NCBI RefSeq assembly: GCF_026151205.1
Contig: NC_087083.1
Location: forward strand, 124,001 to 188,000
DNA from: Bolinopsis microptera
Taxonomy: Eukaryota > Ctenophora > Tentaculata > Lobata > Bolinopsidae
DNA: 64,000 nt
Direction: 5' to 3'
Shown in pieces: positions 1 through 64,000 of the stretch (its first letter is position 1; every line of letters begins with the position of its first letter). Both the position numbers and the translations under genes were made by a program. The notes beneath the pieces are model-generated. The model was not told where the DNA came from. It ran no database searches and saw only the letters and a program-made list of their open reading frames with translations.

Positions 1-814
1 GGATTTCTGCGTTAATCAGAGCTTTCAGTGGGCCCCTTTTACACATTTCAGAGCCTTCTGAAGATCCAAACTCAATCAAAACCAAATATCAGATCTTTAT
101 CCACAGAATTATGGACTTGAGGTCCAGAATTACTCGAAGCGTCTAATTTTCTATGATTTACTAGAATTTGTATCCAGAAAGGGTTACAGCCTAGCTTTTC
201 TTGATTTTGCTGGGTTTGAACTTTGAACATCTGGAATGCTTAATGTATCAACTTACAACTGAATTACATATAAAAAATGGAGAAAAGACATGAGCTGAGG
301 CACCTCCAATGTCACACGCTACCCTTTCATCAACCCTTTTTAAAGTGGATTATTGACTGTTTTTACTATGAAGACATCATACCAGAGCTTTCTAGCACAT
401 ACTAGCTTGTTTCTCAGAGGCTTCTTGACCAGATTCATGCAACAAATAATTATTATTATCACTGTGGTATTTTTAATTAAGAATAAAACAGCAACGTTAC
501 TGGCGGAAATCATGGTTTTGAGGGTCAGTACGTACTGTGTACCACATTTAGGAAAGTCTCCCCTGTGCACACAAGGGTGCTAACTTGGCTTTCTACCAAC
601 AATATTCCAAAAAGTATTTATAAAAGCTTCAATTAGATAAGATCAAGTTTGTGAAGAAGGTACGTGGTTAGCAGAGGTCAGTGATTGGTACACCCTGTAG
701 ATATAATACTTTGACGTAAGCACCGTCCAACCTCGGTTACAATTATATGCGAACGTGATTTCATGATTCCTTCTAATATTCTGATAACAGAATTCGTTCC
801 AATGCTTCTTTTTT

Positions 815-1437
815 TTGGATTTTACTGGTTTACTGGTTCATTTGGTAAAACAAACCTGTAAAACTTCATTTTTGCACAAATTTCCAGAACCACTTGTATG
901 AAAAGGCTGAACGCAAATTGTTGTACTTGTAGGTTTACAACCTACCAGGACGCGCGCCGAGTTGGACTCGTCGACGGTCTTGTATAATATATGGAACAAA
1001 TATTTTACGAGTATCACCCGTTAAGCGAATTGAAAAGACATAATATTCGTATGACGACGATTTCAATTTATTTCATGATTTACCGGATATCGGGGGCAGC
1101 TACTCGCAGTTACTTGAGTCATTATCATTAAATTCAAACTGATAATCACGTTCGCCGATGAAATAATTTTATTACATCAAAAAAATTGTCTAATTGTTCG
1201 TTTCAAAGCGTTATCTCTAAGTTTTACGGGATTTACTGGTTTTACTGGTTTATCCGGTCACCGGTGTAGCAATCCTGCAGTCAAACTTCATTTCTTTGGC
1301 AAATTTCCAGCACCAGATTTATAAAAAGGCTAAACGCGAACATATCAAGGACATATTAATATTCGTATGATGATGATTTCAACTGCGGAACATTTTTAGT
1401 TTTTCAGAAACGTAATTTATTTCATAATTTACTGCAA
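815..1437. repeat. Diverged direct repeat pair, about 410 bp apart
   Basis: Two related blocks begin near 820 and 1228. Each starts with TTTACTGGTTT(T)ACTGGTT, continues through ACTTCATTT, CAAATTTCCAG and AAAAGGCT(G/A)AACGC, then shares AATATTCGTATGA(C/T)GA(C/T)GATTTCAA and ends in TTTATTTCATRATTTAC. The copies differ by many substitutions and indels, so the duplication is old. No coding frame or transposon terminus is visible. The first ORF-like stretch, at 353-583, has no recognisable product. Confidence 0.6.
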
Positions 1438-1574
1438 CTTGAATATTTTCCCTGTTAAATTTGATATCACATCGGTACCTTATCGAAGGGGGAGGAAACG
1501 GGGATGACGTACTCTTTTGTCTCCCTCTAATCTCCTTTCATTCGGTGGTAAATTCCGTAAAGAGTATATTATAT

Positions 1575-2132
1575 AGTACTAGAAAACCCGTGGTCACAGG
1601 GAGAAAGCTAATACTTACTAAACACAGCGTAATATCAACAAAACCGATCAAAATGACGTTAAAACAATCATTGCACGTGCACGTGCGTGTAATAACACTT
1701 GCAACCATGGTTACTACGCAAGTTCATATTTTTCGTTTGATTTGCACGTGGGCGGTCGTACAGTGTACGTACAAACATTGTACAAAAAGAATTCTCTGAA
1801 TTATAATATAGACTAGAAAGCCCGTGGTAACAGGGACGAAGCTAGTAGTATTCTTTCTTTCTTTGAAAGAAAGTTTTAATCGCATCAAAAAATATCCATC
1901 CCAATACAGCCGATTTAACTATTTAAATAGTTAAATATAAAACACTTTAAACACAACGTAATTACCACAAACCCGATCAAAATGACGTCAAAACAATCTT
2001 TGCACGTGTATGTGTACATTAAAACACCGTTGCTATGGAACGTTTTGGTTATTACCTAAATTCCTATTCTTCATCTAATTTGCACGTGGGCGGTCGTACA
2101 GTGTACATACAAAAAGAATTCTCTGCATTATA
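1575..2132. repeat. Two tandem copies of a dispersed-type repeat (non-autonomous element?)
   Basis: Copy 1 starts near 1579 and copy 2 near 1812, with ACTAGAAARCCCGTGGT followed by CAGGGA and a run to AAGCTA. Both carry CCGATCAAAATGACGT, AAAACAATC(A/T)TTGCACGTG, TTTGCACGTGGGCGGTCG, TACAGTGTAC and AAAAAGAATTCTCTG, and end in ATTATAA. Copy 2 has about 80 extra bases near its start, including a TTTC/GAAA hairpin around CTTTCTTTCTTTGAAAGAAAG. The shared start and end fit two adjacent insertions of one short element, but no terminal inverted repeat was recognised. Confidence 0.6.
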
Positions 2133-2330
2133 AGTAAGATACTCTTCACTAAAGCTTTTGAGTACAAATATTGAGGGATCATCTACATAGATGATAGATT
2201 GACGTGGTTAAAAATCTTGTTGATTAGTCTTCTTTTTGTTGTTTCTAATCAGTATAAACTACAATTTTTGTTGCCCAATTCATTTATGGCAAAGCCTCAA
2301 AACAGCTAAAAAGGATCAAAAGATCGCGAA

Positions 2331-4087
2331 ATGGAGTTTTCATCTTTTTGGAAAAAATTTAGCTGGAAAGCCTTTCTGGTATTTGGAGCAATCTATCTGC
2401 AGGGTGTGATAATCTACAGTTGCTCAGTTGTTCAATCAACCTTCTACGTTACTCATCTTGTAAACAGAGGTTTGAATAAGATGCTTTTTCTAATTTAATT
2501 TCAGTTTTTAGGTCGTTGAAATTTATACTTCTATTTCTAATTCCTTTATCGAATTCATGCAGGTTAACACCAATTTATGACGTGGTATAAAAATCGTGAT
2601 TACTTAATAATTAGCTATAAATATCCATTTCAGGAATCCCGAACTTCCAAGTTGGCCTCATCGGAATGGTCCCCGGCATTAGCTACCTTTGCAACACATT
2701 TTATGATGTCACCGGTTACTTTCTCAATAACAAGAAAACGTCCTTGAGAGTAGCCCAGTGCATCTTTTTGGCAATTGTCATAGCCAATTGTTTTTGTAAG
2801 CATTATTATACGTTCTAAACTTCAAATAAAATTATACCTATCAACACATGTTATTCAATTTCATTTTTGAGGAATATTATTTACGACATACCTTGTAAAT
2901 TTGACTTGTCTGTTATTGGTATAAAGTAATAACTGTTACTAATCATAAATCTGATTTCAGTAATGGGGATCGTCGAGATGCTCCCACCAGACTACAACAA
3001 ACTCTTGGCTGCTCTGTTAATATTGATGCGCGCCACCCACGGCTACGTGTCTTTTCTAGCCAACAAGATTTCGATTGAGTGCTGTAGAGCTTGGTTTCCT
3101 GATCATTATAATCTGACAGTAGGACTTGCTTGTAGTTCATATTACTTGGGGGGTTCTTTTGCGATACTCATAGGAGGACATGCCTATGAAGCTTTTGGTT
3201 ACCAGGCGCCTTACCTGTTCATTGGTACGGCTGCTTTCATATTCTGGGTATACAATTTGATTTTTATGCCAAGAACTTCTGAACCTGTGTTTGTTAATAT
3301 AAGTAATGCTGGTGGCATCATTGGAGCTCCTTGGTCCGATGAAATTGTGTTAACTGAAACTAGCAACCAGGATGGGGAAAATGGAAAAAAGGTATCTGCA
3401 CTCCCTGGCCTCTCCTGGGCGGTTGCCATCCCTCTTGCTGCAATGAGTTTCACGGTAGTGCTTGAAGGTTTCTCGGCGGCCATAACCACTCCTTACCTAA
3501 ACGATATCTACGATATACCAATAAGTCGTGGAAGCAGCTATGTTTTTGTAGAATTCCTTGGATTAATGATAGGGGCTGCTAGTTGCGGCTCGATCTTGCA
3601 ACTAGGATGGTTTTCTGCTAGCAAAATCATGGCAGCAGGGGGCTGTTTCTGTGTTGTTGGTTTGATGCTTGTCTTCCCGGGGGAGAGCATTAAGTTTCTG
3701 TACGAAGGAGTTCCACAGGCAGCCTATTTTGGGTTATTCCTCCAAGGGTATGGAAACCAAATAATTTGGGTAGCCACCCTTCAAGCAATCGAGGAGACCC
3801 ATACAGTATTAGGTGGAAGGCTATGTGCAAGCAACAACAAGTCAACCGCCATAACTCTGTGGCTCTCTCTGTGGATGGTGGCTTGCTATGCAGGACACTT
3901 GGTTGCCTTGATAGTGATGAAAGTCATGACCTATAGTCAAGGAGGCTGGATGTTGGCAGGATTTAGTGTAGTGTCTCTTGTATTGTGCATTTCTCAGGAT
4001 ATCGCCATCTGGAGATCTAAAGATGCATCAAGGCGAGCCGAATTTGAACCAAGTTTGGTAAAGGTCAACAAACTTTCTGATGTGTAG
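2331..4087 (+). CDS. Major facilitator superfamily transporter (three exons)
   Basis: Exons 2331-2469, 2634-2795 and 2961-4087 join in phase (139+162+1127 nt) to give 475 aa. The introns are 164 and 165 bp and GT-AG. The protein is almost entirely hydrophobic helices. It starts MEFSSFWKKF and then TM1 (about residues 13-35). There is a hydrophilic central loop at about residues 206-246, between the sixth and seventh helices, and a short charged C-tail. This is the usual 12-helix MFS plan and length. By feel it resembles SLC18B1/MCT-like animal families, but I see no diagnostic substrate residues, so the substrate is unknown. It would be an integral membrane carrier. The ATG is chosen because it precedes TM1 directly and exon 1 has no other in-frame start. 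Confidence 0.8.
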
Positions 4088-4360
4088 TCGGGAGCTGATT
4101 TGACAAAATTCAAAGTAATTAAGGACTCGTTTAACCTCTGACACGCCATGATTGCAGTTCACAAGTAACTTCGTGCCCGAGTGTGTTGAACTCAGCTATT
4201 GTTATTTCTCGAGTTAAGTGTTGAAACCGAATAACAGTACATTTATTAACAGTTAATTAAGTGGCAATTGCCAATTTTTAAGGTAAAAGTATTTTACCAT
4301 AGTTATAGCAGATGAATTTTGCGAAAGGATTACTGCAATCTTTTAATATTTTTAAACATT

Positions 4361-4411
4361 AAATGTACTATTTAATTAAATGTACTATTTAATTAAATGT
4401 ACTATTTAATT
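4361..4411. repeat. Three perfect tandem copies of a 17-bp AT-rich unit
   Basis: AAATGTACTATTTAATT repeats three times without error, about 270 bp after the MFS stop codon. It may lie in the 3' UTR. No function is visible. Confidence 0.9.
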
Positions 4412-5457
4412 GATTATATTGACTTTTATCATTCGGTAAAAGTTTAATTGAGGGGATCATCACCATATTTCGTTTTCATATTTGCGACGATGATCCAAGG
4501 ATGGCGAAATTGTTGTAAATTACGCTTTGAGATATCCCAAAACGTGGATAATGAAAATGACAATGACTTACTGATTTACTTTAATCTGCAAGGGTTTTAA
4601 ATCAATAACATTTATTGGTATTTTAATCAGTCAAATTGATTGTTTCTAAACTCTCTTTTTAAATGATTTGATATTTTGTAATTAATTGGATTGACAAATG
4701 AGCTTTACAAACTGAGTTTACTTTGTCAAAATATTATTGAAATCTATCCTAATATTCCGATTACCTCCTCTGTATTGGCTTGTTCGTTGAATTCGTTGGT
4801 TGCTGATATTAAATTAAAGATTTTAAAACTCTAGTCAATACCATTATAGTTCCCACGACTCAATTGTTACTGGTTTGAAATTGACGGAAATTAAGGTCAC
4901 TTATAATTATATAACTGACACAAGTCAATAGAGATACTGGACGTTGACTAATAATAAAGTATGTATAATTATTACAATTAGTATATATATAATTATAATC
5001 AGTTTATTTACATCGAAATCAAAAATTAACATCATTATAAAACTAATGGCGTTATTGTTTAATTTGAAGCCGTATAATCACGTGAAACAAAAAATAGGAC
5101 CACGTAATAAGTGTTTATAATTCAAGAACGGGTAGAGCACGTCATATCACATATTTGATAATTTCTGTGATCAATCTTTCAGACCTCGACAGACAAATTA
5201 GGTTTTTTTAGACAAATTAAGTTTTTGAAAATCAAAAATATCCGATATCAATCTTATTTTCATGCTTAAGGCTTGTGCTTGGTCCCAAAGTGGAGATCTG
5301 CATCTGGTGCTCAGTTTGGATAACCAACTCAATAACTCATTTGCTTGAAAATCTCACATAAGTCGTTAGGTTAAATCTGAGCAGAGCTATCAATAAACGT
5401 AACGTGGTCACCTTTTTGGGACACCAGCTGTACTATATAGGTGAAACGTTATCATTA

Positions 5458-5477
5458 CCTTATTTGGGCATCACGTG
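5458..5477 (-). other. Copy 1 of a conserved 20-bp motif
   Basis: On the minus strand this reads CACGTGATGCCCAAATAAGG. Two more copies lie 10-12 nt inside introns at 41738-41757 and 46361-46380. Here the minus strand also reads ATTGAG|GTTTTCACGTG, which resembles a weak 5' splice site, but no exon was supported next to it. Confidence 0.6.
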
Positions 5478-5735
5478 AAAACCTCAATTTCAGGATATTG
5501 GATATATGGTAAAACAGATGAATCATAATTTATCAATATAACACTTTGCACTTCAGTTACAATGCTGTGCATATACTTTTATATTTGCTTGCCCTTTATC
5601 AAGCACACGTTGCTTGTTCACATAATTTGTAGCTTTATTATGCACTCGCATAAACTTTTTAAATGATCGTGCACTTATACTTTTACATTTATAAACTATA
5701 CAAATGTTTGGACCAACAATCGATTTATCTCCAGC

Positions 5736-5817
5736 TAATCACGTGGCTCGAACACAGTTCTCTGATTGGTTGGTTGATGCCACGTGACTAAAATACAGCT
5801 CCCCGATTGGCTGATTA
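5736..5817. repeat. Two dispersed units of the CCAAT/E-box minisatellite
   Basis: TCTGATTGGTTGG..GCCACGTGACTAAAATACAGCTCC..GATTGGCTG matches the 41-bp unit of the array at 13721-14975. It lies about 270 bp beyond the stop codon of the same gene that hosts that array. The upstream unit is diverged (TAATCACGTGGCTCGAAC). Confidence 0.7.
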
Positions 5818-6087
5818 AAGAAATGATATATCGCAGCATGTAAGGAGTTCAATACAGTCATTCCCTAATAATCAACCCTTAACTAAAATCAAAATCCAAC
5901 ATAAACTCTTCTCAAGCTCGCGCACTGGTAATCCTCTGAACTGTCTTCTTGGACCTCTGAACGGGAACAGCTGAACTGAGTGGTCTCTGTAACATAGCCG
6001 GGGGTGCCGCTCTGCTGCTTAGATGGGATCTAATGTTACGGGTTCTGTTGCTTGCGGAGGAAGAGGAGGGGGCTCTGTTCGGGGTGG

Positions 6088-9000
6088 TTAGAAGCCGGGG
6101 TCCTGCAGTTTGGGGTCGCCATACTCGTTCTCGTGCATACTCTCGTAGTAACTGTGGGGAGGGGGTGTTAGTGGTGGGGTGGGAGTGTTAGTGGTAACTG
6201 TGGGGAGGGGGTGTTAGTGGTGGGGTGGGAGTGTTAGTGGTAACTGTGGAGAGGGGGTGTTAGTGGTGGGGTGGGAGTGTTAGTGGTAACTGTGGGGAGG
6301 GGGTGTTAGTGGTGGGGTGGGAGTGTTAGTGGTAACTGTGGGGAGGGGGTGTTAGTGGTGGGGTGGGAGTGTTAGTGGTATCTGTGGGGAGGGGGTGTTA
6401 GTGGTGGGGTGGGAGTGTTAGTGGTAACTGTGGGGAGGGGGTGTTAGTGGTGGGGTGGGAGTGTTAGTGGTAACTGTGGGGAGGGGGTGTTAGTGGTGGG
6501 GTGGGAGTGTTAGTGGTAACTGTGGGGAGGGGGTGTTAGTGGTGGGGTTGGAGTGTTAGTGGTAACTATGGGGAGGGGGTGTTAGTGGTGGGGTGGGAGT
6601 GTTAGTGGTATCTGTGGGGAGGGGGTGTTAGTGGTGGGGTGGGAGTGTTAGTGGTAACTGTGGGGAGGGGGTGTTAGTGGTGGGGTTGGAGTGTTAGTGG
6701 TAACTGTGGGGAGGGGGTGTTAGTGGTGGGGTGGGAGTGTTAGTGGTAACTGTGGAGAGGGGGTGTTAGTAGTGGGGTGGGAGTGTTAGTGGTAACTGTG
6801 GGGAGGGGGTGTTAGTGGTGGGGTGGGAGTGTTAGTGGTAACTGTGGGGAGGGGGTGTTAGTGGTGGGGTGGGAGTGTTAGTGGTATCTGTGGGGAGGGG
6901 GTGTTAGTGTTGGGGTGGGAGTGTTAGTGGTATCTGTGGGGAGGGGGTGTTAGTGGTGGGGTGGGAGTGTTAGTGGTAACTGTGGGGAGGGGGTGTTAGT
7001 GGTGGGGTGGGAGTGTTAGTGGTAACTGTGGGGAGGGGGTGTTAGTGGTGGGGTGGGAGTGTTAGTGGTAACTGTGGAGAGGGGGTGTTAGTGGTGGCAT
7101 TGGAGTGTTAGTAGTAACTGTGGGGAAGGGTGTTAGTGATGGGGTGGGGGTGTTAGTGGTAACTGTGGGGAGGGGGTGTTAGTGGTGGGGTGGGAGTGTT
7201 AGTGGTAACTGTGGGGAGGGGGTGTTAGTGGTGGGGTGGGAGTGTTAGTGGTAACTGTGGGGAGGGGGTGTTAGTGGTAACTGTGGGGAGGGGGTGTTAG
7301 TGGTGGGGTGGGAGTGTTAGTGGTAACTGTGGGGAGGGGGTGTTAGTGGTGGGGTGGGAGTGTTAGTGGTAACTGTGGGGAGGGGGTGTTAGTGGTGGGG
7401 TGGGAGTGTTAGTGGTAACTGTGGGGAGGGGGTGTTAGTGGTGGGGTGGGAGTGTTAGTGGTAACTGTGGGGAGGGGGTGTTAGTGGTGGGGTTGGAGTG
7501 TTAGTGGTAACTGTGGGGAGGGGGTGTTAGTGGTGGGGTGGGAGTGTTAGTGGTAACTGTGGAGAGGGGGTGTTAGTAGTGGGGTGGGAGTGTTAGTGGT
7601 AACTGTGGGGAGGGGGTGTTAGTGGTGGGGTGGGAGTGTTAGTGGTAACTGTGGGGAGGGGGTGTTAGTGGTGGGGTGGGAGTGTTAGTGGTATCTGTGG
7701 GGAGGGGGTGTTAGTGTTGGGGTGGGAGTGTTAGTGGTATCTGTGGGGAGGGGGTGTTAGTGGTGGGGTGGGAGTGTTAGTGGTAACTGTGGGGAGGGGG
7801 TGTTAGTGGTGGGGTGGGAGTGTTAGTGGTAACTGTGGGGAGGGGGTGTTAGTGGTGGGGTGGGAGTGTTAGTGGTAACTGTGGAGAGGGGGTGTTAGTG
7901 GTGGCATTGGAGTGTTAGTAGTAACTGTGGGGAAGGGTGTTAGTGATGGGGTGGGGGTGTTAGTGGTAACTGTGGGGAGGGGGTGTTAGTGGTGGGGTGG
8001 GAGTGTTAGTGGTAACTGTGGGGAGGGGGTGTTAGTGGTGGGGTGGGAGTGTTAGTGGTAACTGTGGGGAGGGGGTGTTAGTGGTGGGGTGGGAGTGTTA
8101 GTGGTAACTGTGGGGAGGGGGTGTTAGTGGTGGGGTGGGAGTGTTAGTGGTAACTGTGGGGAGGGGGTGTTAGTGGTGGGGTGGGAGTGTTAGTGGTATC
8201 TGTGGGGAGGGGGTGTTAGTGGTGGGGTGGGAGTGTTAGTGGTAACTGTGGGGAGGGGGTGTTAGTGGTGGGGTGGGAGTGTTAGTGGTAACTGTGGGGA
8301 GGGGGTGTTAGTAGTGGGGTGGGAGTGTTAGTGGTATCTGTGGGGAGGGGGTGTTAGTGGTGGGGTGGGAGTGTTAGTGGTAACTGTGGGGAGGGGGTGT
8401 TAGTGGTGGGGTGGGAGTGTTAGTAGTAACTGTGGGGAGGGGGTGTTAGTGGTGGGGAGGGGGTGTTAGTGGTATCTGTGGGGAGGGGGTGTTAGTGGTG
8501 GGGTGGGAGTGTTAGTGGTAACTGTGGGGAGGGGGTGTTAGTGGTGGGGTGGGAGTGTTAGTGGTAACTGTGGGTAGGGGGTGTTAGTGGTGGGGTGGGA
8601 GTGTTAGTGGTAACTGTGGAGAGGGGGTGTTAGTGGTGGGGTGGGAGTGTTAGTGGTATCTGTGGGGAGGGGGTGTTAGTGGTGGGGTAGGAGTGTTAGT
8701 GGTAACTGTGGGGAGGGGGTGTTAGTGGTGGGGTGGGAGTGTTAGTGGTAACTGTGGGGAGGGGGTGTTAGTGGTGGGGTGGGAGTGTTAGTGGTAACTG
8801 TGGGGAGGGGGTGTTAGTGGTGGGGTGGGAGTGTTAGTGGTAACTGTGGGGAGGGGGTGTTAGTGGTAGGGTGGGAGTGTTAGTGGTAACTGTGGGGAGG
8901 GGGTGTTAGTGGTGGGGTGGGAGTGTTAGTGGTAACTGTGGGGAGGGGGTGTTAGTGGTGGGGTGGGAGTGTTAGTGGTAACTGTGGGGAGGGGGTGTTA

Positions 9001-12000
9001 GTGGTGGGGTGGGAGTGTTAGTGGTAACTGTGGGGAGGGGGTGTTAGTGGTGGGGTGGGAGTGTTAGTGGTAACTGTGGGGAGGGGGTGTTAGTGGTGGG
9101 GTGGGAGTGTTAGTGGTAACTGTGGGAGGGGGTGTTAGTGGTGGGGTGGGAGTGTTAGTGGTAACTGTGGGGAGGGGGTGTTAGTGGTGGGGTGGGAGTG
9201 TTAGTGGTATCTGTGGGGAGGGGGTGTTAGTGGTGGGGTTGGAGTGTTAGTGGTAACTGTGGAGAGGGGGTGTTAGTGGTGGGGTGGGAGTGTTAGTGGT
9301 AACTGTGGAGAGGGGGTGTTAGTGGTGGGGTGGGAGTGTTAGTGGTAACTATGGGGAGGGGGTGTTAGTGGTGGGGTGGGAGTGTTAGTGGTAACTGTGG
9401 GGAGGGGGTGTTAGTGGTGGGGTGGGAGTGTTAGTGGTAACTGTGGGGAGGGGGTGTTAGTGGTGGGGTGGGAGTGTTAGTGGTATCTGTGGGGAGGGGG
9501 TGTTAGTGGTGGGGTGGGAGTGTTAGTGGTAACTGTGGGGAGGGGGTGTTAGTGGTGGGGTGGGAGTGTTAGTGGTAACTGTGGGGAGGGGGTGTTAGTG
9601 GTGAGGTGGGAGTGTTAGTGATGACTCTGGGGAGGGGGTGTTAGTGGTGGGGTGGGAGTGTTAGTGGTAACTGTTGGGAGGGGGTGTTAGTGGTGGGGTG
9701 GGAGTGTTAGTGGTAACTGTTGGGAGGGGGTGTTAGTGGTGGGGTGGGAGTGTTAGTGGTAACTATGGGGAGGGGGTGTTAGTGGTGGGGTGGGAGTGTT
9801 AGTGGTAACTGTTGGGAGGGGGTGTTAGTGGTGGGGTGGGAGTGTTAGTGGTAACTGTGGGGAGGGGGTGTTAGTGGTGGGGTGGGAGTGTTAGTGGTAA
9901 CTGTGGGGAGGGGGTGTTAGTGGTTGGGTGGGAGTGTTAGTGGTATCTGTGGGGAGGGGGTGTTAGTGGTGGGGTGGGAGTGTTAGTGGTAACTGTGGGG
10001 AGGGGGTGTTAGTGGTGGGGTGGGAGTGTTAGTGGTAACTGTGGAGAGGGGGTGTTAGTGGTGGGGTTGGAGTGTTAGTGGTAACTGTGGAGAGGGGGTG
10101 TTAGTGGTGGGGTGGGAAAGTTAGTGGTAACTGTGGGGAGGGGGTGTTAGTGGTGGGGTGGGAGTGTTAGTGGTAACTATGGGGAGGGGGTGTTAGTGGT
10201 GGGGTGGGAGTGTTAGTGGTAACTATGGGGAGGGGGTGTTAGTGGTGGGGTGGGAGTGTTAGTGGTAACTGTTGGGAGGGGGTGTTAGTGGTGGGGTGGG
10301 AGTGTTAGTGGTAACTGTGGGGAGGGGGTGTTAGTGGTGGGGTGGGAGTGTTAGTGGTAACTGTGGGGAGGGGGTGTTAGTGGTTGGGTGGGAGTGTTAG
10401 TGGTAACTGTGGGGAGGGGGTGTTAGTGGTTGGGTGGGAGTGTTAGTGGTAACTGTGGGGAGGGGGTGTTAGTGGTGGGGTGGGAGTGTTAGTGGTAACT
10501 GTGGAGAGGGGGTGTTAGTGGTGGGGTTGGAGTGTTAGTGGTAACTGTGGAGAGGGGGTGTTAGTGGTGGCATTGGAGTGTTAGTAGTAACTGTGGGGAG
10601 GGGGTGTTAGTGGTGGGGTGGGAAAGTTAGTGGTAACTGTGGGGAGGGGGTGTTAGTGGTGGGGTGGGAGTGTTAGTGGTAACTATGGGGAGGGGGTGTT
10701 AGTGGTGGGGTGGGAGTGTTAGTGGTAACTGTGGGGAGGGGGTGTTAGTGGTGGGGTGGGAGTGTTACTGGTAACTATGGGGAGGGGGTGTTAGTGGTGG
10801 GGTGGGAGTATTAGTGGTAACTGTGGGGAGGGGGTGTTAGTGGTGGGGTGGAAGTGTTAGTGGTAACTGTGGGGAGGGGGTGTTAGTGGTGGGGTGGGAG
10901 TGTTAGTGGTAACTGTGGGGAGGGGTGTTAGTGGTGGGGTGGGAGTGTTAGTGGTAACTGTGGGGAGGGGGTGTTAGTGGTGGGGTGTGAGTGTTAGTGG
11001 CAACTGTGGAGAGGGGGTGTTAGTGGTGGCATTGGAGTGTTAGTGGTAACTGTGGGGAGGGGGTGTTAGTGGTGGGGTGGGAGTGTTAGTGGTAACTGTG
11101 GGGAGGGGGTGTTAGTGGTGGGGTGGGAAAGTTAGTGGTAACTGTGGAGAGGGGGTGTTAGTGGTGGGGTTGGAGTGTTAGTGGTAACTGTGGAGAGGGG
11201 GTGTTAGTGGTGGGGTGGGAGTGTTAGTGGTAACTATGGGGAGGGGGTGTTAGTGGTGGGGTGGGAGTGTTAGTGGTAACTGTGGGGAGGGGGTGTTAGT
11301 GGTGAGGTGGGAGTGTTAGTGGTAACTGTGGGGAGGGGGTGTTAGTGGTGAGGTGGGAGTGTTAGTGGTAACTGTGGGGAGGGGGTGTTAGTGGTGGGGT
11401 GGGAGTGTTAGTGATAACTGTGGGGAGGGGGTGTTAGTGGTGGGGTGGGAGTGTTAGTGGTAACTGTGGGGAGGGGGTGTTAGTGGTGGGGTGGGAGTGT
11501 TAGTGGTAACTGTTGGGAGGGGGTGTTAGTGGTGGGGTGGGAGTGTTAGTGGTAACTATGGGGAGGGGGTGTTAGTGGTGGGGTGGGAGTGTTAGTGGTA
11601 ACTGTGGGGAGGGGGTGTTAGTGGTGAGGTGGGAGTGTTAGTGGTAACTGTGGGGAGGGGGTGTTAGTAGTGGGGTGGGAGTGTTAGTGGTAACTGTGGG
11701 GAGGGGGTGTTAGTGGTGGGGTGGGAGTGTTAGTGGTAACTGTGGGGAGGGGGTGTTAGTGGTGGGGTGGGAGTGTTAGTGGTAACTGTGGGGAGGGGGT
11801 GTTAGTGGTGGGGTGGGAGTGTTAGTGGTAACTGTGGGGAGGGGGTGTTAGTGGTGGGGTGGGAGTGTTAGTGGTAACTATGGGGAGGGGGTGTTAGTGG
11901 TAACTGTGGGGAGAGTATAGCTACAAGCTAAGGCAGTAGTCTCCTGATCCTGTACATTGCTTTTATTAACCTATACTGTGGGCATGTTGTGGTGGTGAAA

Positions 12001-15000
12001 TTAGGTGAAGTGGACTTGAAGTTCAGTCTATAGATTGGTACATTTGTACGGTAAACCCTTATCTCCTTATGTACGTTGTTTCACGTGATCTATAAACCCA
12101 CAAAGCGATAACAAAATGTTAGTATGTTAACATTTTATCTCAACACTTATTTACTTCGGACATTCCAACAGCCACATTGTTACACAAGTGTGTAACCAGC
12201 CAATTACAGGAAGCCGAAGGATTCAATTGTACATTAGGCCAGTGACGGTTAAGGTAGTGTGTACCATACTTTCTTCGCCCGAGACTTTGCTGCAATGGGC
12301 AGCTCCTCATATTTTAACCCTCACACCCGATTTCTCGAGTATTTGGCTGAGTGGACCGAGGGGCTGCAGACCACTCATGGGCTGATAGACCACTCAGGAT
12401 CCTTAGCTGAGCGTCGACGACGGACGACGCTCACCCCACGGCTAGTGACAGAGTCGGGAATCGAACCTGGTACCTCAAGCAATACCAGGCAGATTGACCA
12501 ACTGAGCCACTAAGCCGTGTCAAAATGTCTCACTTATATTGATATCAGTAAACCTCGAAGGTAATAAAAGCAGTTATAAGATTTCAGTTATCAGTTAACT
12601 TATAAAGTTATAAAAGCTCTGCAGTTACAAGGAAAGAAGGTACGTAAGGTATGTAAGGTATGTAAGGTATGTAAGGTATGTACTATGTTACCTCGTGTTC
12701 CGAAACTGGTAAGCTACCCACTATTCTGTATAAAGCAGGTCTATAGAGTGGATCGCCTCCCAACGTGTACTCATCACTGCAAAAACAAGTTGTTAGGAAT
12801 TTTGAAAATCCGTTTTTTTGTTTGTAAACCTTGTACTATAGATGTGGAATCTGGTGGGGGAAGGGGGTATATTGTTATCACACGTGACAGCTATTAACCA
12901 ACCAGCTTCCTCAATAAGTCTATTAACCGGAACCCATCAAACCCTAGAATCACTGTCACGAGTTAAAAAGTATGCTTCAACAGTCAACTCCCCACCAGAA
13001 TTCAAATATATTCTTTGGCATACAATTCGTTTTTTTCAAGGCAAAATGTTTAAAGAAGAATAATAATTATCATTAAGCGAAATTTCTTCGAACATTTGCA
13101 TTACACTGAAAGCGGGTAGGAAGAAAAAATATCATGTGCAATATAAAGAAAGATAAGGAGCACGATATGAGAAGAAAAAAAAAAGAAGTGTACTATAGGT
13201 CTACATCTGATAAAGAATAGTTTCTCTATGAGTAGGAAATATTAAGTACAATATAAAGAAAGATAAGGAGCACGTGATAAAAAGAAAATACCTCTGATAA
13301 AGTAGTTTCTCTCTCTGCGTCGGAGCACACCTCAGTTTCACATCACCTGGCGGTATGTATCCCTCCGCAAACATTAGCTCTACCTGAACAACACTCGCTG
13401 GTTAGTCATAACTACATTATGCTGCAGGTCACGTGACCAAAAAGGACTGGGTTTGTTTTAAAATTTAAAATATGATTACATAATTTGAAAGATTGGTTGT
13501 ATTTGGGCAAAAATCAGATCATTTCTAAATCATATTATCTAGATCATATTTAGATCTTGGAACCAACCTTCCTATTGATGACAGATTTCCACTTTCTCTT
13601 GATAGCTTTAGTCTCAATGTCGAAAACTTTGCACTGGTACTCTCTTGCAGTGTCGATAGCCTTGCACGTGTTCACCAGCTTGCAAGATAGTGCCTTGTTA
13701 GTGCTCACTGCCCAACGTTCCTAAAATACAGCTCTCTGATTGGTCGGTTTGAGCCACGTGACTACAATGCAGCTCTCTGATTGGTCGGTTTGAGCCACGT
13801 GACTACAATGCAGCTCTCTGATTGGTCGGTTTGAGCCACGTGACTACAATGCAGCTCTCTGATTGGTCGGTTTGAGCCACGTGACTACAATGCAGCTCTC
13901 TGATTGGTCGGTTTGAGCCACGTGACTAAAATACAGCTCTATGATTGGTCGGTTTGAGCCACGTGACTACAATGCAGCTCTCTGACTGGTCGGTTTGAGC
14001 CACGTGACTACAATACAGCTCTCTGATTGGTCGGTTTGAGCCACGTGACTACAATGCAGCTCTCTGATTGGTCGGTTTGAGCCACGTGACTACAATACAG
14101 CTCTCTGACTGGTCGGTTTGAGCCACGTGACTACAATGCAGCTCTATGATTGGTCGGTTTGAGCCACGTGACTACAATACAGCTCTCTGACTGGTCGGTT
14201 TGAGCCACGTGACTACAACGCAGCTCTCTGACTGGTCGGTTTGAGCCACGTGACTACAATACAGCTCTCTGACTGGTCGGTTTGAGCCACGTGACTACAA
14301 TAAAGCTCTCTGATTGGTCGGTTTGAGCCACGTGACTTAAACGCAGCTCTCTGATTGGTCGGTTTGAGCCACGTGACTACAATAAAGCTCTCTGACTGGT
14401 CGGTTTGAGCCACGTGACTACAATAAAGCTCTCTGATTGGTCTATTTGAGCCAAGTGACTAAAATGCAGCTCTATGATTGGTCGGTTTGAGCCACGTGAC
14501 TTCAACGCAGCTCTCTGATTGGTCGGTTTGAGCCACGTGACTACAATAAAGCTCTCTGACTGGTCGGTTTGAGCCACGTGACTACAAAAAGCTCTCTGAT
14601 TGGTCGGTTTGAGCCACGTGACTTCAACGCAGCTCTCTGATTGGTCGGTTTGAGCCACGTGACTACAATAAAGCTTTCTGACTGGTCGGTTTGAGCCACG
14701 TGACTACAATAAAGCTCTCTGATTGGTCTATTTGAGCCAAGTGACTAAAATGCAGCTCTATGATTGGTCGGTTTGAGCCACGTGACTTCAACGCAGCTCT
14801 CTGATTGGTCGGTTTGAGCCACGTGACTACAATAAAGCTCTCTGACTGGTCGGTTTGAGCCACGTGACTACAATAAAGCTCTCTGATTGGTCTATTTGAG
14901 CCAAGTGACTAAAATGCAGCTCTATGATTGGTCGGTTCGAGTCAAAGGTTTAAAATAAAGCTTTTTAATTGGTCGATAAAGACTAACTGTCTAAATTCTT

Positions 15001-15916
15001 AAATTACTCAAATTTAATCATGATCGATTCAAATTTATGAAAAATCAGAAAATATTGTTGAGACTTGATTGCAGTCGTTAAGCAACGATTTATCTACTTG
15101 AATAACAGCGCCTTTCTTATTTCAATTCAAGACACCTTCATATGTTCACATAGAAGCTTTGCTGCCCGGTGGTCCTCATTAAGACCCAAAAAAGATATGA
15201 AGCACATATCGTGCATGTTAATATATATATCATTATGTTAATATATTATTATAAAAGTATAAATATGTGAAAATGATTGAACACTTTGACAATGACTATT
15301 GTTCTGAAAAACTCCACCTTATAGAGTCTTATACAACTTCATAGTTTTATAAAAGTCTAAACTTGAGCCTAAGCTTGACTTCGCAGTTTTATAATAATCA
15401 AAACTTGAGTCACAAACTTCATTATAGTCGTTTAATTTCAAAAGTTTAGAGTGAAAGTCTCGGAATAAATGAACCAACAAACATGACTGATCTAGGACAA
15501 CTCGATTTATAATGACTAAAGAAGAGGCACAAACTTACCTTCAAGTTATATATACAAAATTAAAAAAAAGTTCAAAAATACATTGTATTGGCACTCACAT
15601 ACCAGGGGCTATATTCATTTACTAATCTTATACTATCACAGTTTACGCAGTGATAATTTTAACAGCCCAGTAAACGCACATCGTAACCTAATTTTGATTC
15701 AACTAATTTCAGTAAAATATAATAAAGTTAAACTTTATTTCATTACAAACCTTTCTAATAGCTTAGTAGTCGTACATCGTAACTTAATTTTTATTTAACT
15801 TACTTTAATAGAATGAAATAAAGTTAAGTTTTAGAAACCAGTGCTCACTATACCTGTTTGGCAACATCATCCTTCCGGGAATCCTTCTTGACCCTTGTAG
15901 ACGAATCAATTGCCAT
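6088..15916 (-). CDS. Small four-exon protein (123 aa), unknown, possibly a ciliary/microtubule protein
   Basis: Minus-strand exons 15854-15916, 13568-13720, 13292-13383 and 6088-6151 join in phase (63+153+92+64 nt). The start is MAIDSSTRVKKDSRK and the end YGDPKLQDPGF then TAA. Exon 2 begins ERWAVSTNKALSCKL and is rich in Lys/Arg and Cys; exon 3 contains GYIPPGDVKLRC and REKLLYQ. I do not recognise the family. The short, charged, RW- and YYE-containing sequence recalls small axonemal microtubule inner proteins, and an RFX-type X-box lies about 490 bp upstream, but this is only an inference. Intron 1 carries a 41-bp minisatellite directly at the exon 2 acceptor. Intron 3 (about 7.1 kb) carries the 46-bp minisatellite directly at the exon 4 acceptor, plus a tRNA-SINE. 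The exon 3-to-4 join is the least certain, because another frame is open through exon 4. Confidence 0.55.
6149..11912. repeat. 46-bp G-rich minisatellite, about 125 copies, built on a 3' splice site
   Basis: Each + strand unit reads TAACTGTGGGGAGGGGGTGT then TAGTGGTGGGGTGGGAGTGT then TAGTGG. On the transcribed (minus) strand a unit gives two CACTAAC branch-point-like words, a long C-rich tract and CCCCACAG|TTAC, which is exactly the acceptor and first bases of the exon ending at 6151. Variant units (TATCTG, GGAGAG, GGTTGG, GGCATTGG, GTTGGGAG) recur and show higher-order copying. The + strand has runs of 4, 5, 4 and 3 G per unit, so G-quadruplexes are possible. It is not telomeric sequence. 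Confidence 0.95.
12285..12525 (-). mobile_element. tRNA-derived SINE
   Basis: On the minus strand an A-box TGGCTCAGTTGG (12498-12509) is followed 30 bp later by a perfect B-box GGTTCGATTCC (12457-12467), as in tRNA-derived RNA polymerase III promoters. About 170 bp of non-tRNA body follow, running to lower coordinates. The sequence between the boxes does not fold into a convincing anticodon arm, so this is a SINE head rather than a working tRNA gene. The left boundary is approximate, and no target duplication was found. Confidence 0.75.
12526..13291. other. Intron sequence with small tandem repeats
   Basis: This is the donor-proximal part of intron 3 of the small minus-strand gene. It includes five 9-bp units AAGGT(A)YGT-like (AAGGTATGT) around 12647-12690. 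A roughly 112-bp imperfect duplication begins at CAATATAAAGAAAGATAAGG (about 13139 and 13250). Its second copy runs into the exon 3 donor at 13291, and the first copy carries a degenerate version of the exon end (CTATTCTTTATCAGATG on the minus strand). Short ORFs here have no recognisable product. Confidence 0.6.
13721..14975. repeat. 41-bp CCAAT/E-box minisatellite, about 30 copies, abutting a 3' splice site
   Basis: The + unit is ACTACAATGCAGCTCTCTGA then TTGGTCGGTTTGAGCCACGTG. Each unit holds an inverted CCAAT box (ATTGG) and a perfect CACGTG E-box at fixed spacing. The array starts at the first base of the intron side of the exon 2 acceptor (13720/13721). On the minus strand the acceptor GAGCTGTATTTTAG| is itself the end of a unit, and internal variants carry the identical GAGCTGTATTTTAG. 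The last units near 14930-14975 are degenerate. Open frames across it (MAQTDQSESF-type) are only repeat translation. Confidence 0.95.
15676..15836. repeat. Diverged short direct repeat, about 94 bp apart
   Basis: CATCGTAAC(C/T)TAATTTT begins both copies (about 15680 and 15774). Both end in a stretch with AATAAAGTTAA(A/G)(C/T)TT. They lie in intron 1 of the small minus-strand gene. No coding potential. Confidence 0.6.
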
Positions 15917-16400
15917 TCCTTGGTATTTCTTATATTTTCCACGTTACTACCAAATTATCTCTTCTATTTTATCGCTGAGTTCTCCTTTTTTATCGCCGTC
16001 TTCGTTTTAACTTATTCGTCCAACATAAACTGCTACATGATTTCTGGTGAGCTGGATTCCTATCAGAAACTAATGCAGTCAATAATCTAATTTATTTGTG
16101 ATTTAAGGGGATTAAATAAATGAAGTAATCACTAATATTATCGTGTTCATCGTATGCAATTTGAGAAAAATTATACGAATTGAATAATTCATTATATTTA
16201 TTATGTTCACATATAGAATTAAGTGAACTTGATCGCAAAAAAAAGAAAGAAAGCATAAAAAAGCTTTGATTATTATTGTTATAATGCAATGAAAAAAATC
16301 AAGTCGAACAAATTAATTTATGTCTTAGTCTGAATTTTTAATATCGGAAAAAGCGAAAATTGAATAAATGTCAAACACGCATAGCATAACAAAACGACCG

Positions 16401-16416
16401 GTTGTTTATGGCAACC
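16401..16416. promoter_or_regulatory. RFX-type X-box upstream of the small minus-strand gene
   Basis: GTTGTTTATGGCAACC matches the RFX consensus RYYRYY-N(1-3)-RRNRAC with a 3-nt spacer. It lies 485 bp upstream of the proposed ATG at 15916. X-boxes typically mark cilia genes in animals; that link is an inference here. Confidence 0.4.
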
Positions 16417-17715
16417 ATAATTATCTGTGGCAAACAACAAAGACAGTTGGGAAAGTGTGAAAATATCCGAATTGGTAAATTATAGAATTATAATGGCACC
16501 AAACAAAGGATTAGAGTCAGTTCCAACATGAAACATGAGAACGGGAGCAATCGGGCCACCTTTTAAGCCTGGATAGGCTATCAGTTTACAACTTAAGTTC
16601 AAACTAGACAACTCAAAGTGCTGCAATGCCCCATAGCAAAGCTCTGGTTGTCATGGTGATCGGAGAAGAACAATTTGTTATAAGTATCATAATATGTGTG
16701 GGCAGGTAAGTACAGCAGCATGCAATGTATTTACTATGGGAAATTTTGATTTCTGGACACCCGCCACGTAATATCATGGCAAGTTTGCATGGAAGATAAT
16801 CTTTGAGAGCAAGTCAGGTCAATTTGACCTAAACGTCCTCCAACATTGAACATGTGTGCTTAGCTTCTTAATTAACTTGATTAGACTTAGATTTCGAATT
16901 TTGAACAAATGGAATAAAATTGACTGATCTTTTGATCAGCACCGCTGAAAAGGTACAGATATGATTGAATTTTCAAAAGCTTGTCAAGCAATCGCAAACT
17001 TCAAAAGGTAACTGTCAAACTGATATCTTCCTTTGATGTGTGGGAGTAACATAGGTAAAAATAGATCATTCCTTGGGATTCAGCTGTAAAAATAATCATG
17101 ACAAGCACATGTTAATTAAAACAAGAATTCGATTAAAAAAAGCTTGCATATCTAAATAATCTTTGTGATCCAAAAGCGCGTCTATAACTCTATGATACGC
17201 GTTTCATGTTAATAAAACGATACGCTTCATGTTAATATAATAGCATAGAAAATGCTCATTAGACATGGCTAAAGACACGAATCTAAGTTTTAAAATAGTA
17301 AGTATCGCCACGTCAAGGTGGCATCGAAGTGTGCTTACTATCGGTGCGGCATATATCATGTGTGAAAAACTTCATATATCATGTGTGAAAACTTCTTGCA
17401 TGGTAGTTTTATGCGGATTCATTGCACGATTTCAGGAATCTTCGCATTAGATTTGAATGGGTCTTTCAATGGGGAATATTAACATTAAGATCATAAAATA
17501 TTGTTAACATTTGGAATTAAAAGCAAACGTTGATCTTTGAGGATGGTAAGATTTGATAAATAAAATAGATTGATAAAATCCTTCTTATTGCATAAATTTA
17601 TTTTAACTTATCAATCATATTGGGCGGAAAATGTTTTGTGTGTACTGAATACACTTTGTTATTTCGAGTATCAAGCAAAGATTAATTAGTCAATAAAAGT
17701 GTTGTATATAATATA

Positions 17716-17912
17716 TATATACATATCACCGGAGACTCGCGGGCGGAACAAAATATTGCACGCGCACGCGCGTGCAATATTTCATATGTCCCCGAGGGCG
17801 CTAGCCCGAGGAGGACATATTTTCGTATAGCACGGAGGGCCCATCGGGCCCGAGTGCTATACGATTTTTCCGCCCGCGGGTCGAGGTGATGTGGATTATA
17901 TCCACCAGCGTA
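17716..17912. other. Hairpin cluster 1: three palindromes closed by an outer stem
   Basis: An outer 9-bp stem, GCGGGCGGA (17739-17747) with TCCGCCCGC (17869-17877), encloses three hairpins. The first is 17751-17782: perfect 15-bp arms AAATATTGCACGCGC with a 2-nt loop. The second is 17784-17820: ATATGTCC/GGACATAT with inner GGGC-GCTA-GCCC. The third is 17824-17863: CGTATAGCAC/GTGCTATACG with inner GGGCCC-ATC-GGGCCC. The right flank ends ATTATATCCACCAGCG, whose reverse complement recurs exactly in cluster 2. A degenerate flank copy lies at 18012-18054. No ORF spans it. Confidence 0.9.
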
Positions 17913-18271
17913 AGCTTTTTCTTACAGATATTAGTTTTACTTTAGTTTCTTCAAGAGATCCATTTTTAATTTAGTTTCACTTTTACTTTCAACATGTTTC
18001 TAATAGTAATACGATAGTTCCGCCCTCGAGGCGAGGAATGATATCGTGTATATCCATCAGCGGGCGTTTATCACGAAGCTTCAGTTTGCGACAATCACAG
18101 CAAATTAATGTACAAGATTTCAGAAAAGTTACGAAAAAATCATGTTTCTTTTGGTTTAAGATGTAAAACAGGCCAAAATGACTGACTATAGAACGAAAAA
18201 GCGGCTGCTATCAAACAATGTTTCAGCTCATTGTTTCAGGTACATATTTTAATGTAAACGATCAAAATATA

Positions 18272-18480
18272 GGCCTCTCTTCCTCTCTCCTTCTCTCCCT
18301 CTCTCCCTCTGTCCCTCTATCCCTCTCTCACTCTCTCCCTATCTTCCTTTCACCTTCTCCCACTCTCCTTACGTCCCTCTCTCCCTCTATCCCTCTCTCT
18401 TTATCTCCCTCTCTCCTCCTCTCCCTCTCTTTCTCTCCTACTCTTCCTCTATACTTCTCTACCTCTCTCCCCTCTCCCTC
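18272..18480. repeat. Polypyrimidine (CTCTCCCT-type) low-complexity tract
   Basis: About 210 bp consist almost wholly of C and T on the + strand, with irregular CTCTCCCT units. It could adopt triplex DNA. Open frames on both strands across it are low-complexity artefacts. Confidence 0.95.
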
Positions 18481-18546
18481 CCTGGAACAAGCACCACCAG
18501 TCGCCACAGAGCCCTCTACTACCAAGTTAGTTGTCATTATCATGTC

Positions 18547-18581
18547 AGTTACCTGGGTAACCAGGGTTACCCGGGTAACCA
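18547..18581. promoter_or_regulatory. Two adjacent perfect RFX-like X-boxes
   Basis: GTTACCTGGGTAACC and GGTTACCCGGGTAACC sit 3-4 bp apart. Each is a near-perfect palindrome matching GTTRCC-NN-GGYAAC. No gene start is recognised within 2 kb, so a target cannot be named. Confidence 0.4.
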
Positions 18582-19333
18582 GTTACTACAGTTTCTGTAG
18601 CAGCTACTGAGTGGCTGGACACTTAAAAGTAGTAACCCAGAGAGCTCGAGATCACAGTCTGATCATGGACATTTAATATGAAAGTTAAAGATCAAATTCA
18701 TAACATCAATTTAAATGGCAGTTTCAAAACAAAAACAGGGCAAAATATCTTTCGGGAACACAATAGAATAACACGTAAAATTTCGGCCTACATTTCAAGA
18801 TTTATCGACTGAACTAGTGAAATGAAAATGGTAAACACAACTGAAATGGTAAACACAAAACAATTATCGATACTATAATAGAGATCACCGGCTTAGAATT
18901 TAGTCTGGACGTCTCCACGAATTTGGTAATCATAGTAACAGTGTGTCAGTGTCACGTGTTAATTATGAGCCAATCATGGCAAACTGCGTGACAACTGATA
19001 TAGCGTCCGATAGAGGGTGAGCGATCAGAGTTTACAGTTGACACATTCTTTACATCCACTGCATATTGCCGTGGGAATTTAGAAACAGAAACTACAATAA
19101 TTAGCTCACTGTACGATTATTGCAATTGAATTCATCGTTAATGAATTAAACCGGTTTCAACTATAGTTCTAAGTAACTTGTAAGTTGTTGTCTTATGGAA
19201 TTTCACATGGAGACGATACAGAAACTGGAAATATTTTAGAGAACTCCGGGCTATATTGCTACTGGTCAAATTAAATGTCACTTGTTAGCGGGCTATATCA
19301 TGAGCGGGCTGTAGAGATATCGGGCCCTTTGAC

Positions 19334-19527
19334 AGCGGGCTGGTGAGAGCCCGCTATGCGAAAAAGCGCACGCTGGTGGATATAATAACATAAACCCGCC
19401 ACGCAAAGGGTTTATATAACAGATCATCCCGCGCTAGCGGGATGATCTGATAAACACATACGAGTGCGCGCAGCGCACGAGTTTTGTGTTAATATGTAAT
19501 CCCGAAGCGCCAGCTGAGGGATTACAT
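19334..19527. other. Hairpin cluster 2: five consecutive palindromes
   Basis: The first hairpin is AGCGGGCT(19334)-6 nt-AGCCCGCT. The second is TAAACCC(19391)-10 nt-GGGTTTA. The third is AGATCATCCCGC-GCTA-GCGGGATGATCT (19421-19448), with a perfect 12-bp stem. The fourth is AACACA..GTGCGC-GCA-GCGCAC..TGTGTT (19453-19490). The fifth is ATGTAATCCC(19494)-14 nt-GGGATTACAT (19527). Between the first two lies CGCTGGTGGATATAAT, 16 bp identical (inverted) to the right flank of cluster 1. Stems are perfect although their sequences differ from one another. Confidence 0.9.
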
Positions 19528-19894
19528 TTATTTAGCCCTGAGCGTGAAGTGTTTATGGATTATAATTATCTCCGGCGATTTCGACAAGGGATTTATACTT
19601 TAGAAGAGAGTGATAAAATAGTTTTTACTGTACTGTCCGGAACACGATTGGAAAGCAGTTCATCAATCTGAATGTCAAACCGATCTGTCATAGTGGAGCA
19701 ATAGCTTGAACGTTAGCAGGAAAAAGAGCTGGAAGGAGAGCAAGCAAAACAATACTATTTTTAGGGCACGGACAAGGGTAGCTGGCTAGTCGCCAACTTC
19801 TCACGCCACGCGTTGGAGAAATTCCAAGAATTAGCTGCTTTGGCAACGTTCCCAGGAATTTGCGTGTAAAAGAAGTGGACGGTTACGATGTTTC

Positions 19895-20770
19895 ATATCA
19901 CGTGGTGCGCTTTCGTGTCACGTGGTATAGACTCGGCGTATGCTATTGGTGGCACGTGGTACGCACGTGACGCGCCCACGTGATCGCGCGTCTTACTGTT
20001 CTACTATTATCGAGTTCTAATCAGCAGTATCATTGATTATTGTAAGTCGGAGAATTGAATGATAAACATCAGTTACGACTAAAAAGCGGGCCGGGTTTAT
20101 ACAAATTTCCGGGGCGGGATGATATCACCTTGAGATGTTTATCTAACAGCGGGCCGGGCTGAGTGATAATATGATCCCGCGTCGAAATCCCGGAGATATT
20201 TATATATAAATAAAACGGCGGTTCTACAAACTTAATGTTTCGTACAAACGCGATCATCGCAGTGTTATAATAACACTGATGATTGCGTTTGCATGAAACT
20301 TTAAGTTAGTAGACCCGCCGTTTTATTTGTATAAGGACTACTTTTACATGCACAAAGACCAAGGCAAAGAAATTTCCTAATTTAGTTCGCGAACAATCAT
20401 TAAATCATGTCCAAATGCAAGTGCATCCATGTGTGTAACAACAACACCCCATTTTAAAACTAAACTGACTGCAGGATTACTGTCTGTATAATTAGCCCCA
20501 GTCCAATCAGACGAGAGGTATAGTAACGCACACTACAACACGGCTACAAAACGTAAATCAGAGCTATAAATCCTGTGAGTATGACAGATGCACGCAACAG
20601 AAACTCTCAGTCCATTCTCCCCACGTGCGTTACACGTGCACACCACGTCCAGACCACGTGCACACCACGTGCACACCATGTGCGTTACTCGTGAGTGGTT
20701 GTATTAGAATATTATGAAGCTTAAACTAAGGCCAACGTGCAGATCACGTGGCAGCCACGTGGGACATTTC
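19895..20770. promoter_or_regulatory. Two clusters of CACGTG E-boxes
   Basis: Between about 19908 and 19985 there are four CACGTG words plus CACGTGA/GCACGTGAC variants. Between about 20619 and 20765 there are at least six more, partly as a tandem CCACGTGCACA unit. CACGTG is common throughout this window, so these may reflect repeat history rather than regulation. A hairpin (next entry) separates the two groups. Confidence 0.4.
20205..20333. other. Long imperfect hairpin with about 62-nt arms
   Basis: The left arm starts ATAAATAAAACGGCGG and the right arm ends CCGCCGTTTTATTTGTAT. The centre is GTGTTAT-A-ATAACAC (20262-20276). Most positions pair, including CTACAAACTTAA/TTAAGTTAGTAG and ACGCGATCATC/GATGATTGCGT, with scattered mismatches. 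It could be a MITE-like foldback element or the template of a hairpin RNA. The preceding 125 bp are GC-patchy, with AGCGGGCCGGG twice (about 20085 and 20149). Confidence 0.85.
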
Positions 20771-21603
20771 ACAGCATGCAAGCATTGATTTGATTGACAT
20801 ATGGCGAGAACTGATATGACAATGCTTGTTATGGTGGCGGGTGGTCTGACGAGACCTTAGCCTTGTAATTAACTTTACCGGAAAAATATTTCCTTGTGTT
20901 CCAAGTGTTACATAACTCTTAAATGATCACATTGGTAGACAGTTTTACATCATACACAACATTGTGGTAAACTCGTGGCTACCAACTAATGCTACAGATC
21001 CTACTCAAAGGTTGCGAAACTAACCGCCAAATTTAGTTTCAGTTACAAGTTGAGATTACGTGCTATGGTCAAACGATTATATCACTTTAGTAGCTTGGAA
21101 ACAGTCGTTAGGAATTGTTATCATTTCTTAGAAAAAGTTGGTTTGATACTCTTTTAATAAAAGGCGCTGAAAAACACTACAAAAATCGTAATTCCACGTT
21201 CTTATTATAGTGTGGCAAAGCCAAATGTTTCGAAAACGTATAGCAAAGATATTTGATTGGTAGTGAGTTAATTAATTTTATATGCTTGTTAGCCGATGAT
21301 AATCCATCAGGCTCTGATTGTTTCAGAAAATGGTCTTTTTAGCCTTCACAAAATAAATTGTACTCTGATAAAGTGATACATTCCCGCAATTATTATTGTA
21401 TTAACGTTATATTGAAGAAGCAATGAAACAACCAGAATAACCATGTAAATGGATCTACCATGACAAAATCCTGCGAAAAAGGTAAAAATCTGTAATTCTA
21501 TTATATCTATAACCTTAAAATAATAATCTCAATAAAGCCAATCTCAATAAAGCCAATACCCCTCGATCTAACCGCGACTCAGTCTGCATGAAGTCCGTCC
21601 TAT

Positions 21604-21985
21604 TTAATTTAAGGAGCTTCCAATAATTTTGCAGCATCTCAGTCCCCAAAATCTGGTATTCTTCCAAATAGAAGTGGCCGCATATCCATCCATACACTGG
21701 ACACTAAACCTAGTGCTGCTCATTCCATAGCAGTGTCCTAGCTTCAGATCACAGCTCTCAGATCCACAGTTCTGTTTTCCGTTATATCCAGGAAAACTAT
21801 CCTGTCCGTCTATTCCCAAATCACCCTTCATCCCTTTAACTCCTGGATAACCAGGAAGTCCTGCATTACCTTCTCTACCCATCTCTCCTTTAGATCCAAC
21901 ATCGCCCGAGTTTCCAGATGTTCCATTCTCCCCGTCAATACCATCTGCACCCGGCTCACCCTTTACTCCTTCCAATGAGCAGATA

Positions 21986-22018
<33 letters not shown>

Positions 22019-25000
22019 CTTTTTTTTTTTTATAAAATGCAACCTACTAAAACCAATGGGGCCCTCCCCGGGGTCATTACTCTCGCATTTGCGAGAGTCG
22101 TCCCTAAGGTGTGAAAGTAGGTCAAGATTTGTTCACACCAAGCCCTATCATCGCTATTTGCTGACCATCTGCCTTCACTGAAGGTATGTTTTTAGAGAGT
22201 GGAGGCCGACTGTCAGCTTGGGATGCAGGGCCAAGTGGTCAACAACGTCAAGGCCCCCTTCCACATGGGCCATGTTGGTTTTGGCAGATACTGTGGTAAT
22301 AAGATATGAAGTGAATGAGTGAAATGAAGTGATTGAAAAGGGTGTAAAAGAGGAAGAGCTTGTAAGGTAGTTTAGGAATGGAAGGAAGCAGGTATCTGAT
22401 GAGGTACAGAAGTCGTTATTTCCTCTAGCCCCTTTATCACCAGGCGCTCCTTTATCTCCATCCGAACCTGGTATTCCGGTCTCTCCTTCCTCTCCTACCT
22501 CTCCTAGGTATCCTTATGGTTATATATTGGATTAGGTTCAAGTACAACTACAAAGTCATACAACCATGACTAGTCCGATTGAAATTGAAATTGACTGAAA
22601 TTAAAAAGTAGCCATATCCTAAAAAATAACTATAATTAGTTTGTAGTGGAATGTACGTTTTTCAGCGGCCAGATTTTATTTGAACGGACATAAACGCTAG
22701 GAGTAGAGTTTCCAGCGTCCAATTAATTTCCGCTCATATAATTATAAAGTCCGGCAAGGTTTATTAATTAAGATTTAATTAGTTATTTAAAAAATTAATT
22801 AGCTAATTAAAAAATTAATCAAAATTAGGTCTCGCAACGTGAGACCTGTGGAGGAAACCAGCAAAGGCAGGTCAATCTGAATAATACTTCTCAATTCGTA
22901 TATTAAGTTTTACAGGGTCACAATTTGAATTACGTGGTTCAAGTTAATGTTATCGGTATTTATTTTTACTTATCGTTACAAGTTCAATTGACGGATGTTA
23001 CTCGTCTAAATTTCTACGAAGTAGCGCGCGCCGGGCCAGATCATTAACAATGGTCAACAAGTACAACAATCAATGCACTACTGTACGTACGGCGTTACAC
23101 TTACTGTTGACTGGGCGTCGCTCAGCCTAGCCTGTCATTCCGACGAATTTCTATCATTATTGGGCGGAAAAGCTTGGGGTTCCCAGGTAATGATAACACA
23201 ATATTAACCCACCATGTTGTATACCCAGAAGTTTTGGACAGATAATATGTTAACAGCGATTTTGTTTTTTATGAATTTTATTTGGAATTAGATTGATTGA
23301 TATTTGTTATTTAAACTTGATTAAAAGAAGTATAGAACTGTATGCCTCTCTTACTTTTAACACTACCATGACCAACCTGTTGTCCTTTTACTCTTAAATG
23401 GTTATATACACCTCAAAAAATTTTATCACGTAAATAATCGCACATAATTGTGATGAAATGCCAAAGTGGGTATCTATGTAATTTTCGTAATAGTTTAATG
23501 GTTACCTTCATGCCCACAGTTCGATGTTTTAACCAACCAGCAGATCGAAGAATCTTTAAATTATTTACTATTTATATCGTATTGCTGTGTAAAATTGATT
23601 CTAATGCTAATTCTAATATTTGAAAAGGCTGTCTTTAAATTCGACCCAATAAATTTAGAAAGCGAAAACGTGGTGTCAGTGAAAGTAAAGAATTATTGTC
23701 GTCCGGAGGACGGGTACCCTACTAGTATAATAATGAAACCAAAGATGGGACCGCATACTACCATAATTATTATCAGCAATTAAAACTTCAGCACCAGGAT
23801 CAACATAGAAAATGAAGGAAATAAAGCTGCCGATAAGAAGAATTAAAATAATTTGATAAACTAACCTACACGATCATGAAATTAATAACTAATCAACCAA
23901 TTAACCTTTACATTCGAGATTTCTGCTGTTAACTCCTGCCATATCCTGAGGATCAGCACCGAACTCTTTGTTCTTCAGCCAGCACCGGGAGGTAGCTGGT
24001 TGGTGGGTGACTGAAACACAGCCAGTCTGGTCAGCACACAATGCTGCACAGTCCTCTATGGACACCACGTTTTTAACCTGAGATGTGGTTCGGGTCGAGA
24101 AGATGATTAGACTTTTGGTATTATTTTCGAAAATGTTGGCTTGTTTTATCTTTACTTACGCTGTAATATGCCTAAACGTAGAAGACTTCAGTCGATAGTT
24201 GGATATCTCGCGAAATCAGTACCGCTCAGAAATTGTATTTTATTAAATATGTCATACCCCGAACCGTTTGATGTCAGCTCCACGGAAATCGTAGTTTTCT
24301 TTAACACATCCCTCTTCGACTATAAAGATCCCATGGTTATTATAAGAATGACGATTGTCACAATGGGAGACAATTTTTATTCCGGCTATAATTAGTAATT
24401 TTATATATAATTAGTAATTATTTATTATTTATTAATTAGTAATTATATATATATATAATTAGTAATTATATATATATAATTAGTAATTATATATATATAA
24501 TTTGTAATTATAAATTACTAGATGATGAGCAATTCTCGTCATCTAGTACTATACTAATAGTAATATAATATCCCCTTCCCTTTTATTGTTCCTTAGACTC
24601 TAAGAGAGTAAAAGGTACGATTAACTAAAACCAAGACACTCACTTAAATTAGGATCTTGGTAATTCTCACAGTTTTCAGTTCCACTGGGACACGGCGTGT
24701 GCTGGTCCCCCTCGCAGCACAAACTGTCTCTCTGAATCACACTGCCGTCACACTTGGTACCCTGAGGAGTGTGAACCTTCTCCTTGTTTGTTTTACAACA
24801 ATACCGTCCGTTGTAGTAGACGTTGGGATGGGAAGCAGGACATTCTGAAATGATTTGGCAAAAAATGTACACTTGTACCGTTATTGAAACATTTTTTCGT
24901 ATTGCTTTTATAAAGTTACAGAAACAAAAGCTAGAACACTCAACAAATAAAAGGCAAATAATTCATTATTAGTATACTCATGCTTGACATTCAACATGTG

Positions 25001-25144
25001 CGAGGCTATTCCAATTTTTGCCATGATTTCAATCCTTGGCCTTGCAATAAAGCAATAATGATATAATCTTTACAAACCTGTTGCGCCGGTAGTTGATGCC
25101 AGGATCATACACACCAAACTTATAACTATGAGCAAATTTTGCAT
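21604..25144 (-). CDS. Secreted Cys-rich / PAN-apple / collagen protein (312 aa as modelled)
   Basis: Minus-strand exons: 25078-25144 (signal peptide, MQNLLIVISLVCMILASTTG), 24644-24844 (67 aa with 8 Cys, including YCCKTNKE and LCCEGD), 24258-24319 plus 23906-24077 (one PAN/apple domain: NYDFRGADIKRF, then CAALCADQTGC and CWLKNKEF, 6 Cys), 22441-22512 (eight Gly-X-Y triplets) and 21604-21968 (nineteen triplets, then a Cys-rich tail with CYGM, QCMDGYAA and WGLRCC). The phases fit and 939 nt gives 313 codons including the stop. It should be an extracellular, possibly trimeric, matrix or cnidocyte-type protein. A poly-A SINE separates the last two collagen segments, and the frame reads straight through if the SINE is removed. 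The gene may therefore be broken, or may now splice the SINE out as modelled. The exon 5 start could instead be 22503, and the donor at 23905 is weak. Confidence 0.75.
21979..22397 (-). mobile_element. SINE or LINE 3' fragment with long poly-A, inserted in the collagen gene
   Basis: On the minus strand the element runs from about 22387 to a poly-A of some 40 nt (21986-22031, one interruption). It is flanked by GCAGATATC (left, +) and GCAGGTATC (right, +), a 9-bp target duplication with one mismatch. The body holds a CTCTCGCA-AAT-TGCGAGAG hairpin (22081-22099) and a GGGCCCTCCCCGGGG tract. It is in the same orientation as the host gene. Its 5' head was not assigned to tRNA, 5S or 7SL. Confidence 0.7.
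24380..24520. repeat. AT-rich tandem repeat (TAGTAATTATATATATATAAT-like)
   Basis: About five imperfect copies of an AATTAGTAATTATATATATA unit lie in the intron between the Cys-rich exon and the first PAN exon of the secreted-protein gene. The units are self-complementary. Confidence 0.85.
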
Positions 25145-25852
25145 TTTGTGCTCTTGCTGCAACGGGTGGGGACTCGATAAACTTTTTAAATCAAAATCAC
25201 ACGTTACAAAAAAGCATGACACATTATAAATTAGAAAAATATTATTAAAAAAGTTTATACAAACAAAGATACAAAATATTATATTAGAAAATACACTCCT
25301 TCAAGGATTAGCAGGTTTTTTCTTTGCAGCTCTAATTTAGAGCTGCAAAAAAATACGTACCCGATGGTATTAATGAATCAATTTTAAGCCACGCTGTGCA
25401 AATTTGCGGTATAGAGTGGGAATATTCAATATATACAGAATATGGGAATATATACTGAATACGAAAACACCCAAATAATTCTCTCTTAGCTCGGTTAAAC
25501 CGTCTTAGTTCATTTTTATATCTCGACGAAATCCCAGGAAATTCAATTATACAGTTCAATCATACTTCAAGGCTGCAGGGCCATGAGCCTGATAATGTAA
25601 TTACTAAGGTGATAAAATATACAGCCACGGCACTTGCAGTATAATAATAATATATAACTGCTCCTTCGTGAAAATTGTTCATTATTTTGAATAAAAGTCA
25701 CATTTTATGTGGTACACCCTGCTCAACAATTATCATGCACATTCTCCGTGCAATAGGAGTATAGTCTAATATTAATAAAAAATACTCGTCCTCACTCCAA
25801 TGAAGCTGCTTCTTAAAACACCAAGTCTTTAATTTGTTTTTCTCTTTAGAAC
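25145..25852. other. 5' flank of the secreted-protein gene
   Basis: AT-rich sequence with no supported exon. A short inverted repeat, GCAGCTCTAATTTAGAGCTGC, lies at 25327-25347 (perfect 21-nt dyad around one base). The frame at 25332-25559 has no recognisable product. Confidence 0.5.
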
Positions 25853-26562
25853 TATAATTGCTACACCCTGCTGTAATTGCTGCACCCTGCTGTAATTGCT
25901 ATACCCTGCTGTAATTGCTATACCCTTCTGTAATTGCTGCACCCTGCTGTAGTTGCTGCACCCTGCTGTAATTGCTGCACCCTGCTGTAATTGCTGCACC
26001 CTGCTGTAATTGCTGCACCCTGCTGTAATTGCTGCACCCTGCTGTAATTGCTGCACCCTGCTGTAATTGCTGCACCCTGCTGTAATTTTTGCACCAACTG
26101 CTGTAATTTTTGCACCCTGCTGTAATTGCTGCACCCTGCTGTAGTTGCTGCACCCTGCTGTAATTGTTGCACCCTGCTGTTATTGCTGCACCCTGCTGTA
26201 ATTGCTGCACCCTGCTGTAATTTTTGCACCCTGCTGTAATTGCTGCACCCTGCTGTAATTGCTGCACCCTGCTGTAATTGTTGCACCCTGCTGTAATTGC
26301 TGCACCCTGCCGTAATTGCTATACCCTGCTGTAATTGCTATACCATGCTGTAATTGCTACACCCTGCTGTAATTGCTGCACCCTGCTGTAATTGTTGCAC
26401 CCTGCTGTAATTGCTGAACCCTGCTGTTATTGCTATACCATGCTGTAATTGCTACACCCTGCTGTAATTGCTGCACCCTGCTGTAATTGCTGCACCCTGC
26501 TGTAATTGCTGCACCCTGCTGTAATTGCTATACCCTGCTGTAATTGCTGCACCCTGCTGTAT
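25853..26562. repeat. 19-bp minisatellite, about 37 copies
   Basis: The unit is CTGCTGTAATTGCTGCACC on the + strand, with GCTATACC, TTTTTGCACC and TTGTTGCACC variants. Because 19 is not a multiple of three, each minus-strand frame cycles through the same 19-residue peptide period (QQLQQG, AAITAGC, SNYSRV) without stops. This explains the 100-122 aa open frames, which I do not call genes. Confidence 0.95.
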
Positions 26563-27138
26563 TGATAACTGATAACCCTACGATACTCCTCTTTGATAAA
26601 AACGAGGACAGATAGCATGTTGAGTTGAAAAGGGTTAGAAGAACGAATCATGGTGCAGCTAAAAAAACATCGAGAGATCGTTCACATAATACATAAACCA
26701 AAAATGGCCATTCCATATCGTCCTCCCTTTAAAAAAAAAGTAAAGCAATTTTACACATAGCTATTGTGTAACAATTACATAAGCGTATGTGTTTTGCAAA
26801 ATTCCTCCCCATAAATCGGCTTACGTTTCATGTGAACAATTACCTGCTTTTATTTTACAGATAATCTAAATCTGCAGAATTTCATGCCTTCTATGCTTTC
26901 CCTGCATTTGTCAAAGTACAAGTAATAGATTGCATACATCCGTATTTACACACAAATTCCAGGTAATGGTATCTCCAAAGAATAAAGATTTTGTCCAGGA
27001 TGTCACTAAAGCACTAACATGTCAAAGTACATATTCCTAGGCTTACGACTGGAATTGCAGGGTCCTATAATCTAGGTAAACTATAGGTAAAAATATAATA
27101 TTAATCATAAGCTAAAATGTACTAATCTTTGTATTCTA

Positions 27139-27408
27139 AATGGGGAAAAAGAAGAAACATTGTCAGTCAGTCGAGAAAATTGTCAGTCAGGCTATATATG
27201 GCAGCTTTGTAGATGTTGTGACTATGCTAGTAGTGGTCCCAGGCTTGCGACTGGAATTGCGGTGTTAAATCGATTTAATGGTATACCAACGATCCACCTC
27301 CCACTTGTTGTTTGGTACTTAGCATTAATAGTGTTAGCTGTAGCCATTTATAGCAAGAATCTTAAAACTAAAGGGGATGACAAGGAAAAGAGGAAGGAAA
27401 AAGAATAA
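27139..27408 (+). other. Possible small membrane ORF, low support
   Basis: An open frame (27160-27408) ends in one hydrophobic helix, HLPLVVWYLALIVLAVAIY, followed by a Lys/Glu-rich tail. An overlapping frame starts at the ATG near 27139 (MGKKKKHCQS). The segment AGGCTTRCGACTGGAATTGC is duplicated at about 27048 and 27241. No splice model or homologue was recognised. Confidence 0.2.
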
Positions 27409-27648
27409 CGGAACAAACAATTAATTAAAGTATTTATAGGAGCATTAGATAATCAGATAATGTAATTACAAGCTTCAATAATAAATCACTGACTAAAACT
27501 TCTAATTAAAATGACACTTGGTACGCTCGCCCATTTTCACTGGTCAGTCTGAACTTCGGTTTAGCACGTTGTACACTTATTCACCTAAGTTTCAGAATTT
27601 GTTCAGTTTAGCAGAGTTAGTACCCGTGTTTCAATAAATCAAAAGATA

Positions 27649-30015
27649 TCAGGGGAGTTCTTTAATAATGTTATGGTCATCTAGAATACCGAACTTCCTG
27701 AAAACGTTATTATATTTCCTCAGACAACGTTTAATGCCTTTAATCAGTCTATCACGGCTATATCCTCTATCAATTAGAATTTTGAATATTTTGTGAAGAT
27801 GGGAGGTAAAGATATCCAATCTAGTGCAAACATTACCATATCTAAGAACTTGACTTGAAAAAACGTTGTAGCCAACCTCGGTTGGGATGTTACTGTGAGG
27901 AAATGTAAGGGATACAACATGAAAATTAAAATCATCAGTTTTGTTATACACTGATATTTCTAGTCCTTCTGTGGAAATATTAATATTTAAATCAAGGTAG
28001 TTAATGATTTTATTATTGGAACCAGCTCGCTCCATCTCCAATGAATTAGGATAAATATCTTAAATCAATTTATGAAAGTAAAGGTAGTTAATAATAGATA
28101 AATCGTCAACATATCGTTTATTATTGGATAATATCTTTGCTAATCCCATTTTCTTTTCCTGAAGTAAACGTTTCATATAATTAAATTCCTTTTTGCCAAC
28201 AGTGAGATCAGCTATAGGGGAACTTGAATTTCCACCCATAGGGATACCTTTGGTTTGTATGAATACAATCCCACCGAAGACGACATAAGTGTTATAAATA
28301 ATAAATTTAACAGCCTCTTTTAGGTCATCTTGACTAAAGCAGGCATGAGAATCATAGGTTTTATTGGAAAAGAAACATGTATTACTGTCTCTTTTAGAAA
28401 TACAAATATATCTATTACGGTCTGAAAATATTAAATCAACAACTTCATTAATCATATTCTCTACTTCAATCAAGTCTAATCTGGTATAAAGAGTTGTAAA
28501 ATCATATACTTGTATATTATAAACATCGCTATTTTTGATAGCTTCAAGGAATTCACTTGAGGAATCTATGCTCCAAAACATGTTTATACCGCTGTTGTTG
28601 TAGATTGCCTCGCAGTATTTCTTGAAGTATTTCCTCAAAAGTTTCAGACAACAGTTAACTTGGACGTTAAGTTGTTTCGTAACGCAAAAACGGGCACCTG
28701 CAATGAACCTCGCCTTGTAAGGGTTCTTATGAAGCTTAGGGTTCCAGAAGATGCGTGCTAGTCGCAAGTTTTTATCTTCAACTTGTACATTAAATCTCTC
28801 CTTTAGACTCTCAGATATTTTATTGACATAATGAGTCTCGTCTTCGCTACAGGGTTTATATGTATCATTACCTATACATTCTAGAGTATTAGGATCAAAA
28901 CCCATTTCATTGACAAGAGTTTTTACATAAAACTTTTTACAAATAAATGAAAAATTACCAGAATCTTTGTCGATACTACAAATAATGTATTTACTTTTCA
29001 GCAATTTAAGACTTCTTTTAACATCATCTTTTTCCAGTGTGTTTTCTTTTATTTCAAATGTTTCAGGAAAGTTTTTCTTGTAATATTCAATACGATTGGA
29101 AACTATTGATAACACTTTTTCCTTCCAATCGCTGAACTTTACTTCTTTTTGACAGTACTTTCTACCTTTTGATTTTATAAATTTATCGACAGCTTCGGTA
29201 ACTGACATATATATCTCATCTGGAGATTTAGATGTGGGAATTCTGTATTTACAACCGTAGGAAAGTACTTCCCTAAGTTCAACATTATCAACAATATCTA
29301 AATTACCAGTAACTACATGTCCATGAGGAGGATAATTGAAAGGGGAGGAGTGACAATTGCATGGACTACCTAAAATAGATTTAATATCAGAAATAGAAAG
29401 TTTCTTTAAGAATGAAGCATAGTTACAAATAGAAAGACTTATAGGATCATTATACTCATAATAAATCTGTAATGGTGTAAAAGACTGAATCAAAATGGGA
29501 AGCAAATCAATGACTGAAGTGTCAGAGAAAATAGATTTTAGGTTAAGATTATCAATGAATTTGCAATTAAATGGAACAATTATAAATTCTCTATTACTGG
29601 ATTCAGATTTGTTCTGATGGTATTTGGGGGAAAATGTTGAACAGAAAGAGGAACATACGTTGTAAATCAATCCTGAATTATTTTGACTCAAAGAGTAGAG
29701 AGTGTCTAAATCTGATAAGCTATAACATTTTAATGTTTTGTATATGGAATGTTCTGAAGAGATGTTATCTTTCAGCCTGTTAATATCAGACTCTATGGTA
29801 TCCAGAGACTTCTTAGGCTGAACTTTCTTCTTTCCATTCCCTCTGCCACGTTTGTATCGAGCAATCTGTCCACTAAAATAATTCATAACCCGATCTTGGG
29901 AGATGTTGCCCGTTCCTTTCTTCTTGTCATTAAGACCAAGAGGGAATGCTGTCCCAAGCTTCTCTATCCAGTAATCCTCCAGGAGAAGTAAATCATTTTT
30001 GACATCGGTGGACAT
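27649..30015 (-). pseudogene. Penelope-like element, 5'-truncated with one nonsense codon
   Basis: The minus-strand frame 30015-28060 encodes 651 aa. It continues in the same frame after a single TAA (28060-28062) for about 136 more residues to 27649. Reverse transcriptase motifs are present: A VYDFTTLYTRL, B KGIPMGGNSSSPIADL and C RYVDDLSI. The part after the stop holds the YLDLNINIS and thumb region. The N-terminus begins with EDYWIEKLGTAFPLGLND, which matches the end of the N-terminal GIY-YIG domain of the element at 54.7 kb (EEACMLQLNTVFPYGLN). The nuclease is therefore truncated or lies beyond the break near 30030. It belongs to the PLE group with N-terminal nuclease (Naiad/Chlamys type). 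Confidence 0.85.
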
Positions 30016-30679
30016 GTCAGAATCAAAATAATCTACAATCTGTATGTAACTGCAGTTAATACGGACTCAATGTTCCCCATTCCTTGGTATTTCTGTTGGC
30101 TCCCAGTAATCAGACTTGATCTTGATAAGTTGGACGAATAAATGGTTTAAAATGCTCACAGTTCTACTTCTGCTGACATTTGGCAGTATTATAATATATT
30201 ATATATTATATATTATATATATTATTATATAATAATATATTCCTGTTCCTCTTCTGTCCTCTTCTGTCTTTCTTCTCCTCTTTTGTCTTTCGTCTTTAGA
30301 CCGATTACATTGAAGAATTATTGTGGTTCCTCTACATCCCACCTCGACTAGTGTACCATCTTCAAATGACCAATATATCCTTCATTTCAATGCTATGAAA
30401 GAGCTGCTGCTACTTTTCCGTTTTGTATGATTTTTGATTTAAATCGTTCCCTTATTCCCACAAGTTAGCTCCATTGTAACAAGTCACCACTTTGCCTCTG
30501 CTGCTACCAGTACCACCACTCTTATCCTGAACCAAGAGTTAGCGAAAGTGCTGCAAACATCAAATTTGCATTTCGTTACAAAATATATTATTAAATCAAA
30601 GTTCTAAACAAGGGATAGTTTTAAAAAACAACGCCCAAGTCTAATCTTTCCCTAAAACAAAAACTAAAAATTAAAAACT
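30016..30679. other. Spacer between the two retroelements, with an AT palindrome and a possible terminal exon
   Basis: An ATAT/TATTATATA-rich self-complementary tract lies at 30186-30241. On the minus strand 30452-30526 looks like a terminal exon: a good acceptor (CTCTTGGTTCAG|GAT), then 24 codons ending VVTCYNGANLWE and a stop. No upstream partner was found. The 18-mer at 30077-30094 is shared with 15913-15930. Confidence 0.3.
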
Positions 30680-33600
30680 TCATTGCAAATTCCGCCAATA
30701 TCTCTTGTCATAACTCAAATTACGGAGATAATGCAGGTCAAAGATATTATTCAAATAAAGATTTCTTTTACATAAATCATGCACAATCAGTGAGAATAGA
30801 TTGCTTTGGGGTCTTCCTCTTCTCCCTGGTAAGTCCAGTGTATTGATGGCAAAAATGAGGGAAGAAAACGCTGGTCCGTCAATAGGACCCCGCAAAACAT
30901 GTCCTAACATTCTCCACCGACTACGGGCCACTTTTTCTGACAATGGTTCAGCATTGCAGCGTTTATACAAGTTTTTGTTGGAGATGACTCCTGGGTACTT
31001 TATATTCAAAATAGTGCGAAGATGTCTGCGGTGAACAACATCTAGTTTTTCAAGGATTATTTTGGGGACGGCCCAACAGGATGAGTTGTACATAAGAACC
31101 GATACGACTAAAGCATTATACAGTATTAGACGTTTGTTTAGGGGCAGTTTATCACTCCAGGCCTTCTTGTAATTGTTAAAGGCAGCATATCCCAGGTTTA
31201 TGCGACGCTGAATATCAGCTTTGCTACACAAGACGGACCCTAGAGTGATACTTTTCCTCCATGCTTCATTCCCCGACACTAATTTTCCATCACTGTCGAC
31301 TTCACCCGTACTAGCTAAATAAACATGAGTGAAGTCCGTTTTGTCTTCATTGACAAAGAGGTTCCATTTCTCGAGTATAGCTGTTGCCTGGGGCAAAATA
31401 GCTCTCAAGTTGTCTTCCTCTTCATCATTGAAGTCAACATCATCAGCATATTCAGTGTCAAGTGGAAGGCCAGCAATAGTAATCGGGGGGATCGGCCTAT
31501 CTAAACTGATTGTTATAGTCCATCTAAGTTCATTCAAAGCACCAGCCAAGACAAGGGTGAACAGACAGCCGGATAGACAGTCACCCTGGAAAGCTCCAAG
31601 GAGACTTAAAAACTCAGCTGAAAGAACTCCATTTACCTTCACCCGTAGCTTTGTGTTGGACAACAACAACCGGACAATCCTCAGCTCATCCTCAGTACAG
31701 CCACACAGTTTCAGGAGTTCAAGAATCGTAGTGCGCTTGATCGTGTCAAACGCACTAGACATATCAATGCCCATGCGATGATACTCCCATTTCTTCCTTT
31801 GGACAACTGACAGTAGAACTCGCTGACACCAAACAATATCAGCACAAGAACGAGCGCGTTTGTATGCACACTGCCATGGACCAGTGAAGGCGTTCACTTT
31901 TTCTTCTATCCTTTTAAGAGTAGCCATAGACAGAATTTTTCTGGCTGCATTGGACAAGGTGAGTGGACGTAAATTCTTCAGAGGACCAATAGGTTTTTTT
32001 GGCTTCTGTAAGGGTGTTATAGTAGCCTCACCAATGGAAATGGGGAAAGTATGTGTCTCGAAACAACTGTTTATGATTCCAGCATAATGTTCATGGACTG
32101 TACTATTAGAGTACTTAATTAGCTCGTTGGGTATTCCATCGGGACCATTTGCCCTCCCATTTTTCAAGCTAGAGGTGGCTGCATGTATTTCAACTCCAGT
32201 AAAAGGGACATTGAGAGCACGTGGTAGACCCTCAAAAGGCTCGAGAGGTTGCTCATTGTGAGTCAGCTGTTTTTCGAGATAGTCTCTAACAACAGAAGCT
32301 TTCATGTCGTCAGATGCAATCAAACAGCCATTTTCATCATGAACACCAATCGAGTTATTAGGTGGTTTACTTTTCTGAAGATGTCTTACTGCTTCAAACA
32401 TTTTCCTTGAATCGTTTGTGTTAGTAATATCACTATAGGTCTGATCAGCTTGAGCAGACCTCACTTCAACTAATCTTTTCTGGATACTATTAGTGAGGTG
32501 GTTGATGGATGACCTCAATGTAGTTCGATCAAGAGATTGATTATTGTTAAGTAGCTGTCGGAGATCGTGACGCTTTTCAACAAGCTCTTTGAGAGTGTCA
32601 TCACTGCTGTGATGTTTCAAGCGAGCTTTAGGTTTTGGGCCGATGGAAACATTGGCAGCATCACGAATATGAGACATAAGATTTTGAAGGTCGGCATTTG
32701 GATCGTTGCTGGTCACAAAATTTGAGAACTTGCCTTCAAGGGCCAAGTGATATTTATGTTGCATATCTTTGTTGCTTACAAGTTCTGATATATTATAAGA
32801 AGGAACACGACGTTGTTTAGGTTTGAAACAAAGATGAATGTTGCTGAAATTGATGCGAGCAATGACAAGTCTATGATCTGAAAATGTTTTAGTACCAGCA
32901 TAAGTTCTTGATTGAGTCAAAAGACACTTAGATCTATTTCGGCATAGTATGTAATCTATTTGAGAGTATACAGGCAGTGTCTTCTTACTGTACCGACCAG
33001 CCGACCAATCCTTCCGCCAACCAGTAAATGATGTAACACGTCTGCTAGGTTGTATAAAACTAGTGTTCACAGCAAACAGATTATTTTCTGAGATAAAATC
33101 CAGTAATCTAGAACCATTTTCGTTCCTTACTCCCATTCCGTATTTCCCCATATATCTACCAAAACCCTGTTCAATATCAGAAGGGGATAATTTACCCAGT
33201 TTTGAATTAAAGTCACCCAGAAATTGCAACTCCACATTAGAGGGAACATTCTTGGCCTCTCTTAGCTGCCCATAAAAGTTATCCAAAACAACTGGATTTT
33301 TACGGACTAGCCCCTGATGTGGACAGTAGGCATTGATCACCCTGCAACGTAGGGGTGTACCGCTACGTGAGGGGATGCAAATATCGACATAGCATACCCG
33401 GTCACTGATGTACTTCCAGCAAACCACATAGTTCATCATGCGAGGACTGATTATAAAACCCAAGCCTCCATGGCGACTATCCAACTGCTCGAACAGAAAC
33501 AAGTTAAAACCGTTGCGCAAAACAAGGCTGTCTGATTCGGTGACTTTAGTTTCCTGCAGAGCGCAGATGTCGACATTGTACTTTTCACAGTCTAATCCTA

Positions 33601-33781
33601 GTAACTCACGTTTACTATGTAGGCTATCATCTTGCTGAACACCGAGCCCACGGATGTTAAATGTGGCGAAGCTGATCATTAATGCAATGGTTGTTGATAC
33701 AAATGATTTCTTCTTCGGGTTAAATATGTTGGAGTTGGCGTCACCACCGTCTCCACCGCTGACATTACTCGAACGGACCAT
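30680..33781 (-). mobile_element. APE-type non-LTR retrotransposon, intact 1033-aa ORF
   Basis: A single uninterrupted ORF carries an N-terminal apurinic-type endonuclease: FNIRGLG (about residue 42), LQETKV (about 76), LGDFNSKLG (about 189), QIDYIL and SDHRLVIA (about 300). A reverse transcriptase follows with A GIDMSSAFDTI, B GAFQGDCLSGCLFT and C EYADDVDF. It ends in a C-terminal region containing HRRHLRTILNIKYPG and RSRWRMLGHVLRGP. No gag-like ORF1 lies upstream, as in RTE-like clades, but the clade is not settled. The 3' end lacks a long poly-A and runs into TTTTTAGTTTTTGTTTTAG. The intact frame implies recent activity. Short + strand frames inside it are antisense artefacts. Confidence 0.9.
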
Positions 33782-34200
33782 CTAAAATATATCATTATTA
33801 GAATATAATATTAAATCAGACTGTTCGATGCTCCGACAATTACATTTCAGAGGTTTAAACCTGAGAATACTTTCTTCTCACGATCTTGTGACGTTGCATA
33901 ATTACACTGGCAGTATTTTACATTGTTTCATTGTGAGGTCATTCGGTGGAAAGCAAAACAAAACAAAAGCAAAAGTATAACCGATTATAACATTACAAGT
34001 CTGACATGATAACTGTGTACATTATGCCGAATGTTAAGTCATCCCGATGACTTAATACACTCACTCATTCATATTCTATGCGCATAATGACATTTGTGCA
34101 TCATTACGTATAGTTTATGTGAATATTTGTATTGAATTCCGTTACCACTACTTAATTAAGCTTTAAAGTTTGGATTTTGGAAGGGTCTTGTTTCGCGGTT
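33782..34200. other. Spacer: LINE 5' flank and XKR-gene promoter region
   Basis: The gap holds TTAAGTCATCCCGATGACTTAA, a 22-bp palindrome at 34034-34055, and several TTAATTAA words. No exon is supported. The XKR-like gene starts at 34201 and the LINE ORF starts at 33781, so the two are head to head about 420 bp apart. Confidence 0.5.
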
Positions 34201-37200
34201 ATGGATCCTAATGTGCAGGTAGGAATTGTTGTCAATAACGAATCTTTAGGATTTAGGCAGGCGTGCTAAACACTGATCATGCTATAGCCCGGTATACTCA
34301 TACAGTTCAGAACACACAACACTTGTTGACTACAGCTGCTGTAATACTGTTATAAGTATATCACTGCAATGCAACGTTCTTGACAGCACAGCTGAGTTGT
34401 AACTTGTAATTATTTGTATACTATTACTAAGGTGCTAAGGTGGTTTACGGGAACGCTCATCGTGTAATTCCTTTTGTTGATTGCAAAAGTAGCACGGGAA
34501 CGAAATCAGATCACGTAATTTGTGAATTCTCCACGTTAAATTGTATTAAAGTTAAACTCTTAAACTAAACTTACGAAAATAAGTTCATTTGTATAGACAC
34601 AACATTTATACGGAACATAGATATCAATTTTCGATTAAAGTTTTACCACCCAAGACGAACGCGGAGCCACAAGAATCAGAAAAAGTTACAGTGGGGGAGG
34701 AACTGCAGAACAGTATGAAAGAAAATGTCGAGGAAACAAGTCTGGAAGTGGACGTGCAGGCATGCAAGACAGCTGCGAACACTGTAAGTTCAGTTTCACA
34801 TCACAAAATATCGAGACATTTTATTTTTTAAAGAACGTAATTCTTTGGTATAATTGGTTTAGTGTGAAAGCAGAAGAAGTATCTTCTTAAGAGTCACATA
34901 AACGATTGCATTATAAGCATGTACTGTAGATGCATAATAACAATCTTACATATTTAATCTTGCATAGATATACATTACTATATCATTGTTTGAATTGCAA
35001 GAACATAAATTTGAGTGATGATCTTGATCGGCTCATCCAGTCAATTTGTTTCGAGTTGATTTTTGCTCGAAAGGAAAACAATTATATTAAATTGAATATA
35101 CAAGTCTCGTCATCGTTTTCCATTCTTCATTCCTTTTCATACATACACAATCCGTTTAGCGTTCATGTCTGAAAAAGTTTAGAATGTACAATAGAGAGCA
35201 GGATAAGGTACCATTCATTGAATTTGATCTACTCACACCACTATTTTGATGAAAATAAAAGGCTAATGCATAGTGTGTATAAGTGTCCAGTCACGTATAA
35301 AAACATTCCTTTTCTGATCCTTTTCTGGTCCGTATTTTGAACATTTTATTTTTAGGTTACAGAATCGACGGAAAATTCAGTTCCCCCTATAATAAAAGAA
35401 AACGGCGAGGGAGCAGAATTACCACAGAAAACCGAAGAACTGAAAAGGGAACTGTCTGAACTGATAAAAAAATTCAACGCCGTCCAGTCAAAAGTTTTGT
35501 CCCTCAACTCTAAACAAGATCAAAGATTGGAAGAAATCAGCTCAACTTTAAGTAATGAAAGAAAACAAGATATGCTGGCGATAAGACAAGTACAAGCAAA
35601 ATTGGTTACCGACTTTGAAAAGAACTCTGCAGAGTTGTGGAGTAATAACAATAATGAATTTAGTGAGCTTGCTACTCGAATGATGAAGCTGGAGGAGAAG
35701 TTTATCGATGCAGATAAGAGATTTAGGAATTTGGAGAGCTTGCTGGAAGAGGTAACATTTTATTGTTGTCAGTTTAGGCAATTTAATTTACAATTTCATC
35801 ATCTAGTTTTTTTGCATTGAAATGTGGCTGATGATCTCTTCAGACCGTCGCGTTATCTGGCACACCAACTTCCCTGTGCGCGGCCTCGGTGCTCTTTTCA
35901 AGCTTCCTGAATCATGAACAGAAAGCTCATATATTAAATTATATACGTAAGAGAAGCTAGCAATAGACTAGCAGTAGCAAGCTAAGCAATTCAGACCGGT
36001 TCCCAAAATTACAAATCTCCTTTTTTTAAAATGAATATCTGAAATATATTTCATATTTGAAAATAAAATCTGTTTGAAGATTGTATTGTATGTTGTATGT
36101 TTTGGGTCATCAGGATAGTTCATCAGGCTCTAAACAGTTCTCGAAATATAATTTCAGAATTACATAATCGTGCACACCCCACCCCCAATATGGCAATATG
36201 CAGTACATTTTTAACGCAACCTATAAATGTTATTAGTATCCAATGACAGTGCGTCATACTACATAATAGGAGATAGGAGAACCGAAAACTACTTCCTATT
36301 TACGGATTTCGAGCAGCAGTTTGTTTATTCTCTTTTTCCTATGTGCATAATTTGATAGCCCTCAGCTTAATATGAAATTATGCAACAACATATGCCATCG
36401 ATCTGTTTTTATTGATTGATTCATTTAAAAGTTTTTTATTTGACATCAGGATCAGATACATCGTGGTGTCTAAATTTAATTAAAAAAGTTATGTGTTGAA
36501 TTTACGGGAAAGCTTGGCCCGCGTACTCAATGCTATTTAAAACTCTTCCTAGCAAAAGATGTTGCTCAAAATCAACCTTAGACTTTACAATTCCAAATTT
36601 TACAGGAACAAGTTGGAACCTACTGGATGGAAGGAAAAACGCAGAACAAAACTCCGCTCGTCAAAGAAAAGCCTGATCATGTCTGCCAAATGCTTCCAAA
36701 TTTCCTGAAAGTAACACTGCTGTTCACCTGTGCACTGAACTATGCTGATACTGTGACAGATATTATCACTGCTGCAGACATGTTCAGGAATGAAAAGTAT
36801 GTGTTAGGATCATTGTCACTTGGAGTTATGATCTTGGTTGGAGTTTGGATACCTTTCCATACGCGATCATTGACTCAGTCAGATGAAACAGAGAAAAAGT
36901 TCAAAGGACAAATTACGTGGAAAAGCATCTTAGCAGCCTTGACTTTCTCCTCGACACAATACTTCATACTGAAAAAGTTTCTTTTGAAGCACCCAGAAGG
37001 AAAATACGACCGCAAGAAATGTGTCAGATACAACAACATCCAATGCAGAACGGAAAAGTGCAACAATCTGAGGCATAAGATGAGGCAACTTCACGAGGGA
37101 GTCATCCTAGAGAAGATGTGTGAGAACTTACCTCAGTTCATTCTCCAAATCATAAACATAGCACCTGAGTACCTGTCACCCACTGTCACTGTATCGGGGT

Positions 37201-38636
37201 TCTGGCATTACTGGAAACTGGTGTCCCTGCTCCTTACCACTTTTTCACTTGCCAGGGCTTGTGTCAAATTTGATTTCTTTAGGCTCGATATGAACCCCCG
37301 ACTCTTCAGTTTCTGCATGATTGGAACAGGATGGAAAGCTTTGTATCCACAAAAGTATCTCAGCCTCCATCAAAAACAATTTTAGTTTTCAGTCCTTCTA
37401 GTTTCCAAAAATCTACCGAGCTAGTGTTCTGGTGTGCACAAAAGCCCCTAAGCCCGTGCATTCCTTGCCCCGCTAGCTGCCAGTCCTTGACAAACTTCCA
37501 ATAGCAAAGATCAACTAGTCATTTACAAATTGAGCACTATACAATTTTAATTGTTTTAAATATTTGACTTTGTAAAATGAGCTAAAACATTGATTTATTA
37601 GTTTCATTGATTTATTAGTTTCATTGATCTACTAGTCTTGGTCCATGCAACGGCTATAGCATGTAAAGGCTTATCAGTTGTATTCCTCATCATGTTGGTG
37701 AACCATAACTTTGCAGAGGATAAGGGGATGGGATGGTGCACCCTGACCACAGCTCTGAAAGATGTTCATTCAGATTTCCAATCCAACTGCTACTTTGAAA
37801 CCAAGGTGACAGGCCTGCTTTTTCTTTACTTACTGACATACTATGTTGGCATAAGCATACTAATTATTTCGGAGTTGCCGTTAGTCTTCAAACATAGTAT
37901 CAAGAATACGCTGAGCAAAATTGAGACTTTAGGGTCCCGCATTCGTTACGTCCTTCGGTTTATCCGTAATCTGTGGTGGATGTATGTGATGAACTTTGTA
38001 GTTCAACATCGCCACTTTATGTCAGATTTCACAAATCACCTCCCAAATGTTGAATGCACAATATTCAAAACGAAGGTCGGGCCATCTATTCTGCAGGCAT
38101 TGGGTACAGTGATTTTCACCCTTACATTCTACATGAAAGGTGACAGCAGTTTCAACAACGTTCATTTAGGGATAACTCCATTTCACTTGGCTCTCGTGGG
38201 AATCGTAATTGAGGCTATTCATCTTACTTGCCTCTTGGCAATGGTATACTGGGCTGATCCCCAACATGTTCAGTCCCTTTCAGACGAGAAAATTGCTGAA
38301 TATCTCATCAGGAAGGGCATCGTGGATGGAGCTGTTGACGTTTCGTGCTCAAGAAATGCTAAAGACATCATAAGGGAAATAATCGGAAGAAATGAAAGCA
38401 ATATCGGCGTTTACAAAGAAGACATCCGAGAAGAAATGATAGGGTACAGCAGACAATTGCCCTCTGAAAACCGTGTGAAAGGCATTGCTGAGTTTCACAG
38501 AACCTTCGCAGAGGCCATCAGGAAATGTAGCCAAAAGAACTACACTCCTTTACAACAAGATGAAGAACAGAAGAAAACAGAGGTCACTAATGACAAATCG
38601 GAAGTAGTGGATATTGAGCTTGCAGTTCGCACATGA
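34201..38636 (+). CDS. XK-related (XKR) membrane protein with N-terminal coiled coil
   Basis: Exons: 34201-34218, 34655-34783, 35356-35751, 36606 to about 37308, and about 37636-38636 (748 aa as modelled). Residues 7-49 are acidic. Residues about 75-181 are a long charged helical region (QRLEEISSTL, MKLEEKFIDADKRFRNLE) expected to form a coiled coil. The membrane part has XK-family hallmarks: NYADTVTDIITAADMF in the first helix region and CENLPQFILQIINIAPEY in the middle. Further helices and a hydrophilic C-tail follow. XKR proteins are plasma-membrane phospholipid scramblases or their relatives (CED-8, Xkr8). The exon 4/5 join is the weak point. Without splicing exon 4 would stop at 37385; I chose the CTCTTCA|GTTTCT donor because it is phase-compatible with the TACTAG acceptor. 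A coiled-coil N-terminus is unusual for this family. Confidence 0.75.
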
Positions 38637-39925
38637 AGAACAAACATCGAATGGAATCAAAACAAAACCAATAATAACTACCGTGTGAGATAAACATAAA
38701 GCTATCATTGTTTGATAAGATGTATGTAGAATTCTGCTAGAGGAAGGTAGTACCTAACATAGAAACTTCATAAGTAAGTGAATATGGCATGTTGTGTATT
38801 CACAAATAACTTTCTCAGGAGGATCTGAGTTTATTCCTGCTTCAGAGTTTTTGAACTGAAAAAATTATTTTTTATTATATTTTTCTCTGTTAACAGGTTC
38901 GAAACATTAAATTTTTCCTGGAATTAATTTTTTAGGTGTTCAGTTTTATCTAAATTTCAAATTCGTAAAATCAATAAAATACTCTATTTTGCTAGACTCA
39001 ATGACAAATTGAAAAACACATTTTACAAGTGAATATATTATAAATTATGTCAACAAAAGCATCATACAACGACGCTATATCAACAGCCTTAATTAATTAA
39101 TTAGTCTTAATTAATTAAAACTGACGTAATAGCTCGTGTAATAAATAATAAGTAGAAAATCAACACTTTGTTGATAAATTGAAATCAGTTTAATACAAAA
39201 TCTAAACCTATATGAACTTGAACTTAACAATAATAATGTCTTATTACATTGACGGTTATCGAATTTTTCATCTAAATTTTTTTGGAACAAAAACTATCAT
39301 GCTACATACATTTTTTGAATCCTAATGTGTAAAAGTTTGTTACAACATCTATTATAAAAAGTCGAACTTAATGATTTAAAATGATAATGATAGAACGGTT
39401 CTATCAGTTATAAAATTAAAGATCACTATGTGCTCACTCAAGTCGATCAATTATATTTAAATTGTCTTTCATGTTTTCCTGTAAAACATCTGAATTTTTG
39501 AAACATCTAGAAAAAGTTATTTTATTCTTGGCATGTGCCTATCACATAATTATACACATGCCATACTGTCATCAACTTACATTCAGCTGCTTCAACGAAG
39601 GCTGGAAATGATGTATCTCACAATTGATATTTTACAGATTATCAATACTATCTAAACGTAAGATTAATCTTAAATAAATAATTTATTTATTCAGCAGACA
39701 ATAAAGTCTTCTCTAACCTAAATACAAGCTCGGTATACAATTACCATAGCAACCATCTTAAAAACCAAGCTTTAAAAAATCAAAAAATCGTTCATTCTCT
39801 CGTCTATCTGCAATCAATGTTAAAAATCCTAACTGTCGTGAAAATGCTTCTCCTCGGAATCTTTCTTTCGTCAATATCTGAATCTCCTAGAATGAGTAGT
39901 GTATCTATACAGAGGCAAGTCCTTT
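38637..39925. other. Gene-free AT-rich spacer between convergent genes
   Basis: It contains the 3' flanks of the XKR-like gene (+) and NHL gene (-), with AATAAA near 38973 and TTAATTAATTAATTAG at about 39091. An X-box-like ATTACCATAGCAACC lies at 39740-39754. No exon supported. Confidence 0.5.
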
Positions 39926-42900
39926 TCACCTGTACACTTTTATCACACGATGGTTCTTTGGGTCGCAGATGTAGACGTTTTGTCTGTTGTCAACTGCTAC
40001 TCCTGTGAAATAAAATGGTCAGAATTGTGATCATCATGATGAATAGATTATTGGTGGGATTCCAACGAAGGTTCGAGACTTTCTGGAATCGAATAAAAAA
40101 GAAGAATTTATCATAATATACCCAGGATTCAGGAATCCTTCGTGGTAACATTAAGCCAATTATCTTGTCAGAATTCATCAGATAATTTTCTAATCTTCCA
40201 TGGGAAAAATTTTCTTTTCTCTACATAAACAACCTACCAGTAATAAATCCAGGGTTCTTAAGCTGCTTGTTAGTCCAAGTAAACACGTGTTGTTTGCAGT
40301 CCAGGTCAATAAAGAGGACCTCTCCCTGACTGGTTCCTACTACCAGTATACCGTAGCCTGCGTAACTGCAACAATCAGGATGCTGGGGTAGTGCAATGGT
40401 GTCTACTGGGTTTCCTAGCTTGTCCCATATGCTGATTCTCTTGTTGCCCCGGTCACAGACTATCAGTAGTTCCTTCTCGGGGTACACTGCTATACCTGGG
40501 TGGGACACGGGTTATTTAGGTATTATTTACGGTGTTAGGTATTGGGCGTTTGTTATGTTCTGTGGAATTTACGAAAGAATTTAAAACAGTTTATTGATGA
40601 AGTCTAAAAATGCAACTACAAGAATTTTCCCACAAAATAGAAGCCTGTTCCTCAAATCGTTCAAGTTAAAAATCAGCAGTTAAAAGGAAACCCATTACGT
40701 TTGGCAGGTTGGATCTCTTAAAAAAGGGGGAAAAAAGGGGGAAAAAAAGAAAAAGAAAGGAAAAAAAGAAGAAAATGAAACTTACCTCCAGGTTTATTCA
40801 AGGTGAAAGGACCATTATCGTCCCCAAACATACAGTATGTATCCCCGAAGCTAGTGAGTCCTATAACTCTGTTGTTCTGCTCTTCTACTACGTAAATGTA
40901 ACCGTTCATGTAGCATATCCCATCAGGGGAGGGGAAGTGACCCAGATCTGTCTTTAGGTCTGGTGAATCTGTGAAAATGTTATGTTAATTTTAATAAAAC
41001 CTTAAATGGTATGTTAATTATAATACAACCTTAAAATGGTATGTTAATTTTGTTGTGTAATGCACGGTTTATAATATGGAGATTAGAGTTAGGGATTGAA
41101 TATTTGAAGATGGATACAGATTGAATATAGATTACGGATGATCTGTACTTTATACCTACATCAGGATCACAACTAAGATTTACAACTCAACAGTTGACGA
41201 ATCCTAGCCAGAATATCATCACAAGCTGACGAGGCAACAGAAAATCTAACTTTATCCACTAAAAAACGTGTAATAATATTAAAATGTGTCAGTTATCTAT
41301 TTACCTGATCGTAGCATGTAGAGATGCTGGTCCTCTTCTGAGGTGACAAACACATCGTTACCAGCTGCACATACTCCAAACGCCTTGGGGAACATTCTCG
41401 TACACTTCAACTCATCTTCCACGTTCTCAAGCTATGGGAACAGAACTGTTAGATTGCGGATATTTAGAGTAGAATTAGACTTTAATTAAATTTGCACAGC
41501 AACATAATGAGAATGATAAATAATTTGAAGAAACTTAAATCTGCTGCGCAGGACATTTAAATCAGTTCAAGAACTGTTAATATAGTGTCATTCTAAGGAC
41601 TAAGATGATTTTATAAATTATGAATTAGCTTTGAAAAAAATGTTTATCAGCAGAATTCAAGAAGTGCCACAGTTTGAAAATTAGATATCTAAAAGATGAA
41701 CACCACACTACTGATGACAGTAGTATGGTAACATTGCCTTATTTGGGCATCACGTGAAAATTTACCTGATAAATAAGTCCAGCCTCCCAGTCGCTTACGA
41801 AAACATCTCCAGCATCATTACAGCAAACTCCAAACGGGAACTTTAGTTTAGTCTCCCCAAACTTCTTGTAGGGACACGTTGTTCGGTACAGAGAACTGAG
41901 ACTACCTAGAAACGACGCTTATTAGAATCATGTTTTTAATTATTCATTTTAATCAAAATTTATTAATTGTAATTAGCAGGAATGGAATCGTAGATTTCTT
42001 GGATATATCATAAGTCAGATTCTCGTTGTCAGTTAAGTAAAGTATTGTTAGGTCGTAATTATGTTGTTAGTAAGTGAATTACTGCGGTTTTATAATTTTA
42101 GTTTTACTAGGGTCTGTAGCTTTATACTTTTATAGTTTCATTGTATTAATGGTAACTTTAGTTTCATAGTTTTACCCACTTAATACATTGTTCTCTAATC
42201 CCTCTACCCGCTCTATAAGCTCAAGAGTGTACTGGAGAAAACGTGGAATGACTGCATGAGACTTGCGCCAAAGAATCTTCTTTTTCTTGCAAGAACATTT
42301 ATAACAGGGTCTAGGGAGCTCGGAGAATACTTTTGAAGATCTACAGCAAATACGAAACATGAAGTTGAAATTTACTCAACTCAATGCCATGGTTATAATA
42401 CAATGTGAGCTGAAATTCGAGTAGGAGCTTACAATCGCAAATCTGTTTTCGAGGAATTAGCGCAGGGTATGATAATTGATTTTTCATTGTGACTGTATGC
42501 ACATTACACAATTCCTTTCAACATACTTCCCATTTCCCAGCCACTATTAACATTCCAGTAATGTTATTTTCTCGGTTGGCTAGGAACCCAAACTGGTGGA
42601 TCCTTGCTAATATGTGCATAATTATCTGGAGACTTGAATATTCTAATAAGAAGTAAGACTTCAACCAAAAAGCACGTACAAAAACTAAATTATCCAATAT
42701 AAAACATGTGTACCGTTAGTGAACCAGATCTTGCCAAAACTGAGAGCATCATTCTTTCTTTGGTTCCACTTGTTTGCAAACTTCACCACACCAAACACCG
42801 ACACATCCTTCGCAACCACCAACCCCGGACCACTGGCCCATCGCCATGACGTCACGCGAGCCAATAACTCTCCCCATTGCTTGCGGAGAATGGTGATAAG

Positions 42901-43083
42901 CACTTCTTTTCTGTCGAATGTGAAGACAACTCGATCGTCAAATCTGATAGCGTGGGTGGGCTCGTAGTAAACTATCTCTGTTTGCTTGGCTGGATAGATC
43001 AAGTTGGTGATGGTGGTCACCAGGTCCCGCACAAGGGTGTAAAGAACGAATGAGATGGCGGAGAGTGTTTCCTTCCAAGGCAT
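39926..43083 (-). CDS. NHL-repeat beta-propeller protein (384 aa)
   Basis: Exons 42714-43083, 41766-41905, 41305-41431, 40786-40968, 40238-40495 and 39926-40002 join in phase (1155 nt). The first 123 aa start MPWKETLSAI and carry a hydrophobic stretch (residues about 8-30) and a charged region, without recognised domains. The rest is about six NHL-type blades: FGVCCNDAGDVFVSDWEAGL, FGVCAAGNDVFV, DGICYMNGYIYVVEEQNNRV, PGIAVYPEKELLIVCDRGNK, YGILVVGTSQGEVLFID and VAVDNRQNVYICDPKNHRV. A complete propeller normally binds protein or RNA. There is no RING or B-box, so it is not a TRIM/LIN-41 type. The last five exons cut the propeller near blade boundaries. All junctions are GT-AG, with strong donors such as GTAAGT. 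Confidence 0.85.
40716..40785. repeat. Polypurine tract at an intron donor
   Basis: AAAAAAGGGGG-type units then an AAAGAAAGG run. On the minus strand this C/T tract begins about 12 nt after the donor of NHL exon 4 (GGAG|GTAAGTTTC). Confidence 0.85.
41738..41757 (-). other. Copy 2 of the conserved 20-bp motif, next to a splice donor
   Basis: Minus strand CACGTGATGCCCAAATAAGG lies 8 nt downstream of the NHL exon 2 donor (CAG|GTAAATTTT). Including the preceding TTTT it is identical to copy 1 over 24 bp. Confidence 0.8.
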
Positions 43084-45225
43084 GTTGAGGATCAGAAATG
43101 ACTCGTTGTTTACATGTATTTTCTTAAAACGTCGTTAGTAGTGATATGGTAAGCAAATTAACAAAGGACTTGAGCTATAAAACACGCGGAGTATAATGAA
43201 ATGAACGATAGATAAGTTACTATGAGCTGACAGTCGCGTCAAGAAACATCAAAGAATGTTACCAAGAATGCGCAAGTTATTCAATAATTCAGAAATTCAG
43301 GCAAATATTTTATATGCAGAGCACTGTGCATGTGGATATTTATGACTCTCTTAAAGTTAAACTGTGAAAGTTAAGCGGTATATCAGAGGCTAGATGGAAC
43401 GATTTTCCTGGAAATGAAGTACTAAAACTAAAATTTCGTTTAAGAAAATGAGAAAGTGTTACGGAATATCGCTAGAAAATTAACGTTAGGCCACATAATT
43501 GCATTATACGATTATAAAATAGAAAAGCAGTAATTAAAATGTAATGTGATCTGGAATCTTTCATCTTAAATACATAAATATTATGATTAACCGCTGTATC
43601 ATTGTTTGTTTACATTTGAGGTCTGGACATCGCATAATCGAACAGACTCAAATGTTCGAGTCGATGATTTATACTCTACTGATTTCTGAATGTAACAGTA
43701 ATTGCTTTACGTGTCTATCTAACGATGCGAATGAACCGACAAATCATTATCATAGTACACAGAAACAAGATATACAGCACACGATCAGAAATTCAAAGAA
43801 TCTCCGGTATTTACCGTCTAATTTACATTAAACTCATAGCATGAAGGCCAGCACAGGACATAGTGAAAGTAATAGCCGAGAGGAGAAAGTGCACAATTTT
43901 ATTTGCATTACATCATCCGGTCTGGTTTACAGTAAACCGGTAGTTGTACTTCTGGTTTGTATTTTGCAATGATGATCAAACCTTCAGTTGCAACCACTTA
44001 TAGCAAACAGTGCAGTTAATGTGACAAATATGTGAAATTAAAAGACACGATCGGTAAATTAATTGCCATTAAATCCGTCTGACATGAGTACTGTAAAATC
44101 ATTAATCGAACAGTTACCATGACAACAGTCGATACTATTTTATAAGCAGTGCTCATCTAATTTGAGCGGGTACCTAGCAACAAAATAATAATCCTACTAT
44201 GTAAGATTTCTTAGAACATTAACAAATGAAACACAGTTTTGCTCTGCTGGGGGATTATACAGTCAGTGTCATGCAAATTAGTGAGACCACATAGAAACAC
44301 GTTATACTTATAGTCTGCAGTAAAAATGAGGTTACCACGTTCCGTTGAAGTGACCTTGAACAAAGGGGTCGAAATTTGATATCAGCAAATTAAGCAGAAA
44401 AACCTCAAATGTCGGCTGTTTATCAATCGCTTGAACGATTCTGAATTGCACCATCAACAGTGGCGATCCCATGAATTAACCTTGATTAACGTCGTTACAT
44501 AGACGTTGAATCCTTACTTACGCAAAATTATCCTAAAAATATTTGAGTACATACTTTGTAAAAATATTAAAAACGAAGGGCATAACATCTGATGATAAAA
44601 CATTCTACCACTTTCCCCGGCAGCCCAGAAAATGCCGCTACAAAGCGTGTAGAGGGTGAGAACGAGAGACTGAAGGAGAGAGGCCGGGTGAATGTTTTTG
44701 GTAGAATAGAACAGGAATTATTATGTGTGTAGGGTGCTGACAGAGTGTGGACTTGTTCAACTTTGTCGCACCCAGCCACCAGTGCCCTATTTTTAGATAG
44801 TTTTACTGAGAATAGACAGGTAGGAGATTAAAGATGGCAGGACACTGCATCATACATTCTGGGATAATAGCCAGTGATTTAGTGATGTTGGAACCTTTCC
44901 ATGGTAGAGCGCAGCAAGGACTACAATCTACATGTTACTGAAGAAGGCAGGGAGAAACTCTACAAAGGAACTGCGAACCCTGATGTATGGAGAGGGTTAT
45001 ATCTGGTGTAGATTAGACTTAGTCCCGACCGGGTAGTAGACTTTCATTGTTCAGTTAGTTCAGGGTGGCGTTGATATCAAGGTCAGTCATGTAAGACAGG
45101 TATTATATTTTAGAATATTGAGAACTACTGAATATCCGGGGTGTGGTCTGTCATAAACAATATGATATAACAATTGCTGTTCTTTCTTAAGAATTTCTTT
45201 TTTCTTCAGAAATTTACCACAAAGA
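43084..45225. other. Gene-free spacer
   Basis: About 2.1 kb upstream of the NHL gene and downstream of the 45.2-kb gene. The frame at 44567-44779 and others have no recognisable product. No repeat arrays or palindromes stand out. Confidence 0.5.
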
Positions 45226-47457
45226 TCAATATGTAGTGTAAACTGCAAAGAAAGTACAAGATACAGTTTCTTAACAATTACAACAAGGTAGTAAAAATCC
45301 AGTATTTATCTCTTAAATCTACTTACAAAGGTAGTCGAACCCATTTCCACTCATTTCATCGTCACTATCATCAACATCGCTCATGTCCTCATCTTCAGCT
45401 TCCACTACTGTTTTGAAAATGTCGTCATCTCTATCGAAATCGTCCGAGAACAGATTATCCAGATTCAATAACGAGTCAGTCCTGTTGTCCTGAGAATTTG
45501 GAAATTAACATCAGTTCTTTATTACACCAATCTCACCCACACTCAATTGAAAGAGGCACAAATATCATAATAAGTAATACAAACAAACAAAATTCGCAAT
45601 CAAATACTCAAAAATTCTGCCAAAAAAAAAAACACTATTAACGACTCTCTACCCGGAGTTATTAACTGTATTTTAAACTTGTATCTAAAAAATTGTTAAC
45701 TAACTGTATGGTTTACTTACCACTGACAATTGACTGAACTCTCGATATAACTTGATACTCCTCCTAGCCCACTTGATCTCATCTCTGACACTCATTTCTG
45801 GCAGACAGATATATCTAGCAAGACAGCTGTTTGTTCTGGAGGCTTCTCTCTGTTTTATTGGTTTCTTCGGGGCGAAACTCCTACTCCGGCTCTGGGAGAG
45901 ATAATAGGTTTTAGTATTCTGGTTAGGGATAATTGTTTAGTGCTCTGGTTAGGGATAATTGTTTAGTATTCTGTGATAATCAGGTCTCCTATCCATTAAA
46001 GAACAATGCATTGACAATAATCATCAAGAGATCATAACCCTCTCTGAGAAATCAACTGAAACTTTTTAAAACTCACCAATACAGACTGAAGATCCTCATC
46101 GTCCTCTCTTATCTCAGTTGAAGCGAAGTTAGTCTTCTTATCCGTCCGGGGGCGGGTGATGATGGGGATTGTGGGGGAGAAAAGGGGGGTGAGAGGTGGG
46201 GGCACTCTTGTTGTGGGGGATACCTGGTGGTGGAACAATTTGTTTAGTTTCAATGATACAAAACGTTTATTTAATTGTAAAGTACGAGTGTTTGTATTGA
46301 CTGTAATGCGTTTATGCCGAAGCATGAGATATTTGAAAAGATCGATATGGGAGATATCTCCTTATTTGGGCACCACGTGTAATGTTCTTACCGCAGGGGA
46401 CGTGTTCTGATTATATCCCTTTTGCCGTTGTTGTAAGTATAGTGAACACACTGCTGCTCGTTTTATGTTATCCACTTTCGTCTTACGGATCGAGGCTCTC
46501 TTTTCCTCTGAACTGCGTACAAAAGATTGTTCAGTAAAAATACAAGCTTTTAACAATTAAAAAATGATTGGCTCACAAATTCCCAACTTGATGATCTTTA
46601 CTGCGGTGACAATAAGAGCTTAAGTAGAGCTATACAAAAAGCTCACTCCCTCTGCCTGTAACCTCAGTTCACATCATTTCACTTGGCTATACCTATATAA
46701 AGGAAATGTATAGTAATGTTTACCTGTTAAATGCATGTTCGGTAGGTTTAGTTTCCACCAGAATATCGAGATTCTTAGAGGGATCAGCATTGCTGACAGC
46801 TCGGATCAGTTTCCTTTTTACTCCTCCTTGCCGAACTAGCGGTCTCGTGTTTAAAGGCTGGTCTCCTGCCTGAAGTAGAGTTTTTGTTACTATAAGTTAA
46901 TAAAAGCAGCCGACTATTAATGTAAGTGAGGTATTTGTTAACATAAGTAAATAAAAAAGTAACGTATTTGTTACTATAAGTAAATAAAAGCTACCGACTT
47001 TATTAATAGAATTACTATGATCATAGTAATTCTATTAACATCAGTCGGCTCGAGTATAACTAATATTATGGTGTCACTTTAAGCGCTTGCTAATTTGAAT
47101 AATTCTTATTTGAAGATTATAAAAAGAAAATCATCCACCGCGTAGCCTTACACGCATCACTTCAAAAGCACATTTTGATAATTTTGACGATTAATATGGC
47201 TAATGACTCGTTATTTTCCTTGTGATCACATATCTGCTAATTCTTAACCCCACAACAATCAACTGATTCGATTAATAAAGTAATAACAGCAGGGTGACGC
47301 TAACCTTCTGAAACTGAACTTGGCTTGATAAGGAAGAAAGCAACATGGGCGTGGACACAAGAGAGAACAAGTGCCTACTTAAGTCACGGTAGTATTTGTG
47401 GTCAACTTCTAGCAATGATGGGTGGGCAGTCTTTTGGTTGGACATAGGCAGCAACAT
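45226..47457 (-). CDS. Seven-exon protein of unknown function (305 aa), acidic C-terminus
   Basis: Exons 47305-47457, 46724-46869, 46392-46512, 46077-46223, 45721-45891, 45327-45489 and 45226-45242 join in phase (918 nt). It starts MLLPMSNQKTAHP. It has a basic middle (EEKRASIRKTKVDNIKR), a Pro/Thr-rich stretch (VPPPLTPLFSPTIPIITRP), a conserved-looking block (CLARYICLPEMSVRDEIKWA) and a highly acidic tail (DMSDVDDSDDEMSG). I do not recognise the family; the charge pattern would suit a nuclear or scaffold protein. The tiny last exon rests on a strong acceptor (TTTCTTTGCAG|). The start ATG at 47457 follows an in-frame stop. It could also be the 3' part of the gene at 48.8-59.4 kb if a connecting exon was missed. 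Confidence 0.6.
46361..46380 (-). other. Copy 3 of the conserved 20-bp motif, next to a splice donor
   Basis: Minus strand CACGTGGTGCCCAAATAAGG (one substitution) starts 11 nt downstream of the exon 3 donor of the 45.2-47.5 kb gene (GCG|GTAAGAACATTA). Confidence 0.8.
46879..47056. repeat. Tandem AT-rich repeats ending in a perfect 34-bp palindrome
   Basis: Three imperfect copies of a GTTACTATAAGTWAATAAAAGC then CCGACT unit (near 46890, 46940 and 46970) run into 47004-47037. This is a perfect palindrome with half-site TAATAGAATTACTATGA, extended on both sides by ACCGACT..AGTCGGC. It lies in intron 1 of the 305-aa protein gene. Confidence 0.9.
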
Positions 47458-48795
47458 TCTAGATGATTCTGTAGCTGAATCGGAGGAGACCACGCATTAA
47501 GAAATCGTAAAAAAGCAACAAATCTTAAATGTTATAGTTCATGAGAAGGCAGATGATATAGTAAAATAAAAACTTTATTAAGCAACTTAAGGACCGACCG
47601 CGTGATGATGATTTTAAAGCATACATAAATATAGGCACAACCCCTTGCAAAAATTGTATTTATATGCGTAAAGCAATCGCTGAATCGCCTTCATAGCCAA
47701 CTGAGGATTAATCATAGAATTACGAAATTGTCTCGGTATCTCGTAAAATTATAAAGTTTATCTGGTTTTGCGCCCAGCTGATGGTAATTTGAGTACATAT
47801 CGAGGAGATGATCAGAACGATTACAATTGCGACACATATACAAAGTGGACTTTTAGATGGCAGCTGGTTTGTGGTTATCCAATTATTTTATTATTGGACT
47901 AAATCCTCATATTGTACTACAACTTTATGCCATCCACGCGGGGATAGTCAGTAATTACGATTAGTTTGTGGATTAATAAAACTCATGACCAGTGGGAAAT
48001 AATAAGATTTTCATTACGTCAACGAAAGCAAAGCATCGATTAAGACTCCTCAAATGTCATAAATATTACATAGTTGTGAGCATTGGCGCAATACGACGTG
48101 CTGGATTGCATTGAACTGTAATTGAATAATAAATACAAGGTTAGGCTTAACAATAAAGCTATCTGCCAGGTAAGCCAGGTGCATTTCTTATTATAGGCAA
48201 TAGTTCATTGTTTTTTCAAACTTTTCCTGGTTCATATTCATTATATGGTCCATTATTAGTTCGATTGCCTATTTTAGCGGTTACTTAATACTTAATGTTT
48301 TGCAGATGTTATATGTGACATCATGACGTGGTTACCCATGACATCACACAGTAAGGGGACGCTTATATATTGCTAATATTGATTAAAAACAAGTTAAATG
48401 CAGTCTGAAAAAAGGTCATGCTCTACTTTTTTATGAATATTGGTATATATACTTTGTAGATATATCTACAAAGTTATATTGTGATGAGATTGTTAGCGTC
48501 ACGGTTTAGTACGGGGTGTGGCAATGATATGGCAGTAAATATTAGATCGATGATCGTTATATTATGGTTGGTAATATTTTCATCCTAGATTAAACTAATG
48601 AGGTTAATGTCCCAGATCGCTCAATCGTGTCATAATTAAAGCTGATTCTAGATAAAGCCGATTATTAATGATCTGGCAATAATGATGTCAGCAATGGAAT
48701 ACTACGCATTCCATCGAGTATTGCACAAAATATTTTAAGTCACCAGAACATGCCTTCTTTTCCAACCAAAATAGTAAATACGTTCAACTACTTAC
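47458..48795. other. Spacer without supported exon
   Basis: A minus-strand frame from the acceptor-like GGCAG at about 48166 stays open for about 40 codons but is low-complexity hydrophobic and has no partner. TATATACTTTGTAGATATATCTACAAAGTTATA at about 48446 is a hairpin with arms ACTTTGTAGATA. Confidence 0.45.
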
Positions 48796-51700
48796 TTTAG
48801 TAAATACGGAGTCGTAACTAAGTACTACTTGGTTCCCGTCGTCTGGCAACATGACTGCTTTTAATTTTAATGATGCAACGAATAGTTTTATGAAATGACG
48901 CAGAACATCTACGATAGCAATGGCAGGGCTGGTTTTCTTCGTTCAAATCTGTACGTCATCAAACGGTACACCCAAAATGATTTGTCTTAAAGAATTTAAT
49001 AATGTCAGAGTCAGACCATTGTGACATGGCCACCTATAGAATGGTACAACTACTGAAGCAGGGAGCAAGATCAGGGGATCTAGTAGTCACGTTTTCTGAT
49101 TCAGACCTCGGCATGCTGTAGACCGATATTAGAATTTAAAAGGAGACTAAAATAGTCACTAAAATAGTCACTAAAATAGTCACTAAAATAGTCACTAAAA
49201 TAGTCACTAAAATAGTCACTAGAATAGTCACTAATACTCACGCTTGAACCAGGACAATAAGGAGATTGGATGAAAATGACATACATGCTCCTCCGAATAG
49301 AAAACCACATTTTTGTCACGATAGAAAGCCACATTTTAGATTATGAAATGTTGGTTGAATATTCGATTAAAAGAATTGTATTGAGCAATACCATTTTGGT
49401 CAATACGTAACATGATATTTATTTTCCTATACTTATTTAAGAAGTTGTTATAGCATCCACAATAACTTGCATTTACTAAAAAATATCGATTAAAGCATCT
49501 TGTGACTTAGTGAATGCAGTTAGGACCACAAACACGATCCTGAATAAACAGGGATCTTGAAATGTTGACTTACTTTGATATACAGGTTTCTGGCAATGTT
49601 GGCACTGAGACGGGTTCCACAATTCCGCAACAATTTAGCACAAACATGTTGAACATCGTGTTTCAAACCCATGTTTCCTTCACAACGGACTACTCGGAAA
49701 TCAAACATATTTAAATGAATTTTCTAGAAGATAATATCTTGGAGACACGCTCGTGGTGTAGCATGTAATAATAATATGCATAGACGGATATGTTCAGATC
49801 TTGCAGGTGCTTAAAATTTAAAAGCAAACAACGATTGTCAAGCAGAATAAGAGTGTCTTCTTACAAATTGCTTTGTAGGATTGGACGAAACACAACCGTT
49901 TCCCTGGGGAACCGGACACGAGGGCGGAAGACACGAGGGCGGTACTTTCTTAAAACGGTGGACAAGATCAAGGGCGAATAACATGAATCACGTTAACATG
50001 GAAAAATTCGTTTTTTGATGTTCTCAACAGTCAGGTTTACGTAAAGCTTAGCTCGATGGTACCTCCCTTGTGTCCTATAGCCGCGATGAAAACTGTGCTT
50101 GAATAATGTTACAATGTCTTACATTACATACAATGTATTTCCTAGAATGGCATGCGTGATTTCTCGAGCTAACTTCAATAATACCAAATCACGAAAATCT
50201 AGATTTAACATTATAATTTTATAATACAACGTTGATGATCATGATGCACGAGGTTTCTGAACTCAGACGCAAGTCCATAAGTGTACTGTGGATATCAATC
50301 TAGAATCTTTATACTATATATATAGTCAATGAAATTATCATTCCATCTTGAAATTTGAAGTGATGGCAAATTACTTGACAAATGGTAACTGGGATGATTT
50401 AAGTGAATAGAGAGACGGGGTAGGAACCAAATGGAAGTGGGAGGTGTGAGACGGGGTAGTTCTCTGACGAGGAACCAAATGGAAGTGGGAGGAAATTATT
50501 AGGTGCAGATAGCAAGATGTCAATTATTTCTAGTTTTTCGACGACAGGGACTCCAACATCTGACATGGATTAAATCATGATAATTTATATATCAGAATTT
50601 TTAAGGTATCAGCCGGCTGATAAGAAGTGTATTTTTAAAACTTAGTTCGCATTACATTTCACAGTGCCAATAGAAGAAGCCCTGCCAAATTGATTCCCGA
50701 TATAGTAAACTGTTTTAAATGTCATTGGTCTGAAACACTGTGTACCTTTAGCTCTTTAGTAAACCCACTAGTTGGGCTTTGAGAAACCATGGTAATGAAT
50801 AGGTATTTTAACAGGTCGCCCCCGATCCCAGAAAGAACCTTGGGAACGACATATTCCACCTAAAGGACTTAACTGTGGCAACAAAATAGACAGGTATCCC
50901 ACGTGAAGATTGTCAAGCCGAGGCCATCATTCGAAAACTATATTGTGTTAGTCTTAGTGTTTGTAGATTAAACCCTGCAGTTAACCCCTCCATATCAAAG
51001 CTATACAAAAGAAGGAAAAAAACAAAGCCTCTTTGCTGTGAAATGTTGAACTACTGAAGTTAATTTTTTCACCACAATATAAGTGCAGAATAAAAGACTG
51101 TCACGACTATAAAAAGGAAGGGCACTTATTATAATTATAGCCATGCGTCCAACACTGCAACTAAAGAAAAAGAAACAAAGGGTACGCTACTCTTTAACAA
51201 AGGCGTTTTAACAAAGCCAGCAACTAAATGATCTCATAACAAAGCAAAAAACAACGTCCCGACCCTGCAAACCTCAACATAAAGTTCAGACCTTGACATA
51301 AAGTCCAGACCTTGACATAAAGTTCAGACCTTGACATAAAGTCCAGACCTTGTGACGCGGCTCTACTTGACACTGTGATTAAATGGTAGTAGACACACTT
51401 CAATTGGTTGATACCGACACTCGACAGTGGTGATTTAATAGCCGGTTAGTTAAAGTCAAAGCTACATGTCCTCCTCCCCGGAGAAGAAGAAGCTTCCAAT
51501 TAAAACAAGTCGGCTCACACAAAGTTACCCTTATATCAGATGTGTCTCCGAGAGGTGAAAGGAACAAAGAAATTTGCCAAAATTTGGTAAAGATAAAAGA
51601 GAACACATGTACCGACACGGTGTTACTTTGAAAACAAAATACAAAATTATACCGACGGTTACTTTGAAAAAGACAAAAGTAAAACAATTGTACCGACCTT

Positions 51701-54700
51701 GACCTTGAGAAGCTTCTCCATGACTGTGTCATCTTCAGGGATGGTGGGAGTGAGGGTGTTGCCGCCCAGAGCGGGGGCTTCCACTGCCAGCAGCACCTGC
51801 AGGGGACTGGGTTAGTTCACGGACAGGGTGCTAAAAAGTAAGATCATCAACAAATAACACCTGTATTGGACAGGGGTTGGTTTATTGAGAGGTGACAGGG
51901 TGGGAGATTCTGTATTTATAATACTGGGAGGTATAAGGTCATCAACTCAACAAGTAGTTGTTGTTGTTGCTTTATTGTCATCGGTTGTATGTTAAAGTTA
52001 ACTGTTAGACAGGGAGAAAGTTTCTCTGGAAACTTCCATGTTGTAGTAAGTGTGAGCCATAAAGAAAAAAGTCTCTTAGACTTAGTGCAGTAAAATGTGA
52101 TTTATACAGATACTGATATCTATCGCATTACCTTTTTTAATAAGGTTGAGGTGAGATTCATAAAATTTGAAAATGAACTCAAAAAATTAAAAAACACGCA
52201 CTTAAACTTATTTTAGCGTTAATATTTTGTTTCTTATCGCATAGACAGACTCGCCTTTGAATCTTAATACAACAAAAGCACTACAAACAACAAAAAATAG
52301 CTTCACAGCACCGAACTTTAACCGATATATATATAATATATATATATAGGTTATTAGGAAAATAATAATTATAGTACTGTCTTATATAGTTGCTCACTAG
52401 CTTTGCTATTTCATTGTGTCGTAAGCACATATTTTACTGCGCCCTATGTATATCTGTATATATTGTCTTTCCGGACTTTGAAAAACTTGAAATTATCATT
52501 TTATTAATTTCTTCAACTACTTTCTACCACTATCAGCGTATTCTTGACGGCATGTATATTTCTCCAATACATTATCATATTTGACAATCTCAAAGTATAA
52601 AACCTAAGCTTGTATAAATGGTGAGCCCAAGTTCGCATTCCAGAACTAATATAACGACTCAAGCGAGACTAATTAAACTCCACGTATGCTTTGCTCCTTC
52701 TTAAAATATGTTATTACGTATATTGTAACTACACACCCCATCGTCATCTTTAAATCTGACTCGTTTCTTGTCCTTAATGTCCTTACTACAGATAGCGTTG
52801 GACCTCTCCCTACGAATAGCTTTCAAGCTCATCACTCCAGCAACTCAAACCACCTAATTTCTTGCAAAATCACAAAGCAGGCGGAATATTTAAGATGGGA
52901 TAATTAGGACGATGAAATTAAAACGGAAGGCTCTGCAGGGACAACATGAACGGTAAGACACATATATGTAAATATAGCAAACACTCTCCAGATATCCGTT
53001 CTGTGGCAAGAATTTGCTGTCAACACATATTTCTAAGTGTCCTGTAAGGGGTATCACGTGACAATGGGTACAGATGTGCCAGGTATACACAATTAATCTG
53101 TAGAGAAACTTCTCGATCTTCTGATGTATACCAGCTAGATTACTGGGTACTATAATATACAGTGTCATGTGTGCAGTGGTGTGGTTGGTTTCATGTGGTG
53201 ATCTAATGGTTTCAAGGGTGGGGCTGGAACTCCACCCTCATTGAAGTGTGTTGTAAATTCAAGTGGAACCTGCTTGTGAGGCTTATAGTACAGATTCAGT
53301 TTCACGCCTATGATAACAAAGAACAGTGTTTACAGATTAGCAGTTAGCACACCACACTTATAGCATGATCAACAACTAACATCTTTTGGCAACAATTCAA
53401 ACCAGATATCAAACACGTTTGTGGCAGTTCACTTTGAAATTTAAAACAACTTACGTCATAAAGGCAAACAATCGACAACAACGGACAACGTAAACCACAT
53501 CAAATATATAATTAAATAGGGAACTGACTAAAGATAAAGGGGCAGCTGATATTGCAGGGTGTACCACAGAAAGTGTGACAATTTTTTTGAGAAATGATAC
53601 AAAATATTATGAAGGAGCAGCTGATATATTTACCTGTGAAAGTACATCTTCCCATTCGCTAGTCCAATGTAGAAGAGGTTTGACAGAAAGGTGGTTTCTT
53701 CCCACGCTATTCTTCCTCCTGGGCACTTGTAGGTAGTCCATGTCAAGTACCATCGTGTTCTCACAATGTATCTTGCTTTCAGGAACTATCTTCAGAGATT
53801 CTTTCTCTTTAGATACTGTGACAAATCCTTTACTGTGTAGGATATGAACTTTCTAAATGAAAAAGAGAGCGGCTGCACTTGGTTTATCTTCGTTCAGGAA
53901 CAAAGCAAAGATTATACTAGTATAAAAGCGAGTAGAGCGAGTCTTCAACTTTAGGAACAAACTGTCGAGTAGAGCGAGTCTTCAACTTTAGGATCCGGTT
54001 GCTGATGATCTACAAGCTACAATCACGCAGAAATTAGAGAAATACAAAACAACAGTATATTAACAATAATATATCCTCGACAAATATGCAAGTGACCGAG
54101 GGGTGGGTAGCAGCAAAGGGAGCGAATATGATAGGTGAGAGAGTTCGAGACTGTGAAGGAACTAGAATCCCAAATAACTCAATCGGTGCCTTTTGTAATG
54201 ATCACATAATGTTATCAGCGGTGCCAGGTGATTAGGTTAGAGGCCTGGTTATGTGTGTGGTAAAGGGGACTGGTTATTTACGGGTGCTGTAAAAGGGGCA
54301 GTGCCATGTTCTGTGAGCTCATAACTACGTGTAGTGCTTGTTATTATGATGTTTGTAATTCAGAGCAGATGGGATATGATGTAGAGCAAGAGAGAGTATA
54401 CTGAGGTGACCGGCAGACTGTGGATATAGAAGTGGGGATAAGTAAAGAGCATACATTGTGACGTTCACGTATTTATAAATACTCGGACTAATTTCCGTAA
54501 TTAGATTAAATAAAGCGCCCAGTAATACAAAATTTTATGAAGGAGTAAAGCGACCAGTAATAACAAAGTTGATAAAAGTGAAAATCATGCGTTACATGCT
54601 TAAACCGCCTTTCTTTTGACAACTTCTACACTAATAGCACCACAAACTCTACTTTCCTCATTGACTTTAATGGATCATGTCAAACGAAGAATTGTATCTA

Positions 54701-57700
54701 CTTGATAAAATGCTTGCATAAAGATTGTAAATATCAATACATTGGGCACACGATCAATTCAATTGCTTCTAGAATAAGCCAACATAAATCTACTATAAAA
54801 CGTGGTGGAGGCTGCAAAATACTTCGTGATCACTTCACTAAAATTCATAGCACTGAAAACATGGCTATCATGCCGATTAAACTCTTACCTAATAATACTA
54901 CATTGAAAGAAAAAGAAGATATTGAAGAAGCTTGTATGTTGCAGTTAAATACAGTTTTCCCATATGGTCTCAACGTTCGTGTTAAAAAGAAGAACATACT
55001 AGATGCCTGCAATATTGTGATGAACTCTAAAACAACGATTTATAGTCAGTTCGATATAGTTAAAATAAATAGACATTCACGTGGAGGTAGATTCATTAGT
55101 AATATAGTAAGTGAAAGACAAGAATTTGATATCGATGTATTTTATGAAGATTTGCTGGATGATGATAATATGATTGATATGCATGATATTCGTACTAATC
55201 TATGTAATCTTAAAAAGAAACAACTTAAGTTAGTATATATTAAAGCTATATCTTATATTAATAATTTTAATAGTAGTATAACGACATATAGATTTCATAA
55301 AATTCTCTTAGTTAAAGATTTATCATGGTTTTACCTTACAAGAATGGGTTTAGCGTGTAAGAATAATAGTAAATCAAATTCTTTTATTGTAGTTAATTAT
55401 GTTAATAAATTTGTCGAGTATATTGATTTTCGAAAGATATTTAAAATGGAACAAGTTACTAAAGCTGCACCATTCAAGTCAAAGTATCATCAGCAACCTA
55501 CATTGTCCTACAAATACCCTCCAACAATCAGATCTAAAGTACTTAACTACAAAAAAGTATATAATGAAGCTAACATTGACTCAGAAACATTGAAATGTAA
55601 TTGTGCATCAAGTCGTTATACAGACCCTACTCATAAACATGTCATTACAGGAGAGCTATCAATGATCAGTAATGATAAACTTCGTAATCTCCTCATGAAG
55701 GGATTAAATTATAGAGACCAAGCTAAACCATGTACTGAAAAAGCTTTAAAATCAGTAAAGACGGCACTCAAAAGCTATTGCGATAAATTGTCTAATTTAT
55801 GGCATAAACCTATAGAAGAGTTTCAAGAGTGGAAAACACTAATCATAGAGCAAGTGAAAATTCAACTGCAAGGAGCTAAACCATATCCCTATTATTCAGT
55901 ATTATCAGATGTTGAAGTCTTAGCAGATTTAGATGAGCTTCATAAAGATTTTGTATTGGTTCCTACCGATAAAGCCAAAAATAATATTACTATTGTTTGT
56001 AAAAAGTTCTATATTAGTATGATTGAAAAGGAATTATCATCGAATACATTTACTAAAGTTAATCGTTCAGAAGATGATATAATTAATGAGCATAAAGCAT
56101 TCTTACTTAAACATCGTATTAAATTTGATGAAGATAATAGCAAATTACCTTATTTATATATTACACCAAAACAGCATAAAAAGCCAGTCGGAGTTAGATA
56201 TATAACGTCTGGTAGTGGATGTAGTTTACAACAATTATCAGTCTATCTTAGCATTTGTATTAAATCTATGCTTCACTCAGCTAAAAATAAATCTATATAT
56301 GATAATAAATTTCACGTTAGAAATGATTATTTTGTTATTGATAATAATGAGCCTATCTTAGATTTTCTTAGTTATGATAATACCCAGAAAGGTTTAAAGT
56401 CTGTCAGTACTTATGATTTTTCAACTTTATATACATCTATTCCTCATATTCAATTGAAGGATAATCTTCGTATGTTTGTAGAAAGAGTATTTGATTTTAA
56501 AGATAAGTCTTATATTATTCCTAATCTTTATACTAAGAAGGCCTATTTCTCTGATAATGTTAGTAAAAATAAAGTTCATTTTTCTAAAGATACACTTTTG
56601 GAATGTCTTAATTATTTGATTGATAATTCTTATGTTACTTATCAGGGTCAAATTTATAGACAAGTTATTGGAATACCAATGGGTACCAATGCAGCACCAC
56701 AAATAGCTAATGTTTATTTACATGTTTACGAATATAAATATATTAAACTTTTGATAGAACAAGGGGATACAGAAAATCTAAAAAGATTAAAAGACACATT
56801 TCGTTATCAAGATGATTTGATAGTTTTTAATGATTTCAATTTATTACAGAATGTATTAGAAGATATTTATCCTAAGGAAATGATAGTAAATAATACTAAT
56901 ATTTCGGCTCGTAAATGTTGCTATCTAGACTTAAACATTAGTATTTATCAAGGAAAGTTTAGAGTGACGTTATATGATAAAAGAAAAGATTATAATTTTA
57001 AAGTTATATCTTATCCTTTTTTGGATGGAAACGTTCCAAATAATTTGTCTTATGGAATATTTATTTCTCAATTAGTACGATTAGCCAGAATTAATTCGAC
57101 ACTTAAGGGTTTCAAAAATTGTGTTACCGAACTTTTAGGTAAATTGGTTGCGCAAGGATTTAAGTTAGCTGCTTTGCGCAACAAGTTTGTCAAGTTTTAT
57201 AAATCAAGATTAAATATTTGGGGTAAATATGGTAGTGATATTTATGATGAATTTATTGAAATGTTTCAATCACCTAATATTATTTTGTAATTTGTATCGA
57301 CATATATCGTTTTTCAGTTATATAAGTTACCTAATATCTATTAATTATTCTAGTATTTGTGATTAATTTGTATTGATTTATTATTTGTGACTTATAAATT
57401 AGTAACCATTATTTTACCGTCTAAAAAATTTTTTTGTCAAAAATTAATTTTATGAAGGAGTAAGTTGACAAAAGATGCGCATTCGTATATTCATTTATTG
57501 CATGTTTAATTTGTTTTGTTGTGTTTAATTTACGATTATTTGCATTTGAGATTCTGTGATTAAATTTATTTTGTTGATTGTAATGTTATGATATTGCATA
57601 ATTTATTGTAAATGTAATATATGTTTCAGAAAATTATGTAATGTAATGCGATGGAGGTTCTTTAAGCAGGCAATTCCAGTCCAAACCCTGGAAACATGAC

Positions 57701-59367
57701 ATAAAGGATTTGTTTTACTTGTTGCATGAAAAGCACTAATAGAGCAGCGTATGTGAACCGGATCAAATTGCAGCTGGGAATCAACTTTATGGAGCGGACC
57801 TGGAGACAAAAGAGCTCATGGAAAGCTACCAAGATATTTATGATCAACACGCTGCTACTTTACTAGCACTGGGCGTACTCATTTCATCTCCAATTACTAT
57901 ATAAATATATAGAGTCCTGTCTACACGTTTACAAGATAGTTCAACGTTGTGACATAAGTATAAAGCAATTAGCATCAGGTGTTAGGTGGAACACCAGCTA
58001 TGGTGAATGTCTTGTCCGTGATGTGTTGTCCGTGATGTGTTGTCCGTGATGTGTTGTCCGCGATGGCCGGAAGGAGGAAGCCGGACCAGTAACCTCGCCT
58101 CGGAAGTGTGGGCGTACTTCCGGTGTCAAGGTTCTAAAATAGATATCACCAAATATTAGGGGTAATTTTTGCTTATTAGACAATACTAAATATGGAGACT
58201 GGAGGAGATGGAAAGGATATAGAGTAATTACTGCTTTCAACTCGTTTTTAAATTCACGGCAACTTTTAAGTATTGACTTTAAAAACTTTTTTTATCTCGT
58301 GAAGAAGATAATTTAAAACGTGATGATCAAGCTGTACGCACCAGGTAACATTGTCTACCACCATCAATGAAGAACAGATTACAGTTTAAAGTACATCGGT
58401 TTTATAAACAATGTTTAATAGTGATTGATCATAACAAAAAACTTTTTAACATAAAGTATTTCAAGCTACCCCTCCAAGCCCTATATTTGGATCCAGATTA
58501 CTGGGTATTAACTACTATATACAGTGTCATGTGTGCACTGTGCAGTGATGTGGTGATCTAATGGTTTCAAGGGTGGGGCTGGAACTCCACCCTCATTGAA
58601 GTGTGATGTAAATTCAAGTGGAACCTGCTTGTGAGGCTTACCCCACCAAGCTACCCCACCAATCCCTATTTGGATCTGCACTTATGTAGCGGACATTAAT
58701 TTATAGAACGGTGATATTGTGGACGAACGTGTGTTTTAAAGACTGGCATGTGGTAGTTAAAAAACTTTTGTACTTGAAAACAGAAAAAAAAATGTTAAGA
58801 AGGAAAGTTGACCACCACCAACCATTAATTTTACACTTTCATAACAAATTATGAAAAATTATGAGGAAGATTAAATGTAGATTATGTATGTAGATTATGT
58901 ATGTCAATTATGTATGTAAATTATGTATGTGAATTATGTATGTGAATTATTGTGTAGATTATGTATGTAGATTATGTATGTAGAATGTAGATTATGTATG
59001 TAGAATGTAGATTATGTATGTAGAATGTAGATTATGTATGTAGAATGTAGATTATGTATGTAGATTACGTATGTAGATTATGTATGTAGATTATGTATGT
59101 AGATTATGTATGTAGATTATGTATGTAGATTATGTATGTAGATTATGTATGTAGATTATGTATGTAGATTATGTATGTAGATTATATATGTAGATTATGT
59201 ATGTAGATTACTGTGTAGGTGTTTACCTGAACGAGTCTGTTGAGGGTGGAGCTAGTCGTTCTTCTCCTGGACCTGAATTCTGCATCAGAAGGAGGGGTGT
59301 TCAGTCTGATTCGAGCTGGTTTGGTGAGGATAGGAACTGGAACCGGGAGAAAACTCATGGCGCTCAT
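48796..59367 (-). CDS. Multi-exon gene of unknown function (at least 257 aa, 3' end not found)
   Basis: Exons 59227-59367, 53634-53852, 51698-51796, 49574-49723, 49242-49290 and 48796-48908 are phase-consistent (771 nt). The start MSAMSFLPVPVPILTKPARI is a candidate. Later pieces include KESLKIVPESKIHC, LDMDYLQVPRRK, VEAPALGGNTLTPTIPEDDT, MEKLLKVKKIHLN, RCEGNMGLKHDVQ and KAVMLPDDGNQVVLSYDSVF. No domain is recognised. The 48796 exon ends in a strong GTAAGTAG donor, so the gene continues, possibly into the 45.2-47.5 kb gene, although phase does not fit directly. The 49-nt exon at 49242-49290 is the least sure. A full-length PLE sits antisense in the intron between the first two exons. Two intron ends carry tandem arrays at the donor. 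Confidence 0.5.
49003..49122 (+). other. 39-codon + strand ORF, low support
   Basis: ATG at 49003 opens MSESDHCDMATYRMVQLL and ends SDSDLGML-stop. Its sequence is less biased than the surroundings, but it lies antisense in an intron of the minus-strand gene and has no splice or promoter support. Confidence 0.15.
49144..49236. repeat. 12-bp tandem array at a splice donor
   Basis: Seven to eight units of ACTAAAATAGTC (+). On the minus strand the units read GTGACTATTTTA. The array begins directly at the donor of the 49242-49290 exon, whose own sequence is GTGAGTATTA. Confidence 0.9.
49724..51697. other. Intron with two short tandem duplications
   Basis: At 50410-50491 a block with GAGACGGGGTAG and GGAACCAAATGGAAGTGGGA is duplicated. 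At 51278-51352 a 19-bp unit ACATAAAGTYCAGACCTTG occurs four times with strictly alternating T and C at Y, implying duplication of a 38-bp dimer. The minus-strand frame 51400-51732 overlaps exon 51698-51796 in another phase and is an artefact. Confidence 0.7.
53137..53309 (-). pseudogene. Orphan terminal-exon-like sequence, duplicated at 58.5 kb
   Basis: After an acceptor-like ATCATAG, the minus strand encodes VKLNLYYKPHKQVPLEFTTH and then NEGGVPAPPLKPLDHH, with a stop near 53160. Its phase does not fit the surrounding minus-strand gene. Positions 53137-53285 recur at 58495-58640 with a few substitutions and two deletions, and the shared part stays open. It looks like an exon fragment copied from a gene not in this window, or an alternative last exon. 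Confidence 0.45.
53929..53993. repeat. Tandem duplication, 37-bp period
   Basis: CGAGTAGAGCGAGTCTTCAA then CTTTAGGA occurs twice. Intronic, about 75 bp upstream of the acceptor of exon 53634-53852. Confidence 0.85.
54531..57463 (+). mobile_element. Full-length Penelope-like element with N-terminal GIY-YIG nuclease
   Basis: One frame is open from 54582 to 57290 (about 902 codons). N-terminal GIY-YIG nuclease: CQTKNCIYLIKC and CKYQYIGHTINSIASRISQH, with extra Cys residues that could bind zinc, then HFTKIHS and the conserved EEACMLQLNTVFPYGLN. Reverse transcriptase: A STYDFSTLYTSIPH, B IGIPMGTNAAPQIAN, C FRYQDDLIVFND (YQDD rather than the usual Y-(I/V)-DD), then CCYLDLNISIYQG and a thumb region. 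No in-frame ATG precedes the nuclease; the first is at 54861, so the start is unknown or lies in a 5' exon. AATTTTATGAAGGAGTAA occurs at 54531-54548 and 57446-57463, probably marking terminal repeats. A TAAAGCG(C/A)CCAGTAATA unit is tandemly doubled at the 5' end. It sits antisense in an intron. Confidence 0.9.
57464..59226. other. Intron segment downstream of the PLE with repeats
   Basis: At 58012-58067 a 14-bp unit TGTCCGTGATGTGT occurs four times. At 58495-58640 lies the copied exon fragment, bracketed by related 33-bp direct repeats (CAAGCTACCCC.CCAA.CCCTAT..TTGGATC) at 58462-58496 and 58647-58678. The minus-strand frames 57603-57850 and 57998-58240 have no recognisable product. Confidence 0.65.
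58878..59218. repeat. 13-bp tandem array next to a splice donor
   Basis: AGATTATGTATGT repeats about 20 times, with four longer 20-bp variants carrying an extra AGAATGT. On the minus strand it starts about 8-18 nt inside the intron after exon 59227-59367 (CAG|GTAAACACCTACACAGTAATCT). Confidence 0.95.
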
Positions 59368-61264
59368 CAAAAGTGGAGAGAAGGCTCGAGTGTGTGTTTG
59401 TCCAAGAGATCGTCAAAAAACAGCAATCAAAGCAAATGATTTTCCATCATATATACGGACAATGTCGTAGGAGCTGAGCTCAATCAGGTATTATATGCTT
59501 GCTAAGGCTACAAATGAAAAATAGATTAGTGAAATTACTAAATTATACGTGTAACAGTTTGCCGTGATTACGCTTCTATGCGTCACTCATGCAGCGAACT
59601 GTTCATGTTCTAATCGATCGTGAAAAGGTTCTGACATGACGAGTTACGTAACGTTTTCCGGGTGAAAATGTTGAAAATGTTGAAATTATTGATTAAAATT
59701 GTTAAAGAGCACTAATAACTATAAGCTTGGCAAGGAACTGAAAATCTAAAAAGTGAACTAATATGGTTTAAATGGCGGATCAGCAAATATCGACGAGACA
59801 ACTTTTATGTGCAAAACTTGACGGCGGTCGGCCCGGCCAAAGAAGCGCAAAAAACAGTTACTATGTCTAAAAACTGCACTGTTGTGGTAAGAATACAAAA
59901 ATAAGGCCCCTTAATTTTAAAAATTATCGCTATTTACCCAGCGTATTCGCAAATGTGGTGTACAAAGCTTATGGAGGAGTAGTACCTTAGTACGAGACTA
60001 TGTACGGACTACAAATCTTATTTCATTGGCGCAGTCGTAAATCGCTGTAAATTTTAAGAAACAATCTAGCACCGTAACTCAGAAACTCAATCATCACTCG
60101 ATCAAGTGGTTTTAACATTGCGTACGATGACACCAAGGACAACTCCTGTGAAAGTTTTAAAAATAGAATCCTGGGTTATTTTCCTTCATTGTGGGTCCGA
60201 ATGACGACTTATGTGACGTAGTCATGTGGCGGAAACACGGAAAAACTGTACGATATTATTTTTCAAAGCTTGAACAGTGAACACGTGCGTCCTTGCAAAT
60301 CCATGAGAATTTCTGAGTTTTTACGGTCAGCACCAAAATTTGAAGTTATGAACATTTCAAGCCGGAGGAACATATTTGCTCCGGAAAATTATGCAAATAA
60401 TTATTAAGTATAATATACATATTAATTAACATATAATTAATTATATATTAATATACATATTAAAGTACACAGTATTAAACAGACAACAGTATAGTGTAGT
60501 AACGGTAGTGTAGTAATTAGGGGTTGTATCACAAATCCATATAAGATCCCTTGTATAAATTCATTGATGAGTGCTGCCTGATAAGAGAGTTCTGCAGAAT
60601 ACTTATATACTTTGTAAATAAAGTATAGCTCTTAATTATGTGTATATTTTTATAGTTATCTATAATATTATGTACTGCTTGTATTTATGTTTAATAGTTT
60701 ATAGATATGTTCACGTAATTCTATAGTTATGTATTATACAGCAAATATGTGAAATAATCGAGATAGCGATGGAAGAATATATCGTTTCACGGTACATATA
60801 AGCATAAATAGAACAAACCAATCATCGGTGGCAAATGATTAACTTGTTTGATTTTATAGTATTGGTTATGTTCATACGTTTTTACTTTTTAAGTTACGTG
60901 CATGATTTTCTTAATAATTACACGTATAATTAGTTCAATAAAAATCAGTCAAACAAATTTTTGCCATTAATTCCCAATAAATTTGATATTTAAAGGAAGC
61001 CTAATGCGTACTAGTATCATTGTCACGAAGAGCTGTGAAAGCTGTATAATTGCTGTGCACTATTAGTCACATTAAGCAGCAACTCAGTAAAAGTTGTATA
61101 CGGCAGTATTTGGATTATAATTGTATTAAGGGTAATAGAACTAGCAGTATACTTACGTGTTATGCCCTATACGGTATAGAGCATTACAATTTATACGTAT
61201 AATATATGTTTATATTAGTATAATATGTGTTTGCATAATACACATCAGTCATAAAGTAACTTAC
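59368..61264. other. Mostly non-coding spacer
   Basis: A short + ORF starts at ATGGCGGATCAGCAAATATC (59773; 32 codons), and a GTG|GTAAGAAT donor-like site follows near 59888, but no second exon was found. At 60405-60470 there is an AT palindrome-rich stretch (TATACATATTAATTAACATA). No other structure seen. Confidence 0.4.
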
Positions 61265-62262
61265 CCTTTTTAGTGGATCCGTCAGACCATTTGGGCTGTG
61301 GATGAGGTGTTTGGAGAGGTAAACTACCCTTTTACTCTGCAGACTCTTTACCTCTGAAAAGGAGCACGTGTTATGACGTCACACCACGTGTTACTATCGG
61401 GTATATATTTAACAATTTAATAATTTAATTAATGATAATTCAATAAGTTTGGCGGTGTTATACTTATACGACCTGATTAAGTCGTGTAGTTTTATTGATC
61501 TCATTTTATGATTTTTTTTAATAGACTTGATCAGTGGCGTTGTCAATTAAGTTTTTCAAAATTGTCCCACATTCAAACGACGATTTGGCCCCCCCCCCCC
61601 CCCCCCCCCCGCACAGCGGGGTCAGCGGGGCCCTTCGTTACGCCACTGGACTTGATGACAATTTTCTAATGAAGGTAAAGGTTTAAATCAACTTTACTTC
61701 CATTCCTATGCTTTGATTTCTGTCGCTGTATTTATATTGCCTGCCATCTATAAAAAAAATAGTTGTATGGCAGATAGTAATGTGCAAGAATATGAGTCGG
61801 ACAATTCAGTCCGTAGGACGATGAGACTACCAGATCCCGGGATGGGACTAAAAAATCAGCATCAGACAACGCAAAGATTCCCCGCGTAGATATTTAGAGA
61901 CTGTATAGGCAGACTGGTGTAAAGCTGTAGTGTTCCACTTCTCCACACCTATATGAATCACTTCAGTAGGTTTTGCTAGATTGTAGTTCAAACTGTAGCA
62001 GATTCAGCCTAGACTATAATGGTAGTCTAGGTAGGATTTACTGATGGTGCGGCGGAGTCTAACAGAATCTGCTATTTCCAGTAAAGACCTACAAAGTATG
62101 CCAAAAATAGTAACATAATATCTGGCTGAAGCTGTCATGATAAGTGTCAGGCGTTTCATTAAAATTGACTGTTATGTGTCCCATCCAACACAATGTAAGT
62201 AACTTACTCCTTTTAAAGTCAACAATAATTTGCAGCACTGAAGTCGTCTGGAACAATACCAT
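61265..62262 (-). CDS. Two phase-compatible exons (48 codons), unknown protein, possibly the 5' end of the 48.8-59.4 kb gene
   Basis: Exon 62208-62262 starts with ATG (MVLFQTTSVLQIIVDFKR). Its strong donor A|GTAAGT joins exon 61265-61353 (VKSLQSKRVVYLSKHLIHSP then NGLTDPLKR), which has acceptor CTTTTCAG| and donor AGG|GTAAGT. Phases 1/1 match. The second exon ends in phase 0. The next minus-strand exon (59227-59367) cannot be joined directly without a phase break, so an exon is missing or this is a separate gene. The intron of this pair contains the hAT MITE. Confidence 0.4.
61524..61656. mobile_element. hAT-type MITE with perfect 8-bp target duplication
   Basis: GACTTGAT flanks the element on both sides (61524-61531 and 61649-61656). 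The 117-bp element begins CAGTGGCGT and ends ACGCCACTG, a short terminal inverted repeat. Eight-base duplications and CAG..CTG ends are typical of hAT transposons. The interior has a run of about 22 C and then GCGGGGTCAGCGGGGCCC; there is no coding capacity. Confidence 0.9.
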
Positions 62263-64000
62263 AGTAAGTTCCTCCCAACCAGGACAAACACTCAAGTCAC
62301 ATATTTTAGTGTATTAATTGGGACTGATAAAAGTGTCAAATAGAACGATTGTTAATTTTAATGCAGTACAGCACTTTGTTGTAAAAGAAAGCACATACAC
62401 AGAAGTTCTTAATAACAAATAGTGTAAACACAACGCTGCTATCTAAGTTTTATCTAAAAAGCAGAATCATAAGGCTTGCATTCTGCACCAATTTGCCCTA
62501 TCAAAAGCAATATTTATTTGATGATTTAAGTCATAAATATCATTACGAAACATATTTCGGTTACTTAAGTCACCCTTTATCAAAAAAGAAAACACCCACA
62601 GGATAGTATCAGTATATGGGTACACACTAAATCATCAGAAGAGCTTTATCAATGAAAGCAACAGAAACAAAGACATAAAGAAACAATGATACTAACACTA
62701 TTTGCAGGCAGTAATGTATAGGGCAAATAAGAATTACGCTGCAATCAATATCAAAATCATCAAATAAGAATTAAGAACGATGTTAATAATTACTCTACAA
62801 TGTATTAGTAAAAATCACTAAATGAGACTGACGATAAAACACAAATTGCATTACAACAATATACAAATTTATCTATCGGCTCCGATATACTTATAACGAT
62901 CCGACTCAATGCAACAAAAGCACCATGATCACAGTCCTAAAAAGGCTGTGCACTCCAAACAAAAGCCTGGGACAGCCCCTCTACATCGTCACTAAAAGAA
63001 TTCATAGTTCGAGCAGTACTTATAATCAACACATGCTCTGAAAAATGCACATAAGTGATACAAATGCACATACCTTAATGGACGTTATACTTATTTGACC
63101 GGACATCCCGTGAACGGACATAATTTTCAACGGACATTAAAACGAACGCTCAAAGGCATTCATTTAATGTATTGAATTGAACTACTTTAGCGGGCAGTAT
63201 TTGAACGGACATTATAATAAACGCTAGGGCTTTTAGCGTACAATCAATGTTCAAATAAAATCTGATAAGGTAAGTGATGCAAATAGCTATAATAGCTGTT
63301 AGCTATATAGTTATGTGAGTGAATGTGAGCCCTTATATACGCAACAAATTGTTCGGTACATTTCAAAATAGTCGTTGAGCGAGTTCATATCACGAACCAT
63401 GTATCAATAAAGAATTCAAAACTTGTATTCAGTTCAGATTTGGCTCCAAAAGGAATCAGATGAGTGCCCATTTAAAAGGTTTGGCGGGCGTGGAGATTGT
63501 ATTTTAATTCCATTAGCCAGCTTGTGACGAAGGCAGTGACGATTTTCCGTTTCTGTAACTAACTATCATCGTGTGACAAATACTGTGACGATTTTACAAG
63601 GATCACCCAGGTGTAACATTTGTATTTTCATAATCCTAGTATCCTTAAAAGCTTAAATAACCGTTATCGTTACTTTGCAATGTAGAGTTTCGCGGTTATA
63701 CTTATAGGCCTCTGTTTTTTACTTGATGAGAAGTAAAATCCCATTTCACAACCCATTATAGCTTACGCATCAATAATGTGCAATTATGAATTAACCATAA
63801 TAAATGGAAGCTCTCAGCTGTATGGGATCAGGTTAAATGACCCTTAATTCTCCTCGCAATTTATTCTCCCACTTATTTGCTGGCTTGACCACTCACTTCG
63901 GTTTTTTTATTGTCAAGGGCGTGAAAGCCATTAGCCGTCATTTGTATAAAGGTGTTAAATTGACTCAGTGAATAATTTCACCGAGTCAATCTGATTAAGT
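62263..64000. other. Right-end region without supported gene
   Basis: AT-rich. TTTGAACGGACATT..AAACGCTAGG at about 63190-63228 is also present at 22677-22700 as TTTGAACGGACATAAACGCTAGG, so it is a dispersed repeat. A hairpin with 14-bp arms (ATTGACTCAGTGAA-TAAT-TTCACCGAGTCAAT, one mismatch) lies at 63959-63990. Confidence 0.5.

Follow-up and report, generated by a model that had tools for sequence, protein, structure and literature searches.

A minisatellite of 126 acceptor-like units at the end of a Bolinopsis microptera intron probably arose by amplification of the intron's own 3' end

In the parts of the published accounts on which we draw here, tandem repeats lying over either exon–intron boundary, termed mirages, are described in the globin genes of amphioxus, with Adh3 cited as a further case, and they appear to be harmless to regular splicing, as suggested by globin RT-PCR and by the Adh3 data (PMC3087553). 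Troponin C and PGBD5 are further amphioxus genes with mirages (PMC3902484). The repeated units are 10–160 bp long, many of them contain splice signals, and they undergo concerted evolution within a cluster (PMC3087553, PMC3902484); the two haplotypes of BflGb6 hold 6 and 3 mirage copies, and BflGb9 is another globin gene with a mirage (PMC3087553). In humans, intron 18 of ABCA7 contains a VNTR of 12 to about 427 units of 25 bp, the first two bases of which form the GT donor of exon 18. One unit is retained in about 2% of transcripts, and exon 19 is skipped in 12–45% depending on the tissue, with skipping increasing with VNTR length, so that such arrays are not always harmless (PMC5954066). The 31-bp VNTR of human CBS at the exon 13/intron 13 boundary, c.1444_1467+7(16_21), comprises 24 exon and 7 intron bases (PMC2630376, PMC5188458). 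Among human duplicated genes, variable tandem repeats located at exon–intron boundaries could give rise to novel introns (PMC2812944), and intron gain through duplicated AG/GT sites has been discussed (PMC3087553). Besides these separate human cases, the mirages in the sections of the open-licence literature that we cite are from amphioxus only, and the papers listed contain, in those sections, no ctenophore description. Intronic minisatellites are not mentioned in the portions of three ctenophore genome papers covered by a term search (PMC10232365, PMC11797021, PMC12221973).

The locus described here belongs to the ctenophore B. microptera and lies in a stretch of 64,000 nucleotides (NC_087083.1, positions 124,001 to 188,000), which we call the window and whose numbering is used throughout. 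TRF analysis of the window returned two adjoining rows of period 46, at 6148–7278 and 7257–11901, with 96% matches each. Cutting the minus strand after AG divided the sequence from 11903 to 6152 into 126 units arranged head to tail, of which 120 measure 46 nt, four 45 nt and two 26 nt; this copy number is taken from the one assembly examined and may have been affected by it. The consensus unit, TTACCACTAACACTCCCACCCCACCACTAACACCCCCTCCCCACAG, was exact in 58 of the 126 units, and 37 unit types could be distinguished. Read on the minus strand, each unit consists of a branch-point-like word, a pyrimidine tract, CAG and a few exon bases, and ends as a 3' splice site (CACTAAC..CCCCACAG). CACTAAC was found 240 times in 11960–6100, and the second CTAAC of the unit was constant in all 120 units of 46 nt. 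The AG was present in 126/126 units, which is partly by construction, as the AG was the cutting point; however, no unit was longer than 46 nt, and therefore no AG has been lost. The length of the array excludes a chance product.

Both edges of the array keep the same register. At the exon side, TTACTACGAG starts at 6151 directly after the last unit and without a break, whereas at the left edge a partial copy, CTCCCCACAG (11904–11913, minus strand), abuts unique intron sequence; the register common to the two is CTCCCCACAG|TTAC. By TRF the array overlaps the exon by 4 nt (to 6148), and TTACTAC, which corresponds to 7 exon bases, was present in 4 of the 120 units of 46 nt. An earlier note on this DNA had described a CACTAAC-bearing 46-bp repeat that resembles a 3' splice site and shares its register with the exon, and TRF, unit cutting and the edges agree on this description. 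Its suggestion that the array looks like a duplicated acceptor region plus a few exon bases fits the anatomy of the unit and the shared register. The array it reported is real, but its extent and number needed correction: there are 126 units, not about 125, the array proper is 6152–11903, and 6088–6151 is the exon.

Like the amphioxus mirages, this array spans an exon–intron boundary, covering the acceptor AG and four exon bases (seven in four variant units), and its units carry splice signals, with the AG in all 126 and the second CTAAC in 120/120. It differs from them in its 126 copies, in an exonic part of only 4–7 nt, and in belonging to another phylum. The ABCA7 VNTR, for which polymorphism and splicing have both been measured, also holds a splice site in its unit, but that site is on the donor side, whereas the ctenophore array is on the acceptor side. 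The CBS VNTR likewise crosses a boundary, on the donor side and with 16–21 copies. As opposed to repeat-driven intron gain, what is amplified here is the end of an existing intron, and no new intron is involved. The array is thus a clear further case of the mirage kind, extreme in copy number.

The 46-bp unit was found at this locus only. With up to 3 mismatches allowed, a search of the assembly gave 115 matches to a 54-nt core and 122 to a 28-nt core, and the array in the window gave the same 115 and 122 by itself; no further locus was found assembly-wide with these two cores, and by this measure the unit is neither a dispersed repeat nor a transposable element. A run of 14 units, six of which depart from the consensus, is present at both 8061 and 7254, 807 bp apart. 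This points to block duplication, and the turnover of the array looks recent; indirectly, it would also fit a length that varies between alleles. Selection on the AG and the branch point was considered and set aside: the copies are homogenised and hold no more than 27 variant alleles over their 46 columns, so that a constant CTAAC does not speak for selection. On the plus strand of the array, no G-quadruplex motif with loops of 1–7 was present, and allowing loops of up to 12 gave 98 matches.

The gene that carries the array is read on the minus strand. The model consists of a putative exon 1 (MAIDSSTRVKKDSRKDDVAKQ, 15854–15916; codon usage z=2.19), exon 2 (ERWAVSTNKALS...VINRK, 13568–13720; z=2.24), which starts exactly at the end of a second array with a 41-bp unit, exon 3 (VELMFAEGYIPPGDVKLRCAPTQREKLLYQ, 13292–13383; z=1.37), which ends in the donor GAG|GTATTT, and a terminal coding exon (YYESMHENEYGDPKLQDPGF and stop, 6088–6151; z=+3.03), which adjoins the last unit. 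The array-bearing intron is thus 13291–6152, from exon 3 to the terminal exon, and an AATAAA at 5634–5639 (minus strand) is a possible polyadenylation signal 3' of the latter. Joined, the exons (63+153+92+64=372 nt) stay in frame and encode 123 amino acids. Frames were scored against shuffles with a table of 4,553 codons, built from this genome's kinesin and myosin exons. In a calibration on the upstream exon pieces of 50 of 99 introns, which is somewhat optimistic as their own codons also built the table, true frames had a median of 2.07 and a 10th percentile of 0.99, and the 90th percentiles of the wrong frames were 0.83 and 1.09. The protein had no match in Pfam or PDB, and support for the 123-aa model comes from its codon usage and phase. 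The frame of 6151–6088 and its junction with 13292, both proposed before, are supported by the z of +3.03 against −1.61 for the rival phase-0 frame and by the 372 nt in frame. By eye, a tRNA-like, SINE-looking stretch was seen at about 12440–12520 (minus strand) inside the array-bearing intron; no match at gathering score to Rfam was obtained in the window.

The genome's own acceptors served as a standard for the array copies. Among 77 introns of the same genome whose boundaries could be used, TAAC was the 4-mer most in excess upstream of acceptors and was found in 25 introns at −36..−8 as compared with 11 at −74..−46. The commonest bin for the distance from the end of this word to the end of the intron was 12–17 nt, and the second CTAAC of the unit lies at 15 nt; CTAAC itself, as a 5-mer, occurred too seldom among the 77 introns for a peak to be seen. 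By this local pattern, we infer that the array copies look like competent acceptors.

The consequences of using one copy or another can be predicted by translation in the supported frame. There are 131 AGs between 11930 and 6152, and only the last of them gives the 21-residue tail. All the other 130 end translation early (106 with S-Y-H-stop, 13 with R-Y-H-stop, 4 with S-Y-Y-stop, and 7 with other tails of 2–19 residues), and a protein of full length therefore depends on splicing to the last copy. In the S-Y-H-stop outcome, the TAA lies inside the branch-point word CACTAAC. The last acceptor is also set apart by what follows it: the purine fraction of the next 40 nt is 0.575, whereas the other 130 sites average 0.28, and the maximum among the decoys, taken without the last two sites, is 0.33. 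The predicted junctions are 13292|TTACTACGAG with the last copy and 13292|TTACCACTAAC with upstream copies, which cannot be told apart by their junctions. The only GT of the consensus unit, CA|GTTACC, lies across the acceptor itself and is not donor-like. The consensus unit is thus without a plausible donor, which makes exonised 46-nt units unlikely. The possibility raised in the earlier note that such units shift the frame is not supported, as the use of an upstream copy leads to a stop, usually after three codons.

Taken together, these features suggest, with a probability that we put at roughly three in four, that the array is a mirage-type minisatellite in which the end of the last intron was amplified, the last copy is the one spliced, and the rest is tolerated. 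A segment over the 3' end of this intron, containing the branch point, the pyrimidine tract, the AG and about 4–7 exon bases, would have been duplicated in tandem, and slippage and unequal exchange could then have expanded it to 126 units. The array would most likely be tolerated because exon 3 is spliced from 13292 to the last copy, at 6151. Of all the acceptors, only this one precedes purine-rich exon sequence, the composition of which may reflect a splicing enhancer. It also belongs to the exon that is followed by the possible poly(A) signal, whereas the other copies are embedded in C-rich repeat, a difference that might play a role as well. Where an upstream copy was used nonetheless, the protein would be truncated by a TAA, usually one that is part of the branch-point word, and leakage would therefore cost about the last 19 residues rather than produce variable exons.

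Only 4–7 nt of the unit are exonic, and it is possible that a C-rich intronic minisatellite merely supplied the acceptor. A C-rich/G-rich repeat of this kind would have arisen apart from the splice site, and a copy at its edge would have become the acceptor later. The second array of the same gene offers a precedent: about 30 copies of the 41-bp unit (13721–14941, minus strand) run exactly up to the acceptor of exon 2, which is supplied by the last copy (CTGTATTTTAG|GAACG), and the unit matches no exon bases. This unit occurs at other loci, as a dispersed repeat or transposable element does. A 30-nt core of it had 156 counted matches in the assembly, and among the 100 matches listed, 81 lay outside 13721–14941, some of them in 41-bp tandem. 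The acceptor of exon 2 looks exapted from the 41-bp repeat, unlike that of the terminal exon, where the 46-bp unit is confined to a single locus, the CTCCCCACAG|TTAC register is common to both edges, and parallels in kinesin and dynein genes hold longer coding stretches inside the unit. For the 46-bp array, we consider such an exaptation unlikely, although it is the alternative that fares best. Two more copies of the 41-bp unit were seen by eye near 5740–5820.

As a rule, splicing prefers whichever suitable AG it meets first downstream of a branch point. On this scanning view, and with all copies fitting the local acceptor pattern, an upstream acceptor might be the one used, which would turn the array into a 5.8-kb terminal exon or 3' UTR and end the protein in ...LLYQSYH or similar. 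However, the strong coding character of 6151–6088 (z=+3.03) would then be useless, and purine-rich sequence follows the last acceptor only. In addition, the amphioxus mirage genes appear, in the part of that report cited here, to be spliced normally (PMC3087553). We regard the use of the first acceptor as rather improbable, somewhat more so than exaptation.

Another reading concerns the gene model itself. With an extra exon at 12776–12692 that joins 6151 in phase 0, five exons would encode a protein of 210 aa, and this model initially looked clean, as all its introns are GT-AG and the frame stays open for 79 residues after 6151. The later part of that frame (6087–5912) had a z of 1.45, but another frame scored 1.54 there. 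Codon usage speaks against this model and favours the 123-aa frame: z was −1.61 at 6151–6088 and 0.32 for the extra exon, and the whole 240 nt were indistinct from shuffles, 107 of 1000 of which reached the same score. The five-exon model is thus very improbable. The 210-aa sequence, although its C-terminus is wrong, was compared with the assembly and matched this locus only, with 5 exon-level matches. Least probable of all is a splicing switch in which array length would set the fraction of truncated protein or the mRNA level. The correlation of ABCA7 VNTR length with exon 19 skipping and lower expression, in the part of that study cited (PMC5954066), and the recent-looking turnover marked by the block repeated at 807 bp might suggest such a switch, but homogenisation accounts for the invariant AG and branch point no less well than selection does, and the 27 variant alleles over 46 columns are too few to tell the two apart.

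Arrays over splice sites were sought in other genes of the genome. The test introns came from conserved motor genes, kinesins and myosins, with the dynein AAA_6 domain as a replicate; in all of these, family profiles establish which sequence is exonic. Among 100 candidates from the kinesins and myosins, 99 were resolved to GT-AG and one was dropped as unresolved; none of the 41 dynein introns was dropped. A splice site was counted as covered at a TRF score of at least 100. Tandem copies covered a splice site in 9 of the 140 introns (about 1 in 15), at seven donors and two acceptors, so that boundary-spanning repeats of both the 5' and the 3' type occur in the same genome. Six donors and two acceptors were covered in the kinesin/myosin set (8/99 introns), all of them in kinesin genes (8/61; myosin 0/38), and one donor in the dynein replicate (1/41). 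With 8/61 in kinesins against 1/79 in myosins and dynein together, coverage is almost confined to kinesin genes. Shuffled sequence yielded no array with a score of at least 100 in three rounds, each of 99 introns. Near-duplicate kinesin intron pairs from duplicated genes (on C11, and on C13 near 4.98 and 5.07 Mb) were kept, and none of the positives is among them. In the kinesin intron 22511697–22514488 the scripted acceptor was wrong (score −9), and the array covers the true acceptor as well.

The nine positive introns, spread over about seven genes, comprise six with about 5 or more copies and three two-copy duplications (207, 53 and 38 bp). At least 11 exon bases lie inside the array in eight of the nine. 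As delimited by TRF, the arrays at donors take in 26, 30, 27, 12, 20 and 53 exon bases, and none in the case of a 13-bp unit; of the acceptor cases, one includes 11 by TRF edges and the other about 27–29 by eye. Some of the arrays repeat recognisable coding sequence together with the splice site: the exon end INTSLSELG with GTAAGT is present in about 52 tandem copies, the region of PLVDWVFQ with GTAAG in about 25, TTTTCTCAG with SFIDLAGS in about 26, and the region of LFRPVAMTLPDFGLI with its donor in about 12. The earlier note missed both the recurrence of such repeats at donors and acceptors of the genome and the 41-bp array of the same gene. Chaperonin genes (PF00118) were the discovery set and were kept out of the 140 introns; 13 of their introns were resolved, 5 were unresolved, and 2 gaps were too wide. 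One of them, C13:6710848–6712675, is for the most part taken up by 61 copies of a 30-bp unit that is pyrimidine-rich, with CTAAC words and a consensus without AG, and by eye this array stops about 20 nt before the acceptor. What is arrayed there would be branch points rather than acceptors. In another chaperonin intron, a 20-bp array of 2.5 copies stops, by eye, 3 nt before the acceptor.

Two measures were used to see how the placement of arrays relates to splice sites. Per base, 6/99 donors and 2/99 acceptors of the kinesin/myosin introns were covered, as compared with a mean of 8.8% of intron bases in arrays and with 0.5% of the exon bases that were sampled at distances above 20 nt from any splice site; in dynein, mean intron coverage was 3.0%, with 1/41 donors and 0/41 acceptors covered. 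Site coverage is not above the intron background, and by this measure splice sites are therefore neither targeted nor avoided. In a placement null, each array was put at random in its own intron with overhang allowed, which is generous; the kinesin/myosin set had 6 donors against 1.77 expected and 2 acceptors against 1.77 expected, from which some bias toward donors is possible. As the two measures disagree for donors, we do not claim targeting, and we see the coverage of splice sites as tolerance. The recurrence of such arrays would be explained most simply if intronic tandem repeats expand with no avoidance of splice sites, and only deeper exon sequence is kept clear. On balance, we lean toward the view that tandem repeats over splice sites are a genome-wide trait of B. 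microptera, affecting several percent of introns, and that its spliceosome routinely picks among 2 to more than 100 near-identical copies, some of them coding.

Work on how one splice site is chosen among identical neighbours usually relies on small sets of engineered sites. The arrays described here provide natural test cases, with up to 126 acceptors at the present locus and up to about 52 donors in conserved motor genes. Within 1–8 nt of the last acceptor, the exon diverges from the sequence behind every decoy, and ordinary RNA-seq reads can therefore measure the choice between them, provided that phantom junctions between repeats are guarded against (PMC10632439). Ctenophores may be the sister group of all other animals; a recurrent set of mirages in one of them would suggest that, in general, splice sites do not hold back the growth of minisatellites, and such arrays could feed intron change.

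The window also contains other repeats and mobile elements. A 19-bp minisatellite of 37 copies at 25855–26561 reads on the minus strand as CAGCAGGGTGCAGCAATTA-like units with many AGs, with no adjoining exon established for it. An open frame of 1033 aa at 30683–33781 (minus strand) has endonuclease and reverse transcriptase domains and is a LINE-type element. At 54582–57287, an open frame of 902 aa has a Pfam match to a GIY-YIG nuclease near its N-terminus and, behind it, a region that by eye is reverse-transcriptase-like, without a Pfam match; it looks like a Penelope-like element with its nuclease in front.
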